Shown here: positions 1-52,821 of the stretch, in pieces
Layout: every line of letters begins with the position of its first letter
How positions within the stretch are numbered: position 1 is the stretch's first letter
Assembly: GCA_020849275.1 (NCBI GenBank)
Contig: JADLGO010000002.1
Coordinates: forward strand, 1 to 52,821
DNA: 52,821 bases
Source of the DNA: Chthonomonadales bacterium
GTDB taxonomy: Bacteria > Armatimonadota > Chthonomonadetes > Chthonomonadales > CAJBBX01
Direction of reading: 5' to 3'
Notes under the pieces: generated by a model
The model's input: only the letters and a program-made list of their open reading frames with translations
What the model was told of the DNA's origin: nothing
The model's database searches: none
Made by a program: the position numbers and the translations under genes

Positions 1-126
1 CCAAGCTTGCCCAAAACCTCCAAACGCCGCTGTTGTCTGACGCTCAATGTGATTGTCCCCATACCCATTAGCATGCGGACAAAGTCCCTGAGCAATAACA
101 CCGGACATATTCCCTGAGCAGTTACA
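1..126 (-). mobile_element. IS21-like element end (partial, outward of window)
   Basis: Two 18-bp repeats of the form GGACA-N3-TCCCTGAGCA lie at 77-94 and 103-120, 26 bp apart, followed by GTTACA ending at 126. Read on the minus strand the end starts TGTAAC-TGCTCAGGGA. Tandem copies of a short repeat just inside the terminus are characteristic of IS21-family ends. No transposase is inside the window. The same motif occurs inverted at 52704-52745. The family assignment is inferred from end architecture only. Confidence 0.5.
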
Positions 127-142
127 TACCTCTGTCCGCCTA

Positions 143-171
143 TTGACAAATTGGCCGGCTCGTCATAGACT
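143..171 (+). promoter_or_regulatory. sigma-70-type promoter for the prepilin gene
   Basis: TTGACA at 143-148, a 17-bp spacer, then TAGACT at 166-171. The -35 is a perfect consensus and the spacing is ideal. It lies 17 bp beyond the IS end and about 130 bp before the prepilin start, so the gene has a promoter of its own outside the insertion sequence. Confidence 0.6.
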
Positions 172-299
172 GCCAGCATGGCTTCAGCAAGCCCGTGATG
201 GCGCGCGCCGGGGCCGAGCGACGATCCACGGCCCGCACGAGCCACAGCGGCCGACACCATCCACTCGCAGGCGTGTTTGTTCCAGAGGAGGGACATTCC

Positions 300-1043
300 A
301 TGCGACGGCCACGTGGTTTCACGCTCATCGAACTGCTCGTCGTGATCGCGATCATTGCCATTCTCGCCGCGATCCTCTTCCCCGTCTTCGCGCAGGCCCG
401 CGAGAAGGCACGACTGACCTCCTGCATCAGCAACATGAAGCAGATCGGCCTGGCCACGCTCATGTATGCGCAGGACTTCGACGAGTTCATGTACCACCTG
501 CGCGGCCGCGGCTTCAATTTCCCCGGCTGCGTGCAGTGCAACGAGGGCAGCGCCGTCTGCAACCCCGCGGGCGAGTGGTACGACCCCGAGATCGCGGCGG
601 ACCCGAGCATGGCGCCCATCAAGATCATCCGGGCCCACTCTCCGTACATTAAGACCAACGACCTGTTCCACTGCCCGTCGAACCCCTACAAACGCGTGCA
701 CAAGTGCCGCAACGACCCGACCTACATGGTTCACGGGGCGGTCGACAACCAGCATGACCCCTACTACATGAGCTACCGCTTCTACAACTCCCGCCTCTGC
801 GGCGAGGTGGCGCCGGTGCGCGTGGACGTGGGCGGCCTAATGGCCAAGGTCGGCTACGGCTGCGGCGACACGCAGTACCTGAAAGAGGTCGGCCCGGCCG
901 AGGTCTCCAACTGGATCGAGGAGCTCCCGTTCCACCGCGATCCAGAGAACTCGCAGTTCGGCCCCATCCAGGCGCGCGTCTGCGTGTTTCGCGACGGCCA
1001 CGCCAAGCTGATGCTGCGCGAGCCCAACCGCTGGTACCCGTAG
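300..1043 (+). CDS. prepilin-type N-terminal cleavage/methylation protein
   Basis: 247-residue pseudopilin-like protein. The N-terminus [15 protein letters not shown] carries the prepilin peptidase site (G then FTLIE, with Glu at mature position 5), followed by a hydrophobic helix and [12 protein letters not shown]. The start was chosen because GAGGAGGGA sits about 9 bases upstream and because the leader needs this Met. The C-terminus has VFRDGHAK, resembling the H-X9-DG type tail of the DUF1559-like family. Several Cys residues in the globular part (CVQC, FHCPSN) may form disulfides outside the cell. The substrate or assembly is unknown; families like this are highly expanded in Armatimonadota and Planctomycetota. 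It is followed closely by an exported glycoside-hydrolase-like gene. Confidence 0.85.
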
Positions 1044-1143
1044 GCTCGTGACGACGCCGGCGGCGCGGTCCTGCGCCCCCCGGCAGCGATGCCGCGCCGC
1101 GGCGAGCCGCCCGCTCGCCGCGGCGCGCGCGAGAAGCCCGAGG

Positions 1144-3561
1144 ATGCTCCTTCCCGTCGGCGCCCTCTGCACGGCCGCGTTCCTCGCCGCCGCCCCGCTG
1201 GCCGCGGCCCCGGCTCGGACCGTCGAACTGACGCGCGCGGTCGTGGTGGTCCACCCGCGCGCCACGCCTCTGGAGCGCCAGGCCTGCCGCCTGCTCGTGG
1301 AGGAAGCGGCGCGGCGCTCGGGCGTGCGGCTCCGCGTGAGCGCGACGCCCCGCGCGGGCGCGCCCGCCATCGCGCTCGGGAGCGCACCCCGACTCCCCTC
1401 CGTCGCCGCCTCGAGGGCCGCGCGCCCGCCGGCCGCCAGCGAGGCCTACGCGCTCCGGGTCCTGCGCGCCTCGTCGCCCGCGCTCGTTGCGGCCATCGGG
1501 CGCGACCAGCGAGGCTGCATGTTCGCCGCGGGCCGCCTCCTGCGCGAGATCCGATGGAGTCGCGGCCGCCTGCGGCTCCCGCTCCTTCGGATCGCGACGG
1601 CTCCCGCCCGACCGGTTCGCGGCCACCAGATCGGCTGGCGCGCCAAATCGAACACCTACGACCGTTGGGGCCTGGCGCACTTCGAGCAGTACGTGCGTGA
1701 CCTGGTGGTGTGGGGCACCAACGCCATCGAGCTGATCCCCAACGACGGCGATACCGACGCGGGGCGCGGCGAGCGCATGACCATCGCGATGGCCGATGTC
1801 GCGGCGTCCTACGGTATGTGCGTCTGGCTCTGGTACCCGCTCGACGACCGTGTGCCGTCGGGCGTGACGGGCGATGGTCTTGAGCCCGGCCGGCCCCCCT
1901 GCCCGTCCCGGGCGGACGGGCGGCGCGCGATCCTGGCATCGCGTCGACGGCTTTTCGGGCGAATGCGTCACCTCGACGCGGTGTTCATCCCGGGCGGCGA
2001 CCCGGCCGGCTGCCCCTGCCCGCTCTGTCGTCCATGGGTCTCGACGCTGCTGCCGCTGGCGGCCGACATCGCGCGCGAGTTGCGCGCGACCCATCCCAAC
2101 GCCGGCCTCTGGCTCTCCAACCAGGGCTTCACGGCGCCGGACAACGCGATCCTCTACCGCGCCCTGAAGGCGCGCCCCACCTGGCTTGCCGGCTTGGTCC
2201 ACGGGCCGTGGGCGGAACAAAGCATCGCGCAGATGCGCCGCGAGACCCCTGAGTCGTACCCGGTTCGCGAGTACCCGGACATCACCCACTGCGTGCGATG
2301 CCAGTACCCCGTGCCGGCCTGGGACCCCGCGTTCGGGCAGACGCTCGGGCGCGAGCCACCGATCTATCGCCCAACGGAGGACGCGCACATCGCTCGCCTG
2401 AACCAGGCCCGCACGTGCGGCGCGATTAGCTACTCCGACGGCGTGAACGACGACCTGAGCAAGGTCGTGTGGTCGGCGATGCTCTGGGACCCGCGCACGC
2501 CGGTTCGCGAGGTGCTGGCAGGCTATTGTCGCTACCACCTGTGGCCGGCCGACACGATGGCCGCCGTCGATGGGATCCTCGGGCTGGAGCGCGACTGGCA
2601 CGGCCCCCTGGCGAGCTCCACAGCCGTGCCCGCGACCTATGCCCGGTGGCGAGCGCTGGAGCGGGCGGCGCCGCTAACGCTGCGCGGCAACTGGCGCTTC
2701 CAGATGGCCCTGCTCCGGGCCTGCTACGACCGTTACGTGCAACGCAAACTCGCCGCCGACCGCCTGGCGCAGGCCAGGGCGCTCCGACAGCTCGCCGGGG
2801 CGCTGCCGCGCGACCCGCTCCGCGCCGCGCGAGACGCCGCCGATTCGCTTGAGCGCTCGATGGAGGCGACGGTTGCGCCCGACCTTCGCGCGCGTATGCT
2901 GGCGCTCGGGCAGGCCCTGTACGACTGCATCGGCATGCAGCTGAGCGTCAAGCGCTGGGGAGCAAGCGGCGCCGAGCGCGGAGCGATCCTCGATGCACTC
3001 GGCACCCCGATGGCCGACCAGCGATGGCTGTCTGAGCGCCTGCGGGCGCTGGCGGCGAGGGGCGACCCGGCCGGCTGCCGCGCGGGCGTGGCACGCCTCT
3101 TGCACTGGGAGGATCCCGGGCCCGGCGGCTGGTACGATGACCTGGGAGACCCGGCGCGCCAGGCGCACCTGGTCCGCTTGGCGCGCTGGGAGGACGACCC
3201 GGGCTACCTGCGCGGCACGCGCTGCGACTGCGCGATGCCCGTCGGGACCGAGCGCCAGTCGTGGCTGACCTACGCCGAAGCGCTCTACGACTCGCCCATC
3301 GTGATGCGTTACCGCGGGCTCGATCCGCGTGCCCGGTACGCGGTGCGCGCGACGTACGCCGGCCGCTACCGGCCAACGATGACGCTCACCGCCGGCGCGC
3401 GCTGGCCGGTCCACGGCCCGGTTGCCACGCAACGGCCGCCCGTCACGACCGAGTGGCCCGTGCCGCGTGGATCCTATCACGATGGCACGCTCACGCTCAC
3501 CTGGCGGCGCGTGAGCGGGCGCGGCGCGCAGGTGAGCGAGGTGTGGCTGCTGCGCCGCTGA
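1144..3561 (+). CDS. exported glycoside-hydrolase-like protein
   Basis: About 805 residues. The ATG at 1144 is preferred over the GTG at 1048 because it begins a plain signal peptide (MLLPVGALCTAAFLAAAPLAAAPA). Residues after the signal resemble the alpha/beta N-domain found before GH20/GH67/GH84 barrels (VVVVHPRATPLERQACRLL, then AIALG). The centre looks like a TIM-barrel: RGHQIGWRAKSNTYDRWG, a WGTNAIELIPND strand, IPGGDPAGCPCPLCRPW, and Trp-rich segments. The exact family and substrate cannot be fixed from reading alone. The next gene is a DHDPS-fold aldolase, so a role in taking apart a sugar acid or amino-sugar polymer is a reasonable guess. The C-terminal part (from about residue 690) looks like a beta-rich accessory domain. 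Confidence 0.55.
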   Translation: MLLPVGALCTAAFLAAAPLAAAPARTVELTRAVVVVHPRATPLERQACRLLVEEAARRSGVRLRVSATPRAGAPAIALGSAPRLPSVAASRAARPPAASEAYALRVLRASSPALVAAIGRDQRGCMFAAGRLLREIRWSRGRLRLPLLRIATAPARPVRGHQIGWRAKSNTYDRWGLAHFEQYVRDLVVWGTNAIELIPNDGDTDAGRGERMTIAMADVAASYGMCVWLWYPLDDRVPSGVTGDGLEPGRPPCPSRADGRRAILASRRRLFGRMRHLDAVFIPGGDPAGCPCPLCRPWVSTLLPLAADIARELRATHPNAGLWLSNQGFTAPDNAILYRALKARPTWLAGLVHGPWAEQSIAQMRRETPESYPVREYPDITHCVRCQYPVPAWDPAFGQTLGREPPIYRPTEDAHIARLNQARTCGAISYSDGVNDDLSKVVWSAMLWDPRTPVREVLAGYCRYHLWPADTMAAVDGILGLERDWHGPLASSTAVPATYARWRALERAAPLTLRGNWRFQMALLRACYDRYVQRKLAADRLAQARALRQLAGALPRDPLRAARDAADSLERSMEATVAPDLRARMLALGQALYDCIGMQLSVKRWGASGAERGAILDALGTPMADQRWLSERLRALAARGDPAGCRAGVARLLHWEDPGPGGWYDDLGDPARQAHLVRLARWEDDPGYLRGTRCDCAMPVGTERQSWLTYAEALYDSPIVMRYRGLDPRARYAVRATYAGRYRPTMTLTAGARWPVHGPVATQRPPVTTEWPVPRGSYHDGTLTLTWRRVSGRGAQVSEVWLLRR

Positions 3562-3598
3562 GCGTGCGACAGACGAGGGAGCGCGGAGGGAGAAGAGC

Positions 3599-4483
3599 AT
3601 GGGGGCACTTCGGGGCGTTCTGACCGCGATGGTGACGCCGTTCGACGAGGCCGGCGAGCTAACGTTCGACGCGTTGCCGCCGTTCCTGGAGTTCCAGCGC
3701 CGGCACGGCATCGACGGGGTCGTGGTGGCCGGCACCAACGGCGAAGGTGTCTCGCTCGCCGCCAACGAGCGCATGCGGCTGCTTGAGGCCGTGATGGCTC
3801 AGCGCGGGAGCATGTCGGTCATCGCCGGCACGGGAGCCTGCGCCGTCACCGACGCGGTCGCCCTCACGCGCCACGCGTGCGCGTGCGGAGCCGACGCCGT
3901 GCTGGTGCTACCCCCCTTCTTCGTCCGCGCGCCGACGGCCGAGGGGCTGGCGGCCTACTTCGGCGCCGTGTTGGACGCGGCCCGCGTGCCGGTGCTCCTC
4001 TACCACATCCCGCAGTTCACGGCCGTCGAGATCACGCCCGCCCTGGTCGAGTTGCTGGCGGGCCATCCGCGCCTGGCAGGCATCAAGGACAGCGAGGGCG
4101 ACTGGGAGACGACGCAGGCGTGGATCGCGCGCGACGGGTTCGTCACCTTCGCCGGCAGCGACCCTCTGCTGAGCCGCGCGCTGGCCGCCGGCGCCGTCGG
4201 CGGCATCTCGGGCACCGCCAACGCGTTCCCAGAGCTCGTCTCGGCCGTCTACAGAGCGCACTCGGACGGGCAGGACACCGCCCCATCGCAGCGGCGACTG
4301 GACGCGGCGATCGAGTTGCTCGCCGGCTTCCCGCCGTTCGCCGTGAACAAGTCGGTGCTGGCCCTGCGCCGGCTACCGCACATGTGCGTGAGGCCCCCGC
4401 TCGTGCCCCTCACCACGGATCAGGAGCAGCAGCTCGCGGCGGCCTTACGCCGAGCGGACCTGCTGCCGGACGACGCCGGCTAG
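3599..4483 (+). CDS. dihydrodipicolinate synthase family aldolase
   Basis: 294 residues, the normal length for the DapA/NanA class I aldolase family. GTNGEG at 45-50 is the pyruvate carboxylate-binding motif, Tyr135 lies in LLYHIPQ, and Lys163 in GIKDSEGD is the Schiff-base lysine. GGAGGGA stands 7 bases before the ATG. The family includes DapA, N-acetylneuraminate lyase and 2-keto-3-deoxy sugar-acid aldolases. The neighbourhood has no lysine-pathway genes but has a glycoside-hydrolase-like gene directly upstream, so a sugar-acid aldolase is more likely than true DapA. Its stop codon overlaps the convergent lipoprotein gene by 4 bases. Confidence 0.85.
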   Translation: MGALRGVLTAMVTPFDEAGELTFDALPPFLEFQRRHGIDGVVVAGTNGEGVSLAANERMRLLEAVMAQRGSMSVIAGTGACAVTDAVALTRHACACGADAVLVLPPFFVRAPTAEGLAAYFGAVLDAARVPVLLYHIPQFTAVEITPALVELLAGHPRLAGIKDSEGDWETTQAWIARDGFVTFAGSDPLLSRALAAGAVGGISGTANAFPELVSAVYRAHSDGQDTAPSQRRLDAAIELLAGFPPFAVNKSVLALRRLPHMCVRPPLVPLTTDQEQQLAAALRRADLLPDDAG

Positions 4484-5214
4484 GGCTTGTCGAGCCCCAG
4501 TTCCGCCGCCAGGTCGTCGACTCTCATCGCCGCAAGGTGGAACGCGGTCAACCGATCGTAGGTCGCGGAGGTGCCCCTGCCGCCAGTCATGTGTGGCAGG
4601 GCCTCGGAGCCACCACCGCCGAGTTCCGGCATCCGATCGAGGTCGCCCAGGCCGGGCGGCGCCAGAGGCGCTGAGCCGAGCCCCTCGGTTGGGTCCGCGC
4701 CGTCCAGCTTCGGATCCGCGGTCCCGGTGGGCGCCTCGCCGCGTTCGCGCTGGTGCGCGTCGAGCCCCTGCTCCAGCAGGTCGAGCGCCTCCTCGATGAG
4801 GTCGCGTGCGCGATCGGGGCGCGTCCGTCTGGACCGGTCACGAAGGCGGCCGATCCAGAGCCCAAGGTCGGACTTGACCAGGCCCTTGCTCGCGTCTGAG
4901 GTCATCCCGCGCAGCTTCCAGTAGAGGTCCTGCTTGGCCCGCAGGTCGGCGGGCGGCCGGGCGAGCGGCGAGGCGACGTTGCCGGCAATGCTCCCCATCG
5001 GCTCGCCGCCGGTCAACTCGGAGACCATGCCGGGCGCGCGCCCGCCACGGTCTGGGAAGACCAGGCTCTCGCCGGTCGGCAGCGGCTCCCCGCGTCCGGC
5101 CGGGGGCGGGATGGGCGACACGGCTTGGCCCTTGTAACGATCCACTCTGCCGCAGCCGGCGAGGGCAAGCGCGCAGGCGAGAGCCCCGACGACGCCCCAT
5201 CCCGTGTGCCGCAT
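4480..5214 (-). CDS. predicted lipoprotein of unknown function
   Basis: 244 residues. The N-terminus MRHTGWGVVGALACALALAGC is a lipoprotein signal with a LAGC lipobox, so the mature protein is probably anchored to a membrane by its Cys. AGGAG lies 6 bases before this ATG, which decides the start. The rest is low-complexity and Pro/Gly-rich, with a helical segment near the middle (LRAKQDLYWKLRGM through DLIEEALDLLEQGLDAHQ). No catalytic motif or known domain was recognised. It is convergent with the aldolase gene and divergent from purL. Confidence 0.7.
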   Translation of the reverse strand: MRHTGWGVVGALACALALAGCGRVDRYKGQAVSPIPPPAGRGEPLPTGESLVFPDRGGRAPGMVSELTGGEPMGSIAGNVASPLARPPADLRAKQDLYWKLRGMTSDASKGLVKSDLGLWIGRLRDRSRRTRPDRARDLIEEALDLLEQGLDAHQRERGEAPTGTADPKLDGADPTEGLGSAPLAPPGLGDLDRMPELGGGGSEALPHMTGGRGTSATYDRLTAFHLAAMRVDDLAAELGLDKP

Positions 5215-5380
5215 ACCGCTCCTGCTTCCTGGCCCCGCCGCCATGGTCGCTCCATGAGTCCGCGCGCTCGCAGTGGCCTCCGAGCCAACAACAGCTTAGC
5301 ACATCCCCGCGGGCCCTACCAGGACGCGCGGCACCGGACCCCCGCACGGTCCGTCGCCTGCGCGTACGAGGGATGCGCGC

Positions 5381-5410
5381 TTGATTGTCGGTACGCCAAT
5401 CGGATATACT
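5381..5410 (+). promoter_or_regulatory. promoter of the purine cluster
   Basis: TTGATT at 5381-5386, an 18-bp spacer and TATACT at 5405-5410, which predicts transcription starting near 5417, about 80 bases before the purL GTG. It is one of the few AT-rich patches in this GC-rich stretch. Confidence 0.6.
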
Positions 5411-5414
5411 GAGG

Positions 5415-5470
5415 TGCAGGGGAGAGACCCTGCAGCCGCGGCGCGCAAGGACGCTCTCCCTTTCGGCGTC
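5415..5470 (+). promoter_or_regulatory. structured purL leader with alternative pairings
   Basis: The untranslated leader can form a perfect 7-bp hairpin (TGCAGGG 5415-5421 with CCCTGCA 5428-5434, loop GAGAGA). The loop and 3' part of its first arm (GGGAGAG, 5420-5426) can instead pair with CTCTCCC at 5454-5460. A third helix GACGC/GCGTC (5450-5454 with 5466-5470) competes with the second pairing. Mutually exclusive helices ahead of a biosynthetic operon suggest cis-regulation. No known purine-linked riboswitch consensus was recognised, so this is a candidate only. Confidence 0.35.
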
Positions 5471-5497
5471 GGCCGGCGACCGCGCAGGAGGGGCCCG

Positions 5498-7744
5498 GTG
5501 ACATCCCCGGATGTCTATCGCGAGATGGGGCTGAACGACCTCGAGTACCAGCGGGTCGAAGCCATCCTGGGGCGAGAGCCGAGCACGACCGAGCTCGGAA
5601 TGTTCGCCGTCATGTGGTCCGAGCACTGCGGATACAAGTACTCGCGGCCGATCCTCTCCCTCTTCAGAACCTACCGCGAAGCGCAGGAGAAGGGCACCCT
5701 CGAGAACGCCGGTGTGGTTCCGCTCGACGAGCGGCTGGGCATCGTGTTCAAGATGGAGAGCCACAATCACCCCTCGGCGGTCGAGCCATTCCAGGGCGCC
5801 GCTACCGGCGTCGGCGGCATTCTGCGCGATATCTTCACCATGGGCGCGCGCCCGATCGCCAACATCAACAGCCTGCGCTTCGGCCCCATCGAGGGCCGTT
5901 CGCGCGAGGCCGTCCGCAACCGCTACCTCCTGGAGGGTGTGGTCGAGGGAATCGCCCACTACGGCAACTGCGTTGGGGTGCCGACGGTGGCCGGCGAGGT
6001 GGCGTTCAACACCTGCTACAGCGGCAATCCGCTCGTCAATGCGATGGCGGTGGGAGTGGTGGAGTTGGACGCCGTCGCGCTCGCGCGCGCCGAGGGCCCG
6101 GGCAACCCGGTCCTCTACGTCGGCTCGGCCACGGGCCGCGACGGCATCCACGGCGCCACGTTCGCCTCGGTCGAGCTCGGCCCCGACTCGGAAAGCCGGC
6201 GGCCCAACGTGCAGATGGGCGATCCCTTCATGGAGAAGCTGCTCATCGAGGCCACGCTCGAGGCGCTCGCGAGCGGCAACATCGTCGGCATACAGGACAT
6301 GGGCGCCGCCGGGCTGACATGCTCCACTTGCGAGACGGCCGCCAAGGCCGGCACGGGCATGGAGATCGACGTCCTGAAGGTGCCGCGGCGCGACAAGGGC
6401 ATGACCGCCTACGAAGTCATGCTCTCCGAGTCCCAGGAGCGGATGCTCGCGATCTGCCGCCGGGGCGCCGAGGAACAGGTCGCCGCCATCTTCCGCAAGT
6501 GGGGCCTCAACGCCGTGGTGATCGGCCGCGTGACCGACGACGGCCTGGTGCGCGTGATGGAGGGCGAGACCGTCGCGGCCGAGGTGCCCGCGCGAGCGCT
6601 CACCGACGAATGCCCGACCTATCACCTCGAGGCGGAGGAGCCGCCCTACGTAGCCAGGGCTCACGCCTACGACCCCCTTCAAGCGCCCGAACCACCCAGC
6701 TATGGCGCCGCCCTGCGCGAGCTCCTGTCCGCGCCCACCATCGCCTCCAAGAGGTGGGTGACCGAACAGTACGACTCGATGGTGCAGACGCTGACCGTGA
6801 TGGGCCCCGCTCAGGGCGACGCGGCGGTCCTGCGCGTGCGGGGGACCGGCAAGGGCATTGCCGTTAAGGCGGACGGAAACGGGCGCTACTGCGTGCTGGA
6901 TCCCTACGTTGGCGGTCAGATCGCCGTGGCGGAGGCCGCCCGCAACCTCGCGTGCGTTGGCGCTCGCGCCGTGGCAGTGACGGATTGCCTGAACTTTGGC
7001 AACCCGGAGAAGCCGGCCATCTTCTGGCAATTCCGCCGCGCCGTCGAGGGGATCGCCGCCGCGGCGGAGGCGTTGGGCACACCGGTGGTCTCCGGCAACG
7101 TCTCCTTCTACAACGAGACGCCCGAGGGCGCCGTCTTCCCAACACCGGTGATCGGAATGCTTGGCATCCTGGATGACGTGAACCGCCGCTGCACGCTGGC
7201 GTTCCGCGACGAGGGGGACAGCCTGGTGCTCCTGCGCGCGGACGACGATCCGACCGGCGGCCTCGGCGGCAGCGAGTATCTGGCGCGCGTCCACAAGGTG
7301 GAGGCCGGGCGCCCGCCGGCCATCGACCTCGCGGCGGAGAAACGGCTGCACGAGTGCGTGCGCGAGGCGGTCGCGCGCGGCCTGCTCGTCTCGGCGCACG
7401 ACTGCTCCGACGGCGGGCTCGCCGTGTGTCTGGCGGAGTGCTGCATCCCCGAAGGGCTGGGCGCCGCGGTGCTTCTGCGCTATGACGACTTCGGCACCCT
7501 CCCGCCCGCAGCCATGCTCTTCGGCGAAGCGCAGTCGCGGGTGCTCGTGTCGGTGCGCACCGAGAAGCAGGTCCGCCAACTCGAGAAGCTGGCGGAGGAG
7601 TGCGGCGTTCGCTCGCTCTGGATCGGCACGGTGGGCGGCGATCGGCTGCGCATCACGGCGGAGGGCGAGGACCTGGTGAGCGAGGCGGTGGCGGATCTGG
7701 CCGAGGCGCACGCCTCCGCCATTCCGCGCGCGATGGGCCGGTAG
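5498..7744 (+). CDS. purL: phosphoribosylformylglycinamidine synthase II
   Basis: 748 residues, the small PurL type, which works with separate PurQ and PurS. It converts FGAR, glutamine-derived ammonia and ATP to FGAM in purine synthesis. Conserved blocks include SEHCGYKYSRP, the ESHNHPSAVEPFQGAATG nucleotide-binding segment, DMGAAGLTCST, the second-half VSGNVSFYNE and the SAHDCSDGGLAV motif. The GTG start at 5498 is chosen because AGGAGGGG lies just upstream and the family N-terminus (YREMGLNDLEYQRVEAILGR) follows; an upstream ATG at 5381 in the same frame would overlap the promoter. It heads the cluster purL-purF-unknown-purM. purQ and purS are not in the window. Confidence 0.95.
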   Translation: MTSPDVYREMGLNDLEYQRVEAILGREPSTTELGMFAVMWSEHCGYKYSRPILSLFRTYREAQEKGTLENAGVVPLDERLGIVFKMESHNHPSAVEPFQGAATGVGGILRDIFTMGARPIANINSLRFGPIEGRSREAVRNRYLLEGVVEGIAHYGNCVGVPTVAGEVAFNTCYSGNPLVNAMAVGVVELDAVALARAEGPGNPVLYVGSATGRDGIHGATFASVELGPDSESRRPNVQMGDPFMEKLLIEATLEALASGNIVGIQDMGAAGLTCSTCETAAKAGTGMEIDVLKVPRRDKGMTAYEVMLSESQERMLAICRRGAEEQVAAIFRKWGLNAVVIGRVTDDGLVRVMEGETVAAEVPARALTDECPTYHLEAEEPPYVARAHAYDPLQAPEPPSYGAALRELLSAPTIASKRWVTEQYDSMVQTLTVMGPAQGDAAVLRVRGTGKGIAVKADGNGRYCVLDPYVGGQIAVAEAARNLACVGARAVAVTDCLNFGNPEKPAIFWQFRRAVEGIAAAAEALGTPVVSGNVSFYNETPEGAVFPTPVIGMLGILDDVNRRCTLAFRDEGDSLVLLRADDDPTGGLGGSEYLARVHKVEAGRPPAIDLAAEKRLHECVREAVARGLLVSAHDCSDGGLAVCLAECCIPEGLGAAVLLRYDDFGTLPPAAMLFGEAQSRVLVSVRTEKQVRQLEKLAEECGVRSLWIGTVGGDRLRITAEGEDLVSEAVADLAEAHASAIPRAMGR

Positions 7745-7813
7745 GCGCACCGACGAGATCGGCGCGCCGCGCGGGGCGAGGGCATCGGACGACGGGCGCG
7801 AGGTCGTAGGGCG

Positions 7814-9358
7814 ATGGCACACACACGGTCGGGAGCGCGGACTGCGCCAGTCGGGCCAGGCGAGGGGCCGCGCGAGGAGTGCGGCGTCTTCGGCGTCTAC
7901 GGGCGCGGCGAGGATGTGGCCCGAATCACCTACTTCGGCCTCTTCGCCCTCCAGCATCGCGGGCAGGAGAGCGCTGGCATCGCCGTGGCGAACGGCCGGG
8001 AGTTGCGTGTCCACAAGGAAATGGGGTTGGTGACCCAGGTGTTCGACGAGCAGGTACTCGAGCGCCTCCGCGACGCCCACATCGCCATCGGCCACACCCG
8101 CTACTCCACCACCGGATCGAGCGTGGTGTGCAATGCACAGCCGCTCTGCTCCACCACCGCGGTAGGCCAGATCGCCGTGGCGCACAACGGCAACCTGGTC
8201 AACACCGAATCGCTGCGCACCGACCTTCAGAAGCGCGGCATCGCCTTCGACACCACGAACGACAGCGAGGTGATCGCGCAGCTCCTTGCGCATCTCTGCA
8301 CCGACGACATCGAAGCGGCGATCCGTGAGGCGATGGCGCGCATCAGGGGCGCCTACTCGCTGGTCATCCTCACGCCGGACAGGCTCATCGGCGTGCGCGA
8401 CCCCCACGGCGTGCGGCCGCTCTGTATTGGCAGGCTGAACGGCAGTCACCACGTGCTCGCTTCGGAGACGTGCGCGCTCAACGTCGTCGGCGCGCAGTTC
8501 GTCCGCGAGGTCGAGCCCGGTGAGGTGGTGATCGTCGACGACGATGGTCTGCGCGAGCTCGAGGGCTCGCCGAGGATTCGCGACGCCACCTGCCTGTTCG
8601 AGTTCATCTACTTCGCTCGGCCGGACAGCCAGATGTACGGCCGGACCCTGCATGCCGCGCGGCGGCGGATGGGCCACGAGTTGGCCCGCGAGCATCCCTG
8701 CCCCGACGCCCACATCGTGATCCCTATCCCCGACTCCGCCATTCCGGCGGCCCTCGGCTTCGCGGAGGCATCCCGCATCCCCTACGGCGAAGGAGTGGTC
8801 AAGAACCGCTACATCCAGCGCACCTTCATCCAGCCCGACCAGCGCATGCGCGACCTGGGCGCGCTCATGAAGTACACGCCGCTACGCGAGGCGCTGGCGG
8901 GCAAGCGCGTCGTGATGGTAGACGACTCGATCGTGCGGGGCACGACAACGGGCAAGCTCGTGCGCATGCTGTTTGAGGCGGGCGCGCTCGAGGTTCATGT
9001 GCGCATCAGCGCGCCCCCCGTCAGGCACCCGTGCTACTACGGCATCGACATGGCGAACGAGAGCGAGTTGATCGCCGCGCGCTGCACGGTGGAGGAGACC
9101 CGTCAACGCATCGGCGCGACCACGCTCGGCTACCTCTCGCTGGAGGGCGTCGTGCGAGCCGTGGGCCTCCCCAAGTCGAAGTTCTGTCGCGCGTGCTTCG
9201 ACGGGCAGTACCCGATCCGCGTGCCGCACGCCGTCCGGATAAGCAAGCTCATGCTGGAGACGCCGAAGGCGCGCGAGGACGCCGACGGCCCGGCCGCCGG
9301 GAACGGCGCGTCGTGCGCGGCTCTGCCCGATACCGAGGGGGCCCTCGAGCCCTCCTGA
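7814..9358 (+). CDS. purF: amidophosphoribosyltransferase
   Basis: 514 residues. It catalyses the committed step of purine synthesis, making phosphoribosylamine from PRPP and glutamine. The N-terminal Ntn glutaminase has its Cys nucleophile in EECGVFG (Cys23), implying removal of a 22-residue propeptide, as in Bacillus-type PurF. The PRPP loop is VVMVDDSIVRGTT. A late CRAC motif and other Cys residues fit the 4Fe-4S form of the enzyme. It starts 69 bases after purL. The ribosome-binding site is weak (TAGGGCG), so the start is less certain than the frame. Confidence 0.95.
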   Translation: MAHTRSGARTAPVGPGEGPREECGVFGVYGRGEDVARITYFGLFALQHRGQESAGIAVANGRELRVHKEMGLVTQVFDEQVLERLRDAHIAIGHTRYSTTGSSVVCNAQPLCSTTAVGQIAVAHNGNLVNTESLRTDLQKRGIAFDTTNDSEVIAQLLAHLCTDDIEAAIREAMARIRGAYSLVILTPDRLIGVRDPHGVRPLCIGRLNGSHHVLASETCALNVVGAQFVREVEPGEVVIVDDDGLRELEGSPRIRDATCLFEFIYFARPDSQMYGRTLHAARRRMGHELAREHPCPDAHIVIPIPDSAIPAALGFAEASRIPYGEGVVKNRYIQRTFIQPDQRMRDLGALMKYTPLREALAGKRVVMVDDSIVRGTTTGKLVRMLFEAGALEVHVRISAPPVRHPCYYGIDMANESELIAARCTVEETRQRIGATTLGYLSLEGVVRAVGLPKSKFCRACFDGQYPIRVPHAVRISKLMLETPKAREDADGPAAGNGASCAALPDTEGALEPS

Positions 9359-9466
9359 GCGCGCGGTCGGTGGCCGCATTCGGGGAAACCGCCGCAACCG
9401 CGGTGTCGTATGTTGGTTGGGTCGGGCGTGGGCGCGCCCGCCGACTACACCGGGGAGGTCGCGGGC

Positions 9467-10198
9467 ATGTTGAACGGCATCCTTCGCAAGGCAATCGGGT
9501 TGGCGGCGGTGGCCGGAGGCGCGGCGGCGGCGACCGCCGGCGCGCGCTATGTGGGCAGCAAGCGCATCAACGCCGCCGAACGACTGGGCACCGCGCTGCT
9601 CGACACGGAGCGCCTCGAGCAGGCAGCGGCCTTCGCGACAGCGGAACCCGAGGCCGCCCTGGCTGCCTGCGCCGCCTACCTGATCAACACCGCGCACCAG
9701 GCCGCCGCCGGCATCAGCGGTCCGCCCGCGGTCGACGCCATCGGTTTCGAGCGGCGCATCCGGAGCGACCGCGGCTCGTCCTCCGCCACCGTCGTCACCA
9801 CCGCGCACGAGCCCGAGTCGCGCTGGCAGTTCGACGTGGACGTGCCCGGGGTGGCGCGCGTCAGCGGCAGTCGGCGCCTCACATCCTCGCGATTCACTGG
9901 ACCGCGCGTCCACATGAAGACTCCCGACACCGTCTCGATCCGCTTCGAGAACGGCTATGCCGCCAACATCGAATCGGATCTCGAGTTCACGGCCAACCTG
10001 CTGCAGGTGGTCGGTCCGCGCACCCAGGTGTTCGGCACGGCGCAGCTCTCCGACAACCGGCAGCACGTGGGCCGCCTCCGGATCGACCCGAGCGGCGAGG
10101 TCTCCGGCACCGTCACTCGAGGCACCGCCATCGTCGGGCGGTTCGAGGGCTCGCTGACCGAAGGGGTGCAGTTCAAGCAATACATGGGCCCCGCCTGA
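9467..10198 (+). CDS. unknown protein inside the purine cluster
   Basis: 243 residues; no family recognised. The ATG at 9467 has GGGGAGG 8 bases upstream, which favours it over the upstream in-frame start at 9410. The N-terminus MLNGILRKAIGLAAVAGGAAAATAGARYVG contains one hydrophobic segment that could be a membrane anchor or signal. The remainder is Ala/Glu-rich and then beta-rich, with repeated short strands (WQFDVDVPGVARV, VSIRFENGYAANIESDLEF, GTAIVGRFEGSL) that suggest a small antiparallel sheet domain. It lies between purF and purM on the same strand. A purine role is not implied by anything in its sequence; it may simply share the transcript. Confidence 0.65.
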   Translation: MLNGILRKAIGLAAVAGGAAAATAGARYVGSKRINAAERLGTALLDTERLEQAAAFATAEPEAALAACAAYLINTAHQAAAGISGPPAVDAIGFERRIRSDRGSSSATVVTTAHEPESRWQFDVDVPGVARVSGSRRLTSSRFTGPRVHMKTPDTVSIRFENGYAANIESDLEFTANLLQVVGPRTQVFGTAQLSDNRQHVGRLRIDPSGEVSGTVTRGTAIVGRFEGSLTEGVQFKQYMGPA

Positions 10199-10258
10199 CG
10201 CGCCAGGGGCGGACGAGAAGGCCGCCCGTCACGCTGGCCCGCGGGGCCGGAAGGAGCG

Positions 10259-11326
10259 GTGCCGCCCGTCGGGCGGCCACCCAACATGCCCGACCAGCCC
10301 ATGATGTACCGCGAGGCCGGCGTCGACATCGACGCGATGAATGCCGCCGTCCTCGGGATGCGCGAGCACGTGCGTTCCACCTTCACGCCGGGCGTCCTCA
10401 CCGACCTCGGATCGTTCGGCGGAATCTTCGCACCCGACTGGCGGGCCTACGACGACCCGGTCCTCGTCTCCAGCATCGACGGCGTCGGGACCAAGGTGAA
10501 GGTTGCCGCCGCCGTGAACCGCCACAGCACCGTGGGCATGGACTTGCTCAACCACTGCGCCAACGACATCCTGGTGCAGGGCGCGCGTCCGCTCTTCTTC
10601 CTCGACTACTTCGCCACCGGTCGCCTGTCGCCAGCGGTGGCCGTGCAGGTGGTCGAGGGCCTCTCAGAGGCGTGCCGCGCGGTCGGCTGCGCGCTGATCG
10701 GCGGCGAGACCGCCGAGTTGCCGGGCATCTACAACGAGGGTGACTACGACCTGGCGGGCTGCATCGTGGGAATCGTCGACCGGCAGCGTGTGGTGGATGG
10801 GCGCGACGTGGAGCCTGGTGACGCCGTGATCGGCCTGGCCTCCGATGGGCTGCACACGAACGGCTACTCGCTCGCACGGCGCGTCCTCCTGGAGATCGGT
10901 GGCCTCGCTCCGGAAGACCGGCCCCCGGCGCTCGGCGGAGAGACCCTGGCCGACGTGCTGCTCAGGCCGCACCGCTGCTATACCAACGCGGTCCTGCCGC
11001 TGCTGGACGCCGTGCGCGTCAAGGCGATGGCTCACATCACCGGCGGCGGGTTCTACGAGAACATCCCCCGCTCCCTTCCTCCTGACTGCAGCGTGACGGT
11101 CGACCGCCGCGACTGGACCATCCCGCCCATCTACCGACTGATCCAGGAGATCGGCTCCGTACCCGACCCCGAGATGTTCCGCACGTTCAACATGGGCATC
11201 GGCTACGTGCTGGTCGTGCAGCGCGAGGCAGCGATGGAGGCCGTGGAGCGCCTGAGCGCCGCGGGGGAGAACGCGTCGCTGATCGGCGAGGTATACCGGG
11301 GCGTCCACGAGGTTGACGTTCTCTAG
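10259..11326 (+). CDS. purM: phosphoribosylformylglycinamidine cyclo-ligase (AIR synthetase)
   Basis: 355 residues. It closes the imidazole ring, turning FGAM into AIR with ATP, the step after PurL. Recognised blocks are MYREAGVDIDA, SIDGVGTKVKVA, MDLLNHCANDILVQGARPLFFLDYFATG, LIGGETAELPG, GLASDGLHTNGYSLAR and AHITGGGFYENIPR. The start is uncertain: a GTG at 10259 has AAGGAG only 2 bases away, while the ATG at 10286 has no clear site. Both give a complete enzyme. It ends the cluster and is followed by a bidirectional terminator. Confidence 0.95.
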   Translation: MPPVGRPPNMPDQPMMYREAGVDIDAMNAAVLGMREHVRSTFTPGVLTDLGSFGGIFAPDWRAYDDPVLVSSIDGVGTKVKVAAAVNRHSTVGMDLLNHCANDILVQGARPLFFLDYFATGRLSPAVAVQVVEGLSEACRAVGCALIGGETAELPGIYNEGDYDLAGCIVGIVDRQRVVDGRDVEPGDAVIGLASDGLHTNGYSLARRVLLEIGGLAPEDRPPALGGETLADVLLRPHRCYTNAVLPLLDAVRVKAMAHITGGGFYENIPRSLPPDCSVTVDRRDWTIPPIYRLIQEIGSVPDPEMFRTFNMGIGYVLVVQREAAMEAVERLSAAGENASLIGEVYRGVHEVDVL

Positions 11327-11353
11327 CGCGCTCCACGGATTCGCGAACGAAGA

Positions 11354-11388
11354 GACGCCCCCCGGCCAACTGACGCGGGGGGCATCTT
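11354..11388. terminator. bidirectional terminator between purM and the Tat reductase gene
   Basis: GACGCCCCCC (11354-11363) pairs with GGGGGGCATC (11377-11386) around a 13-base loop, with one C/A mismatch on the plus strand that is a G-U pair on the minus transcript. It sits between two converging genes. The T tract is short. Confidence 0.55.
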
Positions 11389-11418
11389 CACCTACGCGGC
11401 GTGGCCGCCCGCTTGCGC

Positions 11419-12405
11419 TCAGACGGTCGCGCCGAAGCCGTCGACGGAGGCCGTCCTGGCCGCCACCGCGCCCACGTTCTCCTCGAACATGCCGAAGTTG
11501 CGCAGGCTGCTCACGCAGCAATGGAAGATCGGCTTCCCATCGCTGGCCGGAACCGTGAGGGCGTAGCGGAGGAGCGACCGGCCGATCATTCCGGGCGCCC
11601 TCATCTTGCGCTGCATCTCGGGGTCCGCTCCCATCCGGCCCCGACCGTTCGCGTTCACCTTCATCGCGGTCATGCCGATGCCCGCCTTGCGCGCCGCGGC
11701 GAAGATGTCATGCACATCCTGCGGCGAGCCGTACGAGAAAAACACCTGCATGCTGGCTACGCGGCCGTCCGCGATCTGCGCAGCGATCATCTCCGGGTAG
11801 GGAATGTAGTCGTGCTGGCTCACGCCGAAGTGCCTCACCTTGCCCTCGCGCTTCAGCCGCTCGAAGGCGCGCCAGGTGCCGTTCTGCTCCTTCAGCGCCC
11901 GCACGCTGCGCCAGCCATAGTGGGCGCGGAAGATGTCGTAGTAGCGGAAGCCGTTGCGGGCAAGGCTCTCCGTGACCTGGTTGTAGGCGCGATCCTCGTC
12001 GTCGGGATGGTCAGGCGTCGAGTCCACCGTGATGTCGGTGAAGTAGGACTCGCGGGGAACCTTCTTGAGCTCGTCGGGCATCTCGCCCCAGTAGCCGGCC
12101 TTGTGGATGAAGTTCATGCCGGCGGCGAGCGAGGGCCCAAGAAGCTCGCGAGCCGAGTCCTGGCAAACCAGGACCGGGGCGATCCGCATGTTGCCCATGC
12201 GCGCGCCAAGGCGGACCTTCGGGAGCTTGCCGAGTTGGTCGACCATGGCTTCGGTGGCCTCGGCGCGCTGTGAGCGGGTGAGCGAGCAACCGGCGAAGGC
12301 GGCGGACAGCAGACCGCCGCCGGCACCCGCCGCCGCGAGACGGCTGACGAACTCGCGGCGGCTGAGCGGCGCGGGAACGGTTCTTTGCGGCTGACGGCTA
12401 TCCAT
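11419..12405 (-). CDS. Tat-exported aldo/keto reductase homologue
   Basis: 328 residues. The N-terminus has a twin-arginine motif, SRREFVSRLAAAGAGGG, then a hydrophobic stretch ending AFAGC, so it may also be lipid-modified. The ATG at 12405 has GGGAG 9 bases upstream and is preferred to the GTG at 12411. The body follows the aldo/keto reductase barrel (LAAGMNFIHKAGYWG, AFERLKREGKVRHFGVSQHD). The catalytic Asp of the usual DTA-x-x-YG segment appears as His in NFIHKAGYWG, and the usual active-site Lys region reads ESYFTDITVDS with no Lys. It may therefore not be a working reductase. It lies downstream of the redox operon in the same direction. Confidence 0.75.
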   Translation of the reverse strand: MDSRQPQRTVPAPLSRREFVSRLAAAGAGGGLLSAAFAGCSLTRSQRAEATEAMVDQLGKLPKVRLGARMGNMRIAPVLVCQDSARELLGPSLAAGMNFIHKAGYWGEMPDELKKVPRESYFTDITVDSTPDHPDDEDRAYNQVTESLARNGFRYYDIFRAHYGWRSVRALKEQNGTWRAFERLKREGKVRHFGVSQHDYIPYPEMIAAQIADGRVASMQVFFSYGSPQDVHDIFAAARKAGIGMTAMKVNANGRGRMGADPEMQRKMRAPGMIGRSLLRYALTVPASDGKPIFHCCVSSLRNFGMFEENVGAVAARTASVDGFGATV

Positions 12406-12627
12406 GATCACGTTCTCCCTCGGTGACGCCGGTTCGGCGCCACCGTGGCGGTTCCCGGTCGGCTAGCGAGCGGCACGCCGTGGTGTCGCTCGCGGCTTGC
12501 CGGCCAGGGACAAGGTACTCGTCCATGCGCTCCAGGTCCGGCAGGGCGACGCCGGCGCAGGCTGGAGCCTACCGCGCACAGGTCACGGCGAAGTCGATCG
12601 GTCCCCCGGCAGCGCCCCCGCCGGCCA

Positions 12628-13008
12628 TCATGCCCCCTGCGCGACAGCGGCCGCGGCGAGGGCCGCGTCGAACTCGGTGGTGCCGAGAAGCCGGGCAAGC
12701 AGGCGCAGCATCCGCACCGGCGCGAGCGTACGCCGGACACCAACCGGCGCGCCCGTGCGCGCGTCGACGCGCGCGGGCCAGTCGCCGCACGCGCCCTGTT
12801 CCGACTTCAGCACGTGCGCCCAGTGCATGGCTGGCCCTATGTGCGACTGATCGCCGGTGCGCTCAGCCTCCGCGAGCGCCACCTCGCCCGTGACGGCAAC
12901 GGCCTCCACGTCGACCTCGAGGCACGGACCGGTGGCCAGGGGAAAGTGCGCGTAGCGCCAACCGGGCGGGGCCAGCGCCTCGCCTCCACCCTCCACGTCC
13001 TCGTGCAT
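12628..13008 (-). CDS. small unknown protein downstream of the polyferredoxin
   Basis: 126 residues, no family recognised. The start lies 6 bases after the stop of the polyferredoxin gene, suggesting translational coupling, but there is no clear ribosome-binding site (TAGGCGACG). Codon use looks coding, and the sequence has an acidic middle (VALAEAERTGDQSH) followed by a basic, leucine-rich end (RMLRLLARLLG). No Cys-rich motif, signal peptide or membrane segment is evident. It could be an accessory factor of the redox operon or a random open frame; position is the main support. Confidence 0.45.
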   Translation of the reverse strand: MHEDVEGGGEALAPPGWRYAHFPLATGPCLEVDVEAVAVTGEVALAEAERTGDQSHIGPAMHWAHVLKSEQGACGDWPARVDARTGAPVGVRRTLAPVRMLRLLARLLGTTEFDAALAAAAVAQGA

Positions 13009-13014
13009 CGTCGC

Positions 13015-14949
13015 CTAGAGCCCGCTTCCCGGCATCGGCGGGGCCCCCGGGCCCTGCACCTCTACCCGCTTGCGGAACTCCTCCACCGTTTCCGCGTACT
13101 CCGCCGTCTTGCCGGCCTCCTTGCGCTGGGTCCAGTTGCGCCGGAAGAAGCCGTCCATGGGCGTCTCGGACGGCGCGTCATACTCACGATCCTCCTGGAA
13201 CGTGTAGACGACGATGCTGTGGTCCGGCAGCACCGGGCAATGGTACTCGCAGATCCCACATCCCGTGCAGAGCTTCTCGTCGACGGTCGGCACGCGCTTC
13301 GTGCGCCCCTTGTTGCCCGGGTCCGTGATGGGCCGCGTGGGGTCTTTGGCCAGGCCATCGTCGAACTTGTCGCGGAAGACCACCGCCGAGTAGGGGCACA
13401 CCTCCGCGCACACCACGCAATCGCGTCCGCCGTTCCATGCGATGCAGGTGCTCTGGTTGACGTTGGCGAGGCCGAGCTTCAGCTTGTACCGCTTGTCCTG
13501 CCACGAGAAGGGCCGGATCGCGTGGGTCGGGCAGACGTCGCCGCAGGCGGTGCACTTCTCGGCGCACGGGCCGATGCTCGGCACCAGAATGGGTGTCCAG
13601 ATTCCCTCGACGCCGGTCTCCAGGAAGGCCGGCTGCAGCGCGTTGGTCGGGCAGACCTTCATGCACTCGGCACAGCGCGTGCAAGCCGAGAGGAAGGCGC
13701 GCTCGTCGAGCGCGCCGGGTGGGCGCATGGCGCGGTTGTTGCGCGGGTATCGACGCATGCGCCCCTGGTAGTTGTCGGCGGACGCGCGCGCCGTGGCCCC
13801 CCAAACCAGGCCGGCGCCGAGCGCGGCCACCACGCGGCGGCGACCCAGGTCGATGGCGTTCTGCGGCTCGGGTCGCGCGAGCGCGCCGGGCTTGGCCAGG
13901 CCGAGCCGCTCCTTCACCGCCGCCGGCACCCTGGCCTGGATCTGGATCACGTCCGGCGGGCAGATGGTCTCGCAGCGAAAGCACTGGATGCACTCACTCA
14001 TCGAGTGCTGCGCCGGCGCGCGCGCGTTGCGCTCCAGGTTCTCGTAGGAGCCCATGCGGCTCTGAATCTCGCACTTCTTGCAGTGGATGCACCCGTCCAT
14101 CTTGATGTAGTGGCGGAGACATCCCACGCGGGAGATCAGGGCCAGCAGGCCGCCGTATGGACACAGGTTTCGGCACCAGAACCGCTCCTGAACGGCCGAG
14201 AGCGCGATGACGCCGACGAAGACGATCAGCACCGGCACGGCGTTGTAGAACGTCATGGCCGGCACGTGCATCCCGTCCAGCTCGATCCCCGCGAAGCGAT
14301 AGAGAAGGCGGCTGACGCCGATCGCGTCGGTCACGCTCAGGATCCCGTTCCAGACGTACGCGATCGGCGCGTAGAAGCAGAAGGTGAACGTGCGCGTGAT
14401 GAGCGAGAGCGGATCTCCGAAGGTGAGAACGTCCACGCCATACGCGAGCGCGCCGAGGCCCACCAGCAGATAGATGTACTTCCAGTTGCGGAATCGGCGC
14501 GTCTCGGAGCGCCTTCGGTTGTAGAACAGGCGTCCCTTGCGATAGAGCAGCCGGTCGCTGATGTCGATCGCCGTGCCGAGCGGGCAGATCCAGCCGCAGA
14601 AGATCCGCCCGCCCCAGAGCGTGAGGAGGAGAATGAGCAGGCCGGGTCCGAGCGCATAGATGGCGACGTGGTGGGAGGCGATGGCGTTCTTCAGCGTGTT
14701 CAGGAAGTCGAGCGTCATGAACAGGTTCTTGGGGACCCATCCGACGTGCTGCGAGCTTACCGTGGTCATGAAGAAGAACAGGACGAAGAGGCCGAACAGC
14801 GTGAGCTGCGTCAGTCTCCGGAAGAAGACGATGCGGTGGGCAGCCTTGTTGCCCGGCTCCCGCACCATGCGCCGCTTCTGCTCGGGGGTGAGGGCACGCG
14901 CCGGAGTCACCGCCTCCGCGCGAATCACTTCGTCAGGCTGTACGGCCAT
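13015..14949 (-). CDS. membrane polyferredoxin, NapH/NapG-like fusion
   Basis: 644 residues. The N-terminal half is a NapH/MauN-type membrane part: a helix (LTLFGLFVLFFFMTTV), the motif GRIFCGWICPLG, further helices, and FWCRNLCPYGG. Next come cytoplasmic-type clusters CIHCKKC and CIQCFRCETICPP. A second module resembles NapG: CTRCAECMKVCPTN, CAEKCTACGDVCPTH, CVVCAEVCPYS and CTGCGICEYHCPV. The protein could bind about six iron-sulfur clusters and carry electrons across the membrane, probably from quinol. AGGAG lies 7 bases before the ATG at 14949; longer upstream frames are not coding-like. It sits between DUF362 and a small unknown gene. The terminal acceptor is not in the window. Confidence 0.88.
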   Translation of the reverse strand: MAVQPDEVIRAEAVTPARALTPEQKRRMVREPGNKAAHRIVFFRRLTQLTLFGLFVLFFFMTTVSSQHVGWVPKNLFMTLDFLNTLKNAIASHHVAIYALGPGLLILLLTLWGGRIFCGWICPLGTAIDISDRLLYRKGRLFYNRRRSETRRFRNWKYIYLLVGLGALAYGVDVLTFGDPLSLITRTFTFCFYAPIAYVWNGILSVTDAIGVSRLLYRFAGIELDGMHVPAMTFYNAVPVLIVFVGVIALSAVQERFWCRNLCPYGGLLALISRVGCLRHYIKMDGCIHCKKCEIQSRMGSYENLERNARAPAQHSMSECIQCFRCETICPPDVIQIQARVPAAVKERLGLAKPGALARPEPQNAIDLGRRRVVAALGAGLVWGATARASADNYQGRMRRYPRNNRAMRPPGALDERAFLSACTRCAECMKVCPTNALQPAFLETGVEGIWTPILVPSIGPCAEKCTACGDVCPTHAIRPFSWQDKRYKLKLGLANVNQSTCIAWNGGRDCVVCAEVCPYSAVVFRDKFDDGLAKDPTRPITDPGNKGRTKRVPTVDEKLCTGCGICEYHCPVLPDHSIVVYTFQEDREYDAPSETPMDGFFRRNWTQRKEAGKTAEYAETVEEFRKRVEVQGPGAPPMPGSGL

Positions 14950-14984
14950 CAACGGCTCCTGTAGGCATCCGGGCCATGCGGCGC

Positions 14985-16010
14985 TCAGGCGCCCGTTGGA
15001 CCGGCGATCTCGTGCACCTTCAGCCGGTCGCAGTCGATCTCGCCGCGGCCCAGTCGGCTCGCGAGGACGAGGTGGGGAACCTGGTCGGGAGTGACCCCCT
15101 TCACCGTCAGGTACCGCGTGCAGTAGGAATCCACCGCGACCGGGTCGACGCCGGCCACCACCTGGTTGGGCACCGTCACCTCGCCGGGTCCCTTGGGGCC
15201 ACGCGTCTGGAGCGCGCGGGTGGCGTCCGCCACGATCAGGTTGGGCCGCAGCGCCATGTTGAGCTCGGCGATGCACTCCTGAAGGCCGTACCGGTGGTAG
15301 TCCTTGCGGTTCCAGATGTTCCCCATCAGCTTCTTCATCGCGATAGTGATCACCGCCGCCTCGTGGTCCTTCACCACCGGGACGCAGAGGAAGGAGTCGC
15401 ACTCCAGGATCTCGCGCGCCACCTTCTGATAGACGCGGTTCTCGCGGTGCACGCTCGCATACGCCTCGCCGTCGATCGCCTTCGCCGGAACAGCGCCCGG
15501 GATGTCGACATCCCGGTACATCGCCACCTCGGTGGGCGATAGGAGGGCGGCACGGGTGCCGCGCACCGCGTCGCGGGCGCCGCAGATGTCGAAGGCCATC
15601 CTCCAGTCATCGAGCGTGTAGTCGATGCACGTGATGCGGGCGGCTCCCGCGCGCTGGCAGAGCTCGACGACACGGCGCAAAACGTCCGGGTGGGTGGCGG
15701 CGGCCTGGTCCGGCGTGCGCATCCAGCCCATGTTGGGGCTGATCACCACGCGGTCCCCCCGGCGCACGAACTTCTCGATGCCGCCCATCTCGTCGATCGC
15801 GCGCTCGGTGATCGCGGCGTAATCGGCGGCGGTCCCCTCCACCACCGCCAGGTCGGGCGCTCCCGCCGGCTTGGCGGCGGCCCGCATGCGGGGCGTGGCG
15901 ATGGCGTTCTCGTCGACGAACGTCAGGCCGTAGAGTCCGCCAAGGACGGCCGCGCCGCCCACGTACTCCAGCAACCTTCGCCGCGAGACGTGATCGGTGC
16001 GATCGGACAT
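14985..16010 (-). CDS. Tat-exported DUF362 protein
   Basis: 341 residues. It begins with a Tat-type leader (VSRRRLLEYVGGAAVLGGLYG). AAGGAG precedes the ATG at 16010 at good distance. The body matches the DUF362 family: VVISPNMGWMRTPDQAAATHP, ELCQRAGAARITCIDYTLDDW, and a late VVAGVDPVAVDSYC segment. Family members often occur next to or fused with ferredoxin domains, but their reaction is not established. Here it stands between a DUF6599 gene and a polyferredoxin gene, all on the minus strand with short gaps, so it is probably the extracytoplasmic partner of that electron-transfer protein. Confidence 0.85.
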   Translation of the reverse strand: MSDRTDHVSRRRLLEYVGGAAVLGGLYGLTFVDENAIATPRMRAAAKPAGAPDLAVVEGTAADYAAITERAIDEMGGIEKFVRRGDRVVISPNMGWMRTPDQAAATHPDVLRRVVELCQRAGAARITCIDYTLDDWRMAFDICGARDAVRGTRAALLSPTEVAMYRDVDIPGAVPAKAIDGEAYASVHRENRVYQKVAREILECDSFLCVPVVKDHEAAVITIAMKKLMGNIWNRKDYHRYGLQECIAELNMALRPNLIVADATRALQTRGPKGPGEVTVPNQVVAGVDPVAVDSYCTRYLTVKGVTPDQVPHLVLASRLGRGEIDCDRLKVHEIAGPTGA

Positions 16011-16083
16011 CCTGCACTCCTTGCCGCGTTCGACTGGCTGCGCGCGGGCCTCGCCGTCGGCGGGTGGGTCCTCGCGCGCCACG

Positions 16084-16992
16084 TCACCTCAGCCTGGCCA
16101 GCGCCTGGCGGACCAGGCGCTCGGCCACGGCGGCGTCGCGAGCGCGAAGCACGCCCACCACGTAGGAGCCCTTGCGGGCGACCACCACGTTCTTGGCGTA
16201 GCGGTCATTGACCCGGAACCCCTCGCTACCGAGGCCCTTCACCGGCGCCAGACCGGTGCCCGCCCGCTTCTCGTAGTCACGGTACTTGCCGAAAGCCGCC
16301 TGCGCTCCGGCTCCACTGCCGAGATGCGCGATGAAGAGCTCGGCTCCCTGGCCGAGCTTCGGGTAGCGCGCCGTGACGGCGTTGCTCAGGAACGACTGGC
16401 CGGCGACGTTGCGGCGCACGTACCGCTCACTGCGCGCCTGCCGCCCGGCGGGAAGCGCCTTCACGGCAGCCGGGAGCCCCGCCGCGCCGGCGATGCGCTT
16501 TGCGGCGGCGCGAGCGTAGCCCTCCATCGCGCCCCTGGCCGCCGGGGTCACCTGCACGATGGTGCAGCGAACCACGAACGGCCCCTTCCAAAAGTTGATG
16601 GCGCTGGGCTCGATGCGCACACCCTCGACGCCGATGGCGATCGGACGGCCGCTCTGTCGGTCGCTTCCGAACACGCCGAAGGCGTCCATGAGGGTACGCA
16701 TCTGGAAGACGTCGATGGTGAGGACGGGCTTCGTCTGGCGCGGCGGCGCGTACTCGGCGTGCGCGCAGGCCACGAAATCGTAGGAGAGGACCGCCTGCGC
16801 CTCGCCGTCGATGAGGTCGTAGAGGTTCCGGGAGTTGTACACGCGCGGCTTGCCGACGGTTCTCCAGCCGGCCGCCACGCCGCTCGGGGGAAGGACGCTC
16901 AGCGCACTCGCGGCCGCGGCCGGCCGGGCCGGGAGCAGGGCCAGACCGAGCGTTACGCACAGCAGCCATCTGACTCGAGAGGAGGCGAGCAT
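16084..16992 (-). CDS. exported DUF6599-like protein
   Basis: 302 residues. A signal peptide (MLASSRVRWLLCVTLGLALLPARPAAA) leads a protein with YNSRNLYDLIDGEAQAVLSYDFV, a segment I associate with the DUF6599 family, and a C-terminal VVARKGSYVVGVLRARD. AGGAG lies 8 bases before the ATG. No catalytic residues are evident. It is the first gene of the minus-strand operon DUF6599-DUF362-polyferredoxin, and all three products have membrane or export signals, so a shared envelope redox function is inferred. Confidence 0.75.
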   Translation of the reverse strand: MLASSRVRWLLCVTLGLALLPARPAAAASALSVLPPSGVAAGWRTVGKPRVYNSRNLYDLIDGEAQAVLSYDFVACAHAEYAPPRQTKPVLTIDVFQMRTLMDAFGVFGSDRQSGRPIAIGVEGVRIEPSAINFWKGPFVVRCTIVQVTPAARGAMEGYARAAAKRIAGAAGLPAAVKALPAGRQARSERYVRRNVAGQSFLSNAVTARYPKLGQGAELFIAHLGSGAGAQAAFGKYRDYEKRAGTGLAPVKGLGSEGFRVNDRYAKNVVVARKGSYVVGVLRARDAAVAERLVRQALARLR

Positions 16993-17139
16993 TCACGGTA
17001 CTCCTGTCGCGAGGGCACGGTTGCGCCCGCACGCGCATTCGTCGACGGGTCCCGATGGCGGCGATGGCAACCCGATTCTACCGGACGCTCGGGCGCCTGT
17101 CAATCCGGCCCCTGGAAGGCCCACGTGCAGCGTCGCCTC

Positions 17140-18138
17140 TCAGTGCCAGCGGGCGTTGGGCCCGAAGTCGGCCGTGTAGAACTCGCTCACATGCGTGCCG
17201 GGCGGCACGAGCTCATCCACGCGGCGCGCGTCGTCGTCGGTGACGGTCACCTCAACCGCCTTCAGGTTCTCCTCGAGTTGCTCGGGGGTGCGCGGGCCGA
17301 TGATCGGGCTGGTGACGCCCGGACGCGAGGCGCACCACGCGAGCGAGAAGGCCGTCATCGTGCAGCCCTTCGCGCTCGCAAGCTCACGGACCCCCTCGAC
17401 GGCGTCGAAGGCCCGATCCGTTGCGCGCTGATCGGGCATGCCCTTCTCGTAGCGCGAGCCGGCGGGCGCCTGGGCTCCCCGGGCGTACTTGCCCGTCAGC
17501 AGGCCGCCGGCCAGCGGCGACCAGGGGATGACAGCAACGCCGTAGGTACGGCAGTAGGGCAGCAGCTCGCGCTCGATGCGACGATCCAGGACGTTGAGGG
17601 GCGGCTGCTCGCAGACGAAGCGGGCCGTGCCGAGCGTCTCGGCGGCCCAGAGCGCCTCCACGAGTTGCCAGGCAGCGTAGGTGCTCGTGCCGATGTAAAG
17701 GACCTTGCCCGCCCGGACCAGATCGTCCAGCGCGCGCAGCGTCTCGTCGATGGGGACCAACGGCTGGGGCCGGTGTACCTGATAGAGATCGATACGGTCC
17801 GTGTTGAGGCGCCGCAGCGACTCCTCGCACTGCCGACGGACGTGGTAGCGGTGGTTGCCCCAGGCGTTGGGGTCCTGATCGTCCATGCGCCCGTGGAACT
17901 TGGTGGCCAGGAACACGCGATCGCGCCGTCCACCCACCGAGATCGCCTTGCCCGTGACCTCTTCGCTCGTCCCGCGAGCGTAGACGTTGGCGGTGTCGAG
18001 GAAGTTGATGCCCGCGTCCATCGCTCGATGGATCATCCGGATCGCCACGTCCTCCTCGGTCCCCCACCCGAAGTTCATGCAGCCGAGGCACAGCGGGCTC
18101 ACCTGTACCCCCGTTCGCCCAAGCGATCGGTACTCCAT
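17140..18138 (-). CDS. aldo/keto reductase
   Basis: 332 residues, cytoplasmic. It is the standard NADPH-dependent family: MEYRSLGRTGVQVSPLCLG start, DAGINFLDTANVYARG with the catalytic Asp and Tyr, LATKFHG with the Lys, DLYQVHRP with the His, and the C-terminal cofactor-binding SPIIGPRTPEQLEENL. The ATG at 18138 is the family start and has AAGGAG 10 bases upstream; the long upstream extension is not used. It has the complete active site, unlike the Tat-exported homologue at 11419. It diverges from clpB. The substrate is unknown. Confidence 0.9.
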   Translation of the reverse strand: MEYRSLGRTGVQVSPLCLGCMNFGWGTEEDVAIRMIHRAMDAGINFLDTANVYARGTSEEVTGKAISVGGRRDRVFLATKFHGRMDDQDPNAWGNHRYHVRRQCEESLRRLNTDRIDLYQVHRPQPLVPIDETLRALDDLVRAGKVLYIGTSTYAAWQLVEALWAAETLGTARFVCEQPPLNVLDRRIERELLPYCRTYGVAVIPWSPLAGGLLTGKYARGAQAPAGSRYEKGMPDQRATDRAFDAVEGVRELASAKGCTMTAFSLAWCASRPGVTSPIIGPRTPEQLEENLKAVEVTVTDDDARRVDELVPPGTHVSEFYTADFGPNARWH

Positions 18139-18326
18139 CTGCCCGTGCTCCTTAATGGGACGCGTCCGCGCCGGTATTGCCCGGCGGTTCGCCTCGGGCG
18201 GTGGGAATCCCTCCATGTCTACCGCCACGGTGCGGTCCCCTGGCGGGCGCGCCTCGCCGCGAGCGGGCGGAAGCGAGTGGGAGGCGAATCGGCGGAACCT
18301 CGAGGCGGCGTGCTGCGTAGTACTCG

Positions 18327-18371
18327 TTGAACCTGACAATATCACGCTAAAGATAGTTGAGTGCAATCAAC
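18327..18371 (+). promoter_or_regulatory. clpB upstream promoter-like region with inverted repeat
   Basis: TTGAAC (18327-18332), 17 bases, then AAGATA (18350-18355) gives a weak promoter match. Just downstream, GTTGA-N6-TCAAC (18356-18371) is an inverted repeat in a good operator position. It resembles neither a perfect CIRCE nor a perfect HAIR element. The region also holds the upstream side of the divergent reductase gene. Confidence 0.35.
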
Positions 18372-18423
18372 ATCCCGGCGCTCGTCGAGCAGACCCAGCC
18401 GCCGGGGCACGCGGAGGGCGCAC

Positions 18424-21063
18424 ATGGACACGAACCGGCTCACGGAGAGGTCGCGAGAGGCCCTGGCGAGCGCGCAGTCGCGGGCCGTGCGTCAGGGGCA
18501 CGTCGAGATCGACGACGAGCACCTGCTGGCGGCGCTGCTGGAGCAGCCCGACGGGCTCTTCCCACGTCTGCTCACCCGGATGGGAGTGCCTGTCGACGCA
18601 ATGCGCGGCCGGCTGGATCAGGAGCTGGACCGCCGTCCCCGCGTAGGCGGCCCGGGCGCCGAGCCCGGCAAGGTCTACGTCACCCAGCGGGTCAACGAGG
18701 CGCTCGTGCGGGCCGAGGACGAGGCGAAGCGCCTGAAGGACGAGTACGTCAGCGTCGAGCACATCGTACTCGGGCTCCTCGAGCCGGGCGACTCCACTCC
18801 GGCCGGCCGCCTTCTGCAGGAGTTCGGCGTCACGCGCGACCGAGTGCTGACCGCGCTCACCGAGATCCGGGGCAATCAGCGAGTTACTAGCGCCGCTCCC
18901 GAGGCCACCTATGAGGCGCTCGAGCGCTACGGCCGCGACCTGGTGGAGGAGGCGCGCCGCGGCAAGCTCGACCCGGTCATCGGACGCGACGGCGAGATCC
19001 GCCGGGTCATCCGCATCCTGCTGCGCAAGACGAAGAACAACCCGGTCCTGATTGGCGAGCCGGGCGTCGGAAAGACGGCCATCGTCGAGGGGCTCGCGCA
19101 GCGCATCGTGCGTGGTGACGTTCCCGAGGGGCTCAAGGACAAGTCGGTGTTCGCCCTCGATATGGGCGCGCTCATCGCTGGCGCCAAGTTTCGCGGCGAG
19201 TTCGAGGAGCGCCTGAAGGCGGTGCTTAACGAGGTGCGCCAGAGCGAGGGCCGCGTGCTCCTCTTCATTGACGAGCTCCACACCATCGTCGGCGCGGGCC
19301 GAGCCGAGGGCTCGATGGACGCCGGGAACATGCTTAAGCCCATGCTCGCGCGCGGCGAGTTGCACTGCATCGGGGCCACCACGCTGGACGAGTACCGCAA
19401 GCATGTGGAGAAGGACGCCGCGCTCGAGCGCCGGTTCCAACCGGTGGTGGTCGAGCCGCCCACGGTGGAGGACACCGTCTCGATCCTTCGCGGCCTGCGG
19501 GAACGCTTCGAGGTTCACCACGGCGTGCGCATCCTGGACAGCGCCCTGGTGGCCGCCGCGGTGCTCTCCAACCGTTACGTTTCAGACCGATTCCTGCCCG
19601 ACAAGGCCATTGACCTGGTCGACGAGGCATGCGCGATGATCCGCTCCGAGATCGACTCGATGCCCTCGGAGCTCGACGAGATCACGCGCCGCGTGATGCA
19701 GCTTGAGATCGAGGAGCAGGCGCTCAAGAAGGAGAAGGACCGCGGCAGCCAGGACCGGCTGGAGGCGCTTCGCAGGGAGCTTGCGGACCTGAAGGAGCGC
19801 GCCGACGCGATGCGCGCGCAGTGGCAGTCGGAGAAGGACGCGCTCAGAAAGGCGCAGGGTGTACGCGAGGAGATGGACCAGGTCCGCCGCGACCTGGAGG
19901 TGGCCGAGCGCAACTACGACCTGAACAAGGCCGCCGAGCTGCGCCACGGGCGCCTCCCGCAGTTGGAGCGGCGCCTGCACGAGGAGGAGCAGGCTCTGCT
20001 CGGGCAGCATGGCGGGGCGCGTCTTCTGCGCGAGGAGGTGACGGAGGACGAGATCGCAGAGATCGTCTCGCGCTGGACCAGCATCCCGGTCACGCGGCTG
20101 GTGGAGGGTGAGCGGGAGAAGCTCCTTCACCTGGACGCCGTGCTGCATCGGCGTGTCGTTGGCCAGGATGAGGCCGTGGAGCTCGTGGCGGACGCGGTGA
20201 TCCGCGCCCGCGCGGGAATCAAGGACCCCCGCCGCCCGATCGGGTCGTTCATCTTCCTTGGCCCCACCGGCGTCGGGAAGACCGAGTTGGCGCGCGCCCT
20301 GGCGGAGAGCCTGTTCGATAGTGAGGAGCACATGGTGCGCATCGACATGTCCGAGTACATGGAGAAGCACACCGTCTCCCGCCTGATCGGCGCCCCGCCG
20401 GGGTACGTCGGCTACGAGGAGGGCGGACAGCTCACCGAGGCGGTGCGGCGCCACCCGTACTGTGTGATCCTGTTCGACGAGTTCGAGAAGGCGCACCCGG
20501 ACGTCTCGAACGTGATGCTGCAGATCCTGGATGACGGAAGGCTTACGGACGCGCAGGGGCGCACCGTGGACTTCCGCAACACGATCATCATCATGACCAG
20601 CAACATCGGCTCGCACTACCTGCTCAGCGGAGTGACACCGAGCGGCGAGTTGACGGAGCACGCGCGCAAGCAGGTGATGGACGAGCTACGAGCGCAGTGC
20701 CGGCCCGAGTTCCTGAACCGGGTGGACGAGATCGTCCTCTTCAAACCGCTCACCCTGCCGGAGATCGAGCGCATCGTGGATCTTCAGCTCGACCTGCTGC
20801 GCGCACGCCTGCGCGACCGCAACATCGACCTGGAGATCACGGAGCCCGCACGCCGCCACCTGGCCGAGGCCGGCTACGACCCGGTCTACGGAGCCCGGCC
20901 GCTCAAACGGCATATCCAGCGCGCGCTGGAGACGCGCATCGGCCGGGCCCTGCTGGCTGGCAACGTGCCGGACGGCTCTACCATCCAGGTGGACTACCTC
21001 CGGGACGAGTTGGTCGTGCAGCCGGTTCCGGCGCCAGCCGAGCCCGAGCGCACCCCCGCCTGA
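18424..21063 (+). CDS. clpB: ClpB-type AAA+ disaggregase
   Basis: 879 residues, close to the usual 850-880. It works with DnaK to pull apart protein aggregates in the cytoplasm. Order: duplicated Clp-N domain (1-150), first AAA+ with Walker A GEPGVGKT near 211-218 and [12 protein letters not shown], a coiled-coil middle domain (about 415-525, rich in Glu/Lys/Arg), second AAA+ with GPTGVGKT near 613-620, [11 protein letters not shown], and a C-terminal small domain. The ATG at 18424 follows a GGAGG 7 bases away. Two hsp20 genes follow on the same strand, making a heat-response module. Confidence 0.95.
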
Positions 21064-21070
21064 CATTCCC

Positions 21071-21104
21071 GCGCGCCGGCCGGGGGGCGGCCCGGCCGGC
21101 GCGC
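21071..21104 (+). terminator. strong hairpin between clpB and hsp20
   Basis: A perfect 14-bp stem (GCGCGCCGGCCGGG, 21071-21084, with its complement at 21091-21104) and a 6-base loop, 8 bases after the clpB stop. There is no T run, so it may act as a partial terminator or an RNA-processing or stabilising element that lets clpB and hsp20 levels differ. Confidence 0.5.
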
Positions 21105-21145
21105 ACCAGACAGCGCAGCGACAACGCAGAGAGGAGCAATCCGAT

Positions 21146-21601
21146 ATGCCCACATGGGACCCGTTCCGCGACATGGACTCGCTTCGACGCGAGATCGACC
21201 GTGCCTTCTCGCAGTTCACCTCGAGCCGGGCGCCGTTCGCCCGAGTCGCCTTCCTGCCGGGACGCGCGGCCCGCGCCTACCCGCTCATCAACCTGACCGA
21301 GGACGGCGACAACGTCTACGTGCAGGCCCTTGCGCCCGGCGTCTCGCCGGAGACCCTGGACCTGTCGGTGCACCACAACGTCCTGACGATCGCGGGCGAG
21401 AAGCTGGGCATGGCCGAGGTGCCGGCCGACGCCTGCCATCGCACGGAGCGCGCGGCCGGGCGCTTCCGCCGTGGCGTGGAGCTTCCCGTGGAGGTGGATG
21501 GCGATCGGGTGCAGGCACGCTACGTGGACGGCCTGCTGACCGTGACCCTGCCGAAGTCGGCCGCGGCCCGGCCGCGGCAGATCCAGGTGGACGTAACGTA
21601 A
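21146..21601 (+). CDS. Hsp20/alpha-crystallin small heat-shock protein (first copy)
   Basis: 151 residues. It holds unfolding proteins for ClpB/DnaK. It begins with an amphipathic N-terminal arm (WDPFRDMDSLRREIDRAF), then the alpha-crystallin domain (PLINLTEDGDNVYVQALAPG, LDLSVHHNVLTIAGEK, ending VDGLLTVTLPKS). The usual C-terminal I-x-I type tail reads RQIQVDV. GAGGAG lies upstream of the ATG. It is followed 48 bases later by a second, shorter paralogue. Confidence 0.92.
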   Translation: MPTWDPFRDMDSLRREIDRAFSQFTSSRAPFARVAFLPGRAARAYPLINLTEDGDNVYVQALAPGVSPETLDLSVHHNVLTIAGEKLGMAEVPADACHRTERAAGRFRRGVELPVEVDGDRVQARYVDGLLTVTLPKSAAARPRQIQVDVT

Positions 21602-21649
21602 CGAGCCGCCGCTGGAGGCGGCCAGCGACAGCAAGAAGGAGGAACCCAG

Positions 21650-22045
21650 ATGCCTGAGAAGACCGTGGCGATGGAGCCGCAGAACGCGCCGGGACCCGAG
21701 AAGGAGGGTACCCGCGCGCAGGAGCAGTTCGCTCCCCCGCCCGTCGACATCTACGAGACGCCGGACGCCCTGGTGGTCGAGGCGGACCTGCCGGGAGTTG
21801 GCAGGGACGACCTGCGCGTCGAGGTTAAGGATGGCATCTTGACCATCGAGGGCCACGCCCGCGCGGAGGCTCCGGGCCGATCGGTGTACCGGGAGTTCGA
21901 GATGCCGAGCTACCGGCGCGAGTTCCAGCTCTCGGACGCCGTGGACGTGGAGCGTATCAGTGCCCAGCTTCGCAACGGCGTGCTGACGCTACGGCTCCCG
22001 CGGCCCGAACAAGCCCGGCCGAAGCAGATCCGCGTAGAGGCATAG
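21650..22045 (+). CDS. Hsp20/alpha-crystallin small heat-shock protein (second copy)
   Basis: 131 residues. It has a Pro/Glu-rich short arm, then the alpha-crystallin core (PVDIYETPDALVVEADLPG, LRVEVKDGILTIEG, REFQLSDAVDVERISAQLRNGVLTLRLPR) and a C-terminal tail KQIRVEA. AAGGAGG precedes the ATG. It is more typical of the class A family than the first copy, so the two may form mixed oligomers. A terminator follows. Confidence 0.92.
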   Translation: MPEKTVAMEPQNAPGPEKEGTRAQEQFAPPPVDIYETPDALVVEADLPGVGRDDLRVEVKDGILTIEGHARAEAPGRSVYREFEMPSYRREFQLSDAVDVERISAQLRNGVLTLRLPRPEQARPKQIRVEA

Positions 22046-22056
22046 CCGATCGGGTA

Positions 22057-22087
22057 CCGGGCCGGCGTCCGTGCGACGCCGGCCCGG
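22057..22087. terminator. bidirectional terminator between hsp20 and dusB
   Basis: A perfect 13-bp stem: CCGGGCCGGCGTC at 22057-22069 and its complement at 22075-22087, loop of 5 bases, between the converging hsp20 and dusB genes. The dusB stop is 3 bases away. Confidence 0.7.
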
Positions 22088-22089
22088 CT

Positions 22090-23118
22090 TCACACCGCTT
22101 CCTCCACATCGGGGCGGTTGCGATCGAGGACCGTCTGGAAGACGACGTGCACCTCCTCGATGGTGAGCGCCCTCACGATGCTCTCGCGCGCGTCCGAGGC
22201 GCCGCGGAAGCCCTTGACGTAGTGGGGAAGCTGCCCCCGCAGGTGGCGCACCGCGTTCGGCTCACCCATCAGCCCGGCAAGCTCGGTCAGGTGCTCCAGG
22301 GCCGTAGCCGTCCGCTCGGCTAGCGAGGGTGGCGACGGGCAGGCGCCAGTGGCCAGATAGACGGCGGTGTCGCGGAGGATCCATGGGTTGCCGATGGCCG
22401 CCCGGCCGATCATCACGCCGTGGCAGCCGGTAGCCTCCAGCATGGCGGCGGCGTCCCGCGGGGCGCGCACGTCGCCGTTGCCCACCACTGGAACCGAGAC
22501 GGCCGCCCGAATCTCCCGAATCCAGCTCCAATCGGCGCTCCCCTCGTAGCCCTGCTTGGCCGTGCGTGCGTGGAGCGCGAAGCCCCTGGCGCCCGCGCTC
22601 TCGAAGCGGCGGGCGAGCGGCGCGGCCGTCAACTCCTGCTCCGTCCAGCCGGCGCGCATCTTCACGGTGACAGGCACCTCAACCGCGCCGACCACGGCCT
22701 CCACGACGCGGAGCGCCGTGTGGGCGTCCCTCAGCAGAGCGGCCCCGGCGCCCTGCCTGCAGACCTTCGGCACCCAGCAGCCCATGTTGATGTCGACGAT
22801 GTCGGCGCCGAGATCCGCCACGATGCGAGCGGCCTCGGCCATCACCACCGGATCGGCGCCGAAGAGTTGCACCGAGAGCGGACGCTCCTCGGGGCGCCAG
22901 TCGAGCATCCGCAGGGTGCGCGCGCTGCGGTACTGGATCGCGACGGTGCTGATCTGCTCGGTGCAGACCAACCCGGGGGCGCCGATGCGCTTGCAGAGGC
23001 GGCGGAATGGCCCGTTGGTCACGTCCGCCATCGGAGCGAGGACGACCGGCGGATCGATGCGATGGCGACCGATGCGGTAGGGCGGCGGCGCCAAGGAGAG
23101 GCTACTCTCCGCGGCCAT
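22090..23118 (-). CDS. dusB: tRNA-dihydrouridine synthase (DusB type)
   Basis: 342 residues. A flavin enzyme that reduces uridines in tRNA D-loops. Motifs: VVLAPMADVTNGPFRRLCK, SVQLFGADP, DINMGCWVPKVC with the catalytic Cys, VPVTVKMRAGW, HARTAKQGYEG, PVVGNGDV and GVMIGRAAIGNPWI. The residue after the catalytic Cys is Trp, where the family normally has Pro. The start at 23118 overlaps the 3' end of guaB by 17 bases, so the two are probably co-transcribed and coupled. Confidence 0.92.
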   Translation of the reverse strand: MAAESSLSLAPPPYRIGRHRIDPPVVLAPMADVTNGPFRRLCKRIGAPGLVCTEQISTVAIQYRSARTLRMLDWRPEERPLSVQLFGADPVVMAEAARIVADLGADIVDINMGCWVPKVCRQGAGAALLRDAHTALRVVEAVVGAVEVPVTVKMRAGWTEQELTAAPLARRFESAGARGFALHARTAKQGYEGSADWSWIREIRAAVSVPVVGNGDVRAPRDAAAMLEATGCHGVMIGRAAIGNPWILRDTAVYLATGACPSPPSLAERTATALEHLTELAGLMGEPNAVRHLRGQLPHYVKGFRGASDARESIVRALTIEEVHVVFQTVLDRNRPDVEEAV

Positions 23119-24595
23119 CGCCCCGCATGTACTCCGAGGAGTAGTTCGGGGGCTCCTTCGTGATCCAGACATCGTGCACGTGGCTCTCGCGCAGGCTGGC
23201 CCCCGTGATGCGGACGAACCGCGCGCGTTCACGCATCTCGGGGAGAGTCTGCGCGCCCAGGTACCCCATGCCGGACCGGATGCCTCCGAGCATCTGGTGG
23301 ATCGTGTCGGAGACCGCGCCCTTGTAGGGAACCCGACCCTCGACGCCTTCCGGCACGAGCCGGGCGTTCGGGTCCTGTCCATAGCGGTCGCTGGAGCCCT
23401 CGCGCATGGCGGTGACCGAGCCCATGCCGCGATAGTCCTTGTAGGCGCGGCCCTGGTAGAGGACCACCTCGCCAGGCGCCTCGTCGGTGCCCGCGAGCAG
23501 ATTGCCAACCATCACGGCGGCGGCCCCGGCCGCCAGAGCCTTGACCGCGTCGCCGGAGAACCGGATACCACCGTCCGCAATCACGGGCACCCCGAGCCGC
23601 CGGGCCTCCTCGGCCGAGTCGGCGACCGCGGTGAGCTGCGGCACGCCAACGCCGGAGACGATGCGCGTGGTACAGATGCTGCCGGCCCCGAGGCCCACTC
23701 GGATGCCGTCCGCGCCACACTCAACAAGCGCCCGAACACCCTCCGAGGTGGCGACATTGCCCGCGATCACCGGCAGGTCCGGGAACTCGCACTTAACCGC
23801 GCGCACCGCCGACAGCACGCCGCGAGAGTGGCCGTGCGCGGCGTCCACAACGATCAGGTCGACCCCCACCGCGCGGAGCGCGCCGGCACGAGCGACGGGA
23901 TCGCGCAGAGGGCCGATCGCTGCGCCGACGCGCAACCGCCCGCGCGAGTCCTTGGTGGCGTTCGGATGCTCGCGGATCTTCTGGATGTCCTTGATGGTGA
24001 TCAGCCCGAGCAGCTTGAAATCGCCGTCCACGATGGGCAGCTTCTCGATGCGATGGGCCTGAAGGATGTCCTGCGCCTGCTCGAGGGTGGTGCCCTGTGG
24101 CGCGGTGACCAGCTTCTCCTTCGGGGTCATCAGCTCGTGGACCGAGCGGCGAAACTCGGTCTCGAAGCGGATATCGCGGTTCGTGAGGATGCCGACGAGC
24201 TTGCCGCCGTCGTCGGTGATGGGAACGCCGGAGATGTGGTAGCGCTCCATCAACGCGAGGGCGTCGGCGATCGTGCGGTCGGGCGGAAGCGAGATCGGGT
24301 TAACGATGATGCCGTGCTCGGAGCGCTTGACCTTGTCGACCTCGGCAGCCTGGCGCTCCACGCTCATGTTCCGATGGATGATGCCGATGCCGCCCTCGCG
24401 GGCGACGGCGATCGCCATGCGCGCCTCGGTGACGCGATCCATCGGCGATGAGAGGATGGGCGCTCGCAACTCGATGTCGGCGGCGACAACCGTCCGCGTG
24501 TCGACCTCCGCCGGGGTCACCTCCGTACCGAGCGGCACCAGGAGCACATCATCGAAGCTCAGGCCGTCGCGCAGCGCCAGGCTACTCCCCTGCAT
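23102..24595 (-). CDS. guaB: IMP dehydrogenase
   Basis: 497 residues, the usual length. It oxidises IMP to XMP with NAD, the first step to guanine nucleotides. The barrel begins LSFDDVLLVP; two CBS domains are inserted (VNPISLPPDRTIADALALME to KLLGLITIKDI); the catalytic Cys is in GAGSICTTRIVSGVGVPQ; the later RGMGSVTAM and the flap segment GRVPYKG are present. A G-rich site stands before the ATG at 24595. It diverges from add and overlaps dusB. Confidence 0.95.
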   Translation of the reverse strand: MQGSSLALRDGLSFDDVLLVPLGTEVTPAEVDTRTVVAADIELRAPILSSPMDRVTEARMAIAVAREGGIGIIHRNMSVERQAAEVDKVKRSEHGIIVNPISLPPDRTIADALALMERYHISGVPITDDGGKLVGILTNRDIRFETEFRRSVHELMTPKEKLVTAPQGTTLEQAQDILQAHRIEKLPIVDGDFKLLGLITIKDIQKIREHPNATKDSRGRLRVGAAIGPLRDPVARAGALRAVGVDLIVVDAAHGHSRGVLSAVRAVKCEFPDLPVIAGNVATSEGVRALVECGADGIRVGLGAGSICTTRIVSGVGVPQLTAVADSAEEARRLGVPVIADGGIRFSGDAVKALAAGAAAVMVGNLLAGTDEAPGEVVLYQGRAYKDYRGMGSVTAMREGSSDRYGQDPNARLVPEGVEGRVPYKGAVSDTIHQMLGGIRSGMGYLGAQTLPEMRERARFVRITGASLRESHVHDVWITKEPPNYSSEYMRGDGRGE

Positions 24596-24638
24596 AGTCC
24601 CCCCCGTGATCCGGGCCCGTGGTTCCGGTGATTGGGAT

Positions 24639-24651
24639 ATTATACTATAAT
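24639..24651. promoter_or_regulatory. overlapping divergent -10 elements for guaB and add
   Basis: The AT island 24638-24651 holds a TATAAT on each strand: plus at 24646-24651 for add, minus at 24644-24639 for guaB. No good -35 is visible on either side. The two -10 boxes are adjacent, so RNA polymerase could probably serve only one gene at a time. Confidence 0.5.
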
Positions 24652-24703
24652 CGTCATGCGCGGGCGGCGCGCGCCCGACGCGTCGCGGCGGCTCGGAGAG
24701 GCC

Positions 24704-25720
24704 ATGGCACTGCACGCAGAGCTCCACAGGCACCTGGGTGGGTCCGTCGTGCCGCGCATCTTCTGGCGCTACCTGGCACGCACCGACCACCCGCTGGCCG
24801 CGGAGTTCCCCACCTACGAGGCCTTCGAGGCGTTCGTCACGCGGCCTCGGTCCAGCCTCTCGGAGTACCTGGAGCTGCATACGCTCGTGGAGCAGGTGCA
24901 GCGCCTGGAGACGCTGCCCTACTTCGTGTCGAAGCTCGTGCGCGGCGCTTACGTGTTCGAGAGCATCTGCTACCTGGAGCTGCGCCATACCCCCTACTAT
25001 CGCACCGACCCCGGGCTGCCGGTCGAGCAGCGCATCGAGCAGATGAGCGAGGTGGTGCTCGCCATCGCGGCGGCCGGGCGCCAGCCCGAGTACCCGCTCC
25101 GAATGCGCCAGATCCTCTGTATGCACAGCCGCCTGCCCTTCGAGGTCAACCGCGCCATCGTCGACCTGGCCGCCGCCATGCCCGACGTCGTCTGCGGCGT
25201 CGACCTGGCGGGCCCCGACACGCTCTACGCATCGCGCCTCCACGAGCTCATCGAGCTGTTCCGCCGCGCCAGGGAGCAGGGCCTGTGCTGCACCGGCCAC
25301 CTCTTCGAGACGTCGAACGGCTGCCACCCCGAGCTGCTGCCCTACCTGCACCGCATCGGGCACGGCATCCAGATACCGCTGCGCTTCCCCGAGCTCCTGG
25401 CCCAGGTGGCCGAGCGGGACCAGTGCCTGGAGATCTGCCCCACCACCTACCTCAAGACCGGCACACTCTCCGACCTGACCGAGCTTCGCCCCGTGTTCGA
25501 GGCGTGCGATCGCGCCGGGGTCGACATCGTGCTCTGCACCGACAATGCCGGCCTGCACAACGTTCGACTGCCCTTCGAGGCCGAGCACCTGCTGACGCTC
25601 GACATCATCGACTTCCGTCAGTTGCGCGACTGCGAGGCGGCCGGCTTCCGCCACGCGTTCGCCTGGCCGTACCCCTACCCGCCGGAGCGCCTGCTGGCCG
25701 ATGCGACGGCACCCCCATAG
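24704..25720 (+). CDS. add: adenosine deaminase family protein
   Basis: 338 residues, cytoplasmic. Converts adenosine (or a related aminopurine) to inosine. Zinc-site blocks: HAELHRHLGGS at the N-terminus, GHLFE (His and catalytic Glu), RIGHGIQ and LCTDNAG with the metal Asp. GGAGAGG precedes the ATG at 24704, preferred over the ATG at 24656, which would leave almost no leader after the -10. It sits opposite guaB, and the two products act on IMP/inosine. The family also includes adenine and other deaminases, so the substrate is not certain. Confidence 0.85.
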   Translation: MALHAELHRHLGGSVVPRIFWRYLARTDHPLAAEFPTYEAFEAFVTRPRSSLSEYLELHTLVEQVQRLETLPYFVSKLVRGAYVFESICYLELRHTPYYRTDPGLPVEQRIEQMSEVVLAIAAAGRQPEYPLRMRQILCMHSRLPFEVNRAIVDLAAAMPDVVCGVDLAGPDTLYASRLHELIELFRRAREQGLCCTGHLFETSNGCHPELLPYLHRIGHGIQIPLRFPELLAQVAERDQCLEICPTTYLKTGTLSDLTELRPVFEACDRAGVDIVLCTDNAGLHNVRLPFEAEHLLTLDIIDFRQLRDCEAAGFRHAFAWPYPYPPERLLADATAPP

Positions 25721-25770
25721 CGACCGAGACATCGGCGCCATCGGACCGTCGCCGCTCACGCGCTGATCAC

Positions 25771-25804
25771 CCGACATGATCCGGCGGGCCGCGGCGGTTA
25801 TAGT
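25771..25804 (+). promoter_or_regulatory. conserved upstream element, copy 1
   Basis: CCGACA (25771-25776), 22 bases containing GCCGCGGCGG, then TATAGTG. The same arrangement, with the same 22-base spacing and most spacer bases identical, occurs at 27866-27899 before the MauE-like remnant. It is a shared promoter or operator of unknown regulator; a sigma-like gene lies between the two copies. Confidence 0.4.
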
Positions 25805-25809
25805 GATAG

Positions 25810-25845
25810 AGGGGCGAGCGGCCGTGCCAGGCCGAGGACGCCCCT
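25810..25845 (+). promoter_or_regulatory. 5' leader stem-loop before the secreted protein
   Basis: AGGGGCG (25810-25816) pairs with CGCCCCT (25839-25845), enclosing a second helix CGGCC (25819-25823) / GGCCG (25830-25834). It ends 16 bases before the start codon and could shape translation or mRNA stability. Confidence 0.35.
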
Positions 25846-25861
25846 CGGAAAGGTGGACGCA

Positions 25862-26503
25862 ATGCAGCGGACCCTTCGAGGCGCTTGCCGCGGAGCCGCG
25901 GCGCGCTTCGCCGCGAGCGTGGTGCTCGCTCTCGCGGCCTTCTCCGGCGCGCAGGCCCAGCCGACGTACGACACCCAGGCCAATCTGGCCGTCCAGTACC
26001 GCCCGGTTACCAACCCCTTACTGACTCAATCGAAGGACCTGGTGGAGCTCACCCTCTCGCCGCTCTCTAGCAACGTCGACTGCACCACGTGCACGGTCAC
26101 GATCGACTGGAGAGTCCAGTTGTGTCAGCCGGCGCCGCCCCATGCGCCGATCGGCAACCCATCGGTGAGCGCCGTGGTGACGGCGAGCAACGGGGGCGGC
26201 TGGACCGACCTCATCGCATACGACCCCTTGTTCGGTTTCCTGCGAATCGATGTGGCCCCGGTGAACCCGTACACGGTCTGGCATGGCGGTTCGCACACGC
26301 CGGACAGGATCAAGGTGGGGTACTACGGCCTCGCGCCCCTCATCGAAGCGTGCCTTGGCGACCAGTACGCCCGCTACGGCTGGTACCGGTTCACGTTCAC
26401 GTTCAGGGACTACTACGGCAGCACGTTGGCCACCCGACAGACGGAACCGCCGCGCATCGGGGTGGCGGGCGACGGGACTTACCTACCGCGGACCGACGAA
26501 TAG
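25862..26503 (+). CDS. secreted protein of unknown function
   Basis: 213 residues. A long signal peptide with a charged start and the core VVLALAAFSGAQA leads a beta-rich mature domain (VELTLSPLSSNVDCTTCTVTIDWRVQLC, GGWTDLIAYDPLFGF, WYRFTFTFRDYYG). Four Cys residues suggest disulfides. GAAAGG stands before the ATG at 25862; an in-frame GTG at 25853 is possible. No family recognised. A hairpin follows, then another small exported-looking gene. Confidence 0.65.
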   Translation: MQRTLRGACRGAAARFAASVVLALAAFSGAQAQPTYDTQANLAVQYRPVTNPLLTQSKDLVELTLSPLSSNVDCTTCTVTIDWRVQLCQPAPPHAPIGNPSVSAVVTASNGGGWTDLIAYDPLFGFLRIDVAPVNPYTVWHGGSHTPDRIKVGYYGLAPLIEACLGDQYARYGWYRFTFTFRDYYGSTLATRQTEPPRIGVAGDGTYLPRTDE

Positions 26504-26520
26504 CCCCGCGGTACAGCATG

Positions 26521-26551
26521 GCGGTGGGGGCCTGGTGGACGCCCCCACCGC
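26521..26551 (+). terminator. hairpin after the secreted protein
   Basis: An 11-bp stem, GCGGTGGGGGC (26521-26531) with GCCCCCACCGC (26541-26551), 9-base loop, just after the stop at 26503. It ends where the ribosome-binding GGGAG of the next gene begins, so it may also modulate that gene. Confidence 0.5.
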
Positions 26552-26564
26552 GGGAGCACATGTG

Positions 26565-27137
26565 ATGGCACTTCGGCGACTGGTGCTGATCTGCCTGGGC
26601 GCCGCAGTTCTCGGCGGCGCCGGCTTCAAGATATACGAGGCCACCGCCGACCCGTTCCCAGGCCTGGAATCGGGCCTGAAGTCGCATGGATGGGATGCCG
26701 AGGCGATCCGTGCGGAACGGGCGCTGGGCATGGCGTACATCGCGCTGCCGAGGGCGGTGCGCGCGTCGATGGACCGTGGCCCCGTCCCGATCAGGGACCT
26801 CCCGGTCGCGTTCCAATCATCCCTCCGGCGCGCCATGGACCACGTGGTCCCGTTCATTCGGGCCAGCGAGGGTCTACCGATCGGCCAGCCAGTCCGGTCG
26901 GCAGACATGTACCGCTCGCCCGCATCGACGTGGTCGGACACCCCTCTGTCCTCACTGACCTGCCAGCGGCGCGGAGCGACGCTGACGGTCCGCAACACGG
27001 AGGGCACGATGCAGTGGCGTTCACTGCACAGCTCCGGCAACCTCGCGATCCACATGCCCCGTCCGCGGCGCCCCTGGCCCGCCACCGGGTCCGGCGAGCA
27101 CCTCCCGCCGCGGCAGGGCCACCGACCATACCCGTGA
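26565..27137 (+). CDS. small unknown protein with N-terminal membrane segment
   Basis: 190 residues as an open frame. MALRRLVLICLGAAVLGGAGFKIYE is a signal or anchor. The next 110 residues look coding (GLESGLKSHGWDAEAIRAERALG, PVAFQSSLRRAMDHVVPFIRASE). From about residue 133 the frame runs through a 70-bp dispersed repeat (26961-27030) and turns Arg/Pro-rich, so the true C-terminus was probably lost when that sequence arrived. GGGAG is 8 bases before the ATG. No family recognised. Confidence 0.5.
   Translation: MALRRLVLICLGAAVLGGAGFKIYEATADPFPGLESGLKSHGWDAEAIRAERALGMAYIALPRAVRASMDRGPVPIRDLPVAFQSSLRRAMDHVVPFIRASEGLPIGQPVRSADMYRSPASTWSDTPLSSLTCQRRGATLTVRNTEGTMQWRSLHSSGNLAIHMPRPRRPWPATGSGEHLPPRQGHRPYP
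26961..27030 (+). repeat. 70-bp dispersed repeat, copy A
   Basis: This 70-bp stretch matches 28672-28741 with only a few mismatches and no gaps (shared core CACGATGCAGTGGCGTTCAC). It lies at the 3' end of an open frame. Its origin is unknown; it may be the end of a small mobile element. Confidence 0.7.
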
Positions 27138-27157
27138 AGCCGGGGGCGCCGCGGTGC

Positions 27158-27186
27158 TCGACAACTCGGCAGCCCTGTGATAAGAT
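27158..27186 (+). promoter_or_regulatory. sigma-70-type promoter for the sigma-like gene
   Basis: TCGACA (27158-27163), a 17-bp spacer, TAAGAT (27181-27186). Transcription would start near 27193, which rules out the in-frame ATG at 27185 and supports the start at 27224. Confidence 0.6.
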
Positions 27187-27223
27187 GCGAGTGTGTCTGG
27201 CCGATGCCGCCGGATGGACCGCC

Positions 27224-27778
27224 ATGCCCAGCGCCGATCGATGTTGCCCGCCACTCGATGAGCTGCGGCGCGAGACGACGCTCCGCGCGCTGCGCTCCGG
27301 CATGCGTCTGGACGATGCCGAGGACTGCGCCGGAGACCTCGTCGCGCGCGTGCTGGAGCGCGACGGCCGCCTTGAGCGCGCCTGCACGTCTGGCGTCTCC
27401 TGCGAGACGTGCATCAACCGCCGCATCCTCCACCACGTCATCGACTCCCGACGGAGCATGGCTCGCGTCGCCCGGCATCTGCAGCAGCCCTCCGTGCTCG
27501 ACCGGGCGGACGAGAGCCCCGGCCCCGAGGAGGCGCTCCTTCGCACGGAGCTTCGCGGGCTCCTGCTGGCGGCGCTCGACGCGCTGCCATATGCGCAACT
27601 GGAAGCTCTCCTGCGCCGCTGCCCGGAGGGTCCGGACACGGCACTGGCCGTAGCCTCGAGCCGAACGCCCAACGCGCTCCGCTGCGCCCGGCGACGTGCC
27701 CGCATCCGCCTTCGCGCCGCGCTCGAGCGCCGCGGGCTGCGCGAGGCGAAACTGCGCGCCTACCTCGCCCCCTCCTGA
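27224..27778 (+). CDS. sigma factor-like helical protein
   Basis: 184 residues. The layout suggests a small sigma-70-family factor: a region-2-like first half (DDAEDCAGDLVARVLERDG, ILHHVIDSRRSMARVARH), a linker, and a region-4-like second half (LLAALDALPYAQLEALLRRC, then a basic RCARRRARIRLRAALERRGL). The LPYAQLEA / A-L-A-V-A pattern is a weak match to the sigma-4 helix-turn-helix. Unusually, the region-2 part carries Cys residues (ACTSGVSCETCINRR), which might bind metal or sense redox. Family assignment is tentative. Two copies of a conserved upstream element flank it at 25771 and 27866. Confidence 0.5.
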   Translation: MPSADRCCPPLDELRRETTLRALRSGMRLDDAEDCAGDLVARVLERDGRLERACTSGVSCETCINRRILHHVIDSRRSMARVARHLQQPSVLDRADESPGPEEALLRTELRGLLLAALDALPYAQLEALLRRCPEGPDTALAVASSRTPNALRCARRRARIRLRAALERRGLREAKLRAYLAPS

Positions 27779-27865
27779 ACCGCTCCTCGCTCGAGCCGCG
27801 CGCGTTCCGAGGGCTCCCGAGATACGCGGGCCGCCGGACACTCGCCGCTGCCACACCAGGATCGC

Positions 27866-27899
27866 CCGACACGTTCTGCCGAGCCGCGGCGGCTATCAT
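27866..27899 (+). promoter_or_regulatory. conserved upstream element, copy 2
   Basis: CCGACA (27866-27871), 22 bases containing GCCGCGGCGG, then TATCATG. Most spacer bases are shared with the element at 25771-25804. It precedes the MauE-like remnant by about 65 bases. Confidence 0.4.
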
Positions 27900-27962
27900 G
27901 TGTGAGAGCGGGTTGCGTCGTCCGGCACCCGGCGCGCGCCGTGGACCGAGGAGCGAGTCGCC

Positions 27963-28188
27963 ATGCCCCCATGCGTCCACCAGACAGCGGTGTTCCTCCT
28001 GGCAGGGGTTCTGGTCACCTCGGCCCTGGCGAAGGCCGTGTCCCCGTCGCGCCTCCACGACGCCCTCTACGCCTCGGGTCTCGTTCCCCTGCCGCTCGCC
28101 ATGCCCGCCGCCGTCGCGGTGACATGGCTCGAAATGTTCATCGGACTGATGCTACTGGCGAGCATCCGCGTCGGCGCCTGGCGGCCAC
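27963..28188 (+). pseudogene. MauE/DoxX-like membrane protein, N-terminal remnant
   Basis: About 75 residues remain: AVFLLAGVLVTSALAKAVSP, then RLHDALYASGLVPLPLAMP and VAVTWLEMFIGLMLLASIRVG, the first two to three membrane helices of a MauE-type protein, a family linked to disulfide or quinone redox in the membrane. CGAGGAGCGAG precedes the ATG. The frame is cut near 28188 where an IS3-like fragment begins, so the last helices are missing. Confidence 0.6.
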
Positions 28189-28204
28189 ACTCCCTGCAAG
28201 CAAC

Positions 28205-28465
28205 CCTTGAACCGCAAGGGCAACTGCTACGACAACGCGCCCGTCGAGAGCTTCCTCGCATCGCTCAAGCGCGAGCTCGTTCATCGGGCATCTTTCGCCA
28301 GCCGACACCAGGCCAGGAGTGCCGTGTTCGCCCTGGATCGAGACCTGGTACACCCGCAAGAGAAGGCATTCATCGCTCGGCTACATCAGTCCCGAGCAGT
28401 TCGAGAGGCAACAGATTGCCAGGGCAACTTAGCTTCCTGTCCACGGAATCGGGGGAGGACCAAGG
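28205..28465 (+). pseudogene. IS3-family transposase (OrfB) 3' fragment, frameshifted
   Basis: The frame from 28207 reads NRKGNCYDNAPVESFLASLK, then RELVHRASFASRHQARSAVF, the C-terminal part of an IS3-family DDE integrase. Near 28331 one extra base shifts the frame; reading on, it continues WIETWYTRKRRHSSLGYISP and EQFERQQIARAT to a TAG at 28430-28432. After the stop, TGTCCACGGAATCGGGGG resembles the right inverted repeat of IS3-type elements. The 5' two thirds of the transposase and the left end are absent. It is a dead remnant that interrupts the MauE-like gene. Confidence 0.85.
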
Positions 28466-28466
28466 A

Positions 28467-28645
28467 ACTACCTGTTGGGGGCCGACGGTGAGTTGGTGCC
28501 CTATGGCAGCTTCGGCAGTGCGGCCGGCGCCACCTCGTCCAGGGACACGGCGGCGGGATGGCTGTTCATGGTCAGCACGGTAACGGTGCTGGTTGTGGGT
28601 GCGATGGGATTCCGGCGGTGGCGACGTGCCGTTGCCCGACGCTGA
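28467..28645 (+). pseudogene. C-terminal fragment of a membrane-anchored protein
   Basis: Directly after the IS3 remnant an open frame reads NYLLGADGELVPYGSFGSAA, then a membrane segment GWLFMVSTVTVLVVGAMGF and a basic end RRWRRAVARR before the TGA at 28643-28645. This is the shape of a C-terminal anchor. There is no start codon context, so it is the tail of a gene whose front was lost. It need not belong to the same gene as the MauE-like remnant. Confidence 0.5.
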
Positions 28646-28671
28646 GCCCGTGCGCTGCGCCGGACGGACGG

Positions 28672-28741
28672 TGCCAGCGGCGCGGGACGACGCTGACGGC
28701 CCGCAACACGGAGTGCACGATGCAGTGGCGTTCACTGCGCA
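28672..28741 (+). repeat. 70-bp dispersed repeat, copy B
   Basis: Nearly identical to 26961-27030, in the same orientation and 1,711 bp downstream. The two copies bracket the decayed zone, and each lies at the end of a broken or doubtful frame. Confidence 0.7.
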
Positions 28742-28744
28742 CCG

Positions 28745-29348
28745 ATGGCCACCTCCCTCTACACTACCTTCGACGGCGCCCGCTTCACCTCCGCGCAGAG
28801 CGCCGACGTAGGCGGCCCCCCGCGAGTGGACTGGTACCGCACCCCGCCGCCCATCCGCACTCCACTGGACCTGGGGTACACGGTGCTCAACCGGTGGGAT
28901 GCCGACATCGTCGGCGCGGGCGGCTTCTCGGTCACGCGTCGTTGGCGCGACGCGCGCTGTGGGCCCCTGGCGGGGATCGTCGGTCGGATGCCGAGCGACA
29001 TAGGGGCCCGCTTCGCCGTCGCGACGCAGCACCGCTCTCTGGTTGTCCGCTCGGTAGCGCAACGTCGGAGCTCGCCGTGTACCATGCCGGCGGAGACGAT
29101 GTCACTGTGGCGGAGCCACGGAAGGTCGAGAGGATCGGCGGCCCGCGGCTCTGCACGGCGGGCGAGCATCGCTGGAGCATCATGGAGGGCGGACGCCCGG
29201 TTCCCGTCCAGCGAAAGCGCGTGGCGCTGGTAGACATCGTCGTGGGGGCGGCGCCCGACAGCGGCGATGAGGCGCCAGCGGCGCCGACGGCGAGCTCATC
29301 GCCTACGGCCGTACCGGCGAGCACGGGCCCCCCGAGCCCGAACCGGTG
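28745..29348 (+). pseudogene. degenerate unknown gene, probably frameshifted
   Basis: From 28745 one frame looks coding for about 100 residues (MATSLYTTFDGARFTSAQSA, LNRWDADIVGAGGFSVTRRW). Around 29050 the coding look moves to another frame (SELAVYHAGGDDVTVAEPRK, RKRVALVDIVVGAAPDSGDE), ending at a TGA near 29348. A frameshift in a single ancestral gene explains this best. No family recognised. A sequencing error is possible. Confidence 0.4.
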
Positions 29349-29705
29349 AACCGCTCAGGATGGCTGTTCAGGGATCCGACGAGCTTCTTGAGCCTGAGGC
29401 GGGCGGGCACGGCCCTCGGCGTGCCGTTGGAGCGGCCCAAGATGTCGGTGGGCGACCTGCATAGGGCGCGCAGACCGGGGATTCCCCACGTGGATGGTGG
29501 GCACTTCGCCGCGCTCGTAGGGTTCACGCGCGATGGCTGTGTGGTCGTTGACCCCTCCTCGCCGACCCGGGCGCGGAGGCAGGTCTGGAGCAGGGAGCAA
29601 CTGCAGTGCCGGTGGGACGGGCACGTCCCGGCGGTCGTGCCCGGTCATCGCGCGCCGGACGCCCTGCAAGGGCCCGACCATCGACGCGCCAGTGGCCTGA
29701 GGTAG
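29346..29705 (+). pseudogene. C39-peptidase-like domain, C-terminal remnant
   Basis: The frame reads FLSLRRAGTALGVPLERPKM, GIPHVDGGHFAALVGFTRDG and CVVVDPSSP, matching the second half of C39-like cysteine peptidase domains: the His of the H-F/Y-A/V-L motif and the Asp of the V-x-D-P motif are present. The first half with the catalytic Cys is missing. Such domains often sit near MauE-like proteins, so this and the 27963 remnant are probably parts of one decayed locus. Confidence 0.55.
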
Positions 29706-29709
29706 GCCG

Positions 29710-31398
29710 ATGAGCGTCGCAGGCCAGAGCCCGGCGGTCGCGGAGACGCGGGGACCGGGCACCCCGTGCCCCGAGAAGGCAGAGCGCCGCTGGCGCGCAG
29801 TGCTCTACGCGGGAATGGCGATCTACGTCGTTGTGTTCCTGCGACTGACCTTCGGCCTCTACGATCGGTTCGGCACCGAGTCCTATGACCTGGCGATCTT
29901 CCACCAGGCCGCCTGGCTCATCAGCCGCGGGCACGCTCCGCTCGTCACCGTGCGCGGCCTGCACTTGCTGGCCGACCACTCCAGCCTGATCCTCTATGCC
30001 CTGGCGCCGCTCTACCACCTCTGGGACAGCCCGAAGGTCCTGTTGAGCGTTCAGACGCTCGCCCTCGCGAGCGGCGCTCTTCCCGTCTACGCGCTCGCCG
30101 GGCGGCGCGTCGGCTCGGCGCCGGTCGCGGCGGCGTTCGGCCTGGCGTATCTGCTGTTCCCGGCGATGCAGTGGACGAACGCCTTCGAGTTCCATCCGGA
30201 GACGCTGGCGACGCCGCTGCTGCTGGGCGCCTTCTGCTCCCAGACGACGCGTCGCTGGAACGCCTGCTTCGCCCTGCTCGCGCTGGCCCTGCTTACCAAG
30301 GTGACCGTGGGCCTGACCGTCATGGCGTTCGGCCTCTACATGCTGTTCGTGGAGCGGCGCGCGGGCGCCGGCATCGTGGCGCTCGGCGGCGTGGGCCTCG
30401 CGCTCTCGCTCGCCATCGTCCGCCACCACCACGGCGGGCCGTCGGCCTTCTACGCCCTCTACGGCGAATGTGGCGACAGCCCCTCCGCCTTTGTGTGGAG
30501 CCTGCTGCGCCGCCCCGGCGCCGTGGCGTCCGCGCTCACCGATCCGGTCGGCCGGAGCTACCTGATGGAGATGCTGGGTCCATTCGGCTGCCTCTGGCTG
30601 GCGGCGCCGGAGGTGCTGGCGGTCGCCCTGCCGGCCTTGCTGCTCAACCTGCTGAACGGCCGAATGGTGATGCATACCATCTGCTACCAGTACAGCGCGC
30701 TGCTGACACCCTGGATCGTGGCCGCCGCCGTAGTCGGGTGCGGGCGCATCGTTCGCTGGAGCAACCAGCGAGCGCGCCGCCGGGTGCTGGCGATCCTGAT
30801 GGTCAACCTGGCCGTCTCGTCCGCTTTCGGCACGGGGCACGGGCCGTTGCTGCTCCCGCCGGGCACCCTTTCCCCTGGCCTGTCGCGTGCGAGCGCGGCG
30901 GAGACGCAGCAGATGCTGCGGCTCGTGCCGTCCGACGCCTCGGTCAGCGCCTCGCCGGCGCTGCTCGCCCACCTGGCGGGTCGGCGACGCGCCTACCTGT
31001 TCCCGAACCCCGCCGTGCCGGCGGCCTGGGGCCCGGGGGCGGCCGCCGTGCGCCAGATAGAAGAGGAGGGTTACCCGCCCTATCGCGCCGCCGATCTGCG
31101 ACGGCGGTTCCTCTGCGCGCCGGTGGACTACATCGCAGTCTGCCCGCCGACCAGCCACTTCCCGACGCCCTTTGGCCTCTCGGACTCCTGTCTGCGAGAA
31201 GCGCTGCTCAGCCCGGCATACGGGATCGTCGCCGTCGGGCGCGACACGGTGCTGCTTCGGCGTGGCGCCGATCACTCGGCGGGCCTACGCCTGCTCACGG
31301 GGCGGGTTCGCCCGGACGCTCGTGCCGTTCGCGCGGCGATTGGGGCGCGCCTGAAGGCGCCGACGCACCCGATGTCTGCCGTCGACCTTCTCCGGTAG
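29710..31398 (+). CDS. DUF2079 polytopic membrane protein
   Basis: 562 residues. About ten hydrophobic segments after a cytoplasmic start, the first being VLYAGMAIYVVVFLRLTFG. The signature block ESYDLAIFHQAAWLISRGH with LHLLADHSSLILYALAPLY is typical of DUF2079, a family distantly related to the membrane part of mannosyltransferase-like enzymes. The C-terminal 150 residues look soluble and extracytoplasmic. No glycosyl donor or target can be named. It follows the decayed zone and converges on the ABC transporter genes. Confidence 0.85.
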   Translation: MSVAGQSPAVAETRGPGTPCPEKAERRWRAVLYAGMAIYVVVFLRLTFGLYDRFGTESYDLAIFHQAAWLISRGHAPLVTVRGLHLLADHSSLILYALAPLYHLWDSPKVLLSVQTLALASGALPVYALAGRRVGSAPVAAAFGLAYLLFPAMQWTNAFEFHPETLATPLLLGAFCSQTTRRWNACFALLALALLTKVTVGLTVMAFGLYMLFVERRAGAGIVALGGVGLALSLAIVRHHHGGPSAFYALYGECGDSPSAFVWSLLRRPGAVASALTDPVGRSYLMEMLGPFGCLWLAAPEVLAVALPALLLNLLNGRMVMHTICYQYSALLTPWIVAAAVVGCGRIVRWSNQRARRRVLAILMVNLAVSSAFGTGHGPLLLPPGTLSPGLSRASAAETQQMLRLVPSDASVSASPALLAHLAGRRRAYLFPNPAVPAAWGPGAAAVRQIEEEGYPPYRAADLRRRFLCAPVDYIAVCPPTSHFPTPFGLSDSCLREALLSPAYGIVAVGRDTVLLRRGADHSAGLRLLTGRVRPDARAVRAAIGARLKAPTHPMSAVDLLR

Positions 31399-31436
31399 AC
31401 CCCGCGTCGCCGTGCATGTCCGGCGGCCGGCGGGTG

Positions 31437-32252
31437 TCAGGCGCCGACGGCCGAATACTGCCGCACTCCGGCCGCCCAGAGCACGCGGAACAGCCCGAGC
31501 GCAGCCACGAGCCACACTAGCTGCAGCGCGAAGCCGAGCGCGACCTCGGGCGGGGTCAGGCGTCCCAGGGCGAGCTCCACGGGGAACGCGCCCATCGCGC
31601 GAAACGGGGAGTAGGCGGCGGCCAGCCCGAGCCAGCCGGGCATCAGCGCGATCGGGGCGATGCGGCCGGCCAGGAACGCGTCGAGGCTGAAGTAGAGCTG
31701 GTTGATGGCCTCGACTCGGGTGGTCCAGAAGGCGACGATGGCAAGCGAATACTGGAAGACGTAGCGCATCACGCCCGCTAGCGCGACGGCCGGCACGGCG
31801 AGCAGAAGGCCAGCCGCCGAGCGCGGTGGCGTGGGCTGCAGGAGAGCGAATAGGGCGACCCAGGCGGGCAGAAGCATAGCGGTCGTGAGAAGCTTGAAGC
31901 CGATGTTCGTGGCGGCGTCGGAGTGGATCGGATTGAGCGGTTTGAGGAGCCGCGGCGAGAGGCTGCCGTCACGCACGCGCCACGCGAACTCGAAGGCGTC
32001 CCACGACATGGTCAGGTGGCTGACCACCATGTAGACCAGAAAGTAGGCGGCGAAGTCGTGGCGGCCGAACGACGCGCCACCGCGGCCGATGGCGGCCTTC
32101 CCGCTCGCGGCCGCGTCCCACACGGCCAGCGAGATGAGCGGTCCTACGAAGCCCCACACCGCCCAGATCAGGATGGAGAAGCGGTATTGCGCCATCTGCG
32201 CGATGGCCAGTCGCAGGCTCGCGCGATAGACGCCGATCCAATAGGCGATCAC
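31437..32252 (-). CDS. ABC-2 type permease (DUF990-like)
   Basis: 271 residues, about six membrane helices. The start MIAYWIGVYRASLRLAIAQM and the segment WRVRDGSLSPRLLKPLNPIH are typical of DUF990-type ABC-2 permeases, used for export of lipids, polysaccharides or drugs. It overlaps the upstream ATPase gene by 4 bases, so they are translationally coupled. Such systems usually have two permease genes; only one is here. Confidence 0.85.
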   Translation of the reverse strand: MIAYWIGVYRASLRLAIAQMAQYRFSILIWAVWGFVGPLISLAVWDAAASGKAAIGRGGASFGRHDFAAYFLVYMVVSHLTMSWDAFEFAWRVRDGSLSPRLLKPLNPIHSDAATNIGFKLLTTAMLLPAWVALFALLQPTPPRSAAGLLLAVPAVALAGVMRYVFQYSLAIVAFWTTRVEAINQLYFSLDAFLAGRIAPIALMPGWLGLAAAYSPFRAMGAFPVELALGRLTPPEVALGFALQLVWLVAALGLFRVLWAAGVRQYSAVGA

Positions 32253-33229
32253 GCGGTGGCCCCCTGGAAGACCTGATCGATCACCTCCTCGATGGGCGGA
32301 TCCTCCACGGTCAGATCCACCACGGGAAGATCAGCCAGCAGGCGCGAGACGATGGCCGACGCTTCCGGCCGCCGCACCCGCAGCACGACCTTGGGCCCCT
32401 CACGCGACAGAACCTCGCCGTAGCGCTCGGCATCCGCCGCGGCCTCCTCGCGGTCCACGTCGAGGCGCACGAGCTTGAACGGCGCGATCCGCGCGGCCAG
32501 GGCGCCGAGCGGGCCATCATAGAGCAAGTGACCGTGGTGGATGACGATGACGCGCTTGCATAGCGCCGTCACGTCGGCCATGTAGTGGCTGGTGAGGATC
32601 ACGGTGGCGCCGTGGAGCCGATTGTGGTCGGCAACGAACCGGCGGATGCGCGTCTGCATCGTCAGGTCGACCCCGAGGGTCGGTTCGTCCAGGAAGACCA
32701 CTGAGGGGCGGTGGAGCAGCGCGGCCGCGAGCTCGCACTTCATGCGCTCGCCGAGCGAAAGGCCGCGGACCGGCTTGCGCAGCAGCGGTTCCAGGTCGAG
32801 CAACTCCACGAGCTCATCCAGCGTGGCGCGAAACCGCGCCTCGGGGATCTCGTAGATGGCCTGATTCACCAGGAAGCTCTCCATCGCGGGGATGTCCCAA
32901 ACGAGCTGGTTGCGGTTGCCCATCACCAGGCTGAGGTTGCGAAGCAGGTCGCGTTCGCGGCGCCAGGGCACGTGGCCAAGCACGGTGGCCTCGCCGCCGG
33001 TGGGGTGCAGCAGACCGGAGAGCACCTTGAGCGTCGTGGTCTTGCCGGCGCCGTTCGGGCCGAGGAAGCCGACGATCTCGCCCGGCTCGACCCGGAACGT
33101 GACGCCCTGCACGGCGTGCACCTCGCGGTAGCGGCGGCGGAAGAGGCTCTTGAGCGAGGCTCCCACACCGGCCTCGCGATCGGTGACGCGATAGGTCTTG
33201 CTCAGATCGTCAACGCGGATGGCGCACAT
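32249..33229 (-). CDS. ABC transporter ATPase (NatA/DrrA-like)
   Basis: 326 residues. Walker A GPNGAGKT, the signature variant LSLGERMKCELAAALL, Walker B VVFLDEPTLGVD and the switch His in ILTSHYMADV are all present. The C-terminal 80 residues form the extension typical of ABC-2 exporter ATPases. The ATG at 33229 begins the family N-terminus (CAIRVDDLSKTYRV), but its ribosome-binding site is weak, so a start slightly upstream cannot be excluded. Coupled to the permease gene that follows. Confidence 0.92.
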   Translation of the reverse strand: MCAIRVDDLSKTYRVTDREAGVGASLKSLFRRRYREVHAVQGVTFRVEPGEIVGFLGPNGAGKTTTLKVLSGLLHPTGGEATVLGHVPWRRERDLLRNLSLVMGNRNQLVWDIPAMESFLVNQAIYEIPEARFRATLDELVELLDLEPLLRKPVRGLSLGERMKCELAAALLHRPSVVFLDEPTLGVDLTMQTRIRRFVADHNRLHGATVILTSHYMADVTALCKRVIVIHHGHLLYDGPLGALAARIAPFKLVRLDVDREEAAADAERYGEVLSREGPKVVLRVRRPEASAIVSRLLADLPVVDLTVEDPPIEEVIDQVFQGATA

Positions 33230-33385
33230 GCCGGTAGGTTGGTCGCGGGGCGGGCGCTCACCTGCCGAGGGCCACGGCCGCGAGCGTTGTTCTCCGCCGA
33301 GGCCCTGTCCGGCCCGCGGGGCGCCTTCGGCGGGCGCGTCGGGCGTCGCCCCGGTCCGGGAGTTCGCCCCGGAAAACGAGACGAA

Positions 33386-33401
33386 TGGCATGAATCATGC
33401 A
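33386..33401 (+). promoter_or_regulatory. sigma-54-like promoter of the PEP-CTERM gene
   Basis: TGGCATGAATCATGCA has the -24 GG and -12 GC separated by exactly 10 bases, as in the sigma-54 consensus (TGGCAC-N5-TTGCA). It differs at one base from the element at 39070-39085. Transcription would start near 33412. PEP-CTERM genes in other bacteria are often controlled by RpoN through PrsR-type activators. Confidence 0.6.
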
Positions 33402-33422
33402 GTCCCGGCGACGGTATATGCG

Positions 33423-33437
33423 CGGCCAGTCTGGCCG
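33423..33437 (+). promoter_or_regulatory. short hairpin at the PEP-CTERM transcript 5' end
   Basis: CGGCCAG (33423-33429) and CTGGCCG (33431-33437) form a perfect 15-bp palindrome just after the predicted sigma-54 start. It could be an operator or a 5'-stabilising hairpin. Confidence 0.3.
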
Positions 33438-33463
33438 GGCAGATCTGGCAAGGAGTGTAGCTC

Positions 33464-34162
33464 ATGAAGGTTGCGTCTCTGGGTCGCGCCGTGCTCGCGG
33501 CGCTGGCGCTCGGCCTCGCACCGGGATCTGCCAAGCCCACAAACGCCGACGCGATCCCGTACCCTGACGGCGGCCTGTACAACACCACGGCCTACACGTT
33601 CACGGCGGCGAGCGGCGGCGACGTGATCGCCTACATCGTCGGCGGCTTCGGCGCCGGCTACTCCAATGAGCTGGGCCTGCTCATCAACGGCGCCCCGTCG
33701 GGCGCGGGGTTCGGGCTGGGCAACCATTCGTCGTCGCTGGGCGACTCGTTCAACCTGGGCACGGCCGCGGCCGGCGACACGCTGACGTTCATACTGCACA
33801 ACCTCTCCCTCGGGATGGACGCGTACTCGGATCCGAGCCTCAACGCGCCGTACGATGCGCCGGGCGTTGCCGGCCACAACCACATCTACTCCACCGACTA
33901 CACGGCGACCTCGCCGGTGTTCCCCGGTGTGCCCGCGGGCACCTACGTGGCCTTCGAGGATCTCCCGTTCCCCAACTCCGACTTTAACTACGACGACGAA
34001 AGCTTCGTCTTCACGAACGTGCTGATCGGCCCGCCGCCCGGCTCGGTTCCGGAACCGGGCGACCTCGGTCTGCTCGCGGGAGCCCTCGTTCCCCTGTCGG
34101 CGCTGGCCCTTCGCCGACGCCGGATGAACTGCAAGACCGGACGCTCGCCGCGTGCGCCGTGA
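33464..34162 (+). CDS. PEP-CTERM sorting-domain protein
   Basis: 232 residues. A signal peptide (MKVASLGRAVLAALALGLAPG) leads a Gly/Ser/Asn/Asp-rich beta domain, with the calcium-binding-like segment NSDFNYDDESFVF near the C-terminal side. The end is a PEP-CTERM signal: SVPEPGDLGLLAGALVPLSA, then LALRRRR, which an exosortase would recognise. The tail runs 14 residues past the usual basic stretch. AAGGAG precedes the ATG. No exosortase gene is in the window. The upstream region has a sigma-54-like promoter. The 3' end overlaps the antisense capA-like gene by 152 bases. Confidence 0.88.
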   Translation: MKVASLGRAVLAALALGLAPGSAKPTNADAIPYPDGGLYNTTAYTFTAASGGDVIAYIVGGFGAGYSNELGLLINGAPSGAGFGLGNHSSSLGDSFNLGTAAAGDTLTFILHNLSLGMDAYSDPSLNAPYDAPGVAGHNHIYSTDYTATSPVFPGVPAGTYVAFEDLPFPNSDFNYDDESFVFTNVLIGPPPGSVPEPGDLGLLAGALVPLSALALRRRRMNCKTGRSPRAP

Positions 34163-35156
34163 GCGCCCCGGCTCGCGGAGCCCACACAGGGCCAACCTCG
34201 GGCCGGGGCGCTGTCGCGCCTCCCGCGCGCCGCGGCGCGGCCAGCAGCCGCGGCTGCACACCCACGATCCGCAGCGACGCCAGGCGCGCCCGGGCAGGGC
34301 GGCCGGGCTCCAGGTCAAGGACAGCCATCGCGCTCCAGCCCCGCCCGGCCTCTCGTAGGAAGGTCGGTGACGGCGGGAACACGAAGTTGCCGAGGCTGTA
34401 GAAGATGGGGCGGCCCCGACAGTACTCGAGGGGCTGCACGACGTGCGGATGGTGACCGATCACGACGTCCGCGCCGGCGTCGATGGCGGCGCGAGCGACG
34501 GCGCGCTGCCGCGCCGACGGCGTCCGGGCGCGCTCCACGCCGGCGTGCATCGACACGATCAGCATGTTGACCCGCTTGCGCGCGGCCCGCACGTGATGGC
34601 CGAGCGGGCCGAGATCGGCCATCGCCACCGATGGCGCGCGACGGGAGCCGGCGAGCGGAGCGGGGAACATGCCGAGGTAGGCAAGGAGGCCGACGCGCAC
34701 TCCGCGCACCCTCACCACGCGCAGGCGGTGCGCGCCGGCTAGCGTCTCGTCGGCGCCGAGCGCAAGCATGCCCTGCGCGCGCACGGCGGCGAGCGTCTCG
34801 CGCAGACCCTCGCGGCCGAAGTCAAGCGAGTGGTTGTTGGCGAGTGAGAGCGCGTCGAAGCCCGCGGCCCGCAGCGCGGCGGCCGCGCCCGGGCTCCCCC
34901 GGAAGCGGAACCGCTTCGGGAGGGGCTGGCCGCCCGCGGCGAGCGCGCACTCCAGGTTGCCGAGCGCGATGTCGGCGCCGCGGAGCGTGGGAGCGACCGC
35001 GGCGAACGGGCAGCCCTGCCCCGCCGCGGCCATGCGGCGGGCGACGCTGCCGGACAGGCAGATGTCGCCCACGGCAACTACGCGCACCGGCGCGCACCAG
35101 CACGGGCCGGCCGCGAGGAGCGCGGCCGGCCCAAGGAAGCTACCGATCCTTCGCAC
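34011..35156 (-). CDS. CapA-type metallophosphatase-like protein
   Basis: 381 residues. The family blocks are AVGDICLSGSVARRM, ALGNLECALA, LSLANNHSLDFGREGL, VSMHAGVE, VVIGHHPHVVQPLEY and PIFYSLGNFVF, the calcineurin-like fold of CapA/PgsA proteins associated with capsule or poly-gamma-glutamate. A short hydrophobic N-terminus may be a signal. The last 75 residues, after RIVGVQPRLLAAP, are Arg/Pro/Gly-rich and lie antisense to the PEP-CTERM gene. They do not look like part of the fold, so an original stop may have been lost. The start overlaps the upstream gene by 17 bases. Confidence 0.8.
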   Translation of the reverse strand: MRRIGSFLGPAALLAAGPCWCAPVRVVAVGDICLSGSVARRMAAAGQGCPFAAVAPTLRGADIALGNLECALAAGGQPLPKRFRFRGSPGAAAALRAAGFDALSLANNHSLDFGREGLRETLAAVRAQGMLALGADETLAGAHRLRVVRVRGVRVGLLAYLGMFPAPLAGSRRAPSVAMADLGPLGHHVRAARKRVNMLIVSMHAGVERARTPSARQRAVARAAIDAGADVVIGHHPHVVQPLEYCRGRPIFYSLGNFVFPPSPTFLREAGRGWSAMAVLDLEPGRPARARLASLRIVGVQPRLLAAPRRAGGATAPRPEVGPVWAPRAGALTAHAASVRSCSSSGVGEGPAPTGERGLPRADRGRPVPEPSRAAGRSARS

Positions 35157-35661
35157 CCGCCGGTCCCGAGGTGCTCGTGGGGAAGCGCGCGCTGAGGGCG
35201 TCCACCTTACCGTTCTTGCGCAGCACGAACCTCATCGGCGGGCCGTTCGGCACGCGGATGGGGTTCTCCATCTCGTACTCGACGACCACGAAGTCGCCGG
35301 GCGCGCCTGCCGGCGGCCGGTGATAGGCGAACTGTCTTGAATCCGCCACGCCGGCCGGCCGCAGCTTGTCGGCCGACAGGTACGCGGGGGTGAGGTCCCG
35401 CAGGCTTGCCGGGTACTTGCCCTTGTCGGCGACGTACTTCGTGAGCGCCTGGCCGATCTCTTGCAGGTTCGTGGCCACCTTCACCGTCCCGGTGACCTCC
35501 TGCCACCGATGCTTGAACTGCGGGCGCGTAACGACGTAGGCGATGAGCGCCGCCAGGGCGAGCACGCTCACGCAGCCGAGCCCCAGGCACGAGATCGCCC
35601 CCCACTTCCAGCACCCTCCCTCGGACCTCGGGGGCGGGGCTTGCGGCACGACATCGGTCAT
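35140..35661 (-). CDS. single-pass membrane protein, pseudopilin-like
   Basis: 173 residues. A proline-rich cytoplasmic start is followed by a membrane helix (ISCLGLGCVSVLALAALIAYVV). The outer part has LQEIGQALTKYVADKGKYPA and LRDLTPAYL, resembling the region after the helix in general-secretion pseudopilins (type II G-like), but there is no prepilin cleavage site. Function unknown. It overlaps the CapA-like gene and follows yvcK on the same strand. Confidence 0.7.
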   Translation of the reverse strand: MTDVVPQAPPPRSEGGCWKWGAISCLGLGCVSVLALAALIAYVVTRPQFKHRWQEVTGTVKVATNLQEIGQALTKYVADKGKYPASLRDLTPAYLSADKLRPAGVADSRQFAYHRPPAGAPGDFVVVEYEMENPIRVPNGPPMRFVLRKNGKVDALSARFPTSTSGPAGAKDR

Positions 35662-35694
35662 GGCGTCCTCCGTGCTCGATGCGATGCGCGCCCG

Positions 35695-37071
35695 TCAGAC
35701 AAGCAGGCGCATGATGGCCTCGGCGAGCCGGCCAGGGTCGTGGCGAACGACGTCCGTCTGGCTGATGTAGCTGCCCGGGATGGGCCGGTACCCCATCGCG
35801 CGGATGCGGTCGCAGTCCGGTTCGACGAGCACCGCCCCGCTTCGGCGATACTTGTCCAGCAGCTCCAGACTCGGCACGGCCGTGTTGGCGATGACGTAGT
35901 CCACCACGGGTCGCCGCACATGCGCCTCGATCGCCTTCACGTGGTCCGAGGCCGCGAAGTTGTTGGTCTCGCCGGGCTGCGTCATCACGTTGCAGATATA
36001 GACCTTGCGCGCCCGCGAGCGGTTCAGCGCTTCGGGAATGCCCCGGACCAGCAGGTTGGGGATGACGCTCGTGTAGACGCTGCCGGGGCCGATCACCACG
36101 ACGTCGGCGTCCAGGATGGCGCTCGTCACCTCAGTGAGCGCCTCCGCTTCCGGGTCGCTCAGCGAGATCCGCCGGACGCGCAGCGGTGAGTCGGCGATGC
36201 TCGTCTCGCCCTCCACCACGCTGCCGTCCTCCATGTCGGCGCACAGCCGCACGTGCGACAGCGTGCTCGGCAGCACCTGGCCGCGGATGTTGAGGACGGT
36301 GCTCGTTCGGCGGACGGCCTCCTCGAAGTCGCCGCCGCTGATGTCGCAGAGCGCCGCGATCAGCAGGTTGCCGAACGCGTGGTCGCGCAGTCCTTCGGCC
36401 CTGCTCTCGCCCCGGAAGCGGTGCTGGAAGAGCTCGGTCATCGTCCCTTCCGAGTCGGCGAGCGCGACCAGGCAGTTGCGGATGTCGCCGGGCGGCAAGA
36501 TGTTGAGCTGCCGCTGCAGCTTGCCGGAGGACCCGCCGTCGTCCGTGACGGTGACAACGGCGACGATGTTGCTGGAGTACTGCTTGAGGCCGCGCAGCAT
36601 GGTGGAGAGGCCGGTGCCTCCGCCGAGCACGACCATGCGCGGGCCCTGCGAGAGGATGCGGGCGCGGAGGGCGGCGTCGACGAACTCGCCGGGCGTGCCT
36701 CCGGGCGTGATGGCCGCGGCGATCGAGCGAAGGAGATGGCCGACCGAGAACACGACGACGGCGACGCCGACCGCGGCCAGCACGAGCCCGCCCCAGGTGG
36801 CGGTGGCCTGCGCGCTGAGCAACCCCGGCCAGTGCACATCGGCCCAGCGCACCGCGCGGTTGGCGAGCGAGAGCGCATCCATCGGCCGCCCGCGCCCCAC
36901 CAGCGCCACGCCCACCAGAGCGACCGACACTCCCGCGGCCGCCAGCAAAAGCCAGCGCTTCAGCCGCATCCCCGGGCGCAGCCACTTCAGCGGCGAAACG
37001 GAGCGCCGCGCCGTCCCGGCGAATGCCCCGGCCGGCGGCGACACCGCCATCCGCTTAGCCATGCCGGGCAC
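35695..37071 (-). CDS. yvcK: YvcK/CofD-like protein with membrane-anchored N-terminus
   Basis: 458 residues, about 140 longer than Bacillus YvcK. The C-terminal domain has the family blocks VVLGGGTGLSTMLRGLKQYS, VTVTDDGGSSGKLQ, PPGDIRNCLVALAD, HAFGNLLIAAL, VIGPGSVYTSVIPNLLV and YICNVMTQPGET. These proteins bind UDP-sugars and influence cell-wall precursor use and carbon flow. The N-terminal extension carries two helices (LLLAAAGVSVALVGVALVG and LVLAAVGVAVVVFSVG), so the protein is probably tethered to the membrane. The start may be at any of the first three Met codons (37071, 37062, 37050). It overlaps the holin-fold gene by 17 bases. Confidence 0.88.
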   Translation of the reverse strand: MPGMAKRMAVSPPAGAFAGTARRSVSPLKWLRPGMRLKRWLLLAAAGVSVALVGVALVGRGRPMDALSLANRAVRWADVHWPGLLSAQATATWGGLVLAAVGVAVVVFSVGHLLRSIAAAITPGGTPGEFVDAALRARILSQGPRMVVLGGGTGLSTMLRGLKQYSSNIVAVVTVTDDGGSSGKLQRQLNILPPGDIRNCLVALADSEGTMTELFQHRFRGESRAEGLRDHAFGNLLIAALCDISGGDFEEAVRRTSTVLNIRGQVLPSTLSHVRLCADMEDGSVVEGETSIADSPLRVRRISLSDPEAEALTEVTSAILDADVVVIGPGSVYTSVIPNLLVRGIPEALNRSRARKVYICNVMTQPGETNNFAASDHVKAIEAHVRRPVVDYVIANTAVPSLELLDKYRRSGAVLVEPDCDRIRAMGYRPIPGSYISQTDVVRHDPGRLAEAIMRLLV

Positions 37072-37417
37072 CGCGCGCCGAGTCGACGGGGCCGCTCAGG
37101 AGCGCCGCGAGGATGCCCATGATGATCGGGCCGAGCACCGCGCCCAGCACGCTGTCGACATGAAAGCCGGGCACGGCGTTGCCGGCCGCGGCAAAGAGGA
37201 GGGCGTTGAGCACGAAGCCAAAGAGGCCGAAGGTCAGGCAGTTGAGCGGAAGGGTGAGCAGCGCCAGGATCGGTCGGATGAGCGCGTTCACCAACCCGAT
37301 GACGACGGTGGCGATGATGAGCGCCTGCAGCGTGTCGTAGTGGACGCCAATGCCCAGGTTCGCCACGACGGCCAGAGCGAGGCCGCTGGCGACCCAGCGC
37401 CAGACCCAGTGGATCAC
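37055..37417 (-). CDS. phage-holin superfamily IV-type membrane protein
   Basis: 120 residues with four predicted helices (GLALAVVANLGIGV, ALIIATVVIGLVNALI, LNCLTFGLFGFVLNALLFAA, LGAVLGPIIMGILAALL), the pattern of the widespread 'mycobacterial 4-TM holin' family. The GTG start has GGAGG 5 bases upstream. Despite the name, these are chromosomal membrane proteins of unclear role. It is coupled to yvcK. No phage genes are nearby. Confidence 0.85.
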   Translation of the reverse strand: MIHWVWRWVASGLALAVVANLGIGVHYDTLQALIIATVVIGLVNALIRPILALLTLPLNCLTFGLFGFVLNALLFAAAGNAVPGFHVDSVLGAVLGPIIMGILAALLSGPVDSARGARHG

Positions 37418-37486
37418 CGGTTCCTCCCGTGAGTCAGTCTACCCGGTATACGGACGGGCGGCGGGACCGGTTTTGCACCACGGCGC

Positions 37487-38893
37487 CTAACGCCGTCGCC
37501 GGTTGGAGGAGAGGATCTTCTGGGCCTCGCGATACTTGACAACGGTGCGGCGCGCGACCCGGGTTCCCTGCTCACGCAGCAACTCCACGATCTGCTGGTC
37601 GGAGAGCGGGTGGGCCGGGTCCTCCTGCGCGATCAGGTGCTCGATGGCCGTCTTGATCGAGAGTGAGGCGTTGAAGAGGAGATCGAAGGGAACCACCTCC
37701 TGGTTCGGAAGCTGCACGTACTTCTTGGCCGTGGCACGACTGATCGTGCTCTCGTGCATGCCGAGTTGCTCGGCGATGCGAGTGCGCGTCAGCGGGCGCA
37801 GGTAGGCGCGCGAGCCGGTCTCCAGGAAGCCCTGCTGCAGGTCGACGATGGCCCGAGTGATCTGGCGCAGCGTCTTCTTGCGCTGGTTAATATGTTTGAT
37901 GAAGAGCTCGGCCCGCTCGACGTACTCGACGATGTGCCGCTTCTCCTCGGTCGGGAGCGAGCCATTGCTGGCCCGCGCTCTGTGGTAGGCCTCGCGGTAG
38001 GTTGGATTCACGCCGAGCAGGAAGGGTTCGGAGCCCAGCACCTCGACCTCGTAGCCAACGTCGGTTCGCCGGATGACCACGTCCGGGCGAATGGAGGACC
38101 TGTGATTGCTGGGCCTGTAGGCCCAGGGCGGCCGGAACTGGCTGGCGGGATAGGGGTTCAGATTGTCTCGCATATACTCGATCGTCGCTTTCGCTGTCTC
38201 CGAGCTGATGCCGAGGGCTCGGGCCAGCTTCGAGTGCCTCCGGTAAACGACGTCCTCGAAGTGTCCGCGCACCATGCGCTCGGCCATCGCGTTGCCCTGA
38301 CCGTCGTCGCGCAGAAACTGGAGCTGGATCAGCATGCACTCGCGGAGGTTGCGCGCGCCCACTCCCGGCGGGTCCAGCGACTGGATGGTCGCGAGGACGC
38401 GGCAGACGTCCTCGACCGCGACGTTGAGCTCGTCGGCGATCTCCTCCGGCGCATCCACCAGGTACCCATTGTCGTCGAGGTTGCTGATCAGGTACTCGCC
38501 GATGCGGCAGTCGGTCTCCGGCAGCGCCGCTCGCAACAGCACGCCGAGGTGATCCTGGAGCGTCACCTCGGCCTCCAGGTTGCCGAGCGGGTCGAAACCC
38601 TCCTCGCGTGCCGATCGAGCATACGGGTCGACCTCGTATGCGCCATCGTAGCGGGCCTCTTCCGCTGCGGCGCGTCGCTCACGTTGGTCGCAGATGGGGC
38701 ACGATTCGGGCGGGACACAGGCTCCCCGGCAGGCCGGCTCCTGCTCGATGGCATCGAGCGCCGGGTTCTCCGCCAACTCCTCCTCGATGTGCTGTGCGAG
38801 CTCGATCGCGCTCTGCTGGAGGATGGCGTTCGCCATGATCAGCTTCGGATCGATGCGTTGCGCCATCACCTGGCGCTGGTCCCGCTGGAGCAA
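37487..38893 (-). CDS. rpoN: RNA polymerase sigma-54 factor
   Basis: 468 residues from a TTG start at 38893, chosen because AGGAG lies 7 bases upstream and because region I (LLQRDQRQVMAQRIDPKLIM, AILQQSAIELAQHIEEEL) begins there. A GTG at 39025 would give 512 residues with an unlike extension. The core-binding region follows, then the DNA-binding half with HESTISRATAKKYV and the RpoN box ARRTVVKYRE. Between region I and the core-binding domain is a Cys cluster CX3CX5CX2C (ACRGACVPPESCPIC) that could bind zinc and is not part of the classic proteins. RpoN needs an AAA+ activator; none is in the window. Confidence 0.95.
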   Translation of the reverse strand: MLQRDQRQVMAQRIDPKLIMANAILQQSAIELAQHIEEELAENPALDAIEQEPACRGACVPPESCPICDQRERRAAAEEARYDGAYEVDPYARSAREEGFDPLGNLEAEVTLQDHLGVLLRAALPETDCRIGEYLISNLDDNGYLVDAPEEIADELNVAVEDVCRVLATIQSLDPPGVGARNLRECMLIQLQFLRDDGQGNAMAERMVRGHFEDVVYRRHSKLARALGISSETAKATIEYMRDNLNPYPASQFRPPWAYRPSNHRSSIRPDVVIRRTDVGYEVEVLGSEPFLLGVNPTYREAYHRARASNGSLPTEEKRHIVEYVERAELFIKHINQRKKTLRQITRAIVDLQQGFLETGSRAYLRPLTRTRIAEQLGMHESTISRATAKKYVQLPNQEVVPFDLLFNASLSIKTAIEHLIAQEDPAHPLSDQQIVELLREQGTRVARRTVVKYREAQKILSSNRRRR

Positions 38894-39032
38894 CGGTATT
38901 CTCCTGGTACGCGGGCCGCGATCACGCGCGGCGGTCGGTCCTGACAACTGCGGAATCGGCGTGGAGGCCGCTGTTGGTACGCTGTCAGCGCGTCGCGTCA
39001 GGGAAACTGCAACCCCGGCGGGCACTGCTGCG

Positions 39033-39062
39033 ATTATAGGCTCGGCCGAGCGCGCCTGTCAA
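39033..39062 (-). promoter_or_regulatory. consensus promoter of rpoN
   Basis: On the minus strand TTGACA (39062-39057), 18 bases, TATAAT (39038-39033): both hexamers are perfect consensus. Transcription would start near 39026, at or one base before the in-frame GTG at 39025, so a leaderless longer form is conceivable. Confidence 0.75.
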
Positions 39063-39069
39063 GCCTCGA

Positions 39070-39085
39070 TGGCACGAATCATGCA
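39070..39085 (+). promoter_or_regulatory. sigma-54-like promoter facing the flhG-like gene
   Basis: TGGCACGAATCATGCA: -24 TGGCAC and -12 ATGCA with the correct 10-base GG-to-GC spacing. It matches 33386-33401 at 15 of 16 positions. It lies 8 bp behind the rpoN -35 box, so bound sigma-54 holoenzyme could also affect rpoN expression. Confidence 0.6.
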
Positions 39086-39134
39086 ATGGCTGGCGGCTTG
39101 GCGGGCTCATCCACGCGGAAACCGGTGAATATGC

Positions 39135-39140
39135 TATACT
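39135..39140 (+). promoter_or_regulatory. -10 element before the flhG-like gene
   Basis: TATACT at 39135-39140 in an AT-rich patch, without a convincing -35. It predicts a start near 39147, which argues against the GTG at 39144 and for the ATG at 39216. The rest of the 320-base gap between rpoN and this gene holds only promoter elements. Confidence 0.4.
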
Positions 39141-39215
39141 CTCGTGCCGATAATGCCGGTGGTGGACCCCGCTCAGCAGCATGCGGCTAGCGCCAAGGGT
39201 CCCCCGGAGCACCGG

Positions 39216-40118
39216 ATGATGTCCGACCAGGCTCAGGGGCTGCGCGCCCTGGTCCATGCCTCAGCAGCCACGACCGCCGGCACCCTGGAGCAGACCGCTC
39301 CCTTGGCGCGGGTGATTGCCGTCACGAGCGGCAAGGGCGGCGTCGGCAAAACCACCCTCACGTGCAACCTGGGCATCGCGATGGCGCGTGCCGGTGCACG
39401 CGTCGTCGTGCTGGACGCCGACCTCGGTCTGGCCAACGTTCACGTGCTGCTCGGAATCTCCCCACCCTGCAACCTGGAGGGCCTTCTGGCGGGCGGGGCG
39501 ACGCTGGCCCAGGTGCTGCTCCCCACGGACTACGGCATCCGCGTCGTCGCGGGCGCCTCGGGCGTCACCCAGTACAGCGAGATGGACGCGCCGCGCCGCG
39601 AACGTTTGCGGATGGCGCTGGCCGACCTGGACGCGCAGGCCGACATCGTGCTGGTGGACACCGCGGCCGGGCTCGCCCCGAACGTGCGTGCGTTCATCTG
39701 CGCGGCCCCCGAGGTCATCGTCGTGACGACTCCGGACCCAACCGCCATCGCGGACGCCTACGCGACCATCAAAGTGGCTTCGCGCGAGAACCCGACTGCC
39801 CGGGTGATGCTCCTGCCCAATATGGTCGGCAGCGAGCGCGAGGCGCTGCAGGTCGGCGAGCGGCTGCGCGCGGTCAGCCGGCGGTTTCTATCGCACGAGA
39901 TCGAGTTCCTTGGCCATGTGCCCACGGACGCGGCCGTGGGGCGCGCGGTGCGCGCGCAGCGGCCGTTCGCCGTCGCGAGCCCGTCGGCGCCGGCGGTGCG
40001 CGCCGTCGAGGCGGTCGTCCAGCGGTTGGGCTGGGCCGCGCCTCCACGCGCCGGCGGCCTGACGGAGTTGATCGGGCGCATGTCGGCGCGTGTCACCGGT
40101 GGCCGCGGGGCGGTATGA
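39216..40118 (+). CDS. FlhG/MinD-like ParA-family ATPase
   Basis: 300 residues. Deviant Walker A SGKGGVGKTT (about 38-47), DADLGLANVHVLLG and VLVDTAAGLAPNVRAFICAA are typical of the MinD/FlhG (FleN) branch, which controls number and position of surface organelles. GGAG is 6 bases before the ATG at 39216. The C-terminal amphipathic membrane helix typical of MinD is not obvious. No minC, minE, flhF or flagellar structural gene is in the window. It is followed by glgA, a small membrane protein and a FliA-like sigma factor. Confidence 0.82.
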   Translation: MMSDQAQGLRALVHASAATTAGTLEQTAPLARVIAVTSGKGGVGKTTLTCNLGIAMARAGARVVVLDADLGLANVHVLLGISPPCNLEGLLAGGATLAQVLLPTDYGIRVVAGASGVTQYSEMDAPRRERLRMALADLDAQADIVLVDTAAGLAPNVRAFICAAPEVIVVTTPDPTAIADAYATIKVASRENPTARVMLLPNMVGSEREALQVGERLRAVSRRFLSHEIEFLGHVPTDAAVGRAVRAQRPFAVASPSAPAVRAVEAVVQRLGWAAPPRAGGLTELIGRMSARVTGGRGAV

Positions 40119-40149
40119 GCGTGCCGCGCGCCGAGAAGGAGAAGGGGTG

Positions 40150-41637
40150 ATGGCTCGTAGTCTGACGATTCTGCTCGCCTCGGCCGAGGTGGCGCCCATC
40201 GCGAAGGTGGGCGGACTAGCGGACGTGGCGGGCGCGCTCCCGCTGGCTCTGCGCGCCCTCGGCCACGACGTGCGGGTGGTGATGCCTGCGTACCCGATGG
40301 TGACCGAGGCGCCCTGCACGCCCGGACGCGCCGTGCTGCCCGAGTTCCCGGTACCCCTGGGCTGCGGCAGAACCGAGACGGCCTGGGTGCGGCAGACCGC
40401 ACTCGAGGGCGACGTCCCCGTTTACCTGGTGGGGAGTCCGAGGTACTTCTCCACAGCGACCGAGAGCCGCGGCATCTACGTCCATGAGCCGGACCCCTAC
40501 ACGTTTTTCGGTCGCGCGGTGGCCGAGATGGTGCCGCGCCTGCCGGGCGGGTGGCATCCGGACGTGCTCCACGCCAACGACTGGCATACGGGTCTAGTGC
40601 CCGTCTACGTGCGGGCCTCGATGGGCGACGCGCCCGCGTGGTCACGCTGCGCCAGCGTCTTCACCGTCCACAACCTGGCCTACCACGGCGACTTTCCGCG
40701 CGAGGCGTTCCAGTGCACGGGGCTCCCGGAGCGCCTCTTCACGTTCGAGTCGCTTGAGTTCCACGGACGGATGAGCTTCATCAAGGGCGGGCTGACCTGC
40801 TCGGACATGACGAACACCGTCAGCGAGACCTACGCGCGCGAGATCCAGACGCCCGAGTACGGATGCGGCCTTGATGGCTTGATGCGCCACCTTGCCGGGC
40901 AGCGCCGTCTACGCGGCATCGTCAACGGGATCGACTACGCCGTCTTTGACCCGGCAACCGACTCCGCCATCGCAACCAACTACGCCGCGGAGGATCCGTC
41001 CGGCAAGGCCCGATGCCGCACGGCGCTGCGACGGGAGTGCGGCCTGCCGGCATCGCGAGGCACCGCCGTCGTCGGCATGGTGACGCGACTGGCCGACCAG
41101 AAGGGGTTCGATATCATCGCCGCGGCCGCCGAGAGGATCCTGGCGATGCCCTTGCAGCTGGTGGTGCTCGGCCTGGGCGACCCGCGCTACGAGAAAATGC
41201 TGACCGTGCTCTCCGAACGCCATCCGGAGCGAGTCCGCGTCTTCGTGCGCTTCGACACGCCACTGGCGCAGCGCATCTACGCGGGGTCCGACATGTTTCT
41301 GATGCCCTCGCGCTTCGAGCCGTGCGGCCTGGGCCAGCTCATCGCGCTGCGGTACGGCACGCTCCCGGTCGTTCGCGCCACGGGCGGACTGGCCGACACG
41401 GTGATCGACGCGGACGCGGACCCGGATCGCGGCAACGGCTTCGTCTTCGAGCCCTACACACCCGAGGCCCTGCTGGACGCCCTGCGCCGCGCGGTGGCGG
41501 CCTTGCGCAAGCGGGACCGCTGGGCGTGCCTGGTGCGGCGCGCCATGCGACTCGATCACTCGTGGAAGGCGCCGGCTGCGCGTTATGTGGAGCTCTACGA
41601 GGCGGCGCTCCGGCGCGCTGCGGCGGGCCGCGGGTAG
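40150..41637 (+). CDS. glgA: glycogen synthase (GT5)
   Basis: 495 residues. Transfers glucose from ADP-glucose to a growing alpha-1,4-glucan. The substrate loop is KVGGLADVAGALP, where most members have KTGGL. Other blocks: HANDWHTGLVPVY, FTVHNLAYHGDFP, GIVNGIDYAVFDP, TRLADQKGFDI and the C-terminal SRFEPCGLGQL with the catalytic Glu. GGAGAAGGGG precedes the ATG. It lies 32 bases after the flhG-like gene, probably on one transcript. Confidence 0.95.
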   Translation: MARSLTILLASAEVAPIAKVGGLADVAGALPLALRALGHDVRVVMPAYPMVTEAPCTPGRAVLPEFPVPLGCGRTETAWVRQTALEGDVPVYLVGSPRYFSTATESRGIYVHEPDPYTFFGRAVAEMVPRLPGGWHPDVLHANDWHTGLVPVYVRASMGDAPAWSRCASVFTVHNLAYHGDFPREAFQCTGLPERLFTFESLEFHGRMSFIKGGLTCSDMTNTVSETYAREIQTPEYGCGLDGLMRHLAGQRRLRGIVNGIDYAVFDPATDSAIATNYAAEDPSGKARCRTALRRECGLPASRGTAVVGMVTRLADQKGFDIIAAAAERILAMPLQLVVLGLGDPRYEKMLTVLSERHPERVRVFVRFDTPLAQRIYAGSDMFLMPSRFEPCGLGQLIALRYGTLPVVRATGGLADTVIDADADPDRGNGFVFEPYTPEALLDALRRAVAALRKRDRWACLVRRAMRLDHSWKAPAARYVELYEAALRRAAAGRG

Positions 41638-41680
41638 AGGCCGCCGGCGCCCGTGGCGCCGGGGCCAGGGAGCGGGCGAG

Positions 41681-41983
41681 ATGGTCAGCCAACTTCCGAC
41701 AACGCTGGGTGCGCTCGCCGCGGTGAGCGTGGTGGCGCTCGGGTGGAGTGCCGGGGTGACGCCAACGACATGCGTGGTGCGCTCGGGCCTGGCCTTCGTC
41801 GTGTTCGCCGCGTTCGGCGTGGTGCTACGGCATCTGCTGACCTCCGGCCCGGAACCCGGCGCGGACGCAGGACAAAGCAACGGTTCGTCGAATTGTAGCG
41901 CGGACGCCGCAATCGCTCCCGGCACTCGCGTCGGCGAGTTAGTGGAGGAGGACGGGGCGCGGGAGGTTGCCGCCGACGCGTAG
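41681..41983 (+). CDS. small two-helix membrane protein
   Basis: 100 residues. Two hydrophobic segments (LGALAAVSVVALGWSAGV and GLAFVVFAAFGVVLRHLL) are followed by an acidic, polar tail (VGELVEEDGAREVAADA). GGGAG stands 8 bases before the ATG. No family recognised. Its place directly before the FliA-like gene on the same strand suggests a shared transcript, and it might be a small membrane partner of the sigma factor, but nothing in the sequence proves it. Confidence 0.55.
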   Translation: MVSQLPTTLGALAAVSVVALGWSAGVTPTTCVVRSGLAFVVFAAFGVVLRHLLTSGPEPGADAGQSNGSSNCSADAAIAPGTRVGELVEEDGAREVAADA

Positions 41984-42074
41984 GCCCGCGCCGACCCTGT
42001 TTCGGCAGCCTCGCTGCCGCTCAGACCCAGCGCGCGCCGCGCCCGGACCTGGCGCGGCCCGGAGACCACGAAGT

Positions 42075-42848
42075 ATGATGACGGGACCCGAACTGGCAGA
42101 GGCGTGGAGGCGACACAAGCAGTCGGGCGACGCCCAGGCCCGGGCAGCCATCATTAACCAGTACGCCTACCTGGTTAAGATCACCGCGGGCCGCGTGGTC
42201 AGCAACCTCCCGGCCAGTCTGGAGCGCGAGGACCTGGTGAGCGCGGGCGTCGTCGGGCTCATCAAGGCCGTCGACCAGTTCGACACCACGCGCCAGGTAA
42301 AGTTCGAGACCTATGCCATCGCGCTGATTCGCGGGGCCATCCTCGAGATGCTTCGTGAAGAGGATTGGGTTCCGCGCTCGATCCGCGAGCGCGTGAAGAT
42401 GCTCGAGCGAAGCTTCCTACACCTTGAGACCAGCCTTGGCCGCCCGCCGACCGACCAGGAGGTCGCCAACCACCTTCAGCTTGCCCTCGACGACTACTAT
42501 AAGCTTCTCGTGGAGACCGGCCGCACCACGCTCCTCTCCATGGATGACATCCTGATCGGCGGCGAGGGAAGCGAGAAGCTGAGGCTGGCCGACGTCATCC
42601 GGGACGAGGCCACCGGGCCATCCTCCGAGGTCGAGTTGCGCGAGCGCAGACGGACGCTCGGCCAGGGAATCGACCGTCTGCCGGAGCGCGAGCGCCTGGT
42701 GATCGGCCTCTACTACTACGACGGGCTCACGTTCAAGGAGATCGGGAAGATCCTTGGCATCTCCGAGTCGCGTGTCTATCAGCTTCACACCCAGGCCGTG
42801 ATCCGCCTGCGCGGCTACCTTCAGCACGACAACGCCCTCTTTCGCTGA
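42075..42848 (+). CDS. FliA/WhiG-type sigma-70 family factor
   Basis: 257 residues with regions 2, 3 and 4 and no region 1: INQYAYLVKITAGRVVSNLP, LEREDLVSAGVVGLIKAVDQ, then FETYAIALIRGAILEMLREE, the region-3 LGRPPTDQEVANHL, and region 4 LPERERLVIGLYYYDGLTFK with EIGKILGISESRVYQLHTQA. This is the FliA (sigma-28) / WhiG group, controlling motility or development genes. No anti-sigma FlgM is nearby. Two adjacent ATGs are possible (42075, 42078). Together with the FlhG-like ATPase it suggests a surface-structure regulon. Confidence 0.9.
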   Translation: MMTGPELAEAWRRHKQSGDAQARAAIINQYAYLVKITAGRVVSNLPASLEREDLVSAGVVGLIKAVDQFDTTRQVKFETYAIALIRGAILEMLREEDWVPRSIRERVKMLERSFLHLETSLGRPPTDQEVANHLQLALDDYYKLLVETGRTTLLSMDDILIGGEGSEKLRLADVIRDEATGPSSEVELRERRRTLGQGIDRLPERERLVIGLYYYDGLTFKEIGKILGISESRVYQLHTQAVIRLRGYLQHDNALFR

Positions 42849-43067
42849 GCGCGGGCGGCGGAACCGTGCTCACCCTCCTACCGGGCCCGCATCGCGGGCG
42901 GCCACTGCGATCGCGCGATGCCGCCTGCTCGCGCGGTCGCCCATCCTGCGACCCACGCGCGGGCACGGGCCGCATCACGTAGGGCCACGTGCGGCCGGCG
43001 CCGCCCGCGGAGGAGTCGCGGCGCGCGCCCAAGGGGGGCCTAACGCGCCAAAGGAGCGACGCCGCCG

Positions 43068-44600
43068 ATGCTCGCCCTCGTAAACTCCAGCGCCGTCCTC
43101 GGTATTGACGCCTACGCCCTGGCCGTCGAGGTTGACATTAGCGGCGGCGTGCCCATGTGGGCCATCGTCGGCCTGCCGGACGCGGCGGTCCAGGAGAGCC
43201 GCGAGCGCGTGCGGGCCGCCATACGCAACACCGGCTACGAGTTCCCGCAGCGCCGCATCACCATCAACCTGGCGCCGGCCGACACGCGCAAAGAGGGTCC
43301 CAGCTTCGACCTGCCGATCGCCGTCGGCGTGCTGGCCGCCTCCGGACAGGTGAGCGCTGCGCTGCTGCCGGAGGCCGCCATCGTGGGCGAGCTCTCGCTG
43401 GACGGGGCGGTCCGGCCCGTGGCGGGGGTGCTGCCCATCGCCCTGCGGGCAAAGGAGTCCGGCGTTCGGCGGCTCATCGTGCCGGTGGGCAACACCCGCG
43501 AGGCCGCCATCGTCGGCGAGGTCGACGTCTATCCGGTCGGGACGCTCGCCGAGGTCGTGGCGGTGCTGGAGGCGCCCGAGACGCGCGAGCCGGTGACCCT
43601 GGATCCGGCGACGCTGATGCCGGAGCGTCCGCCCTACCAGGCCGACTTCGCGGAGGTCAAGGGACAGGCGCACGCCAAGCGGGCGCTGGAGGTGGCGGCC
43701 AGCGGCGGCCACAACGTGCTCCTCATCGGGCCGCCCGGCTCTGGCAAGACGATGCTGGCGCGGCGGCTTCCCTCCATCCTCCCCCCGCTCTCGGTTGGCG
43801 AGGCGCTGGAGACGACCAAGATCTACAGCGTCTCCGGCCTGCTGCCGCCGGACACGGCGCTCATCACCACGCGCCCGTTCCGCGCGCCGCACCACACCCT
43901 CTCCAACGCCGCGCTGATCGGCGGCGGCTCGGTGCCCCGGCCCGGCGAGGTGAGCCTAGCCCACAACGGGGTCCTGTTCCTCGACGAGCTACCGGAGTTC
44001 AAGCGCGACGCCCTGGAGGTGCTGCGGCAGCCGCTGGAGGACGGCCTGGTGACCATCGCGCGCGTGCAGGCCTCGCTCCAGTACCCCGCCAGCTTCATCA
44101 TGGCCGCGGCGATGAACCCCTGCAACTGCGGCTACCACGGCGACAACTTCCGCCAGTGCACCTGCTCGCCCACCCTGGTTCGCAAGTACCAGCAGCGGAT
44201 CTCCGGCCCCTTGCTTGACCGCATCGACCTGCACGTGGACGTGCCGCGCCTGGCGGAGGAGGAGTTGGTGAACTACCCGCCCGCGGAGACCTCGGCCCGC
44301 GTGCGCGAGCGCGTGTGCGGCGCGCGGGCCGCGCAGCAGGCGCGCTTCGCCGGCCGCCCGCTCTACTGCAACGCCCAGATGGGCGCGCGGGAGATCCGCG
44401 AGTTCTGCGCGATCGGCGAGGAGGTGCGAACACTCCTGCGAGCGGCGATCCAGCAACTCGGGCTCTCGGCGCGCGCCTTCGACCGGATCCTGAAGGTGGC
44501 GCGGACCATCGCCGACCTCACCGGGGCCGAGCGCATCGAGGTGCCGCACGTGGCGGAGGCCATCCAGTATCGCAGCCTGGACCGCAAGATGTGGACGTAG
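43068..44600 (+). CDS. comM: YifB/ComM-type Mg-chelatase-like AAA+ ATPase
   Basis: 510 residues, full length. An N-terminal lon-protease-like domain (AVEVDISGGVPMWAIVGLPD, NLAPADTRKEGPSFDLPIA) precedes the ATPase with Walker A GPPGSGKTML near 221-230, FLDELPEFKRDALEVLRQPL and MAAAMNPCNCGYHG. The C-terminal domain has RAFDRILKVARTIADL. ComM helicases drive branch migration in natural transformation. AAGGAG stands 11 bases before the ATG. It is a single gene after the sigma factor; 220 bases in between contain no gene. Confidence 0.93.
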   Translation: MLALVNSSAVLGIDAYALAVEVDISGGVPMWAIVGLPDAAVQESRERVRAAIRNTGYEFPQRRITINLAPADTRKEGPSFDLPIAVGVLAASGQVSAALLPEAAIVGELSLDGAVRPVAGVLPIALRAKESGVRRLIVPVGNTREAAIVGEVDVYPVGTLAEVVAVLEAPETREPVTLDPATLMPERPPYQADFAEVKGQAHAKRALEVAASGGHNVLLIGPPGSGKTMLARRLPSILPPLSVGEALETTKIYSVSGLLPPDTALITTRPFRAPHHTLSNAALIGGGSVPRPGEVSLAHNGVLFLDELPEFKRDALEVLRQPLEDGLVTIARVQASLQYPASFIMAAAMNPCNCGYHGDNFRQCTCSPTLVRKYQQRISGPLLDRIDLHVDVPRLAEEELVNYPPAETSARVRERVCGARAAQQARFAGRPLYCNAQMGAREIREFCAIGEEVRTLLRAAIQQLGLSARAFDRILKVARTIADLTGAERIEVPHVAEAIQYRSLDRKMWT

Positions 44601-44658
44601 CCGCGTCACGAAGAGAGCGTGAGAGCATGCGCGACGTCGATCGCTGCCCCGCACTCGG

Positions 44659-45549
44659 TCACTTCACGGCGGCGCCGATCGGCTCCTCCGCCAGGTAGTG
44701 CGTCCGCGCGGCTATCGTGCCGTCTGGCGCGAGGGTTATGAGCGTCCACCCTTCGGGCTGTCGGCCGCCCGGCAGGCCAAAGGCGACCGAGGGCGCCGAG
44801 TAGCAGAAGAGGCCGCCCGATCCGAGCGTAAGCGGATGATGCAGGTGGCCGGAGAGAACCCCGCGCGCCCGACCGCGCCGGAGCAGGCCGAGAAGACGCT
44901 GCCGCGGCTCGGGCTCCACGTTCCAGTAGACCCCGCCGGGTTCCGACGGTGATTCCGTGAAGAGTGGGTAGTGCATCAACAGAAGCGTCGGCTGCCGCGA
45001 CCGGCGCCCGAGCTCGCGCTCCAGAAACGCCCACTGCTCGCGTTCACGTTCCAGCCCGCTGCCCAGCAGCGAGGCATTGGCTCCCAGCACTCGCACGCCC
45101 GGCGTCTCGAGTATCCAGAAGGACGGGCCGAGCCTCGACTCGACTCGATCGAGCTGCTCCGCCGCGATCCCCCCACTCTCGCCAGGCATGTGTTTGCCGC
45201 CTACGTCGTGGTTGCCGTACACCCAGCGCGTGGGCGCGGTGAAGCGCCGCGCGAGCGCCAGAAAGTCATCCAGCTCCTCGGCCTTCCCTCCCTGCGTGAG
45301 ATCGCCCGCCAGAAGCACCAGGTCGGGGCGGGCGGCGTTGACCTCCGCGATCACGCGCTCGAAGCGGCCACGGTAGAGGGCCGCGTCTCCGCTCGTGGCG
45401 CGCGTCGTGTGTGGATCCGAGACGAGGGCGATGCGCACCGACCGTCGCTGAGCGATGGCGGGCACGATGACCGCTACGATGAGCATGGCAATCACGGTGA
45501 CGACCTGAAGCTCGACAGTAGTGAACAACTGGCATGCGGTCCGGTTCAT
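44659..45549 (-). CDS. metallophosphoesterase with a prepilin-like N-terminal leader
   Basis: 296 residues. From about residue 38 it is a calcineurin-like phosphoesterase: [35 protein letters not shown] and LSGHLHHP give all five metal-binding blocks. The N-terminus [17 protein letters not shown] resembles the prepilin leader of the gene just upstream ([17 protein letters not shown]): the F-T-x-x-E-L core, the hydrophobic helix and the P-A-x-A-Q boundary are kept. The similarity continues 34 bases upstream of both ATGs, so it arose by DNA duplication. GGAGG precedes this ATG. The enzyme may be membrane-anchored by the helix. ATGA overlap with the upstream gene. Confidence 0.85.
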
Positions 45550-45583
45550 CTTGCCTCCACGTGGACTCGTTGCCGGCGGCGCC
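45450..45583 (-). repeat. duplicated prepilin leader, copy 2
   Basis: This stretch matches 46178-46311 in the same orientation. The 34 bases before each ATG agree at about 27 positions, including GGCGCCGCCGGC and CACGTGGA, and the first 36 codons give about 16 identical residues. It is the join between the prepilin gene and the phosphoesterase. Confidence 0.7.
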
Positions 45584-46277
45584 GAACGCCGACCGCCCGC
45601 GCGGCTGAGCTGCGGGCGACCGCGATGGCCGAACCGACACGCGACGGTCCGCGCCGCGCAACGGTCGACACGGCGGCCGTTGCGCGCACGGTCGCGCAGG
45701 AGGCCTGCCCGTGCGCATACGGCGTGTTGGTGGCCGTCTGCGGGCAGTAGGTGCGCAGGTAGCCGGCCTGGAAGGAGGGGCACTGGCTGTCGAGCGCCAT
45801 AACGGCGACGGCGTCCTGCGTGTCGGCGAGCACCATCAGGCCGGTGGTGCGCTCGAAGGCGCCCAGCGAGAGCGGCGCCGGGTTCCCGTTGATGCTGTTC
45901 ACGATGTGGTTCAGGTTGATGCCGTACGTCGAGCTGTTGGCGGACGGGGTGCCGACGCTGCGCCCGAACGACGGGCAGTACCACAGGCGCCGGAGCTTGA
46001 CGTAGGGATCGAGTGCGTTCGGCCAGTAGTAGCTTCCGCTGCCGGAGCTGCTGCGCGTGGACTGGTTCACGTAGCAGACCACGCTCTCGTCGTAGTCCTG
46101 CACGTACATGCCTTGCGCCAGCCCGAGCTGCTTCATGTTGGACAGGCACGGGATCGCGCGCGCCTTCTCCCGTGCCTGGGCGAAGACGGGGAAGAGGATG
46201 GCTGCCAGGATCGCGATGATAGCGATCACGACGAGTAGCTCGATCAGGGTGAATGCCTTGCGTGCGGTGCGGTCCAT
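45546..46277 (-). CDS. prepilin-type protein with altered C-terminus
   Basis: 243 residues. The N-terminus ([17 protein letters not shown], then [12 protein letters not shown]) is a prepilin leader, followed by the family's [19 protein letters not shown] and the central [23 protein letters not shown] segments. The last 60 residues (after NTPYAHGQ) become Ala/Arg-rich and end [12 protein letters not shown]. The expected H-X-DG tail is missing, apparently replaced when the leader of the next gene was duplicated into it. The ribosome-binding site before 46277 is weak (GTGGACACGAG). The product may still be cleaved and assembled, but its C-terminal fold is doubtful. Confidence 0.8.
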
Positions 46278-46311
46278 CTCGTGTCCACGTGTGGTCGTCG
46301 CCGGCGGCGCC
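46178..46311 (-). repeat. duplicated prepilin leader, copy 1
   Basis: Parent copy of the leader found at 45450-45583, covering the upstream GGCGCCGCCGGC and CACGTGGA blocks and the first 36 codons of the prepilin gene. Confidence 0.7.
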
Positions 46312-46476
46312 GGCGGCTTCGCGCGGCCCGTGGGCCGCGGTACGGGGCCCGGCCGGCCGCGCCCATCGCGCGCCCCGGCCCGTGCTTGGCCTGGGCTTGT
46401 TAAGGCCACATCAGGAGTACGCTAGGGAACCGTTAAGTGCTGGCGACGCGCGCGCCGCGCCGCGCGGGGCGTGCGG

Positions 46477-47943
46477 CTATGGCGGGTTGTAGAGCACGTT
46501 CCCGGCCGACTTCAGCCGGCGGTAGAGGCGGTCGCGCCGCCGGATCGGGGCGTCCGGCCGCCGGCTCGGCGCCTCGTCGAAGTAGACGGCGACCTCGCGC
46601 GCGTTCCACACGAGCACCTCCTCCCGCCCGTCGCCCGAGACGTCGCACACGCGCACGCCGGCCTCCATCATGCCTCGCCGGTCCATCGTCGCGATGCGCT
46701 CGCCCGTGCGCCACCGGTGCACGGAGGCGCGCGGGTTGGGCACGTGCCGCTCGACGGCCAGGATTGCCATCTCCTCGTCCCCGTCCCAGTCGATGGGCCG
46801 CGGGTACTCGGCCATGGCGCGGCCCTCCTCGGCGTTGTCCTTCCAGAGCGTGTCCAGGCGCGGCACCGCGATCTCGCGCCGCTCCGGCGGCGCCGTGAGG
46901 TCGAGGAGCCGGTGGTCGCGCACGTCCTCGCGCCCGGTGTGCGTGTTGCTGCGGAGGAGCGCCTGGCCGGTCCGCTTGCCGGCGAGGAAGTGCCCGATCA
47001 TCGCGCTGTGCGTGTTCTGCGAGAGCTCCAGGCGCTCGGCGACGCCCGGCCGGCCCTGGCGGCCCGCGCCGTTCACGTACAGCCCGCGGTCGGTGCCGGC
47101 GTGCCCGTACTCGCCCACGATCGCCTCCAGTCCGGGCGCCGGGAGCAGATCGCCGACCTGGAGCGTCGTATACTGGTCGGATTTGCCATCGACGCGCCAG
47201 AGCAGGCGGCCGCGGCGGTCGAACGCCTCCAGGCCGGTCAGCACCTCGTCCCAGCCGTCTCCGTCGAGATCGACGACGCGCGCCGGGGCGTAGGAGGCGC
47301 CGAACAGGTCGTCATGGCGCCAGAAGCGCGCCGGCGACGGGTCGCGATAGTCGAAGGCGAGCACGCTGTCCTTGCCCTGGAACGGGACGTGCACGAAGTG
47401 GCTGACGACGACGAGCGAGGAGTCCTCGCCGCGGCGGAACAGCCGTCCCGCGCAGACGTGCGTGAACGGACGCGCCGCGCCGAAGACCGCGCGCAGGTCG
47501 ATGCGGCGCTCCTCGCGCCCGGTGGCGCCGGCGAGCACGACCACCTGGTAGCCGGTACGATCGAGGAAGACGAACTCGTTGTGCCCGTCGGCGTCGACGT
47601 CGGCCACGACTCCGTGCAGGTCCGACTGCATCGGGCGCAGGGCGTCCGGGTCGTCCCGCACCCAATCGGCGGGCTCGCGCGCGTTGTAGCGCGGCGGCAC
47701 GCGGCACGTCCACAGCGGCCGTCCGTCGTGCCCGTAGGCGGCCGTGCCGGCGTCGCTCATCAGAAGGTAGTCGGTCTCGCCGTCGTCGTCGAGGTCGCCC
47801 AGCAGCAGCATCGCGGCGGCGCGCGGGTCTGCGCGGGGCACCGAGACGGTGAACGCAAACGGGCTGTGTGCGTACTGGGGAGGGGCGGCGCTCGATCGCG
47901 GAGGGCCGGCGGCAAGGGCGACGAGCAGCGCGACGTGCATCAT
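46477..47943 (-). CDS. exported FG-GAP/VCBS repeat protein, polysaccharide-lyase-like
   Basis: 488 residues. A short signal (MMHVALLVALAAGPPRSSA) leads a beta-propeller-like protein with calcium-binding FG-GAP repeats: LGDLDDDGETDYLL, VADVDADGHNEFVFLD, VDLDGDGWDEVLTG, IDWDGDEEMAIL and CDVSGDGREEVLVW. The C-terminal end DRLYRRLKSAGNVLYNPP resembles the end of family 11 rhamnogalacturonan lyases, so pectin-type polysaccharide binding or cleavage is possible, but catalytic residues were not identified. The ribosome-binding site is unclear; ATG at 47943 or 47940. Confidence 0.7.
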   Translation of the reverse strand: MMHVALLVALAAGPPRSSAAPPQYAHSPFAFTVSVPRADPRAAAMLLLGDLDDDGETDYLLMSDAGTAAYGHDGRPLWTCRVPPRYNAREPADWVRDDPDALRPMQSDLHGVVADVDADGHNEFVFLDRTGYQVVVLAGATGREERRIDLRAVFGAARPFTHVCAGRLFRRGEDSSLVVVSHFVHVPFQGKDSVLAFDYRDPSPARFWRHDDLFGASYAPARVVDLDGDGWDEVLTGLEAFDRRGRLLWRVDGKSDQYTTLQVGDLLPAPGLEAIVGEYGHAGTDRGLYVNGAGRQGRPGVAERLELSQNTHSAMIGHFLAGKRTGQALLRSNTHTGREDVRDHRLLDLTAPPERREIAVPRLDTLWKDNAEEGRAMAEYPRPIDWDGDEEMAILAVERHVPNPRASVHRWRTGERIATMDRRGMMEAGVRVCDVSGDGREEVLVWNAREVAVYFDEAPSRRPDAPIRRRDRLYRRLKSAGNVLYNPP

Positions 47944-48180
47944 GTCGGGTTACCTCGATCGCCATTTGCACGCGGCAGGCCGGGAGTCCTCCGCGTGTCG
48001 CGCCGTCGCCCCGTGCGGAAACGCCATGCGCGAACGACACGGAGGGGAATGTGCGGGCCCGCTGGAACTGGTATCAGTCACGGTGCAGGAACCCGCAGCC
48101 GCGCCCGAAGTGCCCGCGGCGGTGCCGTCCGCACAGATCGCCGCGCTCCGGCTCACGATGGTGCGACTGCGGACGTGGCC

Positions 48181-49031
48181 ATGGGTATGCAGACGCTGAC
48201 GCGGGAGATCGAGTGCAGCGCCGGCCGCCTGGCGGCGCTCCGGCGGCGTGCGGTCGCGAGCTCCGACGAGCCGGAGACGCTGGAGCTCGCGTTCACCGAG
48301 CTCGACACCACGATCGAGGAGCTGCGCGTCGCCAACCAGGAGCTGCACGCGCGGGTCGAGGAGCCGGCGCAGAGCCGCCTCCCCGTGGAGGCCGAGCGCG
48401 CGCGCTACGAGCGGCTGCTCGAGTTCGCGCCGGACGCGTACATCGTCACCGATGGCGCCGGGGTGATCCGCGAGGCCAACCGCGCCGCGGCCGCACTGCT
48501 GTCGGTCGACGAGCGCCGCCTGCTCGGGAAGCCGCTGCTCGTCTTCGTCAAGCCCTCCGAGCGCCAGAGCGTCCGGAGCCTGCTGGCGCAGGCCGGGCGC
48601 GCGGGGCGCCGGGAGGAGGCGACGGTCCGCAAGAGGCCGCGTCATAGCGATCGGATCACGGCCTCGGTCTCCGTGGACGTGCCGCCGCGCGCGCCCGGCG
48701 GGCGCACGACCCTCCTCTGGCTGCTGCGCGACGTCACGGAGCTGCGCGACACGGAGAGGCGCCTGCGCGAGTGGAACGCCGAGCTGGAGACCAGGGTCCG
48801 CTCCCGCACGCGGGACCTCACGGCCGCGAACGACGTGCTTGCAGAGCTCGTGGCGCACGAGCAACTCACGCAGGCCCAGCTTGTCGGGACGAACGACCGC
48901 CTCGGGCAGGCGATGGCGGAGACGCACCACCGCGTCACAAACCACCTTCAGACGGTCGCCGCGCCGCGCTCGTGCGCATCGTGCTGCGCACCGGGGCGGC
49001 CGAGGCGGCTGCCGAGGTGCATACGGGCTAA
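48181..49031 (+). pseudogene. PAS-domain histidine kinase, truncated
   Basis: About 260 residues are coding-like: a coiled-coil start (LAFTELDTTIEELRVANQEL), a PAS domain (RLLEFAPDAYIVTDGAGVIR, LLGKPLLVFV), a second coiled coil (LREWNAELETRVRSRTRDLT) and an H-box THHRVTNHLQTVA of the HisKA_2/HWE type. Right after the H-box the frame is lost; the downstream coding-like tail (ALVRIVLRTGAAEAAAEV) lies in another frame and ends at 49031. The ATPase domain is missing, so the kinase is dead unless supplied from elsewhere. The region 47944-48180 before it holds no clear gene. Confidence 0.7.
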
Positions 49032-49600
49032 CCGCGCGGGGCGACCGGCGGCGGCCAGGGCGTCGTGACGCCGTAGGCCCGGCGCTGCGCCTCGTCGGCC
49101 ATCATCGGAGGCGTGCAGACGGTCCACTCGGCGAGCAGGCCGGCGCACGTGAGGCCGATCTGCCACTCGACGGGGCCGAGCTCATAGAACAGCAGGACCT
49201 CGTCCTCGTCCTGGTCGCGCCAGTAGGGCGGGCCCAGAAGAGTCTCCAGATCGCCCTCGGTGGTCTCCGGGCCGATGGCCAACCGCTCGTCGCCGCGCCG
49301 GAAGGTACCCCGGAAGGGAGCGAAGCCGTCGTCGCCGCGCCAGACCATGCGGATCGCCGCGACCGTGCCGCCGTCGTCGCACTGCACCTCGATGCCCTGG
49401 CGGTACCAGGTAAGCGCATCCGCGCGGCCCTCGGGCGGGCTCTCGGCAGGACCGAGCGGCGCCAGCGGGTCGATGAATCCGCCCGGCCGTACGCCAGACA
49501 GGCTGTGGGTCGCGCAGTCGAACTCCAGGATGAAGCGCGTGTCGCCAACCCAATGGCGCGTCGGGTTGTCCTTGCCAGAACGCCGGTAGAATAAGGGCAT
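49028..49600 (-). CDS. unknown cytoplasmic protein
   Basis: 190 residues; no family named. GGAGG lies 5 bases before the ATG at 49600, preferred over the longer frame. It looks like a single alpha/beta domain: WVGDTRFILEFDCATHSLSG, LTWYRQGIEVQCDDGGTVAA, IGPETTEGDLETLLGPPYWR and DEVLLFYELGPVEWQIGL. The 'LLFYE...EWQ' pattern recalls small immunity- or DUF-type proteins with a C-terminal beta sheet, but no toxin gene is near. It converges on the kinase remnant by 4 bases. Confidence 0.65.
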   Translation of the reverse strand: MPLFYRRSGKDNPTRHWVGDTRFILEFDCATHSLSGVRPGGFIDPLAPLGPAESPPEGRADALTWYRQGIEVQCDDGGTVAAIRMVWRGDDGFAPFRGTFRRGDERLAIGPETTEGDLETLLGPPYWRDQDEDEVLLFYELGPVEWQIGLTCAGLLAEWTVCTPPMMADEAQRRAYGVTTPWPPPVAPRG

Positions 49601-49730
49601 CGAACCCTCCGCGCGGCGCTCGTCGCCGCGCCGGCGCCGCCTGGCTCGCATTTCGCGCCCGGGGCGCCGGTTCCCTCTTGGAGCGCGTCCAGAACGGGCG
49701 CGCGCCGCTCACAAACGCGAGGAGGCACAC

Positions 49731-50843
49731 ATGACCGGGGCAACCGCGGCGGCGCTTCTCTGCGCCGCACTGATGCCCACCGGGACGCCGACCGCGGCGC
49801 AGCCGACCGGACGCGCCATCGTGGGCGCGATCCGCTGGGATGCCTGGCACGGCGAGGCGTCGGTGGTTGGCCTGGCCGTCGAGCGCACGCTGGGGCCGAA
49901 GCGGTGGCACTACCGGCTGCCGTTCTACGGGGTCGAGCTCTCCGAGACGGCGGTGCAGGCGCGTGCGAACACCCAGGCCGTGATGGACCGCGAGATCGCG
50001 TACGCGCGGAGGGCGGGGCTCGACTACTGGGCGTTCGTGACGTACCCGCCGTCCGTAGCGATGAGCGAGGGCCTGGCGCTCTACCTGAGCAGCGCGCGCA
50101 AGAGGGACATTCGGTTCTGCCTCGACCTTCAGGCCGGTTGGATCGGGTCGGGTGGCACGCAGGGCTGGCCGGCGCAGGTGGAGCGCTACGTGGCGCTGAT
50201 GGCGGACCCGCAGTACCAGCGCGTGCTGGACGGGCGCCCGCTCGTCTTCCTCTACACCGGCGAGTCGATGGTTGGCGAGGGGCGCTTTGCCACATGGACG
50301 GAGGCGCGCGACGCGATGTTCGCGCTGCGGCGGGCGTGCGCGGAGGCCGGCGTTGGCTCACCCTACATCGTAATCCAGGACTGGTCACCCGAGACCGCCC
50401 GCTCGCTCATGGAGCGACTTGGCGCCGACGCGGTTGGCGCGTACGCCGCTGACGGCGGCGGCCGTGGCGCGCCGTACCGCGCCCTGGCCGAGCACACCCA
50501 GCGGTGGTGGGACGCCTTCCGCGCGACCGGCGCGCCGGTGGTGCCGCTGGCGACGGCCGGCTGGGACCGCCGGCCCCGCGTGCAGACCGCGCTCCCATGG
50601 GAGAAGCCCGGCGGCGACATGCAGCTCTACTACGAGACGCCGAAGCCGGACGAACTGGCCGCGCACGTGCGCGCGGCCATGCGCTGGTGCGACGCGCACA
50701 GCCACGCCACGCCTGCGCGGGCGGTTCTCATCTACGCCTGGAATGAGATCGACGAGGGAGGCTGGCTCGTGCCGACGCTCGCGGAGGGGGCCGCCCGCGT
50801 CGACGCGCTGGCGAAGGTCCTCCGCGCCTCGCCCGCGCGCTGA
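49731..50843 (+). CDS. exported GH99/WbsX-like glycoside hydrolase
   Basis: 370 residues. A signal peptide (LLCAALMPTGTPTAAQ region) leads a TIM-barrel protein with GAIRWDAWHGE at the start of the barrel, the DYWAFVTYPPS strand and the late VLIYAWNEIDEGGWLVPT, which matches the A-W-N-E-x-x-E-G motif of GH99-like/WbsX proteins that act on mannan-type or O-antigen glycans. GAGGAGG precedes the ATG. Its stop codon lies inside a perfect inverted repeat shared with the converging nuclease gene. Confidence 0.75.
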   Translation: MTGATAAALLCAALMPTGTPTAAQPTGRAIVGAIRWDAWHGEASVVGLAVERTLGPKRWHYRLPFYGVELSETAVQARANTQAVMDREIAYARRAGLDYWAFVTYPPSVAMSEGLALYLSSARKRDIRFCLDLQAGWIGSGGTQGWPAQVERYVALMADPQYQRVLDGRPLVFLYTGESMVGEGRFATWTEARDAMFALRRACAEAGVGSPYIVIQDWSPETARSLMERLGADAVGAYAADGGGRGAPYRALAEHTQRWWDAFRATGAPVVPLATAGWDRRPRVQTALPWEKPGGDMQLYYETPKPDELAAHVRAAMRWCDAHSHATPARAVLIYAWNEIDEGGWLVPTLAEGAARVDALAKVLRASPAR

Positions 50844-50884
50844 TTCCCCTGGCGCGGCGCCCGCGCCCGCGGGAATCAGCGCGC
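50835..50884. terminator. bidirectional terminator containing both stop codons
   Basis: A perfect 14-bp inverted repeat: GCGCGCTGATTCCC (50835-50848) and its complement (50871-50884), with a 22-base GC-rich loop. The TGA of the plus gene (50841-50843) and that of the minus gene (50876-50878) sit at symmetric places in the stem, so both proteins end in Ala-Arg. Confidence 0.75.
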
Positions 50885-51862
50885 CAGGGCAGCGTCGAGC
50901 AGGCGCGCCAAGCGCATACCGGCCAGCACCGCTCGTCGCTTGCAGGTCCATGCCTGCGTCTCGATGTACGCGTCGGAGGGCGTCGCGCCCGGCTCGATCC
51001 CGTCGTAGACGCGCGAGCGCGCCAGCGCAGCCCCCTCCGCGATCCACGCCGCGGGGTCCAGGTCCCCGACCTCGGCCGGCGCCGGCCTCAGGTCGGCTGC
51101 GCGCAGCCAGCGGCTGCTGACGAGGTCCACCCGGTTCACCTGGCCAACGACGCGGCCGAGCCGGCGCGCGCGCGCGATCCCCTCGTCCCAGTATGCGTGA
51201 AGGCTCGTATCGCGCCCGCGCCACTCCGGGTCTGGGAAGCGAAACCCGTTGCCGCCCGCGTCGCCGTCGGCGTCGTGGCGGAAGCTCTGAGCGCAGTGGA
51301 GCGGCTGGTGCAGGTCGCCGACGAGGTGCGCGAGCCAGTAGAGCCACCAGCACTGCGCCTTGCGGTCCGGGCGGGCCGGCCGGCTCAGGCGCCCGAGCTC
51401 GGCGATGGTGAGATGCACGGCGTTGAGCGCGCTGGACTCCGGTACGGCGGGCGGGTCGCCCTGGTAGAAGAGCGGCGTGTCGTAGTAGTGCCACGACTTG
51501 CAGCGCTCGCGCTCGCGCGCAGAGACGAGCGGGTCGGTCTCCGGGTGCCAGCGGGAGTTCATCCGCGTGATCAGGTCCTCGTAGATGGTAGGCACGTAGT
51601 CCCGTTTGCGATAGCCCTTGATGTAGTCCGGGAAGGTGGCCGCTCGCCGGAAGGCGCGCCGAGAGTCCGAGTCCCTGCCGGCGCGGGGGCGAAAGCCCGG
51701 GTCGCCGCCGCGCAGTATGGCGCCCACGCGGCGCCGGGTCTCGCGCTTCATGGCGAGCCAGGCGATGTCGGCCACCTGCTCGTGGCCCTCGGTTCCCCAA
51801 CCGAAGGCGGGTACGGCCGCGAGGAGCGCAGTGATGGTCAGGAACGCTCGACCGAAGCGCAT
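50876..51862 (-). CDS. S1/P1-type nuclease
   Basis: 328 residues. A zinc-dependent secreted nuclease for single-stranded DNA/RNA. The signal peptide MRFGRAFLTITALLAAVPAFG leaves a mature N-terminus WGTEGHEQV, where the Trp itself is a zinc ligand. Other ligand blocks: FPDYIKG, HYYDTPLF, LAHLVGDLHQPLHC, GGNGFRF and LHAYWDEGI. AGGAGGG stands 8-9 bases before the ATG at 51862. It may allow use of extracellular nucleic acids as a phosphate or nucleotide source, which would fit the purine genes elsewhere in the window, though this link is only thematic. Confidence 0.9.
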   Translation of the reverse strand: MRFGRAFLTITALLAAVPAFGWGTEGHEQVADIAWLAMKRETRRRVGAILRGGDPGFRPRAGRDSDSRRAFRRAATFPDYIKGYRKRDYVPTIYEDLITRMNSRWHPETDPLVSARERERCKSWHYYDTPLFYQGDPPAVPESSALNAVHLTIAELGRLSRPARPDRKAQCWWLYWLAHLVGDLHQPLHCAQSFRHDADGDAGGNGFRFPDPEWRGRDTSLHAYWDEGIARARRLGRVVGQVNRVDLVSSRWLRAADLRPAPAEVGDLDPAAWIAEGAALARSRVYDGIEPGATPSDAYIETQAWTCKRRAVLAGMRLARLLDAALAR

Positions 51863-52003
51863 GGCACATCCCTCCTGGGCGGCGCGACGCTGAGACGATG
51901 CGCTGGCCACGGCCGCGCCGCAGGAACGGTCGGGGCACTCCCCTAACCTACGCGCGCGCGCCCTGTCATGCTCCCGTTGGCGGGGTGCTCGCGGGAGACC
52001 CGG

Positions 52004-52762
52004 ATGGACGAGCGATTCCAGAGTTGCCTGGTGCTGGGCGTGGGGCTCGACGTGACCCGCGAGGAGCTGCGGCGCCGGTACCGCGAGCTCGCGCGTGAGT
52101 GGCACCCGGACCGCGCTGCCGGCCACGAGCAGGGCCGACGCGAGGCCGAGAGGCGGCTGCGCGCCATCAACCGCGCGTACGAGGTGCTGGAAGCCGGCCT
52201 GACGGACCCGTGGGGCGAGGGGAGCGGATCGCTACCCGCCGAGTCCGGCCACGACGTGGCGGCGTGGACGCGCGGCCTGGCCGAGCGGAGCCACGGGGGC
52301 GGCGAGATCGAGGCCGCCCGCTCACTCCGCGAGCGGGCGCTGCGGCTGTACATGGAGGGCATCGTCCACTTCGGCGAGCACCGATGGCGCGAGGCCATCA
52401 GCGCGCTCACCCGGAGCGTCTACCTCGTGCAAGCCAACCCCGAGGCCTATCTGGCGCTCGGTCGCGCGTACCGACGGGTGAACCTGCCCGCCAAGGCGGA
52501 GGCTGCCTACCGCGAGGCGGCGCGACTCTCGCCGGACCATGCCGAGGCGCGCTATGAGCTCGGCGAGACACACGTGGCGCTGGGCGACCTGGACGCCGCG
52601 GAGGCTGACGCGCGGCGGCTCGACGGCCCGTTCCCGGAGCTGGCTGCCCTGATCCGCGCCTCGGCGGAGCACGCCCGGGCCCGCTCTCGCGCACCACTGT
52701 TCCTGCTCAGCGATAATGTCCACATATTGCTCAGCGATAATGTCCGCGGGTGGTTGGTGTAA
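52004..52762 (+). CDS. J-domain/TPR protein with IS-encoded tail
   Basis: 252 residues. An N-terminal J domain has LRRRYRELAREWHPDRAAG with the HPD tripeptide at 34-36, a DnaK partner motif. TPR repeats follow (about 110-215: LYMEGIVHFGEHRWREAISA, AYLALGRAYRRVNLPAKAEA, ARYELGETHVALGDLDAAEA). From about residue 232 the frame runs into the IS21-like end and reads LLSDNVHILLSDNVRG, two translated copies of the 24-bp repeat, to a stop supplied by the element. The native C-terminus is therefore missing, though both domains look complete. GGGAG precedes the ATG. Confidence 0.8.
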   Translation: MDERFQSCLVLGVGLDVTREELRRRYRELAREWHPDRAAGHEQGRREAERRLRAINRAYEVLEAGLTDPWGEGSGSLPAESGHDVAAWTRGLAERSHGGGEIEAARSLRERALRLYMEGIVHFGEHRWREAISALTRSVYLVQANPEAYLALGRAYRRVNLPAKAEAAYREAARLSPDHAEARYELGETHVALGDLDAAEADARRLDGPFPELAALIRASAEHARARSRAPLFLLSDNVHILLSDNVRGWLV

Positions 52763-52821
52763 GCGGCGCTCCGGCCCCCACTGCCCCCGCGCCCTTGCTC
52801 GCAGTAGGTAGCGAGACGCGG
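52698..52821 (+). mobile_element. IS21-like element end (partial, outward of window)
   Basis: The end begins TGTTCC-TGCTCAGCGA and carries two identical 18-bp repeats, TGCTCAGCGATAATGTCC, at 52704-52721 and 52728-52745, 24 bp apart. They are the inverted counterpart of the repeats at 77-120 but differ at several bases, so the two ends may come from different copies. The terminal 76 bases hold no recognisable gene. Confidence 0.5.

Follow-up and report, generated by a model that had tools for sequence, protein, structure and literature searches.

A membrane polyferredoxin and an exported DUF362 protein with the predicted fold of the LarA N-terminal (cofactor) domain are encoded side by side in the DNA studied here, and the pairing recurs in loci from many phyla. 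With moderate confidence, we propose that the DUF362 protein is an exported LarA-fold redox partner that exchanges electrons with the quinone pool via the polyferredoxin. The window, by which we mean the whole stretch of 52,821 nucleotides that was analysed, comes from a Chthonomonadales bacterium of the Armatimonadota (GCA_020849275.1, contig JADLGO010000002.1, positions 1-52,821, forward strand).

Between positions 11,419 and 16,992 the window holds five closely spaced, adjacent minus-strand open reading frames, and their coordinates and the families assigned by Pfam agree with the original prediction. Read along the minus strand, they encode an exported DUF6599 protein (302 aa; 16,084-16,992; PF20244, 136 bits against a cut-off of 27), the DUF362 protein (341 aa; 14,985-16,010; PF04015, 136 bits against a cut-off of 24; twin-arginine signal SRRRLLE), the polyferredoxin (644 aa; 13,015-14,949; several Pfam Fer4 families), a 126-residue protein of unknown family, U126 (12,628-13,008), and a Tat-exported aldo/keto reductase homologue, Tat-AKR (11,419-12,411; PF00248 Aldo_ket_red, 45.5 bits against a cut-off of 24). 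The start of the DUF362 gene was taken as the ATG ahead of the RR motif; that of Tat-AKR may alternatively be the ATG at 12,405. The intergenic gaps, in the same order, are 73, 35, 6 and 216 nt. About 80 nt ahead of the DUF6599 start codon lies a promoter-like site (TTGACA-17-TAGAAT; 17,075-17,103, minus strand), a match to 11 of 12 consensus positions and as such not proof of a promoter. It is the sole match in the 6.1 kb from 11,200 to 17,300, where shuffled sequences average 0.3, and the same scan found no terminator-like site inside the cluster. The site is located between the DUF6599 gene and an upstream gene for a canonical aldo/keto reductase (17,140-18,141, also minus strand), which we rejected as a cluster member: its profile matches open reading frames in five loci only, none of them upstream of DUF6599.

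Two twin-arginine leaders had been predicted, and both are present, on the DUF362 protein and on Tat-AKR. There are nevertheless three Tat-type signals, not two, because the polyferredoxin has an internal twin-arginine motif of its own (R370-R371; codons at 13,837-13,842, minus strand). The remaining proteins had been placed outside the cytoplasm or in the membrane, which is correct for the polyferredoxin and for the DUF6599 protein, with its hydrophobic N-terminus and Sec-type signal peptide, but not for U126, in which a hydropathy scan found no signal and no membrane segment at the cut-off used.

The polyferredoxin consists of a NapH-like membrane half, two cytoplasmic ferredoxin sites, the internal Tat segment and a NapG-like half with four cluster sites. 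Four hydrophobic segments exceed the cut-off (46-64, 95-113, 159-177 and 235-253), the twin arginine precedes a weakly hydrophobic fifth segment below it, and the chain has 29 cysteines. These segments, together with the NapH and NapG matches, bear out the predicted NapGH-like fusion in the membrane. Like NapGH, the quinol dehydrogenase of periplasmic nitrate reduction, the polyferredoxin matches the NapH and NapG models, one with each half; unlike NapGH it is a single fused chain, and its scores (87.4 bits for NapH, 85.4 for NapG) are far under the NCBIfam curated cut-offs of 234 and 269. Quinol oxidation by this protein is putative and rests on homology to NapGH. Its organisation fits the polytopic dual Sec/Tat polyferredoxin family (PFD), whose type protein is Q1NSB0 of delta proteobacterium MLMS-1 and for which Tooke et al. 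2017 (PMC5449189) showed that reporters joined to the membrane part were exported in a Tat-dependent manner. As described there for PFD, the window protein appears as a NapH-NapG fusion in which an even number of membrane segments (four) is followed by RR directly before one weak fifth segment, with basic residues after it, and putative cytoplasmic clusters (three in PFD) would be followed by four outer ones. Unlike PFD, it lacks the fourth cysteine of one cytoplasmic ferredoxin site (S297), the only expected cysteine motif not found in full; cysteine is absent from both candidate positions of that ligand in 6 of 81 aligned rows. Provided that the two CX3CP motifs share one cluster, as Tooke et al. 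count, the protein would hold about seven Fe-S clusters in place of the predicted six or so, the S297 site lacking its usual fourth cysteine. All 81 rows share the cysteines of the four outer sites, the CX3CP motifs and both R115 and R256 without exception; R44 and Q48 are kept in 98-99%, and the internal twin arginine reads RR in 75 rows, the remaining 6 having RK or KR.

Gene content, gene order, Tat motifs and the predicted fold of the DUF362 protein were established by computation, and so was conservation, in 80 named loci from many phyla and in alignments of 81 polyferredoxin and 70 DUF362 rows. DUF362 directly adjoins the polyferredoxin on the same strand in 67 of the 80 loci and lies within its same-strand cluster in 73, at protein identities of 30-40% outside close relatives. 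The predicted conservation of co-occurrence and gene order was thus found. In the seven other loci, three are at contig edges and four have room on both sides yet no DUF362 nearby. The cluster is more than chance because its gene set and cysteines are conserved across phyla. The polyferredoxin was found in 93 of 291 Armatimonadota genomes, all 93 of which also have DUF362, many of them in several copies. DUF6599 recurs in 33 of the 80 loci. U126 and Tat-AKR, always together, occur in 11, the loci with U126 all being close relatives, and are a lineage-specific add-on.

The description as a Tat-exported DUF362 protein agrees with the PF04015 match and with a twin-arginine signal kept across rows: R10 is present in 70 of 70 aligned rows and R11 in at least 90%. 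Its structure model (pLDDT 91), compared with the PDB, returned LarA-family entries at ranks 1 to 12 with Z scores of 16-18.6, the first unrelated row having a Z of 5.3. The best LarA row, 9eia_A (Z 18.6, 2.5 A, 208 residues), pairs model residues 58-305 of 341 with chain residues 33-270 of 425. According to PMC11770544, Pfam includes both DUF362 and LarA in clan CL0471. By contrast, a profile sequence search of PDB chains with DUF362 did not find LarA; fold comparison alone did. Three residues, H216, K226 and H239 (codons within 15,294-15,365, minus strand), are invariant in 70 of 70 rows, and we propose them as counterparts of LarA H174, K184 and H200, to which PMC7583248 assigns roles in catalysis and in binding of the nickel-pincer nucleotide (NPN). 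A local profile alignment (hhalign local mode, mact 0; global mode gave meaningless output) pairs exactly these residues, but its E value of 0.11 and probability of 0.5% fall short of significance on sequence alone. In a first hhalign run, H216 and K226 were paired identically at a probability of 0.2%. Like LarA, the DUF362 protein has the predicted N-terminal domain fold, a His-x9-Lys spacing (H216-K226) and a later histidine. Unlike LarA, it has no C-terminal domain (the part with K298), its chain ending soon after the LarA-matching part, the profile alignment gives the second catalytic histidine of LarA (H108) no histidine partner, and it is Tat-exported beside an electron-transfer protein. 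A fixed 12-residue K226-H239 spacing was rejected as a universal feature: it is seen in 41 of 70 rows and is slightly longer in 29.

We infer a contact between the polyferredoxin and the DUF362 protein, an electron transfer, a cofactor and a reaction as follows. The polyferredoxin would sit in the membrane, where its NapH half would trade electrons with the quinone pool; these would pass the cytoplasmic-side clusters and then the four outer-side clusters, Tat having exported the second half of the protein. The outer-side partner would be the neighbouring DUF362 protein, carrying a tightly bound cofactor in its LarA-type domain and, for that reason, exported folded by Tat. By analogy with LarA, this might be NPN or a related organometallic nucleotide able to accept a hydride; K226 would tether it, H239 would bind the metal and H216 would serve as acid/base. 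Such a cofactor, together with a polyferredoxin to remove or supply electrons, would make the DUF362 protein a dehydrogenase or reductase, not a racemase. The DUF6599 protein could serve as a non-catalytic exported binding subunit, and Tat-AKR and the small soluble U126 may have been added in their lineage, perhaps for substrate handling. What is retained of the original reading is a membrane polyferredoxin with exported partners in a conserved order; U126, which shows no export signal, and Tat-AKR drop out as lineage extras. An outer-side partner encoded elsewhere is not required, because the exported DUF362 protein, with its predicted LarA N-domain fold, almost always accompanies the polyferredoxin.

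An unlikely alternative is that the polyferredoxin provides electrons in a general way, like NapGH, to a terminal reductase whose gene lies elsewhere, the DUF362 protein being an assembly or maturation factor and not an enzyme. NapGH is itself a quinol dehydrogenase serving another enzyme, according to PMC5449189, the Pfam search matched no Fe-S motif in the DUF362 protein itself, and inspection by eye found no obvious terminal reductase family among the recurrent neighbours of the cluster. However, Tat export, an invariant His/Lys set and a cofactor-type fold suit an enzyme better than a factor, and the several DUF362 copies in many of these genomes also speak against this role. That the genes are merely separate transcription units kept together by chance or slow rearrangement is highly improbable given their same-strand pairing across phyla at such low identity, with no terminator-like site within the cluster and a single promoter-like one ahead of it, even though 216 nt separate Tat-AKR from U126 and a ParB-like gene is inserted between DUF362 and the polyferredoxin in some relatives.

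NPN as the DUF362 cofactor is an unproven analogy, and there is a real, if lesser, chance that the LarA fold binds a different ligand (a metal ion, another nucleotide or substrate only) and that the module uses it to exchange electrons with a compound outside the cell. The residue match, not being significant by sequence, leaves room for this, and so do genomes without the NPN genes. G176, G193, G229 and G232 carry the cassette without LarC, LarE or Lar_N matches, and the control genome of Bacteroides ihuae encodes DUF362 but neither LarC nor LarE. Seven of the 93 polyferredoxin genomes lack both LarC and LarE, four of them (G176, G228, G229 and G232) being 95-98 or 99% complete, and the L017 genome lacks LarC and Lar_N although the two His and the Lys are all conserved in its DUF362 row. 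On the other hand, LarC is missing less often for DUF362 (15 of 149) than for Lar_N (28 of 134), and its absence therefore cannot tell the two apart. The 80 cassette loci contain no larC or larE gene, and no DUF362 or polyferredoxin gene is near the eight lar regions examined. Among the 291 Armatimonadota genomes, LarC is present in 85 of 93 with the polyferredoxin and 80 of 198 without, but stratification by family gives 85 observed against 84.2 expected (two families with no visible mutual border were merged, and the family of unlisted genomes was inferred from order). The raw association disappears because polyferredoxin, DUF362 and LarC are all absent from 93 genomes of two families, and we rejected genome co-occurrence as support for NPN beyond phylogeny. 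Across phyla, LarC was found in 41 of 50 cassette genomes, a non-random set from the 80 loci with the close relatives L002-L015 omitted and many Aminicenantes thinned; LarA may explain it in most of them, since 37 also match Lar_N, and 9 of the 13 without Lar_N have LarC. Synechococcus elongatus, also a control, has DUF362, LarC and LarE and no Lar_N match. PMC11796402, which reports a mass shift of 450.2 Da for NPN bound to LarA, states that about 15% of genomes have larB, larE and larC without larA, and proposes a yet-to-be-identified NPN protein, above all in cyanobacteria, for which its authors expect a fold distinct from LarA. That these missing NPN users are DUF362 proteins, and that the cassette encodes an exported NPN-dependent dehydrogenase or reductase which the polyferredoxin connects to the quinone pool, we regard as a speculative and doubtful extension of our preferred reading.

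The three remaining proteins had been correctly described as an exported DUF6599 protein, a 126-residue protein of unknown family and a Tat-exported aldo/keto reductase homologue. The DUF6599 model (pLDDT 93) predicts two Mog1/PsbP-like alpha/beta domains; the best VIA row is the PknH ectodomain (Z 11.7, 124 residues, 2.6 A, residues 174-302), and Foldseek gave one match under E 0.001. This likeness gives no function, and no paper on DUF6599 was found in the literature searched. For U126, searches of Pfam and NCBIfam at E 0.01 gave no match. Aldo/keto reductases use a catalytic tetrad of Asp, Tyr, Lys and His (D50, Y55, K84 and H117). Tat-AKR belongs to their Pfam family and has a Tat-type signal, but when aligned with canonical members it shows D50 replaced by H, Y55 by W and K84 by T, and H117 retained; the 11 Tat-type rows that extend across these positions likewise keep the histidine alone. 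By its sequence, Tat-AKR would be an exported pseudo-AKR with a single residue of the catalytic tetrad left.

The polyferredoxin is of an already known kind, PFD, for which the text seen of PMC5449189 names no gene partner (a search of it for DUF362 and operon gave 0 occurrences), and no tie of DUF362 to a polyferredoxin was found in the parts of the literature searched. What is new is the near-constant DUF362 partner with a predicted LarA N-domain fold, and such a partner gives a testable function to a widespread, uncharacterised module. If its cofactor were NPN, this would tell which proteins depend on NPN where LarA is absent, and it would reveal an NPN enzyme engaged in net redox chemistry on the extracytoplasmic side.

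The cassette lies on the minus strand of the window, in a 4.8-Mb genome that is 99.9% complete. Among the best 80 of the 288 loci found with the polyferredoxin, this genome's nearest named relatives are MAGs assigned to Chthonomonadales (phylum Armatimonadota). Its genes run in the order DUF6599 (16084-16992), DUF362 (14985-16010), polyferredoxin (13015-14949), the 126-aa open reading frame U126 (12628-13008) and a Tat-exported aldo/keto reductase (AKR) homologue, Tat-AKR (11419-12411), with successive gaps of 73, 35, 6 and 216 nt. The sole promoter-like match between 11200 and 17300 (17103-17075, minus strand) is directly upstream of DUF6599, and no terminator-like match was found in that interval. 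A canonical AKR gene (PF00248, 271 bits; 17140-18141) directly precedes the cassette on the same strand; the promoter-like site falls between the two and thus sets the cassette apart from this gene, which is not conserved with it.

The original prediction of a NapGH-like polyferredoxin was broadly right. The two halves of the protein match the NapH and NapG models with scores far under both curated cut-offs. Hydropathy gives four clear membrane segments, and between the halves stands D-L-G-R-R-R, followed by a weakly hydrophobic stretch and then basic residues; the twin-arginine position is RR in 75 of 81 aligned rows and RK or KR in the other six. Tooke et al. 2017 (PMC5449189) describe the same layout, with seven predicted clusters, for a family inserted jointly by Sec and Tat, and show Tat-dependent export of reporters for one member. 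The window's polyferredoxin is best placed in this already described family, which it fits except for a serine (S297) as the fourth residue of one cytoplasmic ferredoxin site. That position is Cys in 66 of the 81 rows and Ser in 15; some of the Ser rows have a Cys four residues downstream and six, the window's included, have neither.

The pairing of this polyferredoxin with DUF362 is nearly constant. In 67 of the best 80 of 288 loci DUF362 directly adjoins the polyferredoxin on the same strand, and in six more a single gene separates the two within the cluster; of the remaining seven, three are at contig edges and four (L024, L047, L054 and L070) lack it. These 80 loci include Armatimonadota, Aminicenantes, Acidobacteria, Poribacteria, WOR-3/Stahlbacteria, Hebobacteria, Spirochaetes, Deltaproteobacteria, Chitinivibrionales, Fibrobacter, Anaerolineales, Gemmatimonadetes and Omnitrophota. 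The polyferredoxin was found in 93 of 291 Armatimonadota genomes (E 1e-30), all 93 of which have DUF362. Some close relatives carry a gene that by eye is a ParB-like regulator between the two (L009:8989-9759, L014:7204-7983). In Aminicenantes loci (e.g. L048:6535-8988) the pair is preceded, in fixed order, by what appear by eye to be a phosphoglycerate-mutase-like gene and an exported-protein gene.

The other genes are less widely shared. DUF6599 is present in 33 of the same best 80 loci, adjoining DUF362 or the polyferredoxin in 31, and in several (e.g. L021, L028, L055) a second, longer DUF362 stands ahead of it. The model of DUF6599 (pLDDT 93) resembles Mog1/PsbP-type alpha/beta domains in its structural matches, which suggests a subunit for binding or scaffolding. 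The 80 include 11 with U126 and Tat-AKR, which never appear one without the other, and all 11 are among the 14 nearest relatives (L002-L015). Three loci of that set are without them: L009 and L012, which stop 1-2.3 kb past the polyferredoxin, and L015, which has 10 kb still available. U126 gave no family match in Pfam or NCBIfam, and no signal or, by hydropathy, membrane segment. Aligned with canonical AKRs, Tat-AKR retains only the His of the catalytic tetrad, so that a normal NADPH-dependent reaction is unlikely, as expected outside the cytoplasm. An AKR gene is directly downstream of the polyferredoxin in some relatives: a Tat-type pseudo-AKR in L005 (11969-12979) and L008 (11948-13042), the latter with a second one farther along, and a canonical one, besides their Tat-type one, in L007 (10816-11856) and L011 (6846-7916).

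The AlphaFold model of the DUF362 protein (mean pLDDT 91.3) resembles lactate racemase, LarA. Foldseek against the PDB returned only twelve LarA-family chains below E 0.001, and in VIA-align LarA-family entries took ranks 1-12 (top 9eia_A, Z 18.6, 2.5 A over 208 residues), the first other fold following at Z 5.3. According to PMC11770544, DUF362 and the LarA family share Pfam clan CL0471. R10 is retained in all 70 alignment rows kept, and 17 columns are invariant, including K214, H216, K226, H239, D262 and D294. When the DUF362 profile was compared with one of 14 aligned Armatimonadota LarA homologues near solved LarA, local alignment placed H216, K226 and H239 on LarA H174, K184 and H200, at an E of 0.11 that alone is not significant; the correspondence therefore rests on the fold match together with a consistent but weak alignment. 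The H-x9-K spacing is identical; from K to H, 41 of 70 DUF362 rows have 12 residues and the rest slightly more, versus 15 in all 14 LarA rows. An interaction with the nickel-pincer nucleotide (NPN) is reported for K184 and H200, and a catalytic role for H174 (PMC7583248); NPN is attached through a Lys thioamide plus a His bound to the nickel (PMC12611868). Another DUF362 protein encoded in the window's genome (G000:C53:63452-64051, L101), without an evident Tat signal, shows by eye the same type of pattern, K-x-H-x9-K-x12-H, so the residue set is not limited to exported members.

The NPN biosynthesis proteins LarC and LarE are both encoded in the window's genome, which also gives one weak match to the LarA N-terminal domain (Lar_N). 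Of the 291 Armatimonadota genomes, the 93 polyferredoxin carriers include 85 with LarC and 82 with LarE, and the 198 others 80 and 79. This contrast is phylogenetic, since permutation within families gives 84.2 genomes with polyferredoxin and LarC against the 85 observed; for DUF362 and LarC the figures are 131.0 and 134 (p about 0.03). Seven of the 93 carriers lack both LarC and LarE, and LarC is missing from 28 of 134 Lar_N genomes versus 15 of 149 DUF362 genomes, so its absence counts no more sharply against DUF362 than against LarA. Among the 50 carriers reached via named loci, 41 have LarC and 37 Lar_N. Given the permutation, the LarA exception rate and these 37 Lar_N genomes, we take the co-occurrence as neutral evidence. 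Many genomes of Armatimonadota family f16 (G158-G175) have LarC and LarE without a Lar_N match and, with the sole exception of G163, without DUF362; another NPN user may be present there. LarC gives two matches in most genomes of another family (G038-G054), which may mirror a split or frameshifted larC, as in lactobacilli.

The analysis shows gene order, conservation, export motifs and the predicted DUF362 fold; contact, electron transfer with its direction, cofactor and substrate are inferred. Most probably, going by homology, the NapH half would trade electrons with the quinone pool, and the chain of clusters would relay these through the membrane as far as the outer half with its four clusters. 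The closest outer partner would be the DUF362 protein, exported folded. A domain of the LarA type points to a tethered nucleotide cofactor and to hydride chemistry upon it; LarA only racemises or epimerises, whereas an electron relay alongside such a domain could permit net oxidation or reduction.

As far as our literature search shows, the near-constant pairing of the polyferredoxin with exported DUF362 across many phyla is new, as are the predicted LarA-type fold of the exported DUF362 protein and the His-Lys-His correspondence between DUF362 and LarA. The last is a direct lead on a question posed in PMC11796402, that of NPN users without LarA.
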